DNA of 41,717 bases from positions 1 through 41,717 of the IMG/VR virus record IMGVR_UViG_3300046811_000149. One strand, written 5' to 3'. Below are positions 1 to 41,717 of the stretch, piece after piece. The stretch is from a virus. Each line of letters starts with the position of its first letter. Position 1 is the stretch's first letter. The notes under the pieces were generated by a model that saw only the letters and a list, made by a program, of their open reading frames with translations, did not search any database and was not told the origin of the DNA. A program made the position numbers and the translations under genes.

Positions 1-127
1 CCTCTTTCTGAGCCGCGCTGATCGCCACCCAGGACCCGATCAGGGCCTCCAGGTGGCGGACCCAGCTTTCCTGGACGCCGCTCAGGTCCGGGTGCTGGTC
101 GTCCGGCAGCGCACTGGCCGCGGTCGG
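1..127. repeat. Left copy of the 127-bp terminal duplication
   Basis: Identical to 41591-41717 over the whole length. It is the overlap left when a circular assembly is opened, most likely an assembler k-mer overlap. The unit genome is then 41,590 bp. Confidence 0.97.
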
Positions 128-1468
128 CCAGTGCCGGGCCCGGTTCGATGCGGCCCCGGGCGGTGGGGCCTGCGGATCGGCGCCGGGCTCGGCACTGGGA
201 TCGGTGGCCGGCAGCACCGCCGGCGGAGGAGGTTCCGGCTTACTGAAATCCATCGCCGGGATGTTGAGCATTTCCAGCACCTGGGCCTCATTGAATCCCA
301 GGTCGATATAAACCTTGGCGGTGTCGGCGGCATTCTTGCGCATCATTGCTTCGGTGGCGGAGTCTTCCTCTACCGGCGAGCAGTAGTCGAATTCGACGTC
401 AGGCACCGCTCCCGGCGGATAGAACAGCGGCAGGAAGTCGTTATTGAGCGCGCCCTTGATCCGCTCCAGCCGCGGGACGATCAGCCACTTGGAGAACACG
501 TATTCGGCGGCCACGGCGTTCGCCCGGTTCACGTCATCGACCGAGCCGAGCAACGGTTTCGGGAAACCGAAAGCCTCGCGAATCATCTCGCTGGTCGCTG
601 TGCGCAGTTCGGTGAACTGCATGTCTTTCATGGTGTATTTGCGGTCGACCCAGTGGCCTTTTTCGATGACCGCTACACGGTGAGCGTTACTGACGCCCTG
701 ATGCTGCTCGCGCCAGCGCTTAGTCATCTCGTCGAACTCGTCATCGGAGAGACGTTCGTCCACTTCGATGATGCCGCCCGGCTCGGCCGAGTTGGTGAAG
801 AAATTCGCTACGTACTGGGCGGCCATGTTCGATGCCCGCAGGTCAGGCAGGATTGTCTGTACCGCGCCCATCCCACGGTAGGGGTCCATCGGGTCCGGCG
901 CGCGCAGCATGACTACCTGGTTCTTCTCCAGGGGAATTTGCTCACCCTGGGGACCGGTATAGACGTACCCGACCAGAAAATCGTCAGCGTCCGGAACAGG
1001 GCGCATCTTGTCCGGCCGCACCGGCCACAGTTCCAGCGGCAGTGAGCTACGTGGGTCACGGCTGACGATCCACCACTGTTCCCCGGTCAGTTCCTGGTGC
1101 TGGCCGGTCGATTCCACGAACTCTTGCCGGGTGTAGAACTGGTTCGGCTTGTTCCAGATGTTTAGCGCCAGGTGATTGGTCACCTGGACCCGGTCCTCTT
1201 TCTTCCCGGACTTGGCTTTCCGCCACAGTTCCCATTCGACCTGGGCGGTGGCGTTGGCGCACCGGCTCACGATGGCGAACAGCGTTCCGACCTGACCGAA
1301 CGCTCGCATCTCGCCCAGCATCGGCGCCGGCGGGGCGAACAGCTGGCTGAGGCGGTCGGCGCGCTGGGCGACGTAGGGCACCGCGGACTTGTTGACGACT
1401 CGCGCCACGCCCCGGCCCAGTGACTTCACGTGATCACGATAGCGGTCGGCGTCAAGGTCACGGCGCAT
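1..1468 (-). CDS. Portal protein, 5' part of a portal-MuF fusion (continues at 41590)
   Basis: Portal subunit: forms the dodecameric ring at the capsid vertex through which DNA enters and leaves and to which the tail attaches. I translated the minus strand from an ATG at 1468 without meeting a stop to base 1. Because 1-127 equals 41591-41717, the frame continues at 41590 and ends at 40953, giving 701 aa in all. Portal signatures are the stretch ending in 'SDDEFDEMTKRW' followed by 'NAHRVAVIEKG', then 'FTELRTATSEMI' and 'FGFPKPLLGSVDDVNRANA'. A Pro/Ala-rich linker (roughly residues 410-450) leads into the MuF-like C-terminus. The start overlaps the stop of the upstream small gene. The fold call is confident; the exact start is probable, with an in-frame GTG lying further downstream. 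Confidence 0.9.
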   Translation of the reverse strand, partial: MRRDLDADRYRDHVKSLGRGVARVVNKSAVPYVAQRADRLSQLFAPPAPMLGEMRAFGQVGTLFAIVSRCANATAQVEWELWRKAKSGKKEDRVQVTNHLALNIWNKPNQFYTRQEFVESTGQHQELTGEQWWIVSRDPRSSLPLELWPVRPDKMRPVPDADDFLVGYVYTGPQGEQIPLEKNQVVMLRAPDPMDPYRGMGAVQTILPDLRASNMAAQYVANFFTNSAEPGGIIEVDERLSDDEFDEMTKRWREQHQGVSNAHRVAVIEKGHWVDRKYTMKDMQFTELRTATSEMIREAFGFPKPLLGSVDDVNRANAVAAEYVFSKWLIVPRLERIKGALNNDFLPLFYPPGAVPDVEFDYCSPVEEDSATEAMMRKNAADTAKVYIDLGFNEAQVLEMLNIPAMDFSKPEPPPPAVLPATDPSAEPGADPQAPPPGAASNRARHWPTAASALPDDQHPDLSGVQESWVRHLEALIGSWVAISAAQKE

Positions 1469-1727
1469 CCTGTCTGGTCAGAGTCTCGAGCGTGATCAGG
1501 GCAGCGCCGAGCACCACGAACCCCAGCGGGACGAACACCAGGAACGCCGCGATCACGAACGCGGCGAACCCGCCGGTGTGCAGGCCGAGTGAGACCAGGC
1601 CCTGGCGGATCGCCCAGCGTGCGGCCGAGCCGGCCCAGGTCTGGCGCAGCGCTATCGGCTGGACATGACGCGCACCCGCGGACGGCCCTGGGTCCGGGTG
1701 GCGACGAAATAGCGGCCTGCGTCGCAT
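1458..1727 (-). CDS. Small single-pass membrane protein between terminase and portal
   Basis: Up to 89 aa, function unknown. The last 45 residues hold one strongly hydrophobic segment (FAAFVIAAFLVFVPLGFVVL) followed by a short polar tail, so it is probably an integral membrane protein. The downstream portal ATG overlaps its stop by 11 nt, which supports a real coupled gene. The annotated ATG lies 76 nt inside the terminase gene and has no clear ribosome binding site. The true start may be a CTG or another weak codon nearer the terminase stop, giving about 62-67 aa. Confidence 0.6.
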   Translation of the reverse strand: MRRRPLFRRHPDPGPSAGARHVQPIALRQTWAGSAARWAIRQGLVSLGLHTGGFAAFVIAAFLVFVPLGFVVLGAALITLETLTRQDAP

Positions 1728-3004
1728 CCGTGATCATCTACTTTCAGTGGCTGTTCTTTCGGCGCCTTGCCGGCGCCGACGTCCCAGATGTATCCGGGCA
1801 ATTCTTCGGCGGTGCAGGTTGGTTTCTTGGCGTCGACCAGGTCAGGGTCACGTTTGTGGATCAGCGAGTCTCGCATGATGTAGATGCCCCGCTTGCCGTT
1901 GCCGGCCGGGCGTAGCGCTCGCTGGAACGCCTGGATCCCCTCGAGCACGGCCTTGTGCGCCGGCACCGTGCTCATGCCGAGCTCGCGCTCAAGCACTGCC
2001 CTGCCCTCGGCATCGTGGTCACAGATGATCGCGGTCGGGCGATTCTCGAGCCACTCCGGCTTACCGCCGCCCCGGCCCGGCCGGGTGACGTGCTTGAGGA
2101 TCGCCGCCGCGTGCAGGTCGTTCGTGGTCTTGGTCAGGTAGATCTCGGCGGTGAGGTAGGCCGCGCCATCCGGATCGATCGCCCAGTCCTGCCAGACGAA
2201 CGGATTCGTGAAACCGAAATCGATCGCCCAGTAGCGCTGCCAGTCGCGGCCGACCCGGAACCGGTCGATCAGGTGGACGGCTGGGTCGTAGTCCTCATAG
2301 ATCATGCCCTCGGCGGCGACCCATAAGCCTTTCCGCAGCCGCTGGTGCCGGACGCCGGTCAGGGCGTCGAGCTTGCTCAGGTAGGCCTGACCGGCGTCAG
2401 TCTTCACCCCGGCCGAGTCCATCAAGGTCGGATTGTCTTCGTGCCGGGATTCAATCAGCGTGGTCGATCCTTTGTCGCAGCGCTGTTTCAGCCAGTGCGT
2501 GGGGACGTCAGGGTTCGTGTCGGCGATGATCTGCTGATAGGGGATCTTGCCGTTGCGCAGCCGGGTAGTGATTGACTCCCAGTCGGTTTCGGTGAGCTCG
2601 ATCGCTTCCTGGACGTAGACGACGTCGTACTCCGAGGACATGATCCGGGTCGGCTTGTCCATCCCACCGACCATGATGCGCGAGCCGTTGCTGAACCGGT
2701 ACTGCGGCGGTTCTTCGGCCGAGCCGCCGTAGTAGTTCATCACCCCGCCCGCGATCGCCTGGGTGGCCACGTGCTCGCGCCAGGTGACCAGGGCAGTAGA
2801 ACCGAGGCTGGCCAGCGTCTTTCGCACGATCAGCCCGCGCATACCTGGGTAGCGCAGCGCCATCACCAGCAGGCGCTCGAGGAGCGCTCGCGACTTGCCG
2901 GTACCGGCCGGGCCGGACAGCAGAATCTCCGGCGCCCGGCTGGTGAACGCTTCCCTGCAACCGCCATGGGGCGAGTAGTTGTGCGTCAGCGGAACGCCGA
3001 TCAC
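1652..3004 (-). CDS. terL: Terminase large subunit
   Basis: ATPase-nuclease motor that cuts concatemeric phage DNA and pumps it through the portal. The protein is 450 aa. The N-terminal ATPase has a Walker A at residues 31-38 (GPAGTGKS) and a Walker B-like strand with the catalytic Glu near 126-134 (YDVVYVQEA). The C-terminal RNase H-like nuclease has acidic residues in 'AIDFGFTNP' (D262), 'IICDHDAEG' (D329/D331) and 'DDHGCDAGRY' (D424/D428). The start ATG overlaps the stop of the 57-aa gene (ATGA). The order small terminase, three small genes, large terminase, portal is typical apart from the intervening genes. Confidence 0.95.
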   Translation of the reverse strand: MIGVPLTHNYSPHGGCREAFTSRAPEILLSGPAGTGKSRALLERLLVMALRYPGMRGLIVRKTLASLGSTALVTWREHVATQAIAGGVMNYYGGSAEEPPQYRFSNGSRIMVGGMDKPTRIMSSEYDVVYVQEAIELTETDWESITTRLRNGKIPYQQIIADTNPDVPTHWLKQRCDKGSTTLIESRHEDNPTLMDSAGVKTDAGQAYLSKLDALTGVRHQRLRKGLWVAAEGMIYEDYDPAVHLIDRFRVGRDWQRYWAIDFGFTNPFVWQDWAIDPDGAAYLTAEIYLTKTTNDLHAAAILKHVTRPGRGGGKPEWLENRPTAIICDHDAEGRAVLERELGMSTVPAHKAVLEGIQAFQRALRPAGNGKRGIYIMRDSLIHKRDPDLVDAKKPTCTAEELPGYIWDVGAGKAPKEQPLKVDDHGCDAGRYFVATRTQGRPRVRVMSSR

Positions 3005-3174
3005 TGGTCCGCGATCCTCATCAGTTCAACGCCGAGTTCCCGGCACTGAGCAGGGGTCAGCGCCACGACGGCCAGCGGGACCGCCAGGTCTACCGTTTCA
3101 ATCGCCATGTGCGTCCCCAGCTCGGCGTCCTCCCACAGATGCAGCGTGTCTCCCGTGGGATCGGTGAACTTCAC
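3001..3174 (-). CDS. 57-aa protein of unknown function, GTG start
   Basis: I chose the GTG at 3174 because it overlaps the stop of the preceding membrane-protein gene (GTGTGA), and its own stop overlaps the large terminase ATG. Upstream of it this frame is only the shadow of the Pro/Thr-repeat gene. The protein starts MKFTDPTGDTLHLWED and ends with a helix-like CRELGVELMRIADQ. The N-terminal half looks like a small beta domain. No family is recognised. Translation must be coupled, since no Shine-Dalgarno sequence is visible. Confidence 0.65.
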   Translation of the reverse strand: MKFTDPTGDTLHLWEDAELGTHMAIETVDLAVPLAVVALTPAQCRELGVELMRIADQ

Positions 3175-3668
3175 ACCGGCGGCCGGGGCGATTCGGACGG
3201 CGGGGGCGTCGGTGAAGCGGTCGGCATGCCCTGAGGCCCGGACTTGGTCGCGGTCATCCGGGGTGTGTCCACGGTCGGCTCGGCGGTCGGCTCGGCGGTC
3301 GGCTCGGCGGTCGGCGTCTCGGTGGGCGCGTCCGTGGTCGGGTCGTCGACCACCACCCGGGCGCTGCGGGCCTGGACCGGGGCCTTGGTGACCACCACGC
3401 GGCTGGTAAGCGTCCGGGCCTTGGCCGCCGCGCTGGGCGTCGGCGTAGATGTCGTGCTGAGCGGACCGCTGACGCCATGGCTGGCCACCGCCGCGGGCGG
3501 GATCAGTGCCGGCGCCGCGTGCAGCTCGGCCACGGTCACCCCGATCACCAGGCCGAGCACTCCGCACCCGCCGTAGAACGCGGACAACGCGGCGTTGCGG
3601 TGGCGGTGCGGGTCGACCGGCGCGAGCTCGGTCGTCTGGTGATGCCAGATCGTCTCGGTGTCATTCAT
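3171..3668 (-). CDS. Membrane-anchored protein with Thr/Pro/Glu repeats
   Basis: 165 aa. Residues about 30-60 form one transmembrane segment (FYGGCGVLGLVIGVTVAEL). After it comes a long Ala/Pro/Thr-rich low-complexity tail containing three copies of 'TAEP', encoded by perfect 12-bp tandem repeats. By composition the tail would be extended, possibly outside the membrane. It lies inside the terminase cluster with TGATG coupling to the upstream gene and a 4-nt overlap downstream, so it is expressed with the packaging genes. No known function; a signal-anchored surface or wall-spanning protein is a guess. Confidence 0.75.
   Translation of the reverse strand: MNDTETIWHHQTTELAPVDPHRHRNAALSAFYGGCGVLGLVIGVTVAELHAAPALIPPAAVASHGVSGPLSTTSTPTPSAAAKARTLTSRVVVTKAPVQARSARVVVDDPTTDAPTETPTAEPTAEPTAEPTVDTPRMTATKSGPQGMPTASPTPPPSESPRPPV
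3273..3308. repeat. Three perfect 12-bp tandem repeats
   Basis: Unit GGTCGGCTCGGC, repeated three times without mismatch, with a partial fourth copy beginning at 3309. It encodes the Glu-Pro-Thr-Ala repeats of the membrane protein on the minus strand. The copy number could vary between isolates by slippage. Confidence 0.95.
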
Positions 3669-4021
3669 CAGGATCCGTCCTCGGTTGGTGTGTGTTTCGT
3701 CCGGAACTCGCCGTCAGTCTCCGCCAGGCGCTGGCGGCAGGCCGGACACGGTGCGGTGGGCCGGCATGCTCCGATCGTGACCTCTGGCGCATGCCCCGGG
3801 TAAGTCGTTGCCCAGGCGCCCTCACCGAGGAACGGGGCCGTCGCGAGCCCGAGCGCTTCCCTGGTGCTGGGCCACGGTCCGGATCCGTTCAGCGCCGCGA
3901 TCGACTTCTCGAACAACTCGGCCGACATCAGCACCTGATCGCCGGTCATCGGCTTGCCTTGTACCCAGTCGATGACGTACCGGCCCTCGACCTTGCGAAC
4001 GGTGACATCGGTGTGGATCAC
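3668..4021 (-). CDS. 117-aa protein of unknown function
   Basis: Starts MIHTDVTVRKVEGRYVIDWV from a GTG overlapping the small terminase stop (GTGA), and ends in TGATG coupling with the next gene. The N-terminal third looks like a beta-hairpin domain. The C-terminal part has a Cys cluster (C-x6-C-x2-C within 'CRPTAPCPACRQ') that could bind zinc with another ligand. No family is recognised. Its position between the two terminase subunits suggests a packaging accessory role, as inference only. Confidence 0.75.
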   Translation of the reverse strand: MIHTDVTVRKVEGRYVIDWVQGKPMTGDQVLMSAELFEKSIAALNGSGPWPSTREALGLATAPFLGEGAWATTYPGHAPEVTIGACRPTAPCPACRQRLAETDGEFRTKHTPTEDGS

Positions 4022-4719
4022 GGCATATCCCCTTCAGCGATTCCCTGGACGGTGAACGCCACTTGGCTGGACACCTCGGACTTGGTCGCGGCGTCCAGGC
4101 CGAGCAGCTTGCGCCGGGACTCGCTCACCTTCACCAGCCGGTCGATCGCCTGCAAGGACGTGGCGTCGACTCGCTGACTTAGCGGCTTGCCGTCCGGGCC
4201 GATCGCAGGCGATCCGTCGACGGCGAACACCGGCTGTTCACGCTGGAGCACGGCGAGCGCCTCGGCGGAGTAGTGCTCGAGCCGCTCCAGCTCGGTGGCA
4301 CGCAACTGGTCGATCGTCTCGTTGATCTGATCCTGTCGCAGCGCCATCTCGTGCTTGGCCGCGGTGAACGCCGCGCCCCGGCTGGCGTAGCCGCACTCGG
4401 CGGCGATCTGCTCCCAGGTGTGCCCGTCACGGCGCATCGACAACGCCCTGGTGACCTTCTCCTGAGCCTGCACCGATGATGGCGACGAACTACGCGGACC
4501 CTTGCGTGGGTGAGTTCGGGTGGGGGTCTGGACAGTTCCGAGGCGTTCTGGCGAGTTCTGGACAGTTCCGGAACTGTGCGTTCGACGCTTAGGTCGCCCC
4601 CCACCTGCGACGATGCAACTGTCACAACGTTTCGGGAGCGGTCCGGAACTCGCCGCCGGGGACGTGTTATTGCAGGTGGAACAGGTAAAAGACCGCCCGT
4701 AACTCACCTCAACCGTCAT
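4018..4719 (-). CDS. terS: Terminase small subunit (probable), with N-terminal zinc-ribbon-like motif
   Basis: DNA-recognition subunit of the packaging terminase. The 233-aa protein has, in order: a four-Cys motif (FTCSTC then KRCDSC, residues about 12-35); a basic Ser/Pro-rich linker; a helix-turn-helix region 'HTWEQIAAECGYASRGAA' near residues 100-117; a long coiled-coil-like helix; and the C-terminal 'RLVKVSESRRKLLGLDA', a pattern common at the end of the oligomerisation region of small terminases. ATGA coupling with the HNH gene upstream and a GTGA overlap downstream. The HNH-TerS-TerL order supports the call. The zinc-ribbon-like N-terminus is unusual. Confidence 0.8.
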   Translation of the reverse strand: MTVEVSYGRSFTCSTCNNTSPAASSGPLPKRCDSCIVAGGGRPKRRTHSSGTVQNSPERLGTVQTPTRTHPRKGPRSSSPSSVQAQEKVTRALSMRRDGHTWEQIAAECGYASRGAAFTAAKHEMALRQDQINETIDQLRATELERLEHYSAEALAVLQREQPVFAVDGSPAIGPDGKPLSQRVDATSLQAIDRLVKVSESRRKLLGLDAATKSEVSSQVAFTVQGIAEGDMP

Positions 4720-4771
4720 GGTGGCGAGTTTAACTCACCATCTGGCGAGTTCTGTGCAGTTCTGGCGAGTT
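4531..4771. repeat. Cluster of short direct repeats in the terS/HNH overlap, candidate packaging site
   Basis: GGCGAGTT occurs at 4550-4557, 4723-4730, 4744-4751 and 4764-4771. The last two belong to TCTGGCGAGTT copies exactly 20 bp apart, and the same 11-mer is present at 4547-4557. GACAGTTCCG occurs at 4531-4540 and 4561-4570, exactly 30 bp apart. A small near-palindrome (GAGTTTAACTC, 4726-4736) is also here. Small-terminase recognition sites often lie in or beside terS, so this may be a pac or cos-associated binding array; that is inference. Confidence 0.55.
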
Positions 4772-5216
4772 TCTCGAGCACGTGGGGCGCCGGCGGGTCG
4801 ATCAGGTACCAGAACATCCTGACGGCGACGTCCGGGTTATCGGCGATATGTCCCAAATATCGGTTGCAGGTGCTGCACAGGATGCCGCGCACCGTGAACC
4901 GCACCGGGATGCCGGCCCGTTCCATGGCGTGGTTGTGATCCATCGCCCCGCGCTTCACCACCCCGACCTTGCGGGGGCAGATCGCGCACCGGCCGCGCTG
5001 TACGCCCCGCAGAGCGTCTACTTCGGCCTGGGCCCAGCCGTAGAGCCGCTTGACCACCGCCGTGCGGCTGGTGGCGCTCCTGTGACGTCTGCGGGCGTAG
5101 TGGCACTTGCGGCACCAGCCCTGATCGTCGACCAGGTACGTCCGGTGCCGCGCGTCGTCCCCGGCGGCCTTGCACGGTCCGGCAGCGTCCGGGTCGCTGG
5201 TCCAGCTCGCGACCAC
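4716..5216 (-). CDS. HNH endonuclease, endonuclease VII-like
   Basis: 166 aa with the His-Me-finger endonuclease VII layout: zinc Cys pair C77-x2-C80 (GRCAIC), the catalytic 'DHNH' at residues 93-96, then 'RGILCSTCNRYLGH' with the second Cys pair C114/C117 and the Asn. An extra Cys pair (WCRKC) precedes it at about residues 35-38. HNH proteins beside terminases assist specific cleavage during packaging in cos-type phages; others resolve branched DNA. The start is a GTG two bases after the stop of the 64-aa gene, and the stop overlaps the terS ATG. Confidence 0.88.
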   Translation of the reverse strand: MVASWTSDPDAAGPCKAAGDDARHRTYLVDDQGWCRKCHYARRRHRSATSRTAVVKRLYGWAQAEVDALRGVQRGRCAICPRKVGVVKRGAMDHNHAMERAGIPVRFTVRGILCSTCNRYLGHIADNPDVAVRMFWYLIDPPAPHVLEKLARTAQNSPDGELNSPP

Positions 5217-5218
5217 CG

Positions 5219-5413
5219 CTAGGCCACCGCGGGCGGACCAAGCGGAAACCGGCTCGGCGCTTCCCGTAGTCCGTCACACTCTGTGAGAGGGACCAGCCTC
5301 CCCAACCGAGCGTCAGCCACCATCGGGAGTCCCCCAGGATTCCAAGCGATCACGGGCACCCATCGACCACCGCGCAGAACCTCGAATGATCTACCCGCAT
5401 TTGCATCGATCAT
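5219..5413 (-). CDS. 64-aa protein of unknown function, first gene of the packaging block
   Basis: Starts MIDANAGRSFEVLRGG and includes 'WVPVIAWNPGGLPMVA', a plausible small beta-rich domain. A weak GGGA lies about 9 nt before the ATG. It sits directly after the hairpin and repeat region that ends the replication block, and two bases before the HNH start. Coding is judged from codon-position composition and tight spacing; no family is recognised. Confidence 0.6.
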   Translation of the reverse strand: MIDANAGRSFEVLRGGRWVPVIAWNPGGLPMVADARLGRLVPLTECDGLREAPSRFPLGPPAVA

Positions 5414-5479
5414 TTCTATTGTTCCCGTCTCTCGGTACCACCGCTATGAGTTGATCTTGCAGCCCGTATGGTCCCCCGT

Positions 5480-5505
5480 GTGTGGCCCCTTAGAGGGGAC
5501 CACAC
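5480..5505 (-). terminator. Stem-loop after the primase-helicase gene
   Basis: GTGTGG-CCCCT pairs with AGGGG-A-CCACAC around a 3-base loop: 11 pairs with one bulged base. It lies about 36 bases downstream of the primase-helicase stop on the transcribed minus strand. No T-tract follows, so it may be an intrinsic-like terminator, an mRNA 3'-end stabiliser or an operator. Confidence 0.5.
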
Positions 5506-5509
5506 ATCG

Positions 5510-5577
5510 GGAACCATAGACGGGCGTGGTTCCACAGAACCTAGGAACCATCCGGAACCATAGGAACCACGGAACCA
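5510..5577. repeat. Iteron-like GGAACCA cluster
   Basis: GGAACCA at 5510-5516, 5544-5550, 5554-5560, 5563-5569 and 5571-5577, plus one inverted copy (TGGTTCC) at 5527-5533. Spacing within the last four is 8-10 bp, near one helical turn. The cluster straddles the 3' end of the primase-helicase gene and runs into the intergenic region next to the stem-loop, so it is not only a codon-use effect. Possible roles are a replication-origin iteron set or a regulator site. Confidence 0.75.
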
Positions 5578-7895
5578 CTACCTACTGACATATCAGACAT
5601 ATCGTCGATAGCCAGAGGATCGCTCAGGCTGTGCAGGTGAGCTCTACCGACCGTTTCCACGATCACCAGGCCGGTCTCGACCATGTCCGTCAGTACCGCG
5701 CCGATCGCTTCCGACCGCCCCGGAACGGCCTCCCGGATACTCCGAACTGTTGACCGAGAGTAACTACGGAGGTAGCGCGTGATCGCGGTGGCCATCACTG
5801 AGCGCGGGTCCTCCTGCGCGTCCTCATCCACCGGCGGGGGATCTACCTGGCACGTAAACACCGCGGGAATCGACGAGTCCAGGATGAACACCCCGATCTG
5901 CTGCATCCCGTCCTTGTCGGACGGCCCCGCCAGCCCCCGCAGGCCGCCGGCACGGTCCTTGGCGATCCAGATCTCGGCCTGCCCCCGCTTGCCCTCCCCG
6001 AACGGCTCAGAGCGCCGCACAGAGAACGCGGCGCCGGTCAGGGCCGAGACCTTGCGCTCGGATCCGCTAGGCCAGCGGCCCCGGGTCTCCCTGTCCTTGA
6101 TCACGTGATCGACCACCACCACCGCGGCACCGGTGCGCTGGACGATCAGCTCCGGCATGGTGCGGTAGAACGTCGTGATGTCGTCGTCATCCTTGGACTT
6201 GAGCCCGTACAGCGACAGGGCACCGGACATGGCGTCGATGACCGCCAGCGAGTAGGGCTGGTTCAGTGTCCGGCCGAACCAGGCGTCGACATCTTCCTGA
6301 GTACTCGGCCTGGCCCAAGGCCGCACGTACCGGAATAACGCCCGGATCGCCGCCGGGGCACATCCGAGCAGCCGCAGCCGATGCACGGTCTGACCAGGGT
6401 CCGACTCCATGTCGATGAACAGCACCGCCCGGCCGGCCCGGATTTCCTGAGCGCAGGCCAGCAGCACGATCCACGACTTGGCCGATTCCGTCTCGCCGTA
6501 CACCGAATGGGTCAGGCCGGGGTAGAACAGGGGCTGCCCGTCCGACCGGGCCAGGAACGCCGGCCGGGGCGGCTGATAGGTGCCGTCGAGGAACGGGCCC
6601 AGGTCGAGCACGTCCCAGGTGCTGACCGGCTCAGTAGACCCCTGGGCGGCCAGGGCCACCGAAGGGTCCGGCGCCGGCCCACCCGGGGTCCCGAACGGAT
6701 CGGGAGTAGCCTGGACGGGCGCCGCTGGGAGCGGGCTACCGGGGCCACGCTGGTCCCCCAGCGGCGCTGCCCATTCTTTCGGCACCTCCCACGCCGCCGG
6801 CACTGGAGCGCGCTCGATCCCCAGGCCGCGGATTGCCGCCCCGTCATCGCCCCCGTAGCCGGTCGCGGCGACGAACTGGAGCTTGGTCACCGCTCCCTCG
6901 GGCGGCAGGCCGTCCGGCGGGTGATCGGTCCAGATCTTCAGCGGCCCCCACCCTTCGGAGACGTCGAACCGGGCGCAGCTCAGGTCATGAGCGGTGGCCG
7001 ACTTGGGACTTGCGTGATCGCCCGGAGCCGTCCAGATCGGGCACCCGCAGGAACCTTCGACCAGTGACGTCTCAGTCCAGCCTGCGGGCTCCAGCAGGCT
7101 GGCCCAGCTGGTGTCGGCCGACCACTGGTCGATGGGGCCACCGCCGGCCGCTGCTGTCCGGTCCTGGACCAGCTGAGAGCGCTGCGCCCCGGCTGCGGTC
7201 ATCGCACCGAGCAGCCAGGCCGGCGCCTCGGTGGTCCCGCCCACCAGCCGGTAGGCGCCTTCCGGCCGGGTAGCGGGCGGTACCAGAGCATAGGCTTCCC
7301 CGTACATCGCCGCCCATCCACCTGGACCCTTGAGCACCTTCCCGGGTGGCAGGACATAGTCCTCGGGCAGGTTCATCCACCAGTGGCCACCGCCCCAGTG
7401 CACCCACTTCTGCGTGACCTGGTCGAACGATCCGGGCGACTCGACGGTGATGCCGGGGAACATCTCGGTGAAGTTCGCCGTATCCCAGCTGGCACGGAAC
7501 GCACTCCGCTCGGCCGGTGTATCGACGTCCACCGCCACCATGCGCGAGCGCCCCAGGTGCAGCGCCACGTTCAGCCCACCGTGCACGGCCAGGAAGCGGG
7601 CGACGATCGGGCCGACCTTGGCGGGGTCGTCGATGACGTGCTTCATCCCGCAGGCGTGCCGGATGCGGTCGACCCGGGCGGCGGGATTCATTGCCAGCGC
7701 CCGCTGCTGTGCCTCCCGGTCAGCTTTCTTGGCCTGGCCGGCGGACAGGATGCACGCCGTTTCCTTGCCCCCTGGCTTGCACAACACGGGGGAGTAGCCG
7801 GCCCGGATCACCGCCCGCAGGTGCTCGGTCAGGTGCTCGGCGGTGTGCGCCGGGGCGCCACCGAACACGGACGCGAAACGGTCGACGCCGATCAT
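5541..7895 (-). CDS. Bifunctional primase/polymerase fused to a RepA/DnaB-type AAA ATPase helicase
   Basis: 784 aa. The N-terminal prim-pol domain has the metal-binding 'VAVDVDTP' (D123 and D125), then 'VHWGGGHWW' and 'PGGWAAMYGEAYALVPP' as expected for the AEP fold. Residues about 280-310 carry Cys/His (C283, C285, H303, C307) that could bind zinc. After a Pro-rich linker, the ATPase has a variant Walker A 'GETESAKS' (467-474), 'LFIDMESD' (492-499) and a Walker B 'AVVVVDH' (591-597). The C-terminus looks like a winged helix. It should synthesise primers and unwind DNA for the family A polymerase encoded upstream. ATGA coupling to the methyltransferase. Confidence 0.88.
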   Translation of the reverse strand: MIGVDRFASVFGGAPAHTAEHLTEHLRAVIRAGYSPVLCKPGGKETACILSAGQAKKADREAQQRALAMNPAARVDRIRHACGMKHVIDDPAKVGPIVARFLAVHGGLNVALHLGRSRMVAVDVDTPAERSAFRASWDTANFTEMFPGITVESPGSFDQVTQKWVHWGGGHWWMNLPEDYVLPPGKVLKGPGGWAAMYGEAYALVPPATRPEGAYRLVGGTTEAPAWLLGAMTAAGAQRSQLVQDRTAAAGGGPIDQWSADTSWASLLEPAGWTETSLVEGSCGCPIWTAPGDHASPKSATAHDLSCARFDVSEGWGPLKIWTDHPPDGLPPEGAVTKLQFVAATGYGGDDGAAIRGLGIERAPVPAAWEVPKEWAAPLGDQRGPGSPLPAAPVQATPDPFGTPGGPAPDPSVALAAQGSTEPVSTWDVLDLGPFLDGTYQPPRPAFLARSDGQPLFYPGLTHSVYGETESAKSWIVLLACAQEIRAGRAVLFIDMESDPGQTVHRLRLLGCAPAAIRALFRYVRPWARPSTQEDVDAWFGRTLNQPYSLAVIDAMSGALSLYGLKSKDDDDITTFYRTMPELIVQRTGAAVVVVDHVIKDRETRGRWPSGSERKVSALTGAAFSVRRSEPFGEGKRGQAEIWIAKDRAGGLRGLAGPSDKDGMQQIGVFILDSSIPAVFTCQVDPPPVDEDAQEDPRSVMATAITRYLRSYSRSTVRSIREAVPGRSEAIGAVLTDMVETGLVIVETVGRAHLHSLSDPLAIDDMSDMSVGSGSVVPMVPDGS

Positions 7896-8398
7896 TTACG
7901 CTCCCAGAGCAGCAGGGCACACCCGAAAGGTGGACGTTCGTTCGGGCCGATAGAGGTCTGCCCGGCTCGAATGAAACGCATACGCCCCCGCAGGAATTCA
8001 ACAGACAGAGGACTGGTTTCCCTGTCTCGGTAAGGTTCCACGTAGTCCTGCCACCATGCTTGTTCCGTACGGTTGGCCGGCAGCAGCATCGCTATGAACT
8101 CCGGGCACCCGGTATTCCATTCGGTCCAGGCTTTCTCCAGCCAGGCGGACAGTCCGGAATACGGCGGGTTACACCAGACGCGCCCGTGCCAAGGCAACGT
8201 AAGTCCATCCCATTGCAAGGTGTAGAACTCGGTGCACTGGGCGTTGTGCGCAGCGGCAGCCACGTCCAGCGTGAACGGCTTGCCGAACCGCCGTTCGAGC
8301 CCTGCCACGAACTCCGGATCGGTACCTCTGTCATCCACCGTGTCCAGCGCTCCGCGTAGTGCCACCTGCTGTGGATGGTTACGCCCGACGAAACTCAT
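7892..8398 (-). CDS. Phage DNA N6-adenine methyltransferase (Dam-like)
   Basis: 168 aa with the catalytic 'NPPY' at residues 77-80 (VWCNPPYSG) and an upstream 'FTLDVAA' S-adenosylmethionine-site strand near residue 42. This arrangement is typical of the short phage N-6-adenine methyltransferase family (DNA_N6AMT). It probably modifies phage DNA against host restriction. It lies inside the replication operon, with ATGA overlaps at both ends. Target specificity cannot be read from the sequence. Confidence 0.88.
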   Translation of the reverse strand: MSFVGRNHPQQVALRGALDTVDDRGTDPEFVAGLERRFGKPFTLDVAAAAHNAQCTEFYTLQWDGLTLPWHGRVWCNPPYSGLSAWLEKAWTEWNTGCPEFIAMLLPANRTEQAWWQDYVEPYRDRETSPLSVEFLRGRMRFIRAGQTSIGPNERPPFGCALLLWERK

Positions 8399-8601
8399 TC
8401 CGCCTGCTCGGTGAACGTGTACTGACCGGTGATCGCCAGGCCGTTCGTCGCGAACATGCTCGCGGTGACGTCCGCCATCGCAGCCGGCACGTGGCAGTTG
8501 TCGAGCAGGTAGTAATACACGCCGAACTCGGCCGCTTCATCCCTGGTATTGAAAACCCTTGTCCGGGTAGTACCATCAGGCTTAGTGATAATCAGTTTCA
8601 T
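8395..8601 (-). CDS. 68-aa protein of unknown function
   Basis: I chose the ATG at 8601 rather than one 18 bases upstream because it is preceded by GGAAGAAGG at good spacing and lies just after the DNA polymerase stop. The protein starts MKLIITKPDGTTRTRVF, then 'TRDEAAEFGVYYYLLDN', a small alpha/beta-looking domain. Translation appears coupled to the polymerase upstream and to the methyltransferase downstream (ATGA). No family recognised. Confidence 0.75.
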   Translation of the reverse strand: MKLIITKPDGTTRTRVFNTRDEAAEFGVYYYLLDNCHVPAAMADVTASMFATNGLAITGQYTFTEQAE

Positions 8602-8603
8602 GA

Positions 8604-10511
8604 TTAGACCTTCTTCCATGCTGCGCCGAGCCGTTCCTGATCCGTACGAATGACCGGCCGTCGTTTCGACAACCGGCAGAACCGCTCAGAAGGTGTCTCC
8701 ATGAGTTGCTTCACTTCCCTTGAAACCCTTGTGGCATGTACTAATTCGTCGTGCATCCCGAACCACAGAAGGTGACCGAACCCAGCTCGCCGGGCGGCGA
8801 CGATCGTGCCTGAGATCTCATCGTTGGCCGAGCCGGACACGCAATAGTTGATCCATTTGTGCGCCTGCACCCCGAAACGCCCCATGAACATCGACGACGG
8901 GATCGGCACGATCCGCCCCGCCACCGTGTAGGCCAGGCCATGGTCACGGGCGATCTGTTTCCCGTGCTTCATGAACTGCTCAGTCAGGGGAATCGCCGAG
9001 AACACCGCCCCCTGTACGTCTTTCGCCGCCGCGTACCCCCAGTGCGCTTCCCTGACCTTGCCGTTGCTCCACACTTCCTCAGGGATCCACGGCTCCGGTG
9101 ACAGCCCCAGGTCACCGCTCAGCTTGGCCCGCCCTTCACCGTAGAGCCCAGCCAGGACAACCACTTTCGCCGTGCTCATGTCGATATCGGCGTAGTCGGC
9201 GATACCGGCGTAGATCTTGGTTCCGATCTGTTCGTAGTCCAGCAGCGGCCGGCCGATATCCCCGGCCAGGTTCATTGCCATCCGTGGTTCCTGCTGCGAC
9301 CAGTCGGTGGAGGTGCCGTCTTCATCGAACCGGACGATCGGCCGGGCCAGAGCGGGGAACTGGTGTAGCGGTGGATCCGCCATCGAGTCCCGGCCGTGTG
9401 CCGCCTTGAGTACGGCGGTGGTCGGGTGGATCCGCCCGTCAGCGTCGGCCATGTCGACGCATTTCTGAAGGTACCCGTCCAGCTTCTCCAGGTGCGTCAG
9501 GCCCTGCTCGACCACCTTGCCGCCGCGTTCCACCCCGGCCCAGACCCGGGCCAGGGGATGGTTCAGGCCTTGCAGGTCACCCGCCGCGGTGCCGAGCTTG
9601 CCGCCGGCCGTCCGCCGGTAGTCCGGCGGCAGCGCTCCCAGCTGCTCCAGCAGCGCTCCCAGGTGGTTAGCGTTCGTGATCCCCAGGCCGGCCAGGTAGG
9701 CCCGGCGGCGGCTCATTTCCGCCTGGTTCTGGGCCCGGAACCAGTCGAGGTAATCGACGTCGATCGGCAGGCCGCGAATCGTCTGCTCGATCCCCCACCG
9801 GTTGTGCTCCTGGCGCTCGCCGGCCATCTCCTCGGCCTCGGTACGGCTCAGGCCGATCCCGCCTCCGAATGGGTGCTGCAACTGCCGGTCGATCGCGGCG
9901 GCATGCAGCAGAGGCCGCACGCGGGCGGTGGCCACCCCGTCCGCCGCCGCCCCGAACAGGTAGGCCGGCGAGTCGATGTCGAGATTCAGGAACCCCGCCA
10001 GCTTGGTCTTGTACCCGAGCGATTTGAACAGGCTCAGGATCGGGGCGTTCTTGATCCCCAGGTACCGCTCAACGCAAGCGTCCAGATCTTTCGGTATCAG
10101 CCCGGGCGTGGCCAGCCGAGCATCGACCAAGGTGTCATGGACCTTGTTCACCAGCTCGATCGGGAACAGACCATTGATCGCGAGCGAGGGACAGTCGAAC
10201 GGGCCCTGGTGCATGGTCAGCGACCGGGCTGCGGCCTGGGTCCGGCCGATCAGATACCGGTCGTGTTCTTCGCGGGGATTCAGGATCACCGCCTCACGCT
10301 CGGTCGCGAAGGTCACGCACTTGATCCGGCCCGGCCCGGCATCGGCCCCGACGCCGAACGTCTCGATGTCCTCGGCCAGGTCGAGACCGCCCCAGGGGGC
10401 ACGGCTCATGATCTCGTCGAGCTTGCGGTGGACGGCGTCGGCCCCTGCGGTCAGGGTGGCTCCGGGCATCCCTGGGAGCGGATATGTCCCGTTCAGAGCA
10501 GGTTGCGGCAT
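8604..10511 (-). CDS. Family A DNA polymerase with 3'-5' exonuclease domain
   Basis: Replicative polymerase of 635 aa. The N-terminal exonuclease domain shows Exo I 'DIE' (residues 48-50) and a D106 in 'HQGPFD' for Exo II; the Exo III region is near 'YLFGAAADG' (184-192). The polymerase domain has motif A 'DWSQQEPR' (403-410), a motif B-like 'KVVVLAGLYG' (449-458) and motif C 'MHDELVHA' (586-593). Motif A differs from the common DYSQIELR, and motif B lacks the usual Phe before the Gly. The start has a GAAGGA site, and the leader carries ACACCAACA 18 nt upstream. Confidence 0.92.
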   Translation of the reverse strand: MPQPALNGTYPLPGMPGATLTAGADAVHRKLDEIMSRAPWGGLDLAEDIETFGVGADAGPGRIKCVTFATEREAVILNPREEHDRYLIGRTQAAARSLTMHQGPFDCPSLAINGLFPIELVNKVHDTLVDARLATPGLIPKDLDACVERYLGIKNAPILSLFKSLGYKTKLAGFLNLDIDSPAYLFGAAADGVATARVRPLLHAAAIDRQLQHPFGGGIGLSRTEAEEMAGERQEHNRWGIEQTIRGLPIDVDYLDWFRAQNQAEMSRRRAYLAGLGITNANHLGALLEQLGALPPDYRRTAGGKLGTAAGDLQGLNHPLARVWAGVERGGKVVEQGLTHLEKLDGYLQKCVDMADADGRIHPTTAVLKAAHGRDSMADPPLHQFPALARPIVRFDEDGTSTDWSQQEPRMAMNLAGDIGRPLLDYEQIGTKIYAGIADYADIDMSTAKVVVLAGLYGEGRAKLSGDLGLSPEPWIPEEVWSNGKVREAHWGYAAAKDVQGAVFSAIPLTEQFMKHGKQIARDHGLAYTVAGRIVPIPSSMFMGRFGVQAHKWINYCVSGSANDEISGTIVAARRAGFGHLLWFGMHDELVHATRVSREVKQLMETPSERFCRLSKRRPVIRTDQERLGAAWKKV

Positions 10512-10529
10512 CGGCTGGTATCCTTCGGG

Positions 10530-10538
10530 TGTTGGTGT
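10530..10538 (-). promoter_or_regulatory. ACACCAACA leader element of the DNA polymerase gene
   Basis: On the minus strand ACACCAACA precedes the polymerase ATG by 18 nt, just upstream of its Shine-Dalgarno sequence. The same 8-9-mer recurs before four other genes that begin transcription units. Confidence 0.5.
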
Positions 10539-10550
10539 GTTCAGATGCCG

Positions 10551-10582
10551 CCGCCCCGGTTACGAAATCTGTACCGGGGCGG
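10551..10582. terminator. Perfect 10-bp inverted repeat between the 97-aa gene and the polymerase gene
   Basis: CCGCCCCGGT and ACCGGGGCGG flank a 12-base loop. On the minus strand it is followed by the polymerase leader, so it may act as an attenuator or processing site. On the plus strand it is followed by TGGTGTTTTGG, which would suit a terminator for antisense transcription. Confidence 0.55.
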
Positions 10583-10598
10583 TGGTGTTTTGGCGGGG

Positions 10599-10892
10599 TC
10601 AGGATGACACGGAACGGGCCTGCTTCCTGCGCCTCACCGGCAGGCCCTGGGCGGCACGTTCTTCGGCCAGGAGCGTTTCGTATTCCCTGATGTGCAGCGC
10701 GATCAGGCGCCTCACCGCGGCGGCCTTGGCCGCTACCACCGAGCGGTTGCATGACACCCTCTCCGGGTGCTCGGCCCGGTACGCGACCAGGTAGAGCCGT
10801 GCAGCCTCACGGCAGTCCGGATCAATGAGCTCCTTTAGGCGCAGGTGACGGCTGTAGGCCGCGACCGTCCCGCACGCGGGCACCGGTCTCAT
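10599..10892 (-). CDS. 97-aa helical protein with an actinophage CGT...H...C motif
   Basis: Begins MRPVPACGTVAAYSRHLR and continues 'ELIDPDCREAARLYL'. The C-G-T-x3-Y-x2-H-x2-R...C spacing is a recurrent pattern in small actinobacterial and actinophage proteins whose role I do not know; a nucleic-acid or metal-binding role is plausible. The rest is a basic helical tail. ATGA coupling to the Cys-rich gene upstream. Confidence 0.75.
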   Translation of the reverse strand: MRPVPACGTVAAYSRHLRLKELIDPDCREAARLYLVAYRAEHPERVSCNRSVVAAKAAAVRRLIALHIREYETLLAEERAAQGLPVRRRKQARSVSS

Positions 10893-11686
10893 CGATCGAT
10901 CGCCCGCAGCAGCGCGGCCAGGCCGGGGTTCAGCTCACGCCACGCGGCCACGATGTCCGATCCTGAGCCGGTCATGACCCCGAGCTGCTCGACCTGGTCC
11001 CGCTGACGTCGGATATCGGTCAGCACCGCCTCGAGCACCTCAGGATCGGTCAGCAGGGCATGCATCCTGGTGAGCTCCGAGCGCGGCCTCAGGACGTCGC
11101 GCAGCCGCACCGGCTCACGATCGGCCGGACGGCACAGATCGCAGTGTGCGAACTCGGTCGCCGTCTTACGGTGAGCCGACACCATGTGTCCGCACGCACA
11201 CATGTCGGTGAGCACCTGACCAGCCATCACGGTGCAGACCGGTTCCCGCAGATGAACATCGGCGGCGACACCTTCACACTCGCTCCGCTCAGCCTGCTCG
11301 AGCGCCGCGCGGAAACCAGGTCTGGCCAGCCAGCCCAGACCGGGCACGCTGCCCGGGGACTGGGTCCGGTCCCGTTGCGCGGCCTCGGCGATCCGCTGGC
11401 TTGATTCCTTGATCGCCTGCTGGAGCCGGGGCTCGGACTTGAGGGGCGGCATCGGGATGTACTGGCAATCGCGCCTGTGCTCTGCGGCAAGCGGCGCACC
11501 GCAGCACGGGCGCCGGTCCTCAGCGGTCTTTATGCGCTCGCGTTGACGCCCCACGATGCTTTCGTACGTCAGGTGCTCCGGGATGGCCGTGACGCCGAAC
11601 GGCGCTGGGCGGCATTCGGTACAAGGACTGGCCACCGTGCAGCCTTGCTCATGCGGTGTCCGGTCAGTCGGCGACAACGTCGTCAC
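10889..11686 (-). CDS. Cys/His-rich protein, probably zinc-binding
   Basis: About 265 aa from the GTG at 11686; a second GTG one codon upstream is equally possible. Both overlap the end of the helix-turn-helix gene. The longer open frame to 11878 is rejected because it only shadows that gene. Cys clusters: CTVASPCTEC near the start, 'RRPCCGAP', and 'MCACGHMVSAH' followed by 'HCDLC', suggesting at least one treble-clef or ribbon site. The C-terminus is helical ('EVLEAVLTDIRRQRDQVEQL'). No family recognised. Position after a regulator and before the polymerase suggests an early role. Confidence 0.7.
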   Translation of the reverse strand: MTTLSPTDRTPHEQGCTVASPCTECRPAPFGVTAIPEHLTYESIVGRQRERIKTAEDRRPCCGAPLAAEHRRDCQYIPMPPLKSEPRLQQAIKESSQRIAEAAQRDRTQSPGSVPGLGWLARPGFRAALEQAERSECEGVAADVHLREPVCTVMAGQVLTDMCACGHMVSAHRKTATEFAHCDLCRPADREPVRLRDVLRPRSELTRMHALLTDPEVLEAVLTDIRRQRDQVEQLGVMTGSGSDIVAAWRELNPGLAALLRAIDR

Positions 11687-11870
11687 CACCCGGGGCGGGT
11701 AGCAGGGCCTCCACCAGGTGGATGCTGATTTGCACCTTGCCGGGCGTCTCGCGGTAGTCGGTGCGGCCGGGTGTGCCGGCCGGGATGTGGCGGTCAATCG
11801 TCCGGACCGAGACGCCGAGCAGCTTCGCGGCCTCTTCCCGGGTGACCGTGGTTCTCGGTGGGGTTTCCAT
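11664..11870 (-). CDS. Small helix-turn-helix DNA-binding protein (excisionase/MerR-like fold)
   Basis: 68 aa. 'TREEAAKLLGVSVRTIDRHI' (residues 10-29) is a clear helix-turn-helix of the kind seen in excisionase/MerR-type winged helices, followed by a wing-like 'VQISIHLVEALLP'. With no integrase nearby, a transcription regulator is more likely than an excisionase. Its ATG is preceded by TAGACA, 18 bases, CATCAT and 6 bases, so it is predicted to be leaderless and to start within the divergent operator region. It is the best candidate to bind the ACTTGwC sites that overlap its own promoter (inference). Confidence 0.82.
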   Translation of the reverse strand: METPPRTTVTREEAAKLLGVSVRTIDRHIPAGTPGRTDYRETPGKVQISIHLVEALLPAPGGDDVVAD

Positions 11871-11906
11871 ACCCGCATGATGTCCCTACTTGACGCATCT
11901 TGTCTA
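11871..11906 (-). promoter_or_regulatory. Leaderless promoter of the helix-turn-helix gene
   Basis: On the minus strand: TAGACA (11906-11901), an 18-bp spacer, CATCAT (11882-11877), six bases, then ATG at 11870. Taking the A of ATG as +1 places the boxes at -36/-31 and -12/-7, the standard positions. No Shine-Dalgarno sequence is present. The ACTTGwC operator pair overlaps it. Confidence 0.6.
11888..11904 (+). promoter_or_regulatory. Tandem ACTTGAC / tCTTGTC operator in the divergent control region
   Basis: Two heptamers start exactly 10 bp apart. The operator overlaps both the rightward -35 (TTGACG, 11890-11895; -10 TACGGT, 11914-11919, 18-bp spacer) and the leftward -35. A protein bound here could control both arms. 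The 28 bases TACTTGACG...CTAGCGG are repeated nearly exactly at 14191. Confidence 0.65.
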
Positions 11907-11926
11907 GCGGGGCTACGGTCTGAACC

Positions 11927-12015
11927 TGTCCACCAGCCGGGTCACCATCAGATAGATGCCTGGGCTGTAAGCCGACGATCCGGGCATTGGCACCCCGGAA
12001 CTCGGCTGGTGGACA
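11927..12015 (+). ncRNA. Structured leader element A: long nested stem-loop
   Basis: Outer stem of 16 bp: TGTCCACCAGCCGGGT (11927-11942) pairs with 12000-12015, with one G-U pair. Inside, ATGCCTGG (11956-11963) pairs with CCGGGCAT (11980-11987), and a competing small hairpin GGCT-GTA-AGCC lies within that loop. It sits just downstream of the rightward promoter, so it would be the 5' part of the plus-strand transcript. No open frame covers it convincingly. Could be a regulatory leader, a small RNA or a protein-binding DNA cruciform. Confidence 0.6.
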
Positions 12016-12024
12016 TCACAGATT

Positions 12025-12109
12025 GGGACAGAGGCGCGTCGGTAAGCCGCCCCGTGAGGTTCACCCCTCCGGGCCTCACGGTTCATGACGCACGGTGCGC
12101 CTCTGTCCC
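12025..12109 (+). ncRNA. Structured leader element B: second long nested stem-loop
   Basis: Perfect 13-bp outer stem GGGACAGAGGCGC (12025-12037) with GCGCCTCTGTCCC (12097-12109), extendable by G-U and G-C pairs. An inner perfect 8-bp hairpin pairs CCGTGAGG (12052-12059) with CCTCACGG (12074-12081). An alternative pairing GCGTC/GACGC (12036-12040 with 12088-12092) would compete with the base of the outer stem, the sort of choice a switch needs. The ribosome binding site of the first plus-strand gene starts 12 bases after it. Confidence 0.6.
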
Positions 12110-12132
12110 CGCCAACCACCAAGGGAGAACCC

Positions 12133-12222
12133 GTGTCCTGGCAGCAGGTCGCCGACGATGCCCTGTTCGTTGTGCTTGTCCTAGGGCTGGCCGCTATTTA
12201 CGCCTGGCTGGACAAGCACTAG
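12133..12222 (+). CDS. 29-aa single-pass membrane peptide, first gene of the rightward operon
   Basis: GTG start with a strong AAGGGAGA ribosome binding site 5 nt upstream. The peptide is MSWQQVADDALF followed by a hydrophobic stretch (VVLVLGLAAIYAWL) and DKH. Its TAG overlaps the helicase GTG (TAGTG), so it also serves to couple helicase translation. Function unknown; it could be a leader peptide for the structured region as well as a membrane protein. Confidence 0.7.
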   Translation: MSWQQVADDALFVVLVLGLAAIYAWLDKH

Positions 12223-13895
12223 TGCTGACGCCCTACCCGCACCAGGAACAGGCGCTGGCCGGTATCGACGCTGCGCTCGCCGCCGGGTTCAACCGCCCCG
12301 CCGTGGTCAAGGCGACCGGGCTGGGCAAGGCGGTGGAGGCGGCGACCTGGATCGCTCGCCAGCACGCGGCCAATCCCCGCGGGCGCACGCTCGCGCTGGT
12401 GCACCGCGATGAACTCGCCCAGCAGCTGCGCAACAAGATCCATTCGCAGGCGCCGCACCTGCGCCCCGGGATCGTCATGGGTACCCAGAACGACTACGAC
12501 CGGCCCGTCGTGATCGCTTCCACCCAGACGCTCGGCCGACGGGACAAGAACGGGCGCAACCGCCGGCGCGAGTCGATCCACTCGGTGGCCCGGATCGTCT
12601 ACGACGAGTGCCACCATGCCGCCGCCCCCACCGCCCGCGAGACGCTCGACTACTTCGGCGCGTTCGGCGGCGTGCCAACGATCGGGTGGACCGCCACGAT
12701 GTCCCGGGAGGACAAGCGCGGCCTCGGCGAGGTCTGGCAGACCATCGTGCAGCGACCAGGCCCTAAGGGTGGGGTCTGGGACACCGAGTGGGGAGTGCGG
12801 AACGGGTACCTGGCCGACCCTCGCGGGATCCGGGTGACCGTCCCGGCGCTCGACCTGAGCGGGGTTCATATCCGCCGTGGCGACCTGGACCAGGATGAGA
12901 CGGCCACGGCGATGCAGGACGCCAACACAGGCGGGGCGATCATCCGGTACATCCACGACATTCTCACTCCCCAGTACGGCCCGAGGCGGGGGACGGTGTT
13001 CGCTCCGAACACTCAAACGACGGTCGAATGGACCGACGAGATGAACGCCGCGGGGATCCCGACCGGTTTCATCCTGGGCACGACCCCGATGGATGAAAGA
13101 CGGCGCCTGTATGAGGCTTTCAGGATCGGGAAACTGTCCTGGCTGATCAATAACATGGTGCTGACCGAAGGATGGGACGCGCCGTGGTGTGATGCCCTGA
13201 TCATCGCCCGGCTGACGAAAAGCGCTGCCCTGTATCAGCAAATGCTCGGCCGGGGCCTGAGGAAGTTCGCCGGTAAACAGGATTGCGTGGTCGGCGATGT
13301 CTGTGGGGTGACCGAGATTCACGGTCTGGCCAGCTTGCAAGATCTCAGCATGGATCGCCTGGTCAAGCCGCGTGATGGTCAGTCGCTGCTCGAGGCGCTG
13401 GACGAATTCGAGGAACTGAGCGACGACGATCACGCAATGCTCGACGAGATCGGCTGGGCGCCGGATCGCCATCCCGTCCACAAGGTCGTTGGCACCGAGA
13501 TCGACCTGTTCGGCAAGTCGCGCTCGGTCTGGTTGCAGACCCGGGCCGGTACCTGGTTCGTGCCGGCCGCTGATCAGCTGTTCTTCCTCTGGCCCCAGCC
13601 TGACGGCCTGTTCACGCTGGGCCGGACGCCGAAAGAACGGGCCGAGCCGGCGATCGGGATCCAGGCTGACCTGGATCTTGAGATCGGGATGGCGCTGGCC
13701 GAGCAGCACGCGCTTGCCTACGCCCCGGCGGAGGCCGGTAAGGACGCACCCTGGCGCCAGACCGGCCCGGTACGCCCCGGCCAGAAACGTGACCTCGAAC
13801 GGTACGGGCTCGGTGTGTCCCGCAGGATGACCGCCGCCGACGCCTACGACCAGATCTGCACCGCAATGGCAACCGTCAGATTGGATGTCCAGTGA
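12222..13895 (+). CDS. Superfamily 2 DEAD/DEAH-box DNA helicase
   Basis: 557 aa from the GTG at 12222. The open frame extends upstream to 11718, but that part crosses the control region. Motifs: Q-like 'YPHQEQAL' at the start; motif I 'ATGLGKA' (31-37), where the usual Thr/Ser after Lys is Ala; motif Ia 'ALVHRDEL'; motif II 'DECH' (128-131); motif III 'GWTAT'; then 'TEGWDAP' and motif VI 'QMLGRGLR'. It resembles RecQ/UvrB/RAD25-type phage helicases used in replication or recombination. GTGA overlap with the next gene. Confidence 0.9.
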   Translation: MLTPYPHQEQALAGIDAALAAGFNRPAVVKATGLGKAVEAATWIARQHAANPRGRTLALVHRDELAQQLRNKIHSQAPHLRPGIVMGTQNDYDRPVVIASTQTLGRRDKNGRNRRRESIHSVARIVYDECHHAAAPTARETLDYFGAFGGVPTIGWTATMSREDKRGLGEVWQTIVQRPGPKGGVWDTEWGVRNGYLADPRGIRVTVPALDLSGVHIRRGDLDQDETATAMQDANTGGAIIRYIHDILTPQYGPRRGTVFAPNTQTTVEWTDEMNAAGIPTGFILGTTPMDERRRLYEAFRIGKLSWLINNMVLTEGWDAPWCDALIIARLTKSAALYQQMLGRGLRKFAGKQDCVVGDVCGVTEIHGLASLQDLSMDRLVKPRDGQSLLEALDEFEELSDDDHAMLDEIGWAPDRHPVHKVVGTEIDLFGKSRSVWLQTRAGTWFVPAADQLFFLWPQPDGLFTLGRTPKERAEPAIGIQADLDLEIGMALAEQHALAYAPAEAGKDAPWRQTGPVRPGQKRDLERYGLGVSRRMTAADAYDQICTAMATVRLDVQ

Positions 13896-14197
13896 CCGTG
13901 CTCTACATCGCAGGCCCGATGACCGGCCTGAAAGATTTCAACCGTCCCGCGTTTTACGCTGCTCAGATTCGGCTGATCGAAGCTGGTTTCGGCACGATCA
14001 ATCCGGCCGACCACGTAGCCGAAGACTGGACCGGGTACATGCGGCTGGGCGTAGCAGCCGTGACCAGAGCGGACGGTGTCGCGCTGCTGCCCGGTCACGA
14101 GAACTCCGCCGGGGTTCGCCTGGAACGACAGGTAGCGCTCGCGCTGGGAATCCCCGTTGACTCGGTGGACGCCTGGCTGAACCTTGTCTCTACTTGA
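13892..14197 (+). CDS. DUF4406 protein, nucleoside 2-deoxyribosyltransferase-like
   Basis: 101 aa. Begins with 'LYIAGPMTGLKDFNRPAF' and contains 'NPADHVAEDWTGYM' and 'ADGVALLPGHENSAGVRLE', the full DUF4406 pattern. The fold is related to nucleoside 2-deoxyribosyltransferases, so a nucleotide-processing role is likely, but the substrate is unknown. GTG start overlapping the helicase stop. The 14191 operator lies in its last codons. Confidence 0.88.
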   Translation: MTVLYIAGPMTGLKDFNRPAFYAAQIRLIEAGFGTINPADHVAEDWTGYMRLGVAAVTRADGVALLPGHENSAGVRLERQVALALGIPVDSVDAWLNLVST

Positions 14198-14222
14198 CGC
14201 ATCTTGTCTAGCGGCCTACGCT
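14192..14222 (+). promoter_or_regulatory. Operator-promoter before the exonuclease block
   Basis: ACTTGAC (14192-14198) and TCTTGTC (14202-14208), 10 bp apart. TTGACG (14194-14199), a 17-bp spacer and TACGCT (14217-14222) form a promoter. The transcript would carry a roughly 30-nt leader with ACACCAACA (14233-14241) and a GGGAGA site before the ATG at 14256. Confidence 0.6.
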
Positions 14223-14255
14223 GACGACCTGAACACCAACACCCCGGGAGACACG

Positions 14256-14567
14256 ATGACCGCAGCCGCAGGCCGCACGCTGATCGCCGGTGAACTGGTC
14301 GCCGAGCTGTCCTACCGTGACGGCTACCGCAGCCCGATCATCGTGCTGCACCCCTCCGGCCAGTGTTCCGACGTCGAGCGGGTCGACCGCACTGAGATCG
14401 GGATCGCGCTCACGATCGGGGCCGACTCCGACAACGAGTCGTACCGCGAGCTGCTGACCAAGGTGCTGGAACTGTTGAACGAGCTGGCCGACGACAAGAG
14501 CAAGATGACCAAGGACATTCGCCAGCGGGTCTCCACCCTGGCCGACGAAATCGAGGAAGCACTGTGA
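14256..14567 (+). CDS. 103-aa protein of unknown function
   Basis: ATG at 14256 is preceded by GGGAGA. An upstream GTG at 14184 is rejected because it lies in the operator-promoter. N-terminal beta-like region (TLIAGELVAELSYRDGY), then a long amphipathic helix rich in Glu/Lys (SYRELLTKVLELLNELAD onward), probably a coiled coil. GTGA overlap with the exonuclease gene suggests a partner role there. No family recognised. Confidence 0.8.
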   Translation: MTAAAGRTLIAGELVAELSYRDGYRSPIIVLHPSGQCSDVERVDRTEIGIALTIGADSDNESYRELLTKVLELLNELADDKSKMTKDIRQRVSTLADEIEEAL

Positions 14568-16690
14568 GCACACCTGACCCGTTCGGCGCCCCTGGCCGCG
14601 TGCCCGATCGCGGCGATGACCCGTTCGGCGTACCGTCCGACTCCGGCCGGGCGATCCGCACCGGCGACTCCGAAGATCGGGCGGAGGTTCCCCGCGACCA
14701 GTGGGGGCGCTACCGGATGCCGCACCAGGACGGGTCCCGCCCCGCGGCGAACAAAGGATTCACCAGAGTCAGCACCACGAAAGCGGCTCTGAGCAACACG
14801 ATTGGGATCCAGAAGTGGTCCGGCCGTCGGATCGTCGAAGGTATCGCCTTGGATCCGGCTGTCACCGATGCCGCCCGGACCGCCGCGGCGATGCCTGAGG
14901 GCAAGGAGAAAGAGCAGGCGTTCGGCCGGATCGCCGAGAGTGCTTTCAAGATCGGCGGTGGCAAGGAACGTAGCGGTCTGGGCACCGAGTTCCATGAACT
15001 CGCCGAGCTGAAGTGGCGCGGCGAGCTGAACTATGAGGCGGTCGACCCGAAGTGGAATGCCGACCTGGCCGCGCTGGACCAGCTGCTCACCGAGCACGAC
15101 GTCACCCCGTTACCGCAGTTCCTCGAGCGCCAGGTGCTCTGCCCCTACAACCAGGCCGGCACGTTCGATCTGATGGCCCGGGTCTGGAACCCTCTCACCG
15201 AGGAATACGAACTGCTGATGGGCGACGTCAAGACGGGGCGCTCGCTCGACCTGGGCTGGCTGGAGATTCTCATCCAGCTGTGGAACTACGCCAACGCCTA
15301 CGCTCTCTGGACCACGACCAAGATCGTGCGCGGCGATCCGAAAGACGCCACCAAGATCACGGACATTGAGGGTTTCTACGAAGACATGCCGCGCGAGCTG
15401 CGCACCGACAAGGCATTCATCCTGCACGTCCCGCTCGACGGCACTGCCACGCTCTACTTCCTCGACCTGTCCGGCATCGAGCGCTGGGTGCGGGCGGCGG
15501 TGGAAGCCAAACGTGCCAACGCCGAAGCCACGACCAAGATCACGATGGCCGGTCAGGTGAAGCCGGACGCGTTCCTCAGCAACTGGGCCGAGCGCGGTCA
15601 GCTACCGGCGGTGGCTCAGAACACGCTGGATCTCGCCAACGTGCCGAACCCGCCGATCAGCGTGCTGGCCGACGCGATCACCCAGGGCCTCACGATCGAG
15701 ACGCACACCCGCACACCGCAGATGCTGGCCGACGCCGCCAAGGCCGACGAACGGCGAGCGGTGGCCGCCCAGGTGCTGGGCCAGGTCGCAGCCGACACGG
15801 GGCAGACGGTCGAGCAGCTGGCCGACGCGATCGATCCGCCCAGCTACGCCCAGGGTGCGCCCGAGCTCTCCCCCGGCCGGTCGGTTCCGGCGCCCGTGGT
15901 CGAGCGCGACCCGGTCACCGGCCGGAAAAAGCGGACGTGCGGGCACTGCCACAAGCCGGGCCACACCCAGAAGAACTGCCCAGAGAACCCGGCCTCGGCC
16001 AAGTACGCAGGCACGGTGCGGACCACCCAGGACGCCGATGGTGTGCCCGTAGTGATCGCAGTTCCGGCCGGCGATCCGGCGCCGGAGAACAACTGCAACT
16101 GCCAGCAGGATGACGACTGGCACCCGTACGTGCACGGGATGTGCAATCCGGCCGGGCCCCGGGCTGCCGATCAGGCGGACGGCGACGACGCACCGGCTCC
16201 GCCGGTGGAGGATCGCTCCGGTCAGCCGTTCTGCACCCTGAGCCACGCGTGCCAGTGGACCAGCAGCCACCAGGCCGCCCCCGGCCAGTGGGTGTGCTCG
16301 GTCAGCGGCAAGCCGGGCCGGGCGGCCTGGGAGCGCGGCCAGACCGCCGTCACCCAGGAAGCGCCGTTCTACGGTGCGCCCCAGGCTGAGCACGGGATCC
16401 CTTCGGCCCCTGGAGCGTTCGGGTTCGATGCTGACCAGGCGATCCAGCAGCTACCGGGGATGCCGGGCGGTCCGGCGCTGACGCCGGAGAACGCTCACGT
16501 CCTGGCCACCGACGCCCTGATTCCTCCGCTCGCATCCTGGCCGCCGCCCAGCCTGCTGGAGCTGATCGCCTTGGCCCCGACGCAGTCCGCCGTCCTGGCG
16601 CTGCGGCAGGAACACCTCACCGCCGGCACCTGGACGCCTGAGCACGATGCCGCCGGGATGGCCCGGTACCAGACGCTGGCGCCGCAGTGA
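14564..16690 (+). CDS. Cas4/RecB-like PD-(D/E)XK exonuclease with a CCHC zinc knuckle
   Basis: 708 aa. Nuclease core: 'GTEFHELAELKWRG' with H144, 'AGTFDLMARV' with D202, and 'LLMGDVKTG' with D221 and K223, the order H...D...DxK seen in RecB/Cas4 nucleases. Probably processes DNA ends for recombination or replication. The C-terminal half has a perfect CX2CX4HX4C zinc knuckle (residues 459-472, 'CGHCHKPGHTQKNC'), then further Cys-rich segments ('NNCNCQQDDDWH', 'CTLSHACQW'), then Pro/Ala-rich sequence. Both termini are low complexity. No Cas4 four-Cys iron-sulfur cluster is obvious, so a RecB-type nuclease is the cautious name. Confidence 0.82.
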   Translation: MSTPDPFGAPGRVPDRGDDPFGVPSDSGRAIRTGDSEDRAEVPRDQWGRYRMPHQDGSRPAANKGFTRVSTTKAALSNTIGIQKWSGRRIVEGIALDPAVTDAARTAAAMPEGKEKEQAFGRIAESAFKIGGGKERSGLGTEFHELAELKWRGELNYEAVDPKWNADLAALDQLLTEHDVTPLPQFLERQVLCPYNQAGTFDLMARVWNPLTEEYELLMGDVKTGRSLDLGWLEILIQLWNYANAYALWTTTKIVRGDPKDATKITDIEGFYEDMPRELRTDKAFILHVPLDGTATLYFLDLSGIERWVRAAVEAKRANAEATTKITMAGQVKPDAFLSNWAERGQLPAVAQNTLDLANVPNPPISVLADAITQGLTIETHTRTPQMLADAAKADERRAVAAQVLGQVAADTGQTVEQLADAIDPPSYAQGAPELSPGRSVPAPVVERDPVTGRKKRTCGHCHKPGHTQKNCPENPASAKYAGTVRTTQDADGVPVVIAVPAGDPAPENNCNCQQDDDWHPYVHGMCNPAGPRAADQADGDDAPAPPVEDRSGQPFCTLSHACQWTSSHQAAPGQWVCSVSGKPGRAAWERGQTAVTQEAPFYGAPQAEHGIPSAPGAFGFDADQAIQQLPGMPGGPALTPENAHVLATDALIPPLASWPPPSLLELIALAPTQSAVLALRQEHLTAGTWTPEHDAAGMARYQTLAPQ

Positions 16691-16845
16691 GCGCCGTCGT
16701 GGTCACCTGGTACGAACAGGGCTGGACCGTTGACGGACCGGTCCGTTGTGAAGCCGAGTTCCCCGCAAGGGAGCAGGCCGACCAGTTCGCTGACCAGCTG
16801 CTGAAACAGGGTTTCACGGTCACGCTCAGAGCGGCCAAGCCGTGA
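16687..16845 (+). CDS. 52-aa protein with N-terminal TWYxxG motif
   Basis: GTG start overlapping the exonuclease stop; stop overlapping the next GTG. Begins MSAVVVTWYEQGW; then a helix 'AREQADQFADQLLKQGF' and a beta strand. The next gene opens in the same way, and the 56-aa gene at 18863 is similar, so these look like small paralogues. Unknown function. Confidence 0.75.
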   Translation: MSAVVVTWYEQGWTVDGPVRCEAEFPAREQADQFADQLLKQGFTVTLRAAKP

Positions 16846-17009
16846 CCGTCATCCGGGCGACCTGGTACGACCTGGGGATCAAGCGTCGTGAGGCGCTGTT
16901 CAGCTCACGCGAGGTCGCGGCACAGTACACAGGCCGGCACTGGAAACCCGGCACCGGCGGTGTGATCCAGTTCCAGGAACTCGAGGTGATCGATAATGCC
17001 GAAACGTGA
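16842..17009 (+). CDS. 55-aa protein, TWYxxG paralogue
   Basis: GTG start in a GTGA overlap. Begins MTVIRATWYDLGIKRRE and contains 'SSREVAAQYTGRHW'. Same strand-helix-strand outline as its upstream neighbour. Ends 14 nt inside the following membrane peptide gene. Unknown function. Confidence 0.72.
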   Translation: MTVIRATWYDLGIKRREALFSSREVAAQYTGRHWKPGTGGVIQFQELEVIDNAET

Positions 17010-17094
17010 GCGGTACCTGCTGTTCGGCCTCGGCCTGTTCTACGTCGCCGCGGCTATTGGCCTCGGCCTCTCCCTGCACCACCTACTGAAATGA
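16996..17094 (+). CDS. 32-aa single-pass membrane peptide
   Basis: MPKRERYLLFGLGL then FYVAAAIGLGLSLHHLLK: a basic N-terminus and one hydrophobic segment. The ATG lies inside the end of the previous gene. Too short for homology arguments; supported by position in a gap-free operon and by composition. Confidence 0.55.
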   Translation: MPKRERYLLFGLGLFYVAAAIGLGLSLHHLLK

Positions 17095-17105
17095 GGAACA
17101 GAACC

Positions 17106-17846
17106 ATGACCATGAAATCCAAGATCCTCAGTGTCGTCGCCGTCCTGGCGATCCTGCTCGGCGTCGGCGCTGGTGTCGGTGTCGCCGCCACGGCCACCCC
17201 GGCCGGTACCGGCGTCCAGCCGGACGGCTCGGTGATCGTGTGCTTGCACAACAAGACGCACATCTACCATTCGCTGGTCACCGGTACGAAATGCGTGACC
17301 GGCTACACCAAGATCACGATGGCCAAGCAGGGTCTGCGCGGCTGGGCCGGCCCCAAGGGTGACACGGGAGCCCGGGGCCCGGCCGGCCCCGCGGCGGTGC
17401 TGACCTACGGCGTGGCCCGGGTGCACGTGGCTCGCGGCTCGAGCCCGGCCTCGGTCTGGGCCACCTATTCCACCAGCCTCGGCTCACCGGTCGGCGACAC
17501 CGCCGGTGGAACGTTCCGGTTCACCTGCTCGGCGGCCAACGCACCGTGCACGATCAGTGTCAGCGCTTCCTCGACGGGCGCCGGTACCGCGGTCTACCCG
17601 CGCATCGACGTCACCAGAGCCGCCCTGGACAACGACACCGAGACCAACTGCGAGTACGCGGACGGCGTCGACAACGACGGCGCGAGCGCCGCGCTGACCA
17701 CCGCCGACACCACGCTGAAGCTCGGCGTCGGCTCGACACAGTCCTGTGGCGACCAGCAGACAAGCACCCCCAGCGCGGTGGTCAGCTCGATCAGCGTGCC
17801 GTCCGGCTACTACGACGTCGCCAGCACGTTCACCTTCAGCTCCTGA
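17106..17846 (+). CDS. Secreted collagen-like protein
   Basis: 246 aa from the ATG at 17106, with AGGAACAG upstream. Signal peptide: KSK then a hydrophobic core (residues 7-22) and a likely AxA-type cleavage site near 'GVAATATP'. Residues 76-96 are seven Gly-X-Y triplets ('GPKGDTGARGPAGPA'). The remainder is beta-rich with six Cys and a repeated 'DTETNCEYADGVDNDG' acidic region. It is expressed with replication genes rather than with tail genes, so it may act at the host envelope (for example superinfection exclusion) rather than as a fibre; that is inference. Confidence 0.75.
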   Translation: MTMKSKILSVVAVLAILLGVGAGVGVAATATPAGTGVQPDGSVIVCLHNKTHIYHSLVTGTKCVTGYTKITMAKQGLRGWAGPKGDTGARGPAGPAAVLTYGVARVHVARGSSPASVWATYSTSLGSPVGDTAGGTFRFTCSAANAPCTISVSASSTGAGTAVYPRIDVTRAALDNDTETNCEYADGVDNDGASAALTTADTTLKLGVGSTQSCGDQQTSTPSAVVSSISVPSGYYDVASTFTFSS

Positions 17847-17909
17847 AACTGTCGGACCCTTCCTCTAGGGTCAGGCTCGACCACGAACCACCAACAGAAA
17901 GGCCTTATC

Positions 17910-18863
17910 GTGACCCAGAATCCCTACCCTGGTCCCCCGCCCGGATACCCGCAGCAGCCCCAGAGCGACCCGCGGGCAGCCGGACCGCAGGGTTACCCGC
18001 AGCAGGGCGTCTACCCGGGCGGCCAGCCCGATCCCGGTTACGCGCCCCAGGGTTACCCCCCGGCCGACGTCAACGGCCAGCCGTTCCAGCCCCCGGCCGG
18101 GCCGAACCCGTTCAGCCAGGCCGGGCCCGCCGGTGCTCCCCCGGCCCCGGGCCAGGGCGACCCGTTCGGCGCCCCCGGTGCTCCCACGGGCGGGGGCGGC
18201 GATCAGCCGGCGCTCCACCAGCTCGGCGGTCGGCTGCTGCTGATCCGGCCGCTGACCTACAATCCGACCGGCCAGAAGCCGCACCCCTCGAACCCGGCTG
18301 CCGGGCCGAGCGCCCTGGTCACGGCCGAGCTGATCGTCTGCGATGGCGAGGCCATCGCCGGGAATATCAACGGGGAGACCGACCAGTTCACCCCGTTCGC
18401 CGCGGGACCCAAGCAGGTGCCGTTCTACTGCGGCTCGATGTACATCTCCGGCGCGGTGCTGCCCGGTCAGCTCGAGGGGTACGTCTCCGGCCGCGGGTTC
18501 TGCCTGGCCCGGCTGGTCAAGGGCACTCCCGGCAAGGCCGGCAAGCCGCCGTGGATCCTGGCCGACCCGACCGAGGCGGACAAGGTCATCGGCCGGGCGA
18601 TCCACGCTCAGTGGGATCAGATCAAGTCGGCCGGCCAGCAGGCCCGGCCGGACCAGTTCGGTCCGCCCCAGGGTCAGCAGGCGTACGCCCAGCCACAGAC
18701 CGTTCCGGCCTCGGTGCAGCAGTACCAACCGGCACCGCCGCAGCAGTACCAGCCGCCGGCGCCCTACCCGCAGCCTCCGGCGCCGCCGGTCCAGCCGTGG
18801 CCGGTTCAGTACCCGCCCCAGAGCTACCCGCAGCCGGCGGCCCCGGCCGGTCCGCCGTACTGA
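17910..18863 (+). CDS. Proline-rich protein with a central domain; candidate ssDNA-binding protein
   Basis: 317 aa. Residues 1-105 and 250-317 are Pro/Gln/Gly/Tyr-rich. The centre ('LGGRLLLIRPLTYNPT', 'ALVTAELIVCDGEAIAG', 'GYVSGRGFCLARLVKG') looks like an OB-type beta barrel. Low-complexity tails plus an OB fold, next to an exonuclease and helicase, suggest single-strand binding, but this is inference. GTG start; the leader has CACCAACA (17889-17896) and AGAAAGG. Confidence 0.6.
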   Translation: MTQNPYPGPPPGYPQQPQSDPRAAGPQGYPQQGVYPGGQPDPGYAPQGYPPADVNGQPFQPPAGPNPFSQAGPAGAPPAPGQGDPFGAPGAPTGGGGDQPALHQLGGRLLLIRPLTYNPTGQKPHPSNPAAGPSALVTAELIVCDGEAIAGNINGETDQFTPFAAGPKQVPFYCGSMYISGAVLPGQLEGYVSGRGFCLARLVKGTPGKAGKPPWILADPTEADKVIGRAIHAQWDQIKSAGQQARPDQFGPPQGQQAYAQPQTVPASVQQYQPAPPQQYQPPAPYPQPPAPPVQPWPVQYPPQSYPQPAAPAGPPY

Positions 18864-19033
18864 TGGCTGCCATCTGGTACATGCTCTGGGTGAGTGTGGA
18901 ACGGGCTCCGGGTTCCCAGGCCGTTGACGATGCCTGGGAACCGCGCGGCGGCGAGGTAGCGGCCCGGGTGTCCGATGCTGTGGCGCTGCGCGACCTGGGA
19001 CAAGACTGGATCGTGACGAAGGTAGGGGCCTGA
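18863..19033 (+). CDS. 56-aa protein related in outline to the TWYxxG small proteins
   Basis: TGATG overlap at both ends. Begins MAAIWYMLWVSVERAPG and ends 'ALRDLGQDWIVTKVGA'. A strand-helix-strand outline like the 52- and 55-aa proteins. Unknown function. Confidence 0.7.
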   Translation: MAAIWYMLWVSVERAPGSQAVDDAWEPRGGEVAARVSDAVALRDLGQDWIVTKVGA

Positions 19034-19227
19034 TGGTGATCGGTGTGCGACGTCTGGCCGAGCTCGCGATCGAGCGGGTGCGGGTGATGGAACGGCTCCA
19101 GGCGATCGACGACGAAGCAGCCGAGCTGGTGGAGCCGGTCCGCAAGGCACTCGCCGGAGCCGTCATGGAAGCGGCCGAAGCAGAGGAACGGCTCCTGTCG
19201 ACCTGGGGTCACATACTGCCGAAGTAA
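19033..19227 (+). CDS. 64-aa helical protein
   Basis: Begins MVIGVRRLAELAIERVR; nearly all predicted helix with Glu/Ala/Arg heptads ('KALAGAVMEAAEAEERLL'), probably a coiled coil. Last gene before a strong terminator. Unknown function. Confidence 0.75.
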   Translation: MVIGVRRLAELAIERVRVMERLQAIDDEAAELVEPVRKALAGAVMEAAEAEERLLSTWGHILPK

Positions 19228-19240
19228 CCGCCTCACCGAG

Positions 19241-19277
19241 CAGGCCCGGATCCGATACCGGATCCGGGCCTGTCTCT
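19241..19277 (+). terminator. Rho-independent-like terminator, 13-bp stem
   Basis: CAGGCCCGGATCC and GGATCCGGGCCTG are perfectly complementary around a GATACC loop, followed by TCTCT. It closes the exonuclease-to-64-aa block directly before the next operator-promoter. Confidence 0.8.
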
Positions 19278-19315
19278 ACTTGACTTAACTTGTCCCAACG
19301 TGAGATGGTCCTCCT
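19278..19315 (+). promoter_or_regulatory. Operator and leaderless promoter of the 70-aa gene
   Basis: ACTTGAC (19278-19284) and ACTTGTC (19288-19294), 10 bp apart. TTGACT (19280-19285), 18-bp spacer, GATGGT (19304-19309), six bases, ATG at 19316. With the A as +1 the boxes are at the standard -36 and -12 positions. There is no Shine-Dalgarno sequence. Confidence 0.65.
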
Positions 19316-19528
19316 ATGACAACGAAGCAGAGCGCAGCGACCACCATCCCGGTCACCGAACTGAAAGCGGGTGACCGCATCGCGGGAGCGACCGTGATCG
19401 CCGTGGCGATCAGCAAGTCGGGCAAGACGGTGAAGATCACCATCCCGTCCTCGAGCGCTCCCGGTGAGCTGCTCACGTTCAGCCAGTCCGCCAACACCCG
19501 CATCGCGATTTTCCCGAAGGGCCTCTGA
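19316..19528 (+). CDS. 70-aa small beta protein, 'LxxGDxI' family, leaderless
   Basis: MTTKQSAATTIPVTELKAGD then 'IAGATVIAVAISKSGKTVKI': a small beta-barrel-like protein. Two paralogues are in the window: the next gene (79 aa) and the minus-strand 79-aa gene at 34593, which also starts MTT-x-QS and is also predicted leaderless. Function unknown; nucleic-acid binding would suit the fold but is not shown. Confidence 0.75.
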   Translation: MTTKQSAATTIPVTELKAGDRIAGATVIAVAISKSGKTVKITIPSSSAPGELLTFSQSANTRIAIFPKGL

Positions 19529-19529
19529 T

Positions 19530-19769
19530 ATGCGCACCGTCAGCATCCCGGTCACCGACCTTCAGCTCGGTGACACCCTGAACCAGGCCATCGTGATCAA
19601 GATCAAGGACAACGGCGACATCCGGACCGCGACCGTACAGCGTGCGGGCGGAAGTGTCACCGACTGGGCGTACCAGATGGAGTCCAGCGTGCTGGTCGCC
19701 GCTCCCCGGGGGACCGAGCTGAGCGTCTGCGACGTCCACGGCCTGGCCGCCTGCCCCCTGCCCCACTAG
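19530..19769 (+). CDS. 79-aa paralogue of the preceding beta protein
   Basis: Begins MRTVSIPVTDLQLGDTLNQA, matching the IPVTELKAGD segment of the upstream gene. One base separates the two. The C-terminus ends 'CDVHGLAACPLPH', a Cys-His tail absent from the 70-aa copy. The stop overlaps the methyltransferase GTG (TAGTG). Unknown function. Confidence 0.75.
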   Translation: MRTVSIPVTDLQLGDTLNQAIVIKIKDNGDIRTATVQRAGGSVTDWAYQMESSVLVAAPRGTELSVCDVHGLAACPLPH

Positions 19770-21070
19770 TGATCGCGCTCGACCTGTTCGCGGGTACCGG
19801 GTGGGGCGTGGCCTGCCAGCGTCTGGGCCTCACCGAGCACGGCGGCGAGATCATGCCCGAGGCGGTGGCGTCACGCTGGCTGAACGGGATGCTGACGCCC
19901 TACGGCGACGTCTCGGCGATCACGATCGAGCAGGTCGCCGCCTACCCGCTGCACATCGCATCGCCCCCGTGCCAGACGTTCAGCATCGCGGGCAAGGGAG
20001 CGGGACGGGAAGCGCTGGAACGGGTGCTGCAAGGCGTCCAGGCGCTGGCCTGCGGCTGGCCCTGGCATCCCACCGACGGTGACCCACGGACATGGCTGGT
20101 GCTGGAGCCGTTGCGCCTGGCGCTCGGAGCCCGGCCGATGCACATCGTCTGGGAGCAGGTACCAGGCGTACTGCCAGTTTGGGAAGCATGCGCTGATGTC
20201 TTACGGACGCACGGGTATTCGGTCTGGACGGGGAATCTTCAGGCGGAGCAGTACGGCGTTCCCCAGACCCGTAAGCGGGCTCTGTTCATCGCCCGACGGG
20301 ACGGAAAAGCCGCGGCGCCCCCGGTCCCGACGCACAGCCGCTACTACCCGCGGGATCCGTCCCGGCTGGACCAGGGCGTCAAGCCCTGGGTGTCGATGGC
20401 GGAAGCGCTGGGATGGGGCGTGACCGGCCGACCGTCGTTCACCGTCACCGGTGGCGGCTCGGCCACGGGCGGAGCGGAGCCGTTCGGTAACGCCGCCAGG
20501 CAATCACTGCTGGCCTACCGCAACGACAACCAGGCACACACCGCCGAGCGCCCAGCGCCTACGGTCCACTTCGGCGCCCGATCCAACACGGTCGACTGGG
20601 TGTATCGGTCCAGTGTCCAGCCGAACCGGACCGAGCGCCCGATCGACGTTCCCGCCCCCACTGTCCTGTTCGGCAACGATGCCGCCTCGGTCCACTGGGT
20701 GCAGCGATCGAACTATTCCAGCCGGGGAGGCAGTGACCAGTCCACACCTTCCCCGATCGAGGGATCGCCACCGCTGGGCAAGCGCGAGCTGCACCAGCCG
20801 AGCGCGACCGTGACCGCCAAGGTGGGGCACTGGGTGCAGCGACCGGCGACCACCGTCCTGGGTGACCCCCGGATCGCCGCCCCCGGTCACCACGATCGCC
20901 AGATGAACAACTCGACAAGGGTCACGGTCCAGGAGGCGGCGATCCTACAGACCTACCCGGCTGGCTTCCGGTTCGCCGGCAAGTCCGGTGCGCAGTACCA
21001 GCAGGTAGGCAACGCGGTACCTCCGCTGCTGGCTGAGGCGGTACTGATGTCTCTACTTGACTTAACTTGA
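19769..21070 (+). CDS. DNA C5-cytosine methyltransferase
   Basis: 433 aa. Motif I 'LDLFAGTGWG' (4-13), motif IV with catalytic Cys 'ASPPCQTFS', a motif VI variant 'WEQVPGV' (usually ENV), motif VIII 'QYGVPQTRKRALFIA' and motif X 'QVGNAVPP'. The long target-recognition region has three related blocks, 'RPAPTVHFG...VDWVYRSS', 'VPAPTVLFG...VHWVQRSN' and 'QPSATV...GHWVQRP'. Likely protects phage DNA from host restriction, with the Dam-like enzyme. The next operator-promoter lies within its last codons. Confidence 0.92.
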   Translation: MIALDLFAGTGWGVACQRLGLTEHGGEIMPEAVASRWLNGMLTPYGDVSAITIEQVAAYPLHIASPPCQTFSIAGKGAGREALERVLQGVQALACGWPWHPTDGDPRTWLVLEPLRLALGARPMHIVWEQVPGVLPVWEACADVLRTHGYSVWTGNLQAEQYGVPQTRKRALFIARRDGKAAAPPVPTHSRYYPRDPSRLDQGVKPWVSMAEALGWGVTGRPSFTVTGGGSATGGAEPFGNAARQSLLAYRNDNQAHTAERPAPTVHFGARSNTVDWVYRSSVQPNRTERPIDVPAPTVLFGNDAASVHWVQRSNYSSRGGSDQSTPSPIEGSPPLGKRELHQPSATVTAKVGHWVQRPATTVLGDPRIAAPGHHDRQMNNSTRVTVQEAAILQTYPAGFRFAGKSGAQYQQVGNAVPPLLAEAVLMSLLDLT

Positions 21071-21092
21071 CCGGCGGGAGGAGACTGAGGTC
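21055..21092 (+). promoter_or_regulatory. Operator and predicted leaderless promoter inside the methyltransferase 3' end
   Basis: ACTTGAC at 21055-21061 and again at 21065-21071. TTGACT (21057-21062), 18-bp spacer, GAGACT (21081-21086), six bases, ATG at 21093: the same geometry as at 19316, 34832 and 11870. Here a GGGAGGAG also precedes the ATG, so leadered translation is possible from upstream transcripts. Confidence 0.6.
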
Positions 21093-21443
21093 ATGACCAC
21101 ACCAACACTGTTCCTCCTCGCGCTGGCCGCGCTGCTGTGGCTCGGCCACGACATCTGGGCCGGCATCCAGAACACGCTCAGCCGCTACCGGTCCGGCACC
21201 GGCGCCCGACACCGTAAGCCCGGACTGGCGCTGCCCTGGCGTCGCTACCGGGCCCCCGCGTTCCCGCCCCGTCAGCGGCTCCACCCGCAGACGGGCCCGA
21301 TCGTGATCCCCCGCTGGGACGTCGGCCCCGGCTCGACCTACTTCACCCCGGTCACGCATGCCGACCGGCTCCAGGCGATCGACCTGAGCGCGCTGCGCCA
21401 GCTCGCCGCCGCCCCACTGGTCCCGCTGGCGGTGGCGGCATGA
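21093..21443 (+). CDS. 116-aa membrane protein
   Basis: N-terminal hydrophobic segment 'TLFLLALAALLWLGHDIWAG' (residues 5-24), then a basic Pro/Arg-rich soluble part, so type N-in or signal-anchor. First gene of a run of small, coupled, mainly membrane proteins. Unknown function. Confidence 0.75.
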   Translation: MTTPTLFLLALAALLWLGHDIWAGIQNTLSRYRSGTGARHRKPGLALPWRRYRAPAFPPRQRLHPQTGPIVIPRWDVGPGSTYFTPVTHADRLQAIDLSALRQLAAAPLVPLAVAA

Positions 21444-21694
21444 TCGAGCGCCGCTGGGCCCGTGATTTCGATCGCCACTCCGACCAGGCCCTGAGCGTGT
21501 TCGACGACACCCAGCCTCTGCCGCTGTACGGCGCCCTGCTGGCGGGGCCTGCCAGCGAGCTGGACGCCGTGCCGATGCCCGCCGACCGCAGGCCCCCGCC
21601 GTTCTGGGCTCCGGCGCTGCCCTACCTGGCCGGAGCCGGGGCGCTCGCGCTGCTTCAGCTGGCGGCAGGGCTGCTCTGGTGGTGGTCGCTGTGA
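21440..21694 (+). CDS. 84-aa tail-anchored membrane protein
   Basis: Soluble N-terminus (MIERRWARDFDRHSDQALSV) and one C-terminal hydrophobic segment 'LPYLAGAGALALLQLAAGLL' ending WWWSL. ATGA overlap upstream, TGATG downstream. Possibly a partner of the preceding membrane protein. Unknown function. Confidence 0.75.
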   Translation: MIERRWARDFDRHSDQALSVFDDTQPLPLYGALLAGPASELDAVPMPADRRPPPFWAPALPYLAGAGALALLQLAAGLLWWWSL

Positions 21695-21867
21695 TGGCGA
21701 ATGAGGGTCTGATGGCCCTGCTTGAGATGAAGAGCTACGGGGCGATCGAAAACGAACTGGTCAATGCCAGTTCGGCGGAGTTGTACCAGCTCTGGCAGGA
21801 CGCTGCCTATCTGAAGGAACGCGCCCGGTTCCTGCTGGCTGATCGGCACTCGGTGATTCTGCCGTGA
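21694..21867 (+). CDS. 57-aa helical protein
   Basis: ATG at 21694 in a TGATG overlap; a GTG one codon earlier is an alternative. MANEGLMALLEMKSYGAIEN, then a helix 'SAELYQLWQDAAYLKERA'. GTGA overlap with the next gene. Unknown function. Confidence 0.7.
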   Translation: MANEGLMALLEMKSYGAIENELVNASSAELYQLWQDAAYLKERARFLLADRHSVILP

Positions 21868-22100
21868 CCGCATCGGCACCGGAGCTGGCGATGGATCGGC
21901 GGGGCAAGTGGACACCGTCCAGCCTGCGCAAGCACTACCAATTCACGGTGAGCCGGTTGCCCGGACGGGACAGGCAGGCGTTCGCCTACGACGTGCTGTC
22001 TCAGATCTGCTTGGACGACGAAAGCGGCAGCTGGACTGCTGCCCAGCGGCGGGCAGTCGCGCTGGGCCTGAAACTCGGTATGAATGAGGGGATCCGATGA
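21864..22100 (+). CDS. 78-aa protein of unknown function
   Basis: GTG start overlapping the upstream stop. Basic N-terminus (MDRRGKWTPSSLRKHYQF) and helical remainder ('DRQAFAYDVLSQICLDDE', 'AAQRRAVALGLKLG'). ATGA overlap downstream. Possibly DNA-binding by charge only. Confidence 0.72.
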   Translation: MTASAPELAMDRRGKWTPSSLRKHYQFTVSRLPGRDRQAFAYDVLSQICLDDESGSWTAAQRRAVALGLKLGMNEGIR

Positions 22101-22495
22101 ACGCCGAAGAACGCCCGGGCCGTCCGAGCAACTGCGACCTACCGGGATGGAACGCCTACGGCAACGGCCATGGCGACTGTGACCGATCCGCCGCCGCCTG
22201 TCCGTCGATGTCCGCACTGCTGCTGGCGTACGCCGGTCTGGTGGCCCGTTCCGGGCCCCGGACCCACCGCCCCGCCCGCTGGTTCGCCACGCTGGCGATC
22301 GGCATCTATCGGCACACCCTGACCCGCTGGACGCCGGCGTGTCCTCAGGCGATCAGCTGCTCGGCGTTCGCCGTCCAGGTGATCCGCGAGTGCGGCCCGG
22401 TGACCGGCGCCAAGCTGGCTGCCTACCGGGTCGCGCACTGTGAACCACCGCGGGCTGAGGGTCTGCCGAAGGAAGCGCCGGGATGCAACCGCTGA
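22097..22495 (+). CDS. YidD-like protein
   Basis: 132 aa. Residues about 68-118 match the YidD pattern: 'IGIYRHTLTRWTPACP', then 'SCSAFAVQVIRECGPVTG' and 'AAYRVAHC', corresponding to the family's IRFYQ...P-CR-xPTCSxYA...G...R...CHP. YidD is a small cytoplasmic, membrane-associated bacterial protein that aids membrane protein insertion. Here it is surrounded by small membrane-protein genes, which fits. The N-terminal 65 residues have extra Cys and no match. The Pro-Thr-Cys-Ser core reads ISCSAF here, so it is a divergent member. Confidence 0.7.
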   Translation: MNAEERPGRPSNCDLPGWNAYGNGHGDCDRSAAACPSMSALLLAYAGLVARSGPRTHRPARWFATLAIGIYRHTLTRWTPACPQAISCSAFAVQVIRECGPVTGAKLAAYRVAHCEPPRAEGLPKEAPGCNR

Positions 22496-22653
22496 GCCGC
22501 TTTCTGCTGATGGTGTGGGACGGGATCCACATCATCGGTGAGGTTTTCGGCCTGACACTCCGGAAAGCGGACCAGTTCGCCGATTCGATCTGGCTGGTGC
22601 TGATGTGCGGCCTGCTGCTCTGGACCGTGTTCATGACGGCGGTGACCCGGTGA
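22483..22653 (+). CDS. 56-aa single-pass membrane protein
   Basis: ATG at 22483 with GAAGGAAG upstream. MQPLSRFLLMVWDGIHIIGE, a short polar helix, then a hydrophobic segment 'SIWLVLMCGLLLWTVFM'. Overlaps the YidD-like gene by 13 nt and the next gene by 4 nt. Unknown function. Confidence 0.7.
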   Translation: MQPLSRFLLMVWDGIHIIGEVFGLTLRKADQFADSIWLVLMCGLLLWTVFMTAVTR

Positions 22654-22853
22654 CCTGGACCAGGCGGAAAGGCCGGGCCCCGCGCGGTTGTTCCTACCCT
22701 GGCAAGCCGATGACTCAGCTGGCGATCACGTTCAATCTGCCTCAGCCCGAGGGTATGTGGGTGGCCCGGCGGTACGCCGGACGCCGCTGGGACACCAGCG
22801 ATCCGAGGCTGACCGGTGAGCTACTGCTCGCCGCGCTGAAAGAGAACGCCTGA
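22650..22853 (+). CDS. 67-aa protein of unknown function
   Basis: GTG start in a GTGA overlap; an internal ATG (MTQLAITFNLPQ) is an alternative, giving 47 aa. Basic start then 'PEGMWVARRYAGRRWDTSD' and a helical C-terminus. TGATG coupling downstream. Unknown function. Confidence 0.65.
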   Translation: MTWTRRKGRAPRGCSYPGKPMTQLAITFNLPQPEGMWVARRYAGRRWDTSDPRLTGELLLAALKENA

Positions 22854-23059
22854 TGAGGCTTCACTACCTGCTGCCGTTGTTCCGTGAGCGCTGCCCGGTC
22901 TGTGAGACCTACGCCGAGCATGAGCACGGAACCATCGACCTGCCCGTGCCGATGGGCCCGATCACCGGTCCGATCGATGTCACCCGGATCCCTTCTATTC
23001 CGACCGAGCCGGTCTCGGTCACGCGCTGCCGCAAATGCGGCTGGGCGACCCGCTACTGA
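22853..23059 (+). CDS. 68-aa zinc-ribbon-like protein
   Basis: Two Cys pairs: 'ERCPVCETY' near residue 14 and 'TRCRKCGWATRY' at the C-terminus, with a His pair between (EHEH). This is the layout of a zinc ribbon. Unknown partner. Confidence 0.75.
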   Translation: MRLHYLLPLFRERCPVCETYAEHEHGTIDLPVPMGPITGPIDVTRIPSIPTEPVSVTRCRKCGWATRY

Positions 23060-23075
23060 GGAAAGGCATCTGATC

Positions 23076-23237
23076 ATGCCAGTTCTGGGCACAACGGAGT
23101 GCGTCAAGATCTGTCGGCACTGCACGTACGAAGAGATCTACCGGCCCGAGGCAATCGGGCGGGGCGAGACGCCGCTGAACTACGGGGATTGGCTGCTCAG
23201 TGTCTGGCTGCCGTTCGTAGCGGACCGCCTCGCATGA
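23076..23237 (+). CDS. 53-aa Cys-containing protein
   Basis: ATG at 23076 with GAGGAAAGG upstream. 'TECVKICRHCTYEEIY' carries three Cys in C-x3-C-x2-C spacing, followed by an aromatic C-terminus 'YGDWLLSVWLPFVADRLA'. ATGA overlap with the last gene of the operon. Unknown function. Confidence 0.7.
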   Translation: MPVLGTTECVKICRHCTYEEIYRPEAIGRGETPLNYGDWLLSVWLPFVADRLA

Positions 23238-23389
23238 CCTGGCTGAGTTTCCTGAAAGAGGAACTCGCCTACTGGAAAGGGGGTAACACCGTGGGTAAGG
23301 CCGAACCGCCGACGCCGAAACAGCAGAAATCATGGCTGGCCAGAGTTCTGGCGAACGCGATCAAGGAAGCGAAGAAACAAGGGAAGTGA
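23234..23389 (+). CDS. 51-aa basic protein, last gene of the rightward operon
   Basis: MTWLSFLKEELAYWKGG, then a Lys-rich helix 'WLARVLANAIKEAKKQGK'. An amphipathic, positively charged peptide could associate with membranes or nucleic acid. Followed by the operon terminator. Unknown function. Confidence 0.65.
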   Translation: MTWLSFLKEELAYWKGGNTVGKAEPPTPKQQKSWLARVLANAIKEAKKQGK

Positions 23390-23397
23390 AACGCGTC

Positions 23398-23428
23398 GGG
23401 CCCCGCTGGGAAAGATCCAGCGGGGCCC
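23398..23428. terminator. Bidirectional 12-bp-stem terminator between convergent operons
   Basis: GGGCCCCGCTGG and CCAGCGGGGCCC form a perfect stem with a 7-base loop. It lies 8 bases after the last plus-strand gene and about 44 bases after the end of the holin-like gene on the minus strand. It lacks a T-tract, as is common in high-GC hosts. Confidence 0.8.
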
Positions 23429-23471
23429 TAGCAGCGGATCCACCTGACCCATCCGGAGCCAGGCGACCAGG

Positions 23472-23648
23472 CTACCTGTCGGCCGGAGCGTTGGCCACGC
23501 CGAACACGGCGAGCGCCGCTACGACGACCGCGGCGGCGATGGTGCCGATTTCCTGGCCGGTGAACCCGTCCGGATAGGCGACGACGGCAGCGCCGATACC
23601 GGCGGTGACCCCGGCGACAACCGCCTTGCGAACCTGCGCGATACCCAT
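23472..23648 (-). CDS. 58-aa holin-like membrane protein
   Basis: MGIAQVRKAVVAGVTAGIGA begins a first hydrophobic segment, a turn follows (AYPDGFTGQEIG), then a second segment 'TIAAAVVVAALAVFGVAN'. Two short membrane helices with a central polar turn, very strong AGGAGG site and a position near the amidase make a holin the likely role: timed pores that release or activate the lysin. It ends the late operon. Confidence 0.7.
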   Translation of the reverse strand: MGIAQVRKAVVAGVTAGIGAAVVAYPDGFTGQEIGTIAAAVVVAALAVFGVANAPADR

Positions 23649-23667
23649 AATTTCCTCCTGGACAGAA

Positions 23668-24030
23668 CTACCGGATGTTCGAGCAGTGGAACTTGCCGGC
23701 CAGCTTACGCATAGCCTCTTCGACGTCGATCCCGTGCTGAGTGCTCGGCGGGGCGCCGGTCAGGCTGGCCTGGACCACGGGGCAGAACTGCCGCTTGAGC
23801 GCGGCGACCTGGGAGCGATTGTCCAGCGCCACGGCAGCCAGCACCAGCACCAGCGCGGTGCCGATTGCTACCGCCGCCCACAGAGCGCGGCGGTACTTGC
23901 GCACGGACACCTCGAGCGCCCCGACGATCGGGATGACCGCGCTGCCCTGCTCGAGCAGTTCGCCGACCTTGTCCACCAGCTGGCGGACAGCATCGGCCAG
24001 GTCAGTGTTCGGGTCGAGGGTAGATGTCAT
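23668..24030 (-). CDS. 120-aa single-pass membrane protein in the lysis region
   Basis: N-terminal helix (DLADAVRQLVDKVGELLEQG), one transmembrane segment 'ALWAAVAIGTALVLVLAAVA' (residues 49-68) and a C-terminal part with two Cys. Layout resembles holin partners or spanin-like proteins, but no family is recognised. Overlaps the upstream 58-aa gene by 29 nt. Confidence 0.72.
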   Translation of the reverse strand: MTSTLDPNTDLADAVRQLVDKVGELLEQGSAVIPIVGALEVSVRKYRRALWAAVAIGTALVLVLAAVALDNRSQVAALKRQFCPVVQASLTGAPPSTQHGIDVEEAMRKLAGKFHCSNIR

Positions 24031-24178
24031 CGGGTGCCCTTTCCTGCTGCTGCAACCGCTCGACTTCTGTCTGAATCTCCCGGGTGACCTGCACGTGTTG
24101 TCTCACCCAAGTATCCAGCATGAGCCGGGCGGTATCCACAGTGGCCGACTCGGCCGGGCGAGCCCGCTTAGTCCTCAC
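24002..24178 (-). CDS. 58-aa helical protein in the lysis region
   Basis: GTG at 24178 is 8 bases before the stop of the preceding gene and is the only start that avoids its shadow. MRTKRARPAESATVDTARLM then 'TREIQTEVERLQQQERAPDD', a coiled-coil-like helix. Unknown function. Confidence 0.6.
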   Translation of the reverse strand: MRTKRARPAESATVDTARLMLDTWVRQHVQVTREIQTEVERLQQQERAPDDIYPRPEH

Positions 24179-24458
24179 GGCCGACCCCACGGGCGTACCG
24201 GAGAAACTCCCGGATCGCCCCCGTCGAGTCGCCCAGGGCCGGAACCACCTTGTCAATGAGCTCGCGAGCCAGGGCATCCTTCGCGGCCCGTTCGGCATCG
24301 CCCCGGCGCTGCTCAGAATCCGCACGGTCGCGCTCCCGTTTCCATCCGTAGCCGATGACCAGCGCCAGTACTCCGACCGGTCCTTGAGCGATCAGCCACC
24401 CGACCAGATCGGGTGACCCGCCGGCGGTGACCGCCTCAGCCACCGCCGGGCCCAGCAC
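24168..24458 (-). CDS. 96-aa membrane protein with coiled coil, candidate holin
   Basis: GTG at 24458 overlaps the amidase stop (TAGTG). A transmembrane segment 'WLIAQGPVGVLALVIGYGW' (residues 21-39) is followed by a long charged coiled coil ('DRADSEQRRGDAERAAKDAL'). This one-helix plus charged-tail layout is common for proteins encoded just after actinophage endolysins. Either this or the 58-aa protein may be the pore-forming holin. Confidence 0.7.
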   Translation of the reverse strand: MLGPAVAEAVTAGGSPDLVGWLIAQGPVGVLALVIGYGWKRERDRADSEQRRGDAERAAKDALARELIDKVVPALGDSTGAIREFLRYARGVGRED

Positions 24459-25396
24459 TACGCGCTCGGAGCCGGGGGCGTCACCACGACGTCGATCCGG
24501 GCGATGTCGGCGTTCAGCGCGGCGATACCCGCATCGAACGCCGCTGTAACCGCCGCCGGCGAGCTGGCGGCGATCCCTGCCACCGCCGCGGTCAGGGCGG
24601 TCAGCTGGGCGCTCAGTGCCACGTTCTGGGCCTTCACCGCCCGCGTCTCGCCGAGCTCGCGGAACAGCCCGGCCCCGCCCCACTGGAGCAGGTAGTTCAC
24701 GCTGACCGTGTCGCCGGCCGCGCGCACGGTCTCACCAGGCACAGACATCGCGGCGGCGGCAGCGGTGGTCAGGGTGACCTGGGTGGCGAGTAGCCGGGCG
24801 GCCACCAGGTCGGCATCGTCATTCGTCAGGGGCATGTCTACCTCCATGGGTGTCTTCAGGTCGACCGATGCGACCTGCTCTCTGAACTGTCCCATGCTGA
24901 AATCGGGATCCGACTTCCTCCCGGCCGGGGAGCACGTTTCCTTGTGCCCGCGCACGTCGGCGACGTCGAGCCCGAACTCGGACCGCAGCGCCGCACACAG
25001 CCTGGCGTAGGCGGTCATCTGGACGTCCGGCCAGTCACCGGCCGTGCCCGGTACGCCCACCGCCTCAGCTTCGATCCCGATCGCGTGGCTGTTGGTGTAG
25101 GCCGTCTTGAGCGAGACGCCAGCGTGGTTGCAGTGCCCGGCGGCGACCACGTAGACCGTGCCGTCCTTGGCCAGCAGGAAGTGAGCCAGGGGACCGCCCA
25201 GCCCCGGCCGGCCCTTGACCACGACGTCCAGGGACGGGGCGTTGCCGTCGGCCCCGCCGTTGGCGGTGTGATGGCACGTGATCGTCTGCACGTCGATCAT
25301 CGACTCGCCCGGCATGCTGGTGCGGGTCTTCCACCCGGCGACCTCGACCACGCTCAGCCCGGCCGAGCGCGCGATGTCGGCGAGCTGGGTAAGCAT
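24458..25396 (-). CDS. Endolysin: N-acetylmuramoyl-L-alanine amidase
   Basis: 312 aa from the ATG at 25396 (TGATG overlap with the 42-aa gene); a GTG one codon earlier is possible. The amidase_2 domain has 'TCHHTANGG' with a zinc His, 'HCNHAGVS', 'AIGIEAEA' and 'RGHKETCSPAGRKSDPDF' with the second His and Asp ligands. It cleaves the amide bond between muramic acid and the stem peptide. The C-terminal 130 residues, Ala-rich with 'SVNYLLQWGGAGLFRELGE', should bind wall or mediate oligomers; no known binding repeat is seen. Confidence 0.9.
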   Translation of the reverse strand: MLTQLADIARSAGLSVVEVAGWKTRTSMPGESMIDVQTITCHHTANGGADGNAPSLDVVVKGRPGLGGPLAHFLLAKDGTVYVVAAGHCNHAGVSLKTAYTNSHAIGIEAEAVGVPGTAGDWPDVQMTAYARLCAALRSEFGLDVADVRGHKETCSPAGRKSDPDFSMGQFREQVASVDLKTPMEVDMPLTNDDADLVAARLLATQVTLTTAAAAAMSVPGETVRAAGDTVSVNYLLQWGGAGLFRELGETRAVKAQNVALSAQLTALTAAVAGIAASSPAAVTAAFDAGIAALNADIARIDVVVTPPAPSA

Positions 25397-25524
25397 CACA
25401 GCGGGACCGTGTCCGCATTGTCGATCAGAACATCGTGCCGGGTCAACTGAGTCGAGCCGGGGTGCAATCCTTCGACGATAGACACGTACGATTCGGTATT
25501 GACGCCTGTCATAGGTAGGGACAT
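25396..25524 (-). CDS. 42-aa protein before the endolysin
   Basis: ATG at 25524 after a strong GGGAGAAGAGGAA site. MSLPMTGVNTESYVSIVEGL, then 'LHPGSTQLTRHDVLIDNADTV', ending at the endolysin start. No hydrophobic segment. Unknown function. Confidence 0.65.
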   Translation of the reverse strand: MSLPMTGVNTESYVSIVEGLHPGSTQLTRHDVLIDNADTVPL

Positions 25525-25551
25525 TTCCTCTTCTCCCTGTTGCTCGGTAGG

Positions 25552-26013
25552 TCAGACAGCCAGGTATGAACCGGAAGCGGACAGCACGCTTCCGGCCGTT
25601 GGCGTAACGGGTGTTGTCGCTGACACGCCAACATTGTTAGCGGGATTGGTACCGTTCCAGGCACCGGTAAATTTCAAGTTCACCCCGCCCGCGTCGTTCA
25701 CCTGACATGATCCGGCGTAGTTGATCGCCAGGGTCGAGCGTATTGCCCAGGATCCCACCGTGGCCGCCAGGCCGGTACCGCCGCTGGACGCATAGGCGGT
25801 AACCGGAAACGCCATCAGGGCCGATGCTGTGTAGGCGGGGGCAGTACCGAATTCGAGCCGCATCCACCAGAGGACCCACCGCCCGATCTGCTGGTAATAC
25901 CCCTCGTTGATCGCTCCCGCTCCGGTCGTGACGTTAGTCCAGGTTGGCGTAAACGACACCACACTGAAAGCGTCGGACGCTCGGATCAGTTGCCCTGCAA
26001 CAGGTGCCGCCAT
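25552..26013 (-). CDS. Tail-tip or fibre-type minor tail protein
   Basis: 153 aa from the ATG at 26013 (AGGAGAG site); the frame upstream of it is a shadow. Short N-terminal segment 'APVAGQLIRASDAFSV', then a beta-sandwich-like region ('NEGYYQQIGRWVLWWMRLEF', 'GSWAIRSTLAINYAG'). This TNxxxGxxxINxGYYxxIGxWVxW pattern is recurrent in actinophage minor tail proteins placed after the tail tip. Possibly a receptor-binding or head-fibre protein. Confidence 0.7.
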   Translation of the reverse strand: MAAPVAGQLIRASDAFSVVSFTPTWTNVTTGAGAINEGYYQQIGRWVLWWMRLEFGTAPAYTASALMAFPVTAYASSGGTGLAATVGSWAIRSTLAINYAGSCQVNDAGGVNLKFTGAWNGTNPANNVGVSATTPVTPTAGSVLSASGSYLAV

Positions 26014-26023
26014 GGTTTCTCTC

Positions 26024-28825
26024 CTAAAGCGAGTAGTAGGTGGGGGTGAACAGCTCCACCACCGTGCCGGTTGTCTGGGCCTTGACCACACCGTTGACCG
26101 AGCGCGTCACGGTGAAGGTCTGGGGCGACGTCGTCCCGGCCACCGCTGTGACGGTCATCCTTTCACCCGACACCCGGATGTCGAACGGGAAGTCGGCCGG
26201 CACCAGCGCGGTGGTGATCCAGAGTGGACCGGAAGCGGTGGCCACCGACAGGGACGTCGTGGTGGAGTTGTGCGCACCGTTCAGCGTCGAGCCGTCCGAC
26301 GAATACCGGCTCGCCTGGTACGTGGGAGCGCCGTACAGCCCGGCCGTGTTGAAAGGCGCGGCCGGAGAACAGTTGTACGACATGTACCGGGTGTACTGCG
26401 ACAAGGTCTCTGTGTACCCGCGGATCGTCTGGCTGATGGTGTCCGGCGGAAGCCAGGCGGGGGGATTGATCACGTCCAGCCGATCGCCGATGTCCAGCGC
26501 GGTGAACGTCGATGTCAGCGCGGCGGCGACGATTTCATAGGAAGCGAGGTTGACGTCAATCGTCGGGTACCTTGCTTCGTCCACCGTGCCGACCCGCACC
26601 CGCCACCCCGCCTGGTTCGGCAACTGGGCCACGGTGGCCACGTTCACAGTCACCGCCGTGTCGTAGGTCCCGACGCCGAGCGGTGGCGCCTGGGTGGACA
26701 AGGTGGACGTCGTATCGACGACACGCGCGCTCGAGCCGGACGGCTGAGACACCGTGACATCGTTACGGATGTAGGCGTCATCCTCGGTCGGCTGGAACGT
26801 CGCCGTCTGGTTGAGTGAGTAGTCCAAGGTGGCGTCGGCCGGCTGAGCGGACAGAGCCGCCACCGTCCGGTATGCCAGTCCGAGCAGGTCTTTCGGAGAG
26901 AAGAGGATCCCGCCCTCGGTCGCCGCGGCCGACTGCATGACGTTGAGATAGGTGTCCAGTTCCTGGGGGCCGAGCGTGACGTTCCCGTTCGGCGCCCCCA
27001 TAGACCGGAACGAAACCCCCACCGCTGTAGACAGTCTGCGCATCCGTGTCGTCGCGGTCTCCCCGTTGTACGCGTTCAGGACCGCGACGTAGTCCGTAGT
27101 CAGGGTGGTGATAGTGGATGCGACCGAGGCGTGACCGACCGTGGTATCGGTCAGCGTGAGCCCGTTGTTCATGATGAGTTTCTTAGCCTGGATCACCGAC
27201 TGACCGGCCAGCGTGCCGGAGACACCGCCGATCGCAGGCGGTGAGCCGGGAGTGCAGGTGTTGAGCGCCCAGTCCACATTGCCGGCGTTCTGCACCAGGT
27301 GAATGCTGACGTAGCAGGGGGCACCGTTCAGCGCGAACGCCACACCGCTTACCACGGTGGAAATCAGGGTGTCGCCTGAGTCCCGTGCCGCCAGCGTGAG
27401 AGTTCCGCCCGTCCCGTAGGTCAGTTCCCAGATACCGGCGGACCCGGTGCAGTAGAGCTTGATCAGGCTCGACCCGTTCACCGCCCCGCCCGCGGGGATG
27501 GCCAGCAGGAACCGGGTCTGAATCGTGCCGATAGAAAACGAACTGTAGGCCGAGACGATGCCGGTGAAGCGAGCGCCGTTGAACTGGGGCAGCGGCTTGC
27601 TCGCAACGAAAGACGTTGCGTCGGAAGCTAGATCCGGGCTCGCTGAGGTGAACGTCATCGGCACCCCGCTGGACAGGCCGGATGCGAAAGACGTCGCACT
27701 GGTGCCGTCCTCCATAGGCCACCATGCCCGGATGGCGGTCTCTCCCGCGATGAAGGCTTTCAGTGTCGAGGACAAGGGCTGCTGACCTTGGCCGAGACGC
27801 CGCACCACATCGGCACATTCGACCGGTGACCAGATGTCCGTACCGGTCTGATCCCACATCTGTGGCCAGCTGGTGACCTCGCCGACGAAACGCGGGTCGT
27901 AGTCGATCAGGCCGATCGATCCGCTCGACGCGTTCACCGTCCAGGTCTTGCCCGTCGAGTCGGCGAACGACGTCGCTCCGTTGGTCTGCACGGTGAAGTC
28001 AGGGTTCGCGACCAGCGAGCCGGCGATCCCGTTGTAGATCTGCGCGGCGTACACCCGGCCGTGAATCACGGAGCCGTTGAATGAATCCGGCTGCTGCAAC
28101 ACGTGCACGTTCGCCGATGAGCTGAAAATCGACGTCACCCCGGCTGTGACAACCGGGTCACCGAGCTGAGTCCAGGTCCCGCTGATCGAGCTGGAGTAGT
28201 AGAACGTGACCGTGTTGCCGGCTGCGCCGTTGTTCACGTCGTGTGTGACCCGCACCGCCGTGCGGCCCTGCATCGACGGCAGAGGCACGGTGGAGCTGAC
28301 GATGATCTGATCGGATCCCGTGGTCGACCACGTCCAGGCGAGCGGACCGGAGCTGCGCTGATAGAAGCCGTAGCTGCGCTGGTTGCCCGTGGCCGTCCAC
28401 TTCGTGACGTAGTTGGTGACGTCGCGCCAGCTGGTGAAATCGGCATCGAACCGGACATCGATGTCACCGACGATATCCAGAGCGGCGGTGTCCGGCGTCG
28501 ATACGCTGGCCGTGCCGATGATGTTGGCCGATTCCTGGAACACCGCCAGCGCCCCGGCTCCGGTGATCGAGCAGCGGATCGGGGTGTTGCGCCCGATCAG
28601 GCCGTAGTAGATGCCGGTCGGATTACGTGGGGAGAACCGCCCGTCGCGGTTGTTCAGCGACAGGCTCAGCGTGGACGGCTGGAGCGCGGCCGACTCATCC
28701 GGCACCCCGCGCACGATCGTCGTCCCGGTCAGGCCGTCGGCCCGGACCTTGGAACTGATGTCGGTCCAGGTGCCGTTCAGGTTGAGCTCGACCCGGACCG
28801 GGAGGATTGTCTGGGGGAAAACCAT
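26024..28825 (-). CDS. Large minor tail protein (tail tip / distal tail)
   Basis: 933 aa. N-terminus 'LPVRVELNLNGTWTDISSKV' and 'SLSLNNRDGRFSPRNP' are typical of actinophage distal-tail/hub proteins. The middle has jelly-roll-like segments ('NGATSFADSTGKTWTV'), and the C-terminus ends with a module containing 'FTVTRSVNGVVKAQ' shared with the head-tail adaptor. TGATG overlap with the tape measure gene. It likely forms the hub that the tape measure abuts and may carry carbohydrate-binding domains. Confidence 0.82.
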   Translation of the reverse strand: MVFPQTILPVRVELNLNGTWTDISSKVRADGLTGTTIVRGVPDESAALQPSTLSLSLNNRDGRFSPRNPTGIYYGLIGRNTPIRCSITGAGALAVFQESANIIGTASVSTPDTAALDIVGDIDVRFDADFTSWRDVTNYVTKWTATGNQRSYGFYQRSSGPLAWTWSTTGSDQIIVSSTVPLPSMQGRTAVRVTHDVNNGAAGNTVTFYYSSSISGTWTQLGDPVVTAGVTSIFSSSANVHVLQQPDSFNGSVIHGRVYAAQIYNGIAGSLVANPDFTVQTNGATSFADSTGKTWTVNASSGSIGLIDYDPRFVGEVTSWPQMWDQTGTDIWSPVECADVVRRLGQGQQPLSSTLKAFIAGETAIRAWWPMEDGTSATSFASGLSSGVPMTFTSASPDLASDATSFVASKPLPQFNGARFTGIVSAYSSFSIGTIQTRFLLAIPAGGAVNGSSLIKLYCTGSAGIWELTYGTGGTLTLAARDSGDTLISTVVSGVAFALNGAPCYVSIHLVQNAGNVDWALNTCTPGSPPAIGGVSGTLAGQSVIQAKKLIMNNGLTLTDTTVGHASVASTITTLTTDYVAVLNAYNGETATTRMRRLSTAVGVSFRSMGAPNGNVTLGPQELDTYLNVMQSAAATEGGILFSPKDLLGLAYRTVAALSAQPADATLDYSLNQTATFQPTEDDAYIRNDVTVSQPSGSSARVVDTTSTLSTQAPPLGVGTYDTAVTVNVATVAQLPNQAGWRVRVGTVDEARYPTIDVNLASYEIVAAALTSTFTALDIGDRLDVINPPAWLPPDTISQTIRGYTETLSQYTRYMSYNCSPAAPFNTAGLYGAPTYQASRYSSDGSTLNGAHNSTTTSLSVATASGPLWITTALVPADFPFDIRVSGERMTVTAVAGTTSPQTFTVTRSVNGVVKAQTTGTVVELFTPTYYSL

Positions 28826-30375
28826 CAGGCACCTAGTACTCCCTGGACGTTGCCGCCCTTGATCCGGATTTCCTTGCGCAGGCCGGCCAGCATGCCCGTC
28901 CCCTCGAGCACGATCCGGATCACCTGATCGGCTCCGCCGGCCCCCGCCATCCGGGCCAGCATCGATTCCGTGTTCGCGTTGCTGTGCACCCGGCTGCCGG
29001 GCGCCAGGCGGACCAGTTCGCGGCCCTGCTCCCCGACCATCGTCAGGCCGCTCTGGGGCCCACCGCCGGCCGCGTGGCCGATCACCCTGCCCGAGGCTGA
29101 GCCGATCGGCACGTTGCCGCTGACACCATCCGGAGCGCTGCCGGTCCGGCCGTAGTGCACCGTCACGTTGATCCGCTTACCGTGCAGCCCGTTGACGGCA
29201 TCCTGGAGCCGGTGAACCTCGCCCCTGGTCGCCTTGATCGCCTTGGCCACCGCCCGGAAAGGCGCCCCGGCTTTCCCGGGGAGGTGACCGAGCACCGTGA
29301 ACAGTCCCTCGAAAACGCCGAGAATGATGTCTACCTGGGCCAGCACGACCTTGGACACCGTCTTGAAAGCCGCGTTGACGACGTTCCGGAATTTTTCCGA
29401 TTTCTTGTATGCGGCGACCAGGCCGGCACCGAGCAGGACCAGACCGGCCACCGTCAAGGAAACCGGGTTTGCCAGCATTGCCACGCCGAGCGCGACGAAC
29501 CCGGCGGCGAGCGCGGCCACCGCCACCGCCGCGGCCTCGGCCACGGCCGGGTTCTTCTCCAGCCATCCCGTGAGCTTGATTCCTTTCTCCAGGAGCTTGG
29601 TGATGATCGGGATCAGCTTCGCGCCCAGCTGGGCCGACAGGTCTGTGTACTTGGCTTTCAGAATCTGGGTCTGCTCGGCCAGCGTTCCGGTCTGCGCCTG
29701 GAACTGACCCGTGGCATCCTTGCCGGCTTTCAGCAGCAGATTGGTTGTCGCCTGCTGCTTGGCCGCTGTTTGCTGGGCGGGAGACAGTTTGGCGAATGCG
29801 GCCTGACTCTTGACGTTCGCTACCGCGAACGCCTCGGTGGTGATCTTGGCAGCACTGAGCGAAACGCCGTACCGCTCGATCGGATCGAACTCGCCCTTGT
29901 ATGCCGACGTCAGGGCCTCCACCGCATCGGCCGCGGTGCCGCCGTAGGTCGCCGACAGGTCGGCGCCCATCTTGATCAGGTTGTCCGTCTTGCCGGCCAG
30001 CTGGTCAGCCGCGACCCCCTGACCCTTGAACAGCGAACCCACGATATTGGCGCTCTCGCGGTACTGGTTGGCGCTCAGGCCCACCGCCTCGGCTGCCTTG
30101 CCGGACTTGGCCACTACGGCGTCCGCGTACTTGCCGAACACCGCCTGGGTACCGCCCAGCGACTGCTGAGCGTCGCTGGCCGCGCTGACGGCATCCGAAC
30201 CGATCTTCAGCAGCGCGGCGCCGACCAGCAGCCCGCCGACCTTGGCTTTCTCGGCGAACTTCCCCATGGCGGTGCCGGAGCGCTCGGCCGACTCACGCAC
30301 GTTGCGCTCGGAGCTTGAGGCGCCGGCCCGGGTCCGGTCCTGCACCCGAACGATGACGTCCACTTCGTTGGCCAC
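28825..30375 (-). CDS. Tail tape measure protein
   Basis: 516 aa. N-terminus 'MANEVDVIVRVQDRT', a region 'AKVGGLLVGAALLKIGSDAV', hydrophobic helices about 285-325 ('VALGVAMLANPVSLTVAGLV'), and a Gly-rich C-terminus with 'AAGGGPQSGLTMVGEQGREL', all characteristic. At about 0.15 nm per residue it would set a tail of roughly 75-80 nm (family rule, inference). GTG start with GGAGGTGA, overlapping the frameshifted chaperone stop (TAGTG). Confidence 0.93.
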   Translation of the reverse strand: MANEVDVIVRVQDRTRAGASSSERNVRESAERSGTAMGKFAEKAKVGGLLVGAALLKIGSDAVSAASDAQQSLGGTQAVFGKYADAVVAKSGKAAEAVGLSANQYRESANIVGSLFKGQGVAADQLAGKTDNLIKMGADLSATYGGTAADAVEALTSAYKGEFDPIERYGVSLSAAKITTEAFAVANVKSQAAFAKLSPAQQTAAKQQATTNLLLKAGKDATGQFQAQTGTLAEQTQILKAKYTDLSAQLGAKLIPIITKLLEKGIKLTGWLEKNPAVAEAAAVAVAALAAGFVALGVAMLANPVSLTVAGLVLLGAGLVAAYKKSEKFRNVVNAAFKTVSKVVLAQVDIILGVFEGLFTVLGHLPGKAGAPFRAVAKAIKATRGEVHRLQDAVNGLHGKRINVTVHYGRTGSAPDGVSGNVPIGSASGRVIGHAAGGGPQSGLTMVGEQGRELVRLAPGSRVHSNANTESMLARMAGAGGADQVIRIVLEGTGMLAGLRKEIRIKGGNVQGVLGA

Positions 30376-30593
30376 TACTGCTCACCTCCTTCGTCCGGCA
30401 CCGTGCCCAGGTCAACCAGTTTCAGCATGCGGAAAATCTCGGCGTCCTCGGCGTACAGCTGACTGGGCAGGCACCCGAACCGCTCGCACAGCCCGATCAC
30501 GGTTCGGGCCCGTGCTAGCTCGCTTGGGAGCCCGACAACGTTTCCATGGGAATCGACTCCACCAGGGACGGCATTCCAGAGTTCGACCGCTCT
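30375..30593 (-). CDS. Tail assembly chaperone, -1 frameshift extension (T part)
   Basis: Expressed only by -1 frameshifting from the upstream chaperone gene at 30593-30599. After the shift the protein continues 'RAVELWNAVPGGVDSHG' and 'ELARARTVIGLCERFGCLPS' for 72 residues, giving a 179-aa fusion. The open frame extends upstream of the slip site, but that part is a shadow. The longer product binds the tape measure during tail assembly in lambda-like systems. Ends at the tape measure GTG. Confidence 0.88.
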   Translation of the reverse strand, partial: RAVELWNAVPGGVDSHGNVVGLPSELARARTVIGLCERFGCLPSQLYAEDAEIFRMLKLVDLGTVPDEGGEQ

Positions 30594-30913
30594 TTTAAAT
30601 CGGCGCTCACCCCGGCGATCGCATCTGTCCAGGCGCCGGCCAGCTCGAGCACGAAATCGAGCTCGAGCGAGAGCAGGCCCTCGATCGTCTGCGGTACCGG
30701 CCGGCCGTCTTCGTCCTCGATGTTCCAGGACCGCAGGCACTGAGCGAACAGCTCGAGCAGCGGCCGGGCCTTGCCGATGTCGGCTGAGGCCGTATCGACC
30801 AGCCCAACCAGATCGAGGTAACCGCCGGCGCTGGTGCCGGACACCTTGACCTCGAGTCCCTCGTACTGCTCGAATTGCAGAACGTAGATCTTGGACGGCG
30901 GCGTGAATCCCAT
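30515..30913 (-). CDS. Tail assembly chaperone (G part)
   Basis: 132 aa. MGFTPPSKIYVLQFEQYEGL, 'LELFAQCLRSWNIEDEDGRP' and 'EGLLSLELDFVLELAGAW' match the short actinophage tail chaperone. Located directly between the tail tube gene and the tape measure, as expected. It contains the slippery site in codons 106-107. Confidence 0.88.
   Translation of the reverse strand: MGFTPPSKIYVLQFEQYEGLEVKVSGTSAGGYLDLVGLVDTASADIGKARPLLELFAQCLRSWNIEDEDGRPVPQTIEGLLSLELDFVLELAGAWTDAIAGVSADLKERSNSGMPSLVESIPMETLSGSQAS
30593..30599 (-). promoter_or_regulatory. Slippery heptamer T TTA AAA for -1 frameshifting
   Basis: In the zero frame the codons are GAT TTA AAA GAG, so the heptamer is exactly X XXY YYZ. Both tRNAs can re-pair after slipping back one base (TTT AAA). 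The shifted frame runs to the tape measure start. Confidence 0.9.
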
Positions 30914-30917
30914 TGTC

Positions 30918-31343
30918 CTAGGCCCAGGTCGGAACGGCGCCGTTGGCCAGAACGCCCGGGGCGGTGGTGGTGATTGCCCCGTCGGCGCCCCGCGTAAGGG
31001 CGTAGTCGGTGAACAGGCATTCGGTCGCCATCGTGTTGGCGCCGACCGAACCCGTGATGGTGATGGTGACGGTGCGCTGAACCGAGGTGCTCGGCACCGT
31101 CTTGAATACGGTGTGAAAACCGGTTGAAGCGTCGTCCTGGAAACCGACGCCGTTCAGCGTCACCGAGAAGTCGGCCAGCAGCAGCAAGCGCTCGATCGCG
31201 CTCTTGTCGACGCCGGTCACATCCTGCACCGCGCGCGGAACGGCGAACTGAAAATCACTCACGCCGGTACGGATATCGCGCACCGTGCCGGCGGAGTCGT
31301 CCACCGACAGAGCGGTCAATCCGAGGCCTGAAGTCTTGGCCAT
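30918..31343 (-). CDS. Tail tube protein candidate (141 aa)
   Basis: MAKTSGLGLTALSVDDSAGT, 'DIRTGVSDFQFAVPRAVQDV', 'DKSAIERLLLLADFSVTLNG' and later 'ATECLFTDYALTRGADGAIT': a beta-rich tube-type subunit. GAAGGGG site. It lies immediately before the chaperone, the usual place for the major tail protein. A second protein with the same MAK-S/T-SGLG start is encoded two genes upstream. Confidence 0.75.
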   Translation of the reverse strand: MAKTSGLGLTALSVDDSAGTVRDIRTGVSDFQFAVPRAVQDVTGVDKSAIERLLLLADFSVTLNGVGFQDDASTGFHTVFKTVPSTSVQRTVTITITGSVGANTMATECLFTDYALTRGADGAITTTAPGVLANGAVPTWA

Positions 31344-31346
31344 CGT

Positions 31347-31793
31347 CTACCCCTTCTCAATCTGCTGTGCGGCCGAAACGGTCGCTTCCTGGAAATGCTC
31401 GGCCCAGTCCTCAGGCCGGGTGTGGACGCGCCGCTCGCCGGTCGGGTTCCCCCGCCAGTCCCCCGCCCGGACGACGAACAGGTCCGGGATGTCGGGACGG
31501 CGCAACTGGCGGTGCGTGGACGCCTTGAAACACGGCGTGCCGGGCGGGAACAGAAACTCTCGCTCGGCCTGGTCGACAGCCGTGGTCTCGGTATACGGTC
31601 GCCCGCTACCCAGCACAGCGGAAACCATCGCCTGGTTGGCGACCGGTACCCGCGTGATCCAGCCGAGCCGCCAGGCCTCGCAGTCGATGTCCTCGCACGT
31701 GGCCGGCACCCAGGCGTCGGGCGCCCGTGGCCGGCGGATCGCGAACGTCTGATAGGCCGCCGCCGGTCCCTGAGGTTCGATCCGGAACACCAT
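31347..31793 (-). CDS. 148-aa protein of unknown function between two tail-tube-like genes
   Basis: MVFRIEPQGPAAAYQTFAIR, 'VPATCEDIDCEAWRLGW', 'GTPCFKASTHRQLRRPDIPD' and 'HTRPEDWAEHFQEAT'. The pattern of a short N-terminal strand pair, 'CEDIDCEAW' and an F-P-P-G-x-x-C motif is familiar from actinophage tail regions, but I cannot name a function. Single-nt overlap upstream; 3-base gap downstream. Confidence 0.78.
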   Translation of the reverse strand: MVFRIEPQGPAAAYQTFAIRRPRAPDAWVPATCEDIDCEAWRLGWITRVPVANQAMVSAVLGSGRPYTETTAVDQAEREFLFPPGTPCFKASTHRQLRRPDIPDLFVVRAGDWRGNPTGERRVHTRPEDWAEHFQEATVSAAQQIEKG

Positions 31794-32536
31794 CAGAATG
31801 TAATTCCAGCCGTGTCATTCTTCGACACCTGGACGGCGAACACGGCGTTACTGAAGGTGCCCGTAGTGATCGCCCGAACGTACCGGCGGATCGTCTGGGT
31901 GTTGGCGGTGGCGATTCGCTGGCTGGTGATGCCGGTCGCGGCGGTGAATGAGACACCGCCTCCGATCGCGGCGAACGTCGAGTTGTCGGCCGAGTCCTGG
32001 AGCGTGACCGTGACACTGGTACCGGTGAAAGCGAACACGTGCAGCCAGGCCTGTAGGCCGAACGCTGCGCTGGCCAAGGTGTCGAGCCCGGTCGCCGGCG
32101 ACGTCGCGGTGGTGTCGGTGCGCTGGCCGGCTGTCAGCTGAAGTCCCCATTCCAGCCCGAACCCATTCGCCTGGGTATCGACGTTGAAAATCAGCGAGCC
32201 GTCCGAGCCGCGCTGCGGGTCGTAGTTGATCTGCTTGGCGATGTGGCTGGCGGCGGCATTGCCCTGGGTGGTGCCGCGGAAGTAGGTCACGATCTGGTCG
32301 GCGGTCGGCAGCAGTTTCAGCCGGGAGTGAGCCTGGTTGGCCGAGTCGTTGAAGAATGCGGAGAAGCCGAGCCCGCCGTCCCGCAGCCCGCCGAGCCGCT
32401 CATACGCCGAGCTGGTGATACCGGTGACATCGAGCGTGGCCGGACCACCGTGCACGTTCGACAACGAACCGATGTCGCCGGAGACGTCATATCCGCTGAC
32501 GAACAGCCGGTCGCCTAGCCCGGAACTCTTAGCCAT
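31793..32536 (-). CDS. Major tail protein candidate (247 aa)
   Basis: MAKSSGLGDRLFVSGYDVSG, 'TLDVTGITSSAYERLGGLRD', 'LGFSAFFNDSANQAHSRLKL' and 'DQIVTYFRGTTQGNAAASHI'. The layout fits an actinophage tail tube or sheath-less tube subunit, with a C-terminal beta sandwich ('TVTLQDSADNSTFAAIGG'). Good AGGAG site. Which of the two MAK-S/T-SGLG proteins is the main tube is not decidable from sequence. Confidence 0.75.
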   Translation of the reverse strand: MAKSSGLGDRLFVSGYDVSGDIGSLSNVHGGPATLDVTGITSSAYERLGGLRDGGLGFSAFFNDSANQAHSRLKLLPTADQIVTYFRGTTQGNAAASHIAKQINYDPQRGSDGSLIFNVDTQANGFGLEWGLQLTAGQRTDTTATSPATGLDTLASAAFGLQAWLHVFAFTGTSVTVTLQDSADNSTFAAIGGGVSFTAATGITSQRIATANTQTIRRYVRAITTGTFSNAVFAVQVSKNDTAGITF

Positions 32537-32548
32537 AGTGGTTGTCTC

Positions 32549-33010
32549 CTAAGGGGTCTGGGTAAAGACGTCATCGACGATGACAGGAACGGTGACCACC
32601 ATGACCCGGTACAGCACACCGTCCTGATTCAGATATCCCGCCCGGGCGGCCAGGGGCGCCCCGTAGGCGCCCAATAAGTCGACCTGGTCCGCGAACCCGC
32701 CGAGCTGGAAATCTCCGCTGTAGGCCAGGACCAGGCTCGCGGCGGCGACCATCACGGCGGGGTCGATGTCGTCTTGCCGCTCGCCGAGCATGTTGGTCCC
32801 GATCCGGATCGAGTACTCGACCCGGATCGCGGTGGCGGTCAGGCCGGAGCGCCCCGCGGCCACGCCGATCTCCTGGACCCAGAGCGCCGCGTACACCCCG
32901 TTGCCGGGGGAGGCCTTAGGTTCGTGACCGGCCACGTTGTCGAACAGGCCGGAAGCCAGCGCGTGGCTCAGCAGGGTGTCCCGCAGCCCGATCACGTTGA
33001 GCGCGGTCAT
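32549..33010 (-). CDS. Tail terminator / head-tail connector (153 aa)
   Basis: ATG at 33010 overlaps the previous stop (ATGA); the upstream frame is a shadow. MTALNVIGLRDTLLSHALAS, 'YAALWVQEIGVAAGRSGL' and 'IRVEYSIRIGTNMLGE' look like a tail-terminator fold. Position just before the tail tube genes supports that role. Confidence 0.7.
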   Translation of the reverse strand: MTALNVIGLRDTLLSHALASGLFDNVAGHEPKASPGNGVYAALWVQEIGVAAGRSGLTATAIRVEYSIRIGTNMLGERQDDIDPAVMVAAASLVLAYSGDFQLGGFADQVDLLGAYGAPLAARAGYLNQDGVLYRVMVVTVPVIVDDVFTQTP

Positions 33011-33387
33011 CCCAGCCGGCCCAGGTTGCGCGCGACGACACGGGCCACGATGGCCGGTGCCAGCTTCTGGGCGACCTGGGTCGCCTTGCGGAACGAGGCG
33101 TACCCCTTGAAACGCGTCGTGGCGTTGCGTGAGCTGGTGCCCTCGAGCCACGGTCCGTAGACGATCCCGCGATCGTGCACCACCACGAACGCCCCGCGGT
33201 GCTGCTGAGTGATCTGGGTTTCGTAGTAGGGCGTCGGGTGCTTGATCGATCCGTCCAGGAAGAAATGCACCCGCTCCAGCACCGCCCCGGCGACCAGCAC
33301 CTGAGCCTGATCGACGATGTCCGACATCGCCGCGTCGAACCGGGCGTCGAACAGGGGGCCGCTGAAATGCACCGTCGAGTCCACCAT
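33007..33387 (-). CDS. Head-tail connector, HK97 gp10-like tail completion (126 aa)
   Basis: MVDSTVHFSGPLFDARFDAA, a helix, then 'HPTPYYETQITQQHRGAFVV', 'DRGIVYGPWLEGTSSRN' and a basic C-terminal helix. 'YGPWLEGTSSRN' is common in actinophage connector/tail-completion proteins. TGATG coupling to the adaptor upstream. Confidence 0.75.
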   Translation of the reverse strand: MVDSTVHFSGPLFDARFDAAMSDIVDQAQVLVAGAVLERVHFFLDGSIKHPTPYYETQITQQHRGAFVVVHDRGIVYGPWLEGTSSRNATTRFKGYASFRKATQVAQKLAPAIVARVVARNLGRLG

Positions 33388-34433
33388 CAGACAGCCCTGA
33401 TCCGGGCGGAGCGGATCAGGCCCCCGACCTGGTCGCGAAGATCGTTCAGCCCCGGGCCGGAGCCGATCGTGCGGGCGTTGTCACCGCTACCGGCCGTCCG
33501 GGCGTAACCGGCAAGGCCCTGCTGCACCTCGACCAGCGACTCGGCCACCGCCAGGGATCGAATCTGACTGGGCACGGTGTTACGGCGGATCGCCGCGGCG
33601 TCCAGGTGCGTGGCCGCGGTCGAGCCGTTCGCGCCCCGGATCACGCTCAGAGTGCGGGGCGAGTAGATCGTCGAGCCGGTGTGCGTGGCCAGCACGGTGC
33701 CGTTGACCGACCGCTCGACCAGCAGCGTGTTACCCGCAATGTCGACAATCGCCATTGCCTCGGCGTCCAGCAGGATCGTTTCCCCGACGTGGTAGGCCGA
33801 GCCGGTCGTGACCACCACGCTGGTGCCGGCCGCGCTGGCGGTGAGCGGAGTCTGGAGCGTCTGGCCGGTGCTGACCTGGGAGCGGCCTGTTATCACCAGG
33901 CGCTCGGTGTCAATCAGCAGCAGGTCGCCGACACCGACCAGCGAGCCGTCAGAGACCGTGAGCGCGGTGGCCGACGTCGAGACCACGGCGCCGGACAACG
34001 CGCCGGCGGCCTGGGTGGTGTCCGCGTATCCCCACAGGCCGGTGATCGAGATGGCGCGCTGCTCGCTGGGCCCGGCGCTGAACCCCTGGCTGCTGCGCAG
34101 GTCGATCTCCAGGTGGGTGTACGGCGGGCCATACTTCTGTGGCTCGAGCAGGTAGCTGGTGATCGCCGTGCCGCCGGACGTCACCGTCGTGGCCGAGATG
34201 AGCTCGTTGGCGTCCAGCCACAGGCGCCAGCTGCGGGCTGAGCTGCTGCGGTCGGGCCAGTCGAAGTAGAGCTGAGCTGTGTAGGGCAGGAAGGTCCGGT
34301 TGCACCGTTGGTCGATGTTCTCGGTGGCGGTCTCGATGGCCCGATCGATCTGAGGGTAGGCGCGCGGTTGCGCCAGCTGCTGCAAGGTCGACAGGACGTC
34401 TTCCCTGGTGCAATACGTGGCATGACTCAGCAT
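33387..34433 (-). CDS. Head-tail adaptor with inserted beta-sandwich repeats
   Basis: 348 aa from the ATG at 34433 (AGAGGG site); a GTG at 34481 would add 16 residues but has no site. The first ~140 residues ('HATYCTREDVLSTLQQLA', 'IDRAIETATENIDQRCNR') are a normal adaptor. Then about 150 residues of tandem beta motifs ('GVGDLLLIDTERLVITG', 'VGETILLDAEAMAIVDIAG', 'LLVERSVNGTVLATHTGS') are inserted before the C-terminal helices. Standard adaptors are far shorter. The insert resembles the C-terminus of the large tail protein. Confidence 0.75.
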   Translation of the reverse strand: MLSHATYCTREDVLSTLQQLAQPRAYPQIDRAIETATENIDQRCNRTFLPYTAQLYFDWPDRSSSARSWRLWLDANELISATTVTSGGTAITSYLLEPQKYGPPYTHLEIDLRSSQGFSAGPSEQRAISITGLWGYADTTQAAGALSGAVVSTSATALTVSDGSLVGVGDLLLIDTERLVITGRSQVSTGQTLQTPLTASAAGTSVVVTTGSAYHVGETILLDAEAMAIVDIAGNTLLVERSVNGTVLATHTGSTIYSPRTLSVIRGANGSTAATHLDAAAIRRNTVPSQIRSLAVAESLVEVQQGLAGYARTAGSGDNARTIGSGPGLNDLRDQVGGLIRSARIRAV

Positions 34434-34503
34434 CAAACGGGCCCTCTGCTTTCGGATGGTCCTGAGGTCAGCGTACGGCACGGCGGGCTCGGTGATCAGT
34501 ACC

Positions 34504-34529
34504 GACTTATTTTAGTTGATAACTCAAGT
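34504..34529 (-). promoter_or_regulatory. Motif 2 copy upstream of the head-tail/tail operon
   Basis: ACTTGAGT followed by TATCAACTAAAATAAGTC on the minus strand, 71 bases before the adaptor ATG. It is one of five copies and the only one directly upstream of structural genes, so it may be, or overlap, the late promoter. No standard -10/-35 pair is convincing here. Confidence 0.55.
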
Positions 34530-34540
34530 TTTACGACCGG

Positions 34541-34576
34541 CTGGCAAAACGACGAACGCCCCGCCGTAGCGGGGCG
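34541..34576 (-). terminator. Terminator of the 79-aa leaderless gene
   Basis: CGCCCCGC and GCGGGGCG (34557-34576) with a 4-base loop; on the minus strand it is followed by TTCGTCGTTTTG. It separates the leaderless gene from the structural operon. Confidence 0.8.
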
Positions 34577-34592
34577 CGTGGTCGGGCGGTGG

Positions 34593-34832
34593 TTAGTGGT
34601 GCAGCTCGGTCCAGCTGGCCCGGAGCCTGGAGCAGGACTCCAGCTCCGTGGTCCCGGCGTGCACTCCCTGAGTGACCGGCACCGCCAGAGTGAAGTCCAT
34701 CCACTGGTCCCGGCGAGTAATCCGGGTGATGGTGGCGACCTTGCCGGCCCAGTTAGCGATCTTGTCTCCTAGCTCCAAGTCCCCCACGATGATCGGCGTG
34801 GTGTCTGCGGTGGTGCTCTGTGTCGTTGTCAT
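34593..34832 (-). CDS. 79-aa small beta protein, third member of the MTT-x-QS family, leaderless
   Basis: MTTTQSTTADTTPIIVGDLE then 'LGDKIANWAGKVATITRITR': the same start and 'L-x-GD-x-I' core as the proteins at 19316 and 19530. It is a single-gene unit with its own operator-promoter and terminator, oriented with the structural genes. Function unknown. Its promoter shares operators with the early region, so it is probably co-regulated with the 19316 gene. Confidence 0.78.
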   Translation of the reverse strand: MTTTQSTTADTTPIIVGDLELGDKIANWAGKVATITRITRRDQWMDFTLAVPVTQGVHAGTTELESCSRLRASWTELHH

Positions 34833-34868
34833 AGCTCTAGTATGTCGCTACTTGTCTCAACTTGTCAA
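34833..34868 (-). promoter_or_regulatory. Operator and leaderless promoter of the 79-aa gene
   Basis: Minus strand: TTGACA (34868-34863), 18-bp spacer, CATACT (34844-34839), six bases, ATG at 34832. On the plus strand two perfect ACTTGTC heptamers (34850-34856 and 34860-34866) are 10 bp apart. No Shine-Dalgarno sequence. Confidence 0.68.
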
Positions 34869-34901
34869 TCCCTCAGCTGGATGAATTCACGGGCCAGGGC
34901 A

Positions 34902-34927
34902 GGCTTAATTTAGTTGCCATTGCAAGT
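34902..34927 (-). promoter_or_regulatory. Motif 2 copy, divergent region of the cassette
   Basis: Minus strand ACTTGCAATGG then CAACTAAATTAAGCC, one mismatch from the other copies at the 3' end. It lies between the two divergent promoters at 34833 and 34968. Confidence 0.5.
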
Positions 34928-34959
34928 AGACCCGCCTAAAGAATCTTGGTAATTGGGCA

Positions 34960-34996
34960 GGAAAGTGTAGACAAGTAGAGACAGGCTTGCTATAAT
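34960..34996 (+). promoter_or_regulatory. Strong sigma-70-type promoter of the plus-strand cassette
   Basis: TAGACA (34968-34973), 17-bp spacer and a perfect TATAAT (34991-34996), the best promoter in the window. GACAAGT (34970-34976) and a weaker GGAAAGT 10 bp before it are the reverse complement of the ACTTGwC operator pair, overlapping the -35. The leader carries ACACCAACA (35016-35024) and AAAGG. Confidence 0.75.
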
Positions 34997-35037
34997 TATA
35001 GTATAAGGAAGAGGGACACCAACAGAAAGGCAAGAAA

Positions 35038-35241
35038 ATGACCAAGTACATCGTCCGGGCAGCGCAGGCAGTAAAGGCCGGAGCCACCGACGCCGAGCTT
35101 CTCCCCCTGGTGCAGGCCATCCGGAGCGAGACCAATCTCCGCCAGAGGATGAACAACAGCAGCGACATCAAGGCGATGAAGATCTTCCTCGCCACCAAGA
35201 GCATCGCCGCTTTCAAGGCTTACGTCGCCGAGAACTTCTGA
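35038..35241 (+). CDS. 67-aa helical protein driven by the strong cassette promoter
   Basis: MTKYIVRAAQAVKAGATDAE, then 'LLPLVQAIRSETNLRQRM', 'SDIKAMKIFLATKSIAAFK'. Basic, helical and Lys-rich, unlike the Arg-rich usage of neighbours. Single-gene unit with its own promoter and terminator, so highly expressed and probably early. Unknown function; a host-directed inhibitor or a DNA-binding protein would be reasonable guesses, not shown. Confidence 0.8.
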   Translation: MTKYIVRAAQAVKAGATDAELLPLVQAIRSETNLRQRMNNSSDIKAMKIFLATKSIAAFKAYVAENF

Positions 35242-35246
35242 AGGAC

Positions 35247-35271
35247 AGGGCCCCGGGAGGGGCCTTTCCTT
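35247..35271 (+). terminator. Rho-independent terminator of the 67-aa gene
   Basis: GGCCCC-GGGA-GGGGCC stem-loop (35249-35264) followed by TTTCCTT, six bases after the stop. Confidence 0.85.
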
Positions 35272-35283
35272 CTGCCTGGAATT

Positions 35284-35309
35284 ACTTGCTACTTCAACTA
35301 AATTAAGTC
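35284..35309 (+). promoter_or_regulatory. Motif 2 copy, first of a tandem pair
   Basis: ACTTGCTACTT then CAACTAAATTAAGTC. The core ACTAAATTAAGT is an imperfect palindrome (10 of 12 positions). The second copy starts 35 bp downstream. Confidence 0.6.
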
Positions 35310-35318
35310 AGCTAGGTA

Positions 35319-35344
35319 ACTTGCGTTATCAACTAAATTAAGTC
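35319..35344 (+). promoter_or_regulatory. Motif 2 copy, second of a tandem pair
   Basis: ACTTGCGT then TATCAACTAAATTAAGTC. With its neighbour it fills the space between the terminator at 35247 and the leader of the next gene, where the promoter of that gene must lie. Confidence 0.6.
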
Positions 35345-35432
35345 CGGCTCGGCCCCAGTGTTAAGTACGGCCAAGTTAAGACAGATCGGTGATAGGCTGA
35401 ACGCTCACACCAACACAGGACGGGGTTTCCAC

Positions 35433-35693
35433 ATGGCTCAGAACATCGACGAGTGCAAGGAACTGATCGCGGACGTGATCACGAAGATCGGCGAGGTAGG
35501 CACGCTGGTCCAGGAAGTCAAGGAGTGGGCCGACGGGACTCAAGCCACGATGGCCGAGCTCATCGGCACCGAGTCGGAGGTCTTCAGGACGGTGCTGGCC
35601 AGCTCCGAGAAAGCGGACGTCGTGGCCGGTCTGGTGGCCGGCCTCGGCGTAGAGGCGGAGTACCTGCAAGAGCACCTGACGGCCATCTCCTGA
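35433..35693 (+). CDS. 86-aa helical protein, first of a three-gene unit
   Basis: ATG at 35433; an in-frame ATG 75 bases upstream lies in the control region and is rejected. MAQNIDECKELIADVITKIG, 'EVGTLVQEVKEWADGTQATM' then 'SEKADVVAGLVAGLGVEAEY': two long helices with a W-x2-G turn. The leader has ACACCAACA (35407-35415). TGATG coupling to the next gene, which has a similar MAQ start and size. Unknown function. Confidence 0.78.
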   Translation: MAQNIDECKELIADVITKIGEVGTLVQEVKEWADGTQATMAELIGTESEVFRTVLASSEKADVVAGLVAGLGVEAEYLQEHLTAIS

Positions 35694-35971
35694 TGGCGCA
35701 GCTGGACGGACTCGCCGCCGAACAGCGAGCGGCGGTCGAGCACTGCCGCGAGCAGCTGAAGATCTTCATCACCGGAATGACCACGGCCCGTGGCTTCACC
35801 GAGGAAACGGTGAAGTGGGCCGCTGAGAAAGGGTTCGGCAAGAATTCGGGCCTGTTCTTCACCGCCGCCCAATCAGCAATGGCGGCTGGTGATGACGCGG
35901 TCCTGGCCTTGACCCAGGCGGAGGAAAAGCTCGAGCTGTTCAGCAGGGCCCTGTACGACATGGGAGCCTGA
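35693..35971 (+). CDS. 92-aa helical protein
   Basis: ATG in a TGATG overlap; the frame upstream is a shadow. MAQLDGLAAEQRAAVEHCRE, 'FITGMTTARGFTEETVKWAA', 'KFSGLF'-like 'KNSGLFFTAAQSAMAAG', 'AEEKLELFSRALYDMGA'. Helical pair with the preceding protein, perhaps a heterodimer (inference from size, order and coupling). Confidence 0.75.
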   Translation: MAQLDGLAAEQRAAVEHCREQLKIFITGMTTARGFTEETVKWAAEKGFGKNSGLFFTAAQSAMAAGDDAVLALTQAEEKLELFSRALYDMGA

Positions 35972-36211
35972 GTGAGCCTGCTGGTGGTCCTGGCCGGTAT
36001 GTCGGTCGGCTGCATCTGTGGCATCGGCATCGGGTACGCCTACGGGTGGACCAGGGGCCACGTAGTGGGCTCACGCTACGGGCAGGACCGAGTTCGCCGG
36101 TCGGCTGAACTGTGGCAGGAGCTGGCCTCGGGCACGAGCTACGCGGTGGCGATGGTGCCCCACGGCGGTCAAGGGCACGTGTGCACCTCAAGGTGTTATC
36201 CGAGCAGGTAG
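35972..36211 (+). CDS. 79-aa membrane protein ending the cassette
   Basis: GTG start directly after the previous stop. N-terminal hydrophobic segment 'LLVVLAGMSVGCICGIGIGY' (residues 3-22), then a basic helix and a Cys-containing tail ('GHVCTSRCYPSR'). Probably inner-membrane with the bulk in the cytoplasm. With the two helical proteins it could form a membrane-associated complex, for example for exclusion of other phages; not shown. Confidence 0.75.
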   Translation: MSLLVVLAGMSVGCICGIGIGYAYGWTRGHVVGSRYGQDRVRRSAELWQELASGTSYAVAMVPHGGQGHVCTSRCYPSR

Positions 36212-36214
36212 ACG

Positions 36215-36250
36215 AAACGCCCCCGGCTTCCGGCCGGGGGCGTTTCCTTG
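36215..36250. terminator. Bidirectional 13-bp-stem terminator
   Basis: AAACGCCCCCGGC and GCCGGGGGCGTTT form a perfect stem with a 5-base loop, giving a T-run in each direction. It ends the plus-strand cassette 3 bases after its stop and faces the end of the leftward head operon at 36290. Confidence 0.9.
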
Positions 36251-36260
36251 ATCACTATCT

Positions 36261-36286
36261 ACTTGACCTATCAACTAAAATAAGTC
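36261..36286 (+). promoter_or_regulatory. Motif 2 copy between convergent genes
   Basis: ACTTGACC then TATCAACTAAAATAAGTC, between the bidirectional terminator and the 59-aa gene stop. A promoter would make little sense in this place, which argues that motif 2 is a protein-binding site with another role, or marks a cassette boundary. Confidence 0.6.
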
Positions 36287-36289
36287 AGG

Positions 36290-36469
36290 TCACTGGTACG
36301 GGTTCTCGGCCAACGCCCCGGCGGCGAACCGCTCGCCGTCGAACGGGCAGTAGAGCTGGCCGTCCGGCCCGGTCCGTAGCGGCTCACCGTCGTTCGGGCA
36401 GGCCACCAGCGGAGCCAGGCGGGCATCTGCCGCCTCGGCCTGCATCGCTAGCAGCTGGTACCAGCTCAC
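36290..36469 (-). CDS. 59-aa protein with two Cys pairs' worth of spacing (MSWYQLL family)
   Basis: GTG at 36469 overlaps the previous stop (GTGA). MSWYQLLAMQAEAADARLAP then 'ACPNDGEPLRTGPDGQLYCPFDGERF': C-P-N-D-G-E-P-L...G-x-L-Y/F-C-P-x-D-G is a small motif found in many actinophage head regions. The two Cys are far apart and may bind metal in a dimer. Last gene of the head block before the inverted cassette. Confidence 0.8.
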   Translation of the reverse strand: MSWYQLLAMQAEAADARLAPLVACPNDGEPLRTGPDGQLYCPFDGERFAAGALAENPYQ

Positions 36470-36747
36470 GACGTACGGGCCGGCCCCGGCTTGGCCTTGG
36501 CCTTGGTGGTGCGCTTGGCCTCAGGCATCTCGTCAGGAAGGGTGTGCATCCGCGCTGCCCGTTCCTGATGCTCGGCCTCGGCCTCGGACGGCTCCGAGCG
36601 CTCGACCACCGCGCTGTCCTCGGCGTCCGCCTGGTTCTGCGGGCGGACCCAGTCGGCCGGCGGTGTCAGCTCCGGCTCGATGAAACCGGCGTCACGATCG
36701 GTCAGACCGTAGTTCGTCGGCCCACCGTTGCGGGTGATCTTGGGCAT
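36466..36747 (-). CDS. 93-aa acidic head-region protein
   Basis: ATG at 36747 with GAGAGAGG; the upstream frame is a shadow. MPKITRNGGPTNYGLTDRDA is a familiar start of small actinophage proteins next to the capsid gene. The rest is acidic, Ala/Glu-rich and probably disordered, with a basic C-terminus ('KRTTKAKAKPGPARTS'). Unknown function. Confidence 0.75.
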   Translation of the reverse strand: MPKITRNGGPTNYGLTDRDAGFIEPELTPPADWVRPQNQADAEDSAVVERSEPSEAEAEHQERAARMHTLPDEMPEAKRTTKAKAKPGPARTS

Positions 36748-36859
36748 GGGAACCTCTCTCAGTTCGGTACCGGGGTGGCGGGGGCACGACGTCAGCCGGA
36801 CGGCGTAGAAACACCTCGTGCTGCCATCGTGCCCCCAGGCGGTACGCGTCGCCACCGCG

Positions 36860-37381
36860 CTACTCCCCTTCGTGCCAGCGGACCCAGCACAGCAGGTTCG
36901 TCGCGGTGGTGCCGACCGTGGCCCGTACCCGCAGGAACGATCCGGCCGGCAGATAGGGGCGCTCGCGGTCGGCGAATGTCCGGCTGAACGGCTCGACCGC
37001 CGTGGTGGTGCCGATCATCACGGCGTCGAACACCTTGGCCGCGGCCACGGTGCCCTCGGCTGACGCCGTGTACCCGGTCGCCGACGTGCCCAGCTGGACG
37101 GTGGAGACCGCGGCGGCCTTGCCGTAGCTGAGCACGCCAGAGGCCACGTGTGCGGTCACCGTGGCGGCCACGTCGGTGGTCAGCAGCTCGACCACCGACG
37201 ACGCGCCGACCGCCGAGTCCCAGCTGAAACCCCACCCCTCGATCACCATGCCGGCCGCGGCCGGCGCCTTGATCTGGAGCATGGTTTTCACCGCCGTGCC
37301 GGTCGTGACCGCCACGATTGCGGCGGTGGTCGGCTGCGCGGCGTTGAACGTCGCGAAAACCGGCTTGACCAGGGCGCTCAT
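36860..37381 (-). CDS. 173-aa beta-rich head protein
   Basis: ATG at 37381 in a TGATG overlap. MSALVKPVFATFNAAQPTTA, 'AAAGMVIEGWGFSWDSAVG', 'RPYLPAGSFLRVRATVG' and a C-terminal 'NLLCWVRWHEGE'. Beta-sandwich-like; candidate head decoration or head-fibre subunit by position between the capsid and adaptor genes. No family recognised. Confidence 0.78.
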   Translation of the reverse strand: MSALVKPVFATFNAAQPTTAAIVAVTTGTAVKTMLQIKAPAAAGMVIEGWGFSWDSAVGASSVVELLTTDVAATVTAHVASGVLSYGKAAAVSTVQLGTSATGYTASAEGTVAAAKVFDAVMIGTTTAVEPFSRTFADRERPYLPAGSFLRVRATVGTTATNLLCWVRWHEGE

Positions 37382-37866
37382 CAGTTCGCCGCGACCGACG
37401 CGCCGACGTCGAGCGGGACGTAGAGCAGGGTGTGGATCACGGCGCCGGTAGCGTCCGCCGCGCTCACGTTGAACCCGATCGTTCCGGGCGCCACGATCTG
37501 ACCGCAGAGACCACCGGTGTTGCCGGACACCGAGCCCGACTTGCCGGTGCTGGCCGCACCGATCAGCGCCGAGCCGACCGCGCTCGGCAACTGCCACATC
37601 ATGCCCACCTCATCGGACGTGATGGCCAGCGTGGTGCACATGTCGTTCAGAGTGCCCGTGGTCGGCGTGGCGATGTACTTGGCCGCCGGCGTGGTGCCGG
37701 CAATCACCGTCGACACCAGGCCGTACATCGCGGTGATCAGGATCCGGCCACCCGTGACCGTGAACACCGTCTGTGTGGCGTTCTGCGGCACGGTCTTGGC
37801 CGCGCCCTGGACGAACGCGCCCAAGACCGTGGATCGGATCGCAACGTTCTTGTACTGGGTGCTCAT
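37381..37866 (-). CDS. 161-aa beta-rich head protein
   Basis: ATG at 37866 with AAGGGGT. MSTQYKNVAIRSTVLGAFVQ, 'FTVTGGRILITAMYGLVSTV', 'AITSDEVGMMWQLPSAVG', 'IHTLLYVPLDVGASVAAN'. 'FTVTGGRILI' with a C-terminal 'LLYVPLD' is a recurring pattern for small decoration-type proteins after actinophage capsid genes. Function inferred from place only. Confidence 0.78.
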   Translation of the reverse strand: MSTQYKNVAIRSTVLGAFVQGAAKTVPQNATQTVFTVTGGRILITAMYGLVSTVIAGTTPAAKYIATPTTGTLNDMCTTLAITSDEVGMMWQLPSAVGSALIGAASTGKSGSVSGNTGGLCGQIVAPGTIGFNVSAADATGAVIHTLLYVPLDVGASVAAN

Positions 37867-37877
37867 CCGTCGACCCC

Positions 37878-38291
37878 TTACGCTGCGCTGATCGCGGGCA
37901 GGTTGGCGGCCTGACGCTGGGAGTAGAGCTCGCCCAGGACAGCGGTCACCAGGCCGGCGGAGCCCTTGGTGCACTTCACGAACACGATGCCGTCCGGCAG
38001 GGAAGCACCGTCGACGTAGAAGGCCACCGTGCCCGAGGAAATCGTGACGGCGTTGCTGGCCGCCTGGGTGACCTTGACCCAAGCGGCGGTGCCGTCGGTC
38101 GAGGTGTTGGTGTAGGTACGCGTCACGATGTTGCCAGGGGTGGCGTACGACCCCGTGAACGTGGCGCTGGCGGTCAGGGTGAACGTGTCATTGCCGGTGC
38201 AGATGAACGTCACCCCGCGGGCCTTGCGCAGGTTCACCGCCGCACCCGATGCGATCGGGGCGACGTTGAACTGATAGCCGAGACCTTCCAT
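37878..38291 (-). CDS. 137-aa beta-rich head protein
   Basis: ATG with AGGAAGG. MEGLGYQFNVAPIASGAAVN, 'LRKARGVTFICTGNDTFTLT', 'GTVAFYVDGASLPDGIVFVK', then a helical 'GLVTAVLGELYSQRQA'. Probably a decoration or minor capsid subunit. First gene after the capsid-tRNA gap. Confidence 0.78.
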   Translation of the reverse strand: MEGLGYQFNVAPIASGAAVNLRKARGVTFICTGNDTFTLTASATFTGSYATPGNIVTRTYTNTSTDGTAAWVKVTQAASNAVTISSGTVAFYVDGASLPDGIVFVKCTKGSAGLVTAVLGELYSQRQAANLPAISAA

Positions 38292-38358
38292 TGCAGTGCC
38301 TTCCTGCTTGACTGGGCGGATGCTCCGGGGGCGTCACTGCCCGGTCCGTCGTGCTCGC

Positions 38359-38443
38359 TCCGCTACCGGGGATCGAACCCGGACCGCTGCAAGAGCCTGG
38401 CGACCAGGTGATTGCAGCGCTCTGCCAATTGAGCTACAGCGGA
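38359..38443 (-). tRNA. tRNA-like gene with a 21-nt anticodon loop
   Basis: On the minus strand all cloverleaf parts are present: acceptor TCCGCTG/TAGCGGA (last pair G-U), TA, D-arm GCTC-AATTGGCA-GAGC, anticodon stem CTGCA/TGCAG, variable CGGT, T-arm CCGGG-TTCGATC-CCCGG. But the anticodon loop is ATCACCTGGTCGCCAGGCTCT, 14 nt longer than normal. The stem can extend to 7 bp (GCTGCAA/TTGCAGC), and the loop contains its own hairpin, CCTGG-TCG-CCAGG. No CCA is encoded. Identity is therefore undefined: CAC (Val) by counting from the 5' side, or another if 14 bases are removed. Confidence 0.65.
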
Positions 38444-38444
38444 A

Positions 38445-38485
38445 CCCGGGGCCGCGCCGGACAGCTGGTGCGGTGCGGCCCTGGG
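38445..38485 (-). terminator. Stem-loop between the capsid gene and the tRNA-like gene
   Basis: CCCGGGGCCGC (38445-38455) pairs with GCGGCCCTGGG (38475-38485): 11 pairs including one G-U, loop of 19. It lies just after the capsid stop on the transcribed strand and one base before the tRNA-like 5' end, so it may be a terminator, a barrier to 3' decay of capsid mRNA or a processing signal. Confidence 0.55.
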
Positions 38486-38491
38486 ACCAGG

Positions 38492-39982
38492 CTACCGAAC
38501 GGCCAGCTGGACGAACGGGGAGAGCGTCGGGCCGTTGTTCTGCGGGGTGATGGCCGACTGCAACCACGGCCGGCCGTCGAGCCGCTCGATGATCCGGTAG
38601 GCGGTCTGGTCGTTGCCGAACTTGAAATGTGGGCTCGACATCGCGGACATGACCTGGCGGTCACCGATCAGGTAGTAGCCAAAATCCACGAACGAGATGT
38701 CGCCCTGGGCGCCGAGCAGGCCGGGGGCCTTCTCGGTGAAGACCACGGGCCGGCCCAGGATCGTCATCGGCGGACCGGCCGCACCGTTGTTCAGCCAGAT
38801 GGCCGAGCCGCCGGTGCCGACGGAGAGCGCCATGGTGGCCAGCTCCGGGAATGTGTCGATCGAGCAGACCCACACCGCCCGGTCGAGCGAGCCGGGCAGC
38901 ATCCGGGCGAACATCTTGACGATGTTCTCCCAGACGATGGTTCCGGTCGCCTGGCCGGTTTCCTTGGTCACGGTGACGATCGAGGTGTTACCGGCGGCCA
39001 GCGAGCCCAGCGGCTCACCGACGCCGGAGCCCTTGAGAAAGGCGATGTCTTCGTAGAACGACAGGGCCTCAGGGAAGATCTGGCCGATGAACGCATCGAA
39101 ACTGCTGATCGAGTCGGCCAGCAGTTCGTTCGGCACCGTCGTGTAGGCGGTGAGTTTCTTGGCGTCCAGCAGGATGCGGCCGAAGCTGGCCTGCGACTCG
39201 GTGAGCGCGGCGCCTTCCTCGGTCCAGTAGCCGACGATGCCGCCGTAGACCGAGCTGACGTTGCTGGTCGCGTCGATCGCGGGGAACGGCACCCGCAGCG
39301 TCTCCATGGGGATGACCCGGGCCCGGCCGCGGACGATGCCGGTCTCCAGCGCCACCCGCAGCAGTTCCGAGCGCAGCGTCTCCGGGATCAGGAACCCGCC
39401 CTCGGACGGCACGGTGGAGTCGAACGCGTTCCGCAGCCGGGCCAGCTTGTCTTGGTTGGCCACGGTGCGGTTGGCGTTGTGCCAGATGGTCGTAAAAAAG
39501 TCCGACGCGGTGGCGTAATCCTTGTCGATCTTGGCGCCCATAGCCTTGGGGTTGTACAGGCCGCCGGCCCGGCTGATCCGGGACTCGCTCATCACCGCCT
39601 CGGGCGTGAGGTTCAGGCGCTGCGGCCGGGCGACGTAACCCTCGGCGTCCGGGTTGTTCGCCTGGTTCTGCAACCACTCGGCGAGCACCACCTGAGTCTG
39701 CTCGCGCACCTGCGCGGCAATGGTCATGTCCTTGTCGGCCCGGGCCCGGGCGTAGTTCGTGATGAACTCGCCGAACGCCTGGCCACCCTGGGTGGCCAGG
39801 ACGGTCATCTTGGCCTGGTCGCCGAGCCAGTTCTCGAGGTCCGCCTCGGACGTCGGGATCGGGCCAAGGTCCTTGAGGGTCAGGGCCGGACCGTTCTGGG
39901 GCCGGCCGATCTTCTCCGGATCGATACCCATGGCGCGCAGGCGCGCCAGGTGAAATGGCTGCACGGTGGACTGATCGGTCAT
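38492..39982 (-). CDS. Major capsid protein, HK97 fold with N-terminal delta domain
   Basis: 496 aa from the ATG at 39982 (GAGAGG site and ATGA overlap with the protease). N-terminal ~120 residues are helical and likely act as the scaffolding delta domain removed by the protease. The fold region shows 'GGFLIPETLRSELLRVALE', 'YGGIVGYWTEEGAALTES', 'KLTAYTTVPNELLADS', 'GSGVGEPLGSLAAGNTSIVT' and 'FVDFGYYLIGDRQVMSAMSS', all typical. Forms the head shell. Confidence 0.95.
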   Translation of the reverse strand: MTDQSTVQPFHLARLRAMGIDPEKIGRPQNGPALTLKDLGPIPTSEADLENWLGDQAKMTVLATQGGQAFGEFITNYARARADKDMTIAAQVREQTQVVLAEWLQNQANNPDAEGYVARPQRLNLTPEAVMSESRISRAGGLYNPKAMGAKIDKDYATASDFFTTIWHNANRTVANQDKLARLRNAFDSTVPSEGGFLIPETLRSELLRVALETGIVRGRARVIPMETLRVPFPAIDATSNVSSVYGGIVGYWTEEGAALTESQASFGRILLDAKKLTAYTTVPNELLADSISSFDAFIGQIFPEALSFYEDIAFLKGSGVGEPLGSLAAGNTSIVTVTKETGQATGTIVWENIVKMFARMLPGSLDRAVWVCSIDTFPELATMALSVGTGGSAIWLNNGAAGPPMTILGRPVVFTEKAPGLLGAQGDISFVDFGYYLIGDRQVMSAMSSPHFKFGNDQTAYRIIERLDGRPWLQSAITPQNNGPTLSPFVQLAVR

Positions 39983-40956
39983 CGTCTTGCCTCTCTGATC
40001 GCCTGAGCGAACGTGTTCGGGTCGAACCCCGGAACCGGTTCCGGCTCGGGCGTGTGGGGGACGTCGGCCGGGGCCGGTGCGTCGTTGGTCACTAGGGACA
40101 CTGCTGCCTTGAACAGGCTCGGGTTCCACGGAATCGGCTTGGGCTGGGCCTCAGCCATGCTCGCCCGGAACGCCGCCGGATCCCAGGCGATCGGCCCGGG
40201 CTCAAGCACGTCGTCCGGGGTCTCACCCTCAGGTAGAGCTTGAGGGTTTGGGGCCGAAGAATCGACGTCGGGCAGCTTGTCAGGTGCCTTATTGAACACG
40301 GACAGATCGAAACTGGCGGCCTGCCGGTGGGCGCTGCGCTCGGCCGGGAGCGGCGCCACTTCATCGGCGAGCCCGGCGGCAACCGCTTCATCAGCGCCGA
40401 ACCAGGTTTCGTCCGCCATCAGCGCCAGCCAGTCTGCCGACTTGCCGCCGGCACGCTGGGCGTAGACGTCGGCGATGTTGGCCGTGGTCTGGTCGAGCAG
40501 ATCGGCCATCTTGCGCAGGTCGGCGGCCTCACCCATGGAGAAGCCGGACGCGTTGTGGATCATCATCATGGAGTTGCGACCCATGATGACGTGGTCACCG
40601 GCCTGAGCGATCACTGAAGCGATCGAAGCAGCGAGCGCATCCACGCACACGGTGACCTTGGCCGGGTGATCCCGTAGCGCGTTCATGATCGCGATGCCGT
40701 CGAAAACATCCCCGCCCGGCGAGTTCAGGTGCACCGAGATGTCAGCGACGTTCAGCTGTGCGAGCTCGCTGACGAAGCCTTCAGCGGTGATGCCCCAGGC
40801 ACCGATCTCGGCGTAGATCCAGACATCGGCTGCGTTGCCGCCCAGGTTCTGAATCGAGTACCAGTGCTGGTCCTTGACCGGGGCGGTACGGCCGAGCCGG
40901 TCTACCGGTGCCGGGCCGTTCCAGATACGCGGACGTTCCACGTGAAACGCGCTCAT
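39979..40956 (-). CDS. Capsid maturation protease, ClpP-like (S14), with C-terminal repeats
   Basis: 325 aa from the ATG at 40956 (ATGA with the portal-MuF stop); the upstream frame is a shadow. ClpP-like core: 'VHLNSPGGDVFDGIAIMNAL', catalytic Ser in 'ALAASIASVIAQAG' and His in 'MMMIHNASGFSMG'. Cleaves the capsid delta domain and itself. After about residue 210 the tail contains three related segments, 'PIAWDPAAFRASM', 'PIPWNPSLFKAAV' and 'VPGFDPNTFAQAI', joined by acidic Pro-rich linkers; these may act in scaffolding. Confidence 0.92.
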   Translation of the reverse strand: MSAFHVERPRIWNGPAPVDRLGRTAPVKDQHWYSIQNLGGNAADVWIYAEIGAWGITAEGFVSELAQLNVADISVHLNSPGGDVFDGIAIMNALRDHPAKVTVCVDALAASIASVIAQAGDHVIMGRNSMMMIHNASGFSMGEAADLRKMADLLDQTTANIADVYAQRAGGKSADWLALMADETWFGADEAVAAGLADEVAPLPAERSAHRQAASFDLSVFNKAPDKLPDVDSSAPNPQALPEGETPDDVLEPGPIAWDPAAFRASMAEAQPKPIPWNPSLFKAAVSLVTNDAPAPADVPHTPEPEPVPGFDPNTFAQAIREARR

Positions 40957-41717
40957 TTGTCGCCTACCTGTTCCGGTCGCCAGATTCCGACCACCATGCC
41001 CCTGCACCGATCGCGGCCCTTGCAGTCAAGATATCCGCCCGTGGGGTACAAGCGGTTCACATTCTCGATGATGCTGTTGCCGAGCCACTTGCCATTGACG
41101 CGCCGGCACGGCTCACAGGTATTGCTGTCCAGCTGCTCGCTCGCGTACCAGGCGGTAGTGGGGGCGGCGAGCAGGGTGTTCATGCGGCCCTGGCGCTGCG
41201 CTTGCGTGAGCGCGGCGCCGAGCAGGGCTTTCGGCTGGGCGTCGGTCAGGGCGTCCAGAGCGGCCCTGACCTTGGTCACCACGGCGTCGGCGGTGTCCGC
41301 CTTGTTCCAGACCCGCAGCGCTTCCCTGGTCGCGCTGAACCCCAGCCCGGCGGCGAGCAGGCCGGCGACCGTGATCGCGATATCGGCCAGGCCCTCGGCC
41401 CGGGGCGGTACCGGGTGGATCGTCTGGCCCTGGTCGGCTGCCTCGGTGACCACGTGCGCAGCAGCCTCACCGCCAACCTGGATCATCGCCTGCTGAAGCG
41501 CCACCGCTCCAGCCGCGCTGGCCGCGTGCAGCGTCAGCAGGTCATCGGTGGTCCCGCTGGACACGATCCGGTGCAGCTGGTCCAGCAGTTCCTCTTTCTG
41601 AGCCGCGCTGATCGCCACCCAGGACCCGATCAGGGCCTCCAGGTGGCGGACCCAGCTTTCCTGGACGCCGCTCAGGTCCGGGTGCTGGTCGTCCGGCAGC
41701 GCACTGGCCGCGGTCGG
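40953..41717 (-). CDS. Portal-MuF fusion, 3' part: MuF-like head morphogenesis domain
   Basis: C-terminal part of the portal fusion. MuF/SPP1 gp7-like proteins are minor head proteins injected or retained inside the capsid and linked to the portal. The frame enters from the end of the window (41591-41717 duplicates 1-127) with no stop or obvious new start. A GTG at 41618 could look like a start, but the reading frame upstream is open and protein-like. The tail of the protein has the Cys pattern usual for MuF domains: 'SNTCEPCRRVNG', then 'YPTGGYLDCKGRDRCRG', a likely metal site. The stop overlaps the protease ATG (ATGA), so the two are translationally coupled. Portal-MuF fusions are known in some actinophages; in many other phages the two are separate genes. 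Confidence 0.85.
   Translation of the reverse strand, partial: PTAASALPDDQHPDLSGVQESWVRHLEALIGSWVAISAAQKEELLDQLHRIVSSGTTDDLLTLHAASAAGAVALQQAMIQVGGEAAAHVVTEAADQGQTIHPVPPRAEGLADIAITVAGLLAAGLGFSATREALRVWNKADTADAVVTKVRAALDALTDAQPKALLGAALTQAQRQGRMNTLLAAPTTAWYASEQLDSNTCEPCRRVNGKWLGNSIIENVNRLYPTGGYLDCKGRDRCRGMVVGIWRPEQVGDK
41591..41717. repeat. Right copy of the 127-bp terminal duplication
   Basis: Identical to 1-127. The portal reading frame is continuous across the joined ends, which supports true circular permutation or concatemer data rather than a biological short terminal repeat placed by chance inside a gene. Confidence 0.97.

What the first reader, a model, noticed from the sequence alone, without database searches (positions are those of the whole stretch)
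11927..12109. Two consecutive long nested stem-loops form a non-coding leader in the divergent control region
Seen: element A has a 16-bp outer stem (11927-11942 with 12000-12015) and an 8-bp inner stem; element B has a perfect 13-bp outer stem (12025-12037 with 12097-12109) and a perfect 8-bp inner stem. They share the same architecture, are nine bases apart, and fill the gap between an operator-promoter and the first rightward gene. Element B has an alternative pairing that would compete with its own base. I recognise no riboswitch family. This may be a new phage leader RNA, small RNA, or structured origin/operator DNA.
Basis: partly seen in the sequence, partly recalled or inferred. Interest (0 to 1): 0.78.

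Follow-up and report, generated by a model that had tools for sequence, protein, structure and literature searches.

The report
Two-hairpin leader of phage replication operon
Just after a phage promoter the RNA should fold into two hairpins, and a related phage keeps the same two hairpins at the same spacings with mostly different letters, so the folded shape itself appears to be what selection protects, most likely to shield the start of the replication-gene message.

Summary
The two nested stem-loops are real, at the stated coordinates, and far above chance (z -5.3 and -6.3; 5 perfect inverted repeats of 13 bp or more in the window against 0.17 per shuffle). One relative was found, G001 (IMGVR_UViG_3300021363_000010; helicase 78% identical). 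Behind the orthologous regulator and promoter it also has two hairpins, with diverged stems and different sizes (24 and 72 nt against 89 and 85). In register, all 23 shared pairs form in both phages; 13 differ on both sides and none is broken. Spacings are invariant: 7 nt from the -10 box to hairpin 1, 9 identical nt (UCACAGAUU) between the hairpins, 23 nt from hairpin 2 to the start codon, although the first gene differs. Best reading: the structured 5' leader of the rightward helicase/exonuclease operon. Hairpin 1 lies at about +1 and shields the RNA 5' end, as in M. tuberculosis DrrS; hairpin 2 and the linker act before the ribosome site. A put-like antitermination RNA is the main rival. 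Riboswitch, attenuator and replication-origin readings are not supported. No Rfam family matches. Transcription and function are untested.

The parts
11886..11904 (+). operator-like direct repeat CTACTTGAC-GCAT-CTTGTC, 10-bp period; related copies near 14191, 19277, 21054 and 34849
   Evidence: the same motif stands at the same place in G001
11890..11919 (+). rightward promoter TTGACG - 18 nt - TACGGT (-35 at 11890-11895, -10 at 11914-11919); start site inferred at about 11923-11927
   Evidence: TTGACG....TTGTCTAG..GGGCTA.GGT identical in G001; start site not measured
11877..11906 (-). leftward promoter-like site TAGACA - 18 nt - CATCAT, giving a leaderless transcript of the regulator gene
   Evidence: 1 found, 0.0 expected in shuffles
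11664..11870 (-). 68-aa helix-turn-helix regulator (excisionase/MerR-like), 78% identical in G001
11927..12015 (+). hairpin 1 (element A): 16-bp outer stem, 8 x 8 internal loop, 10+3-bp inner stem, 6-nt apical loop
   Evidence: counterpart L002:1277-1300 with 9/9 shared pairs and 5 two-sided changes
12016..12024 (+). invariant single-stranded linker UCACAGAUU (12-nt core AUCACAGAUUGG, 12015-12026, identical in G001; unique in the window with up to 2 mismatches)
12025..12109 (+). hairpin 2 (element B): 13 perfect + 4 outer pairs, bulge, 2 pairs, 8 x 8 internal loop, 11-bp inner stem, 8-nt loop
   Evidence: counterpart L002:1310-1381 with 14/14 shared pairs and 8 two-sided changes
12110..12132 (+). 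23-nt spacer carrying the ribosome-binding site AAGGGAG (12121-12127); also 23 nt in G001
12133..12222 (+). first gene: 29-aa hydrophobic peptide (GTG start), replaced in G001 by an unrelated 111-aa ORF
12222..13895 (+). DEAD/ResIII-type helicase, second gene of the operon

Best explanation
It is the structured 5' untranslated leader of the rightward replication operon (small peptide, helicase, exonuclease). Transcription starts at the conserved promoter so that the RNA begins within a few bases of hairpin 1. Hairpin 1 then seals the 5' end and slows 5'-end-dependent decay. Hairpin 2 and the invariant linker UCACAGAUU separate that cap from the ribosome-binding site and keep it open whatever gene comes first, so the long early mRNA is stable and reliably translated. 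Shown here: the hairpins, the two-sided pair changes, the fixed spacings, the invariant linker, the non-coding character. Inferred: transcription, start site, stabilising effect. Unknown: what reads the linker.
For: Structure far above chance. In G001, 23/23 shared pairs form, 13 with two-sided changes, none broken; sliding the 3' arms leaves 0-3 pairs. Distances -10 box to stem 7 nt, between stems 9 nt, stem to start codon 23 nt are the same in both phages while hairpin sizes and the first gene differ. Structure without sequence, anchored to RNA 5' end and ribosome site, fits a physical 5' cap. In an actinobacterium, M. tuberculosis DrrS has a 5' stem-loop whose first stem base is +1; it gives hours-long half-life, is spoiled by extra 5' bases, and raises a reporter about 3-fold when placed right after the start site (PMC5360333). 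The + strand folds better than the - strand relative to shuffles (leader z -6.1 against -3.1 in the window, -5.4 against -4.9 in G001).
Against: Only two genomes. No transcript data; the start site is read from a consensus promoter, and the best purines (11922-11924) would leave 3-5 unpaired bases, whereas two extra bases already destabilise DrrS. A simple cap needs neither 85-89 nt hairpins nor an invariant linker. More distant relatives (G003, G004) have short leaders without such hairpins, so the function is not general.
Confidence: 0.45

Rival explanations
1. A put-like antitermination RNA: the two nascent hairpins bind RNA polymerase and let it read through terminators in the 12-kb rightward operon without a phage protein.
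For: HK022 putL is also two stem-loops starting right after an early phage promoter and acts over 10 kb (PMC9378689). Here too there are two hairpins right after the first promoter of a long operon, and terminator-like hairpins lie further along (19241-19272, 23398-23428).
Against: put RNAs are about 70 nt, share sequence, and single-base changes abolish activity. Here the stems share little sequence, sizes run from 24 to 89 nt, and only the linker is conserved. Other promoters of the same operon lack the element.
Confidence: 0.2
2. RNase III processing signals: the long hairpins are cut to mature the early mRNA, as in T7 early RNA and the lambda N leader.
For: A and B have about 17-19 bp outer stems, an internal loop and an inner stem, a shape known from general knowledge of T7 sites. 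Structure without sequence conservation fits. A similar nested hairpin with outer-stem identity and a changed inner stem stands after the primase gene (5462-5525).
Against: Hairpin 1 of G001 has only 9 bp, too short for a canonical RNase III site, yet its position is kept.
Confidence: 0.15
3. A regulated leader: a phage or host protein (or a metabolite) binds the invariant linker held between the hairpins and controls translation or transcription of the operon.
For: The 9-nt linker is the only unpaired stretch that is identical while both flanks diverged, and it occurs nowhere else in the window.
Against: No Rfam match at any useful score; no terminator after hairpin 2; no conserved aptamer core; the actinobacterial RNase E motif RN|CNU (PMC10641625) is absent from the linker.
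Confidence: 0.1
4. Structured DNA: hairpins used as replication origin or single-strand initiation site between the divergent replication genes.
For: The leader lies between divergent replication operons, and base pairing would be conserved in DNA as well.
Against: Geometry is anchored to promoter and start codon. There are no iterons here. The only iteron-like 9-bp repeats (TATGGTTCC) are at the end of the primase gene (5510-5562; G001 L125 12354-12500). GC skew shows no turn at 12 kb.
Confidence: 0.05

Closest known systems
5' stem-loop of M. tuberculosis DrrS (and other 5' stem-loop mRNA stabilisers such as E. coli ompA)
   Same: Hairpin at or next to the first transcribed base in an actinobacterial setting; function needs the fold, not the letters; acts on whatever follows it.
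   Different: DrrS has one short stem-loop on a small RNA; here two hairpins, one up to 89 nt, with an invariant linker, on a phage operon; effect on stability not measured.
HK022 put RNAs (putL, putR)
   Same: Two successive stem-loops in the nascent RNA just after an early phage promoter of a long operon.
   Different: put is about 70 nt with conserved sequence and a 1-nt gap between stems; here sizes and sequences vary widely and a 9-nt linker is what is conserved; antitermination not tested.
RNase III sites of T7 early mRNA and the lambda N leader
   Same: Irregular hairpin with outer stem, internal loop, inner stem between an early phage promoter and the first gene.
   Different: One of the homologous hairpins has only 9 bp; cleavage not tested.
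LoaP-type leader hairpins (Bacillus dfn/mln operons, PMC12691694)
   Same: Hairpin in a 5' leader that modifies transcription of a long operon.
   Different: LoaP needs a small UNCG hairpin, a LoaP protein and a leader terminator; none was seen here.

Membership tests
5' stem-loop mRNA stabiliser (DrrS/ompA type) | stem begins at or within 1-2 nt of the transcription start | tested here: inconclusive
   Stem starts 7 nt after the -10 box in both phages; the start site itself is only inferred.
5' stem-loop mRNA stabiliser (DrrS/ompA type) | fold conserved rather than sequence | tested here: met
   9/9 pairs of hairpin 1 kept with 5 two-sided changes.
5' stem-loop mRNA stabiliser (DrrS/ompA type) | removal of the stem shortens mRNA half-life | not testable with these tools
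   needs an experiment
HK022-type put antitermination RNA | two stem-loops directly downstream of an early promoter | tested here: met
   definition from PMC9378689
HK022-type put antitermination RNA | about 70 nt in all with sequence conserved between members | tested here: not met
   183 nt against 105 nt; stem arms 4/9, 4/9, 6/14, 5/14 identical
HK022-type put antitermination RNA | terminator read-through via the RNA polymerase beta' zinc-binding domain | not testable with these tools
   needs transcription assays
RNase III processing signal | double helix of roughly 20 bp, with or without internal loop | tested here: not met
   met by A and B but G001 hairpin 1 has 9 bp
Rfam riboswitch or other catalogued RNA | covariance-model match above gathering score | tested here: not met
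   only tRNA in the window; best weak hits 13.2 bits (ASdes, cut-off 40) and 15.9 bits (Scr5676, cut-off 56)
transcription attenuator | intrinsic terminator between leader and first gene | tested here: not met
   0 terminator-like sites in 11600-12400
iteron-type replication origin | cluster of short direct repeats at the site | tested here: not met
   no repeat family beyond the operator in 11700-12400; iteron-like repeats lie at 5510-5562 instead

The most novel reading that the evidence does not exclude
A protein-free antitermination or polymerase-modifying RNA in an actinobacterial phage, which works through fold and linker rather than through conserved stem sequence, unlike every put RNA known.
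Probability: 0.13. Interest if true: 0.8.

Novelty: new variant of a known kind. Interest (0 to 1): 0.5.

Why it matters
Phage leader RNAs outside the lambda and T7 worlds are hardly catalogued, and sequence-based searches cannot see this kind: the stems turn over almost completely while fold, spacing and a 9-nt linker stay. Two phages already give a testable design (promoter - hairpin - linker - hairpin - ribosome site) that can be moved in front of a reporter in an actinobacterium to ask directly whether it stabilises RNA, drives read-through or regulates translation.

Tried and rejected
More homologues: helicase, helicase alignment, polymerase alignment, regulator and regulator alignment, and two promoter patterns plus one operator pattern (all 8 viral-contig scans) and one scan of genomes gave only G001 as a carrier. 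The 42 other hits are one AT-rich (35-38% GC) viral family sharing the motif in an unrelated context. The leader has no BLAST match in phages and nothing meaningful in plasmids. G003 and G004 (helicase 38-39%) have a related regulator and short leaders without paired hairpins. Fourteen further regulator relatives lack the element. Named phages with similar helicases (KYD2, SPI1, EmiRose, Sour, Holeinone) carry polymerase, primase and helicase on one strand, so there is no equivalent divergent leader to compare; Dagobah, related in terminase/portal only, has another layout. MAFFT misaligned A with B; A and B are not alignable paralogues. They share GUAAGCCG and CACCCC, but at different places in the fold, so I treat this as possible chance. 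A covariance model was not built: two sequences with variable interiors would model little beyond 'two hairpins'. Rfam at relaxed threshold gave chance-level hits.

Full report
What was checked. The window is a 41,717-base virus record with about 66% GC. Its terminase/portal region resembles that of Streptomyces phage Dagobah and Thermobifida phage P1312, so it is an actinobacterial phage; the host is unknown. Leftward genes from 11870 down include a helix-turn-helix regulator, a family-A DNA polymerase and a primase-polymerase. Rightward genes from 12133 up include a 29-aa hydrophobic peptide, a helicase, an exonuclease and a DNA methylase.

Elements A (11927-12015) and B (12025-12109) fold as described, with a somewhat larger inner stem in A than stated. 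Folding energy is far below shuffles (z -6.2 for the leader; -5.3 and -6.3 for the elements). A and B are two of only five perfect inverted repeats of 13 bp or more with loops up to 100 nt in the window, and the only two with loops over 50 nt; shuffled windows have 0.17 on average. B's alternative pairing is 4.9 kcal/mol worse.

Surroundings. A consensus promoter TTGACG-18-TACGGT ends at 11919, seven bases before A. A leftward promoter overlaps it and would make the regulator mRNA leaderless. The promoter contains a direct repeat, ACTTGAC-N3-ACTTGTC type, that recurs near 14191, 19277, 21054 and 34849. Only the copy at 11887 is followed by a long hairpin leader; at 14191, 19277 and 21054 a start codon follows within about 40-65 bases. 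The leader is not coding: its codon-position GC pattern is flat compared with the helicase, although the helicase frame happens to be open back to 11718.

The homologue. One close relative was found, G001 (IMGVR_UViG_3300021363_000010, 40,900 bases): helicase 78%, polymerase 66% and regulator 78% identical. Behind the orthologous regulator stands the same promoter, TTGACG....TTGTCTAG..GGGCTA.GGT. Then come a 24-nt hairpin (L002:1277-1300, 9 bp, 6-nt loop), the identical 9 nt UCACAGAUU, a 72-nt hairpin (L002:1310-1381, 14 perfect outer pairs), and 23 nt to a TTG start codon. In register, hairpin 1 has 9 of 9 pairs in both phages with 5 two-sided changes; hairpin 2 has 14 of 14 with 8 two-sided and 1 one-sided change; none is broken. 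Sliding the 3' arms by 1-3 bases leaves 0-3 pairs. Arm identity is only 4/9, 4/9, 6/14 and 5/14, while the linker is 9/9 and the promoter segment 35/48. Distances of 7, 9 and 23 nt are the same in both, though hairpin lengths differ (89 against 24, 85 against 72) and the first gene is unrelated. The G001 leader also folds well below shuffles (z -5.4).

What this says. The fold has been kept through near-complete turnover of the stems, so base pairing is under selection. Because spacings are fixed to the promoter on one side and to the start codon on the other, the natural reading is RNA: a 5' leader whose first hairpin sits at the 5' end and whose second sits before the ribosome site. Since the gene behind it changed while the leader stayed, it acts on the operon, not on one gene. 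Fold preference for the + strand is clear in the window and slight in G001.

Mechanism. I commit to a stabilising and insulating leader (0.45). The closest experimental parallel in actinobacteria is DrrS of M. tuberculosis, in which a 5' stem-loop starting at +1 gives extreme stability, extra 5' bases undo it, and placing it after a promoter raised a reporter about three-fold (PMC5360333). Shown: hairpins, two-sided changes, geometry, linker. Inferred: transcription, start site, protection. A put-like antitermination RNA (0.2) matches in position and in having two stem-loops (PMC9378689), but put RNAs share sequence and size, which fails here. RNase III maturation (0.15) suits A and B but not the 9-bp hairpin of G001. 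A protein reading the linker (0.1) is open. Structured origin DNA (0.05) is disfavoured: iteron-like repeats lie at the end of the primase gene instead.

A wider pattern. Other gaps in these two phages carry strong hairpins. One stands after the primase gene (window 5462-5525; G001 L125 12411-12471), with outer strands alike and the inner stem replaced by another perfect stem. The gap before the polymerase gene has one 10-bp hairpin in the window (10551-10582) and two long ones in G001. So changeable hairpins in fixed gaps may be a habit of this phage group.

Limits. Two genomes, both from metagenomes; no transcript data; the remaining search capacity found no third member. Collections may withhold records very near the window.

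Noticed in passing
window 5462-5525 (-); G001 L125 12411-12471: Long nested hairpin in the gap after the primase gene; the outer strands are alike in both phages while the inner stem is replaced by a different perfect stem.
   Followed up: partly
window 5510-5562; G001 L125 12354-12500: Repeats of TATGGTTCC (three head-to-tail copies in G001, more around them, both orientations) at the end of the primase gene: a candidate iteron origin.
   Followed up: partly
L031 2271-2401 (same as L125 7805-7948): Before the G001 polymerase gene: two tandem hairpins of 16 and 15 perfect pairs, plus an 11-nt loop segment (TCACCTACGTG) exactly complementary to the 3' flank, a possible pseudoknot. The window has one 10-bp hairpin there (10551-10582).
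   Followed up: partly
window 11887, 14191, 19277, 21054, 34849 and inverted near 34970: Recurrent promoter/operator motif CTACTTGAC-N4-CTTG(T/A)C, head-to-tail half-sites with a 10-bp period, probably bound by a phage regulator such as the MerR/excisionase-like 68-aa protein.
   Followed up: partly
L032 15342-15423: 16-bp perfect inverted repeat with a 50-nt loop inside a predicted coding region of G001.
   Followed up: no
window 38357-38443 (-): tRNA-Val (anticodon cac) directly downstream of the major capsid gene (38492-40129).
   Followed up: no
window 11967-11974 and 12042-12049: The octamer GUAAGCCG occurs once in each hairpin, at different places in the fold; a related CAAGCC is in G001 hairpin 2. 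It may be chance.
   Followed up: partly
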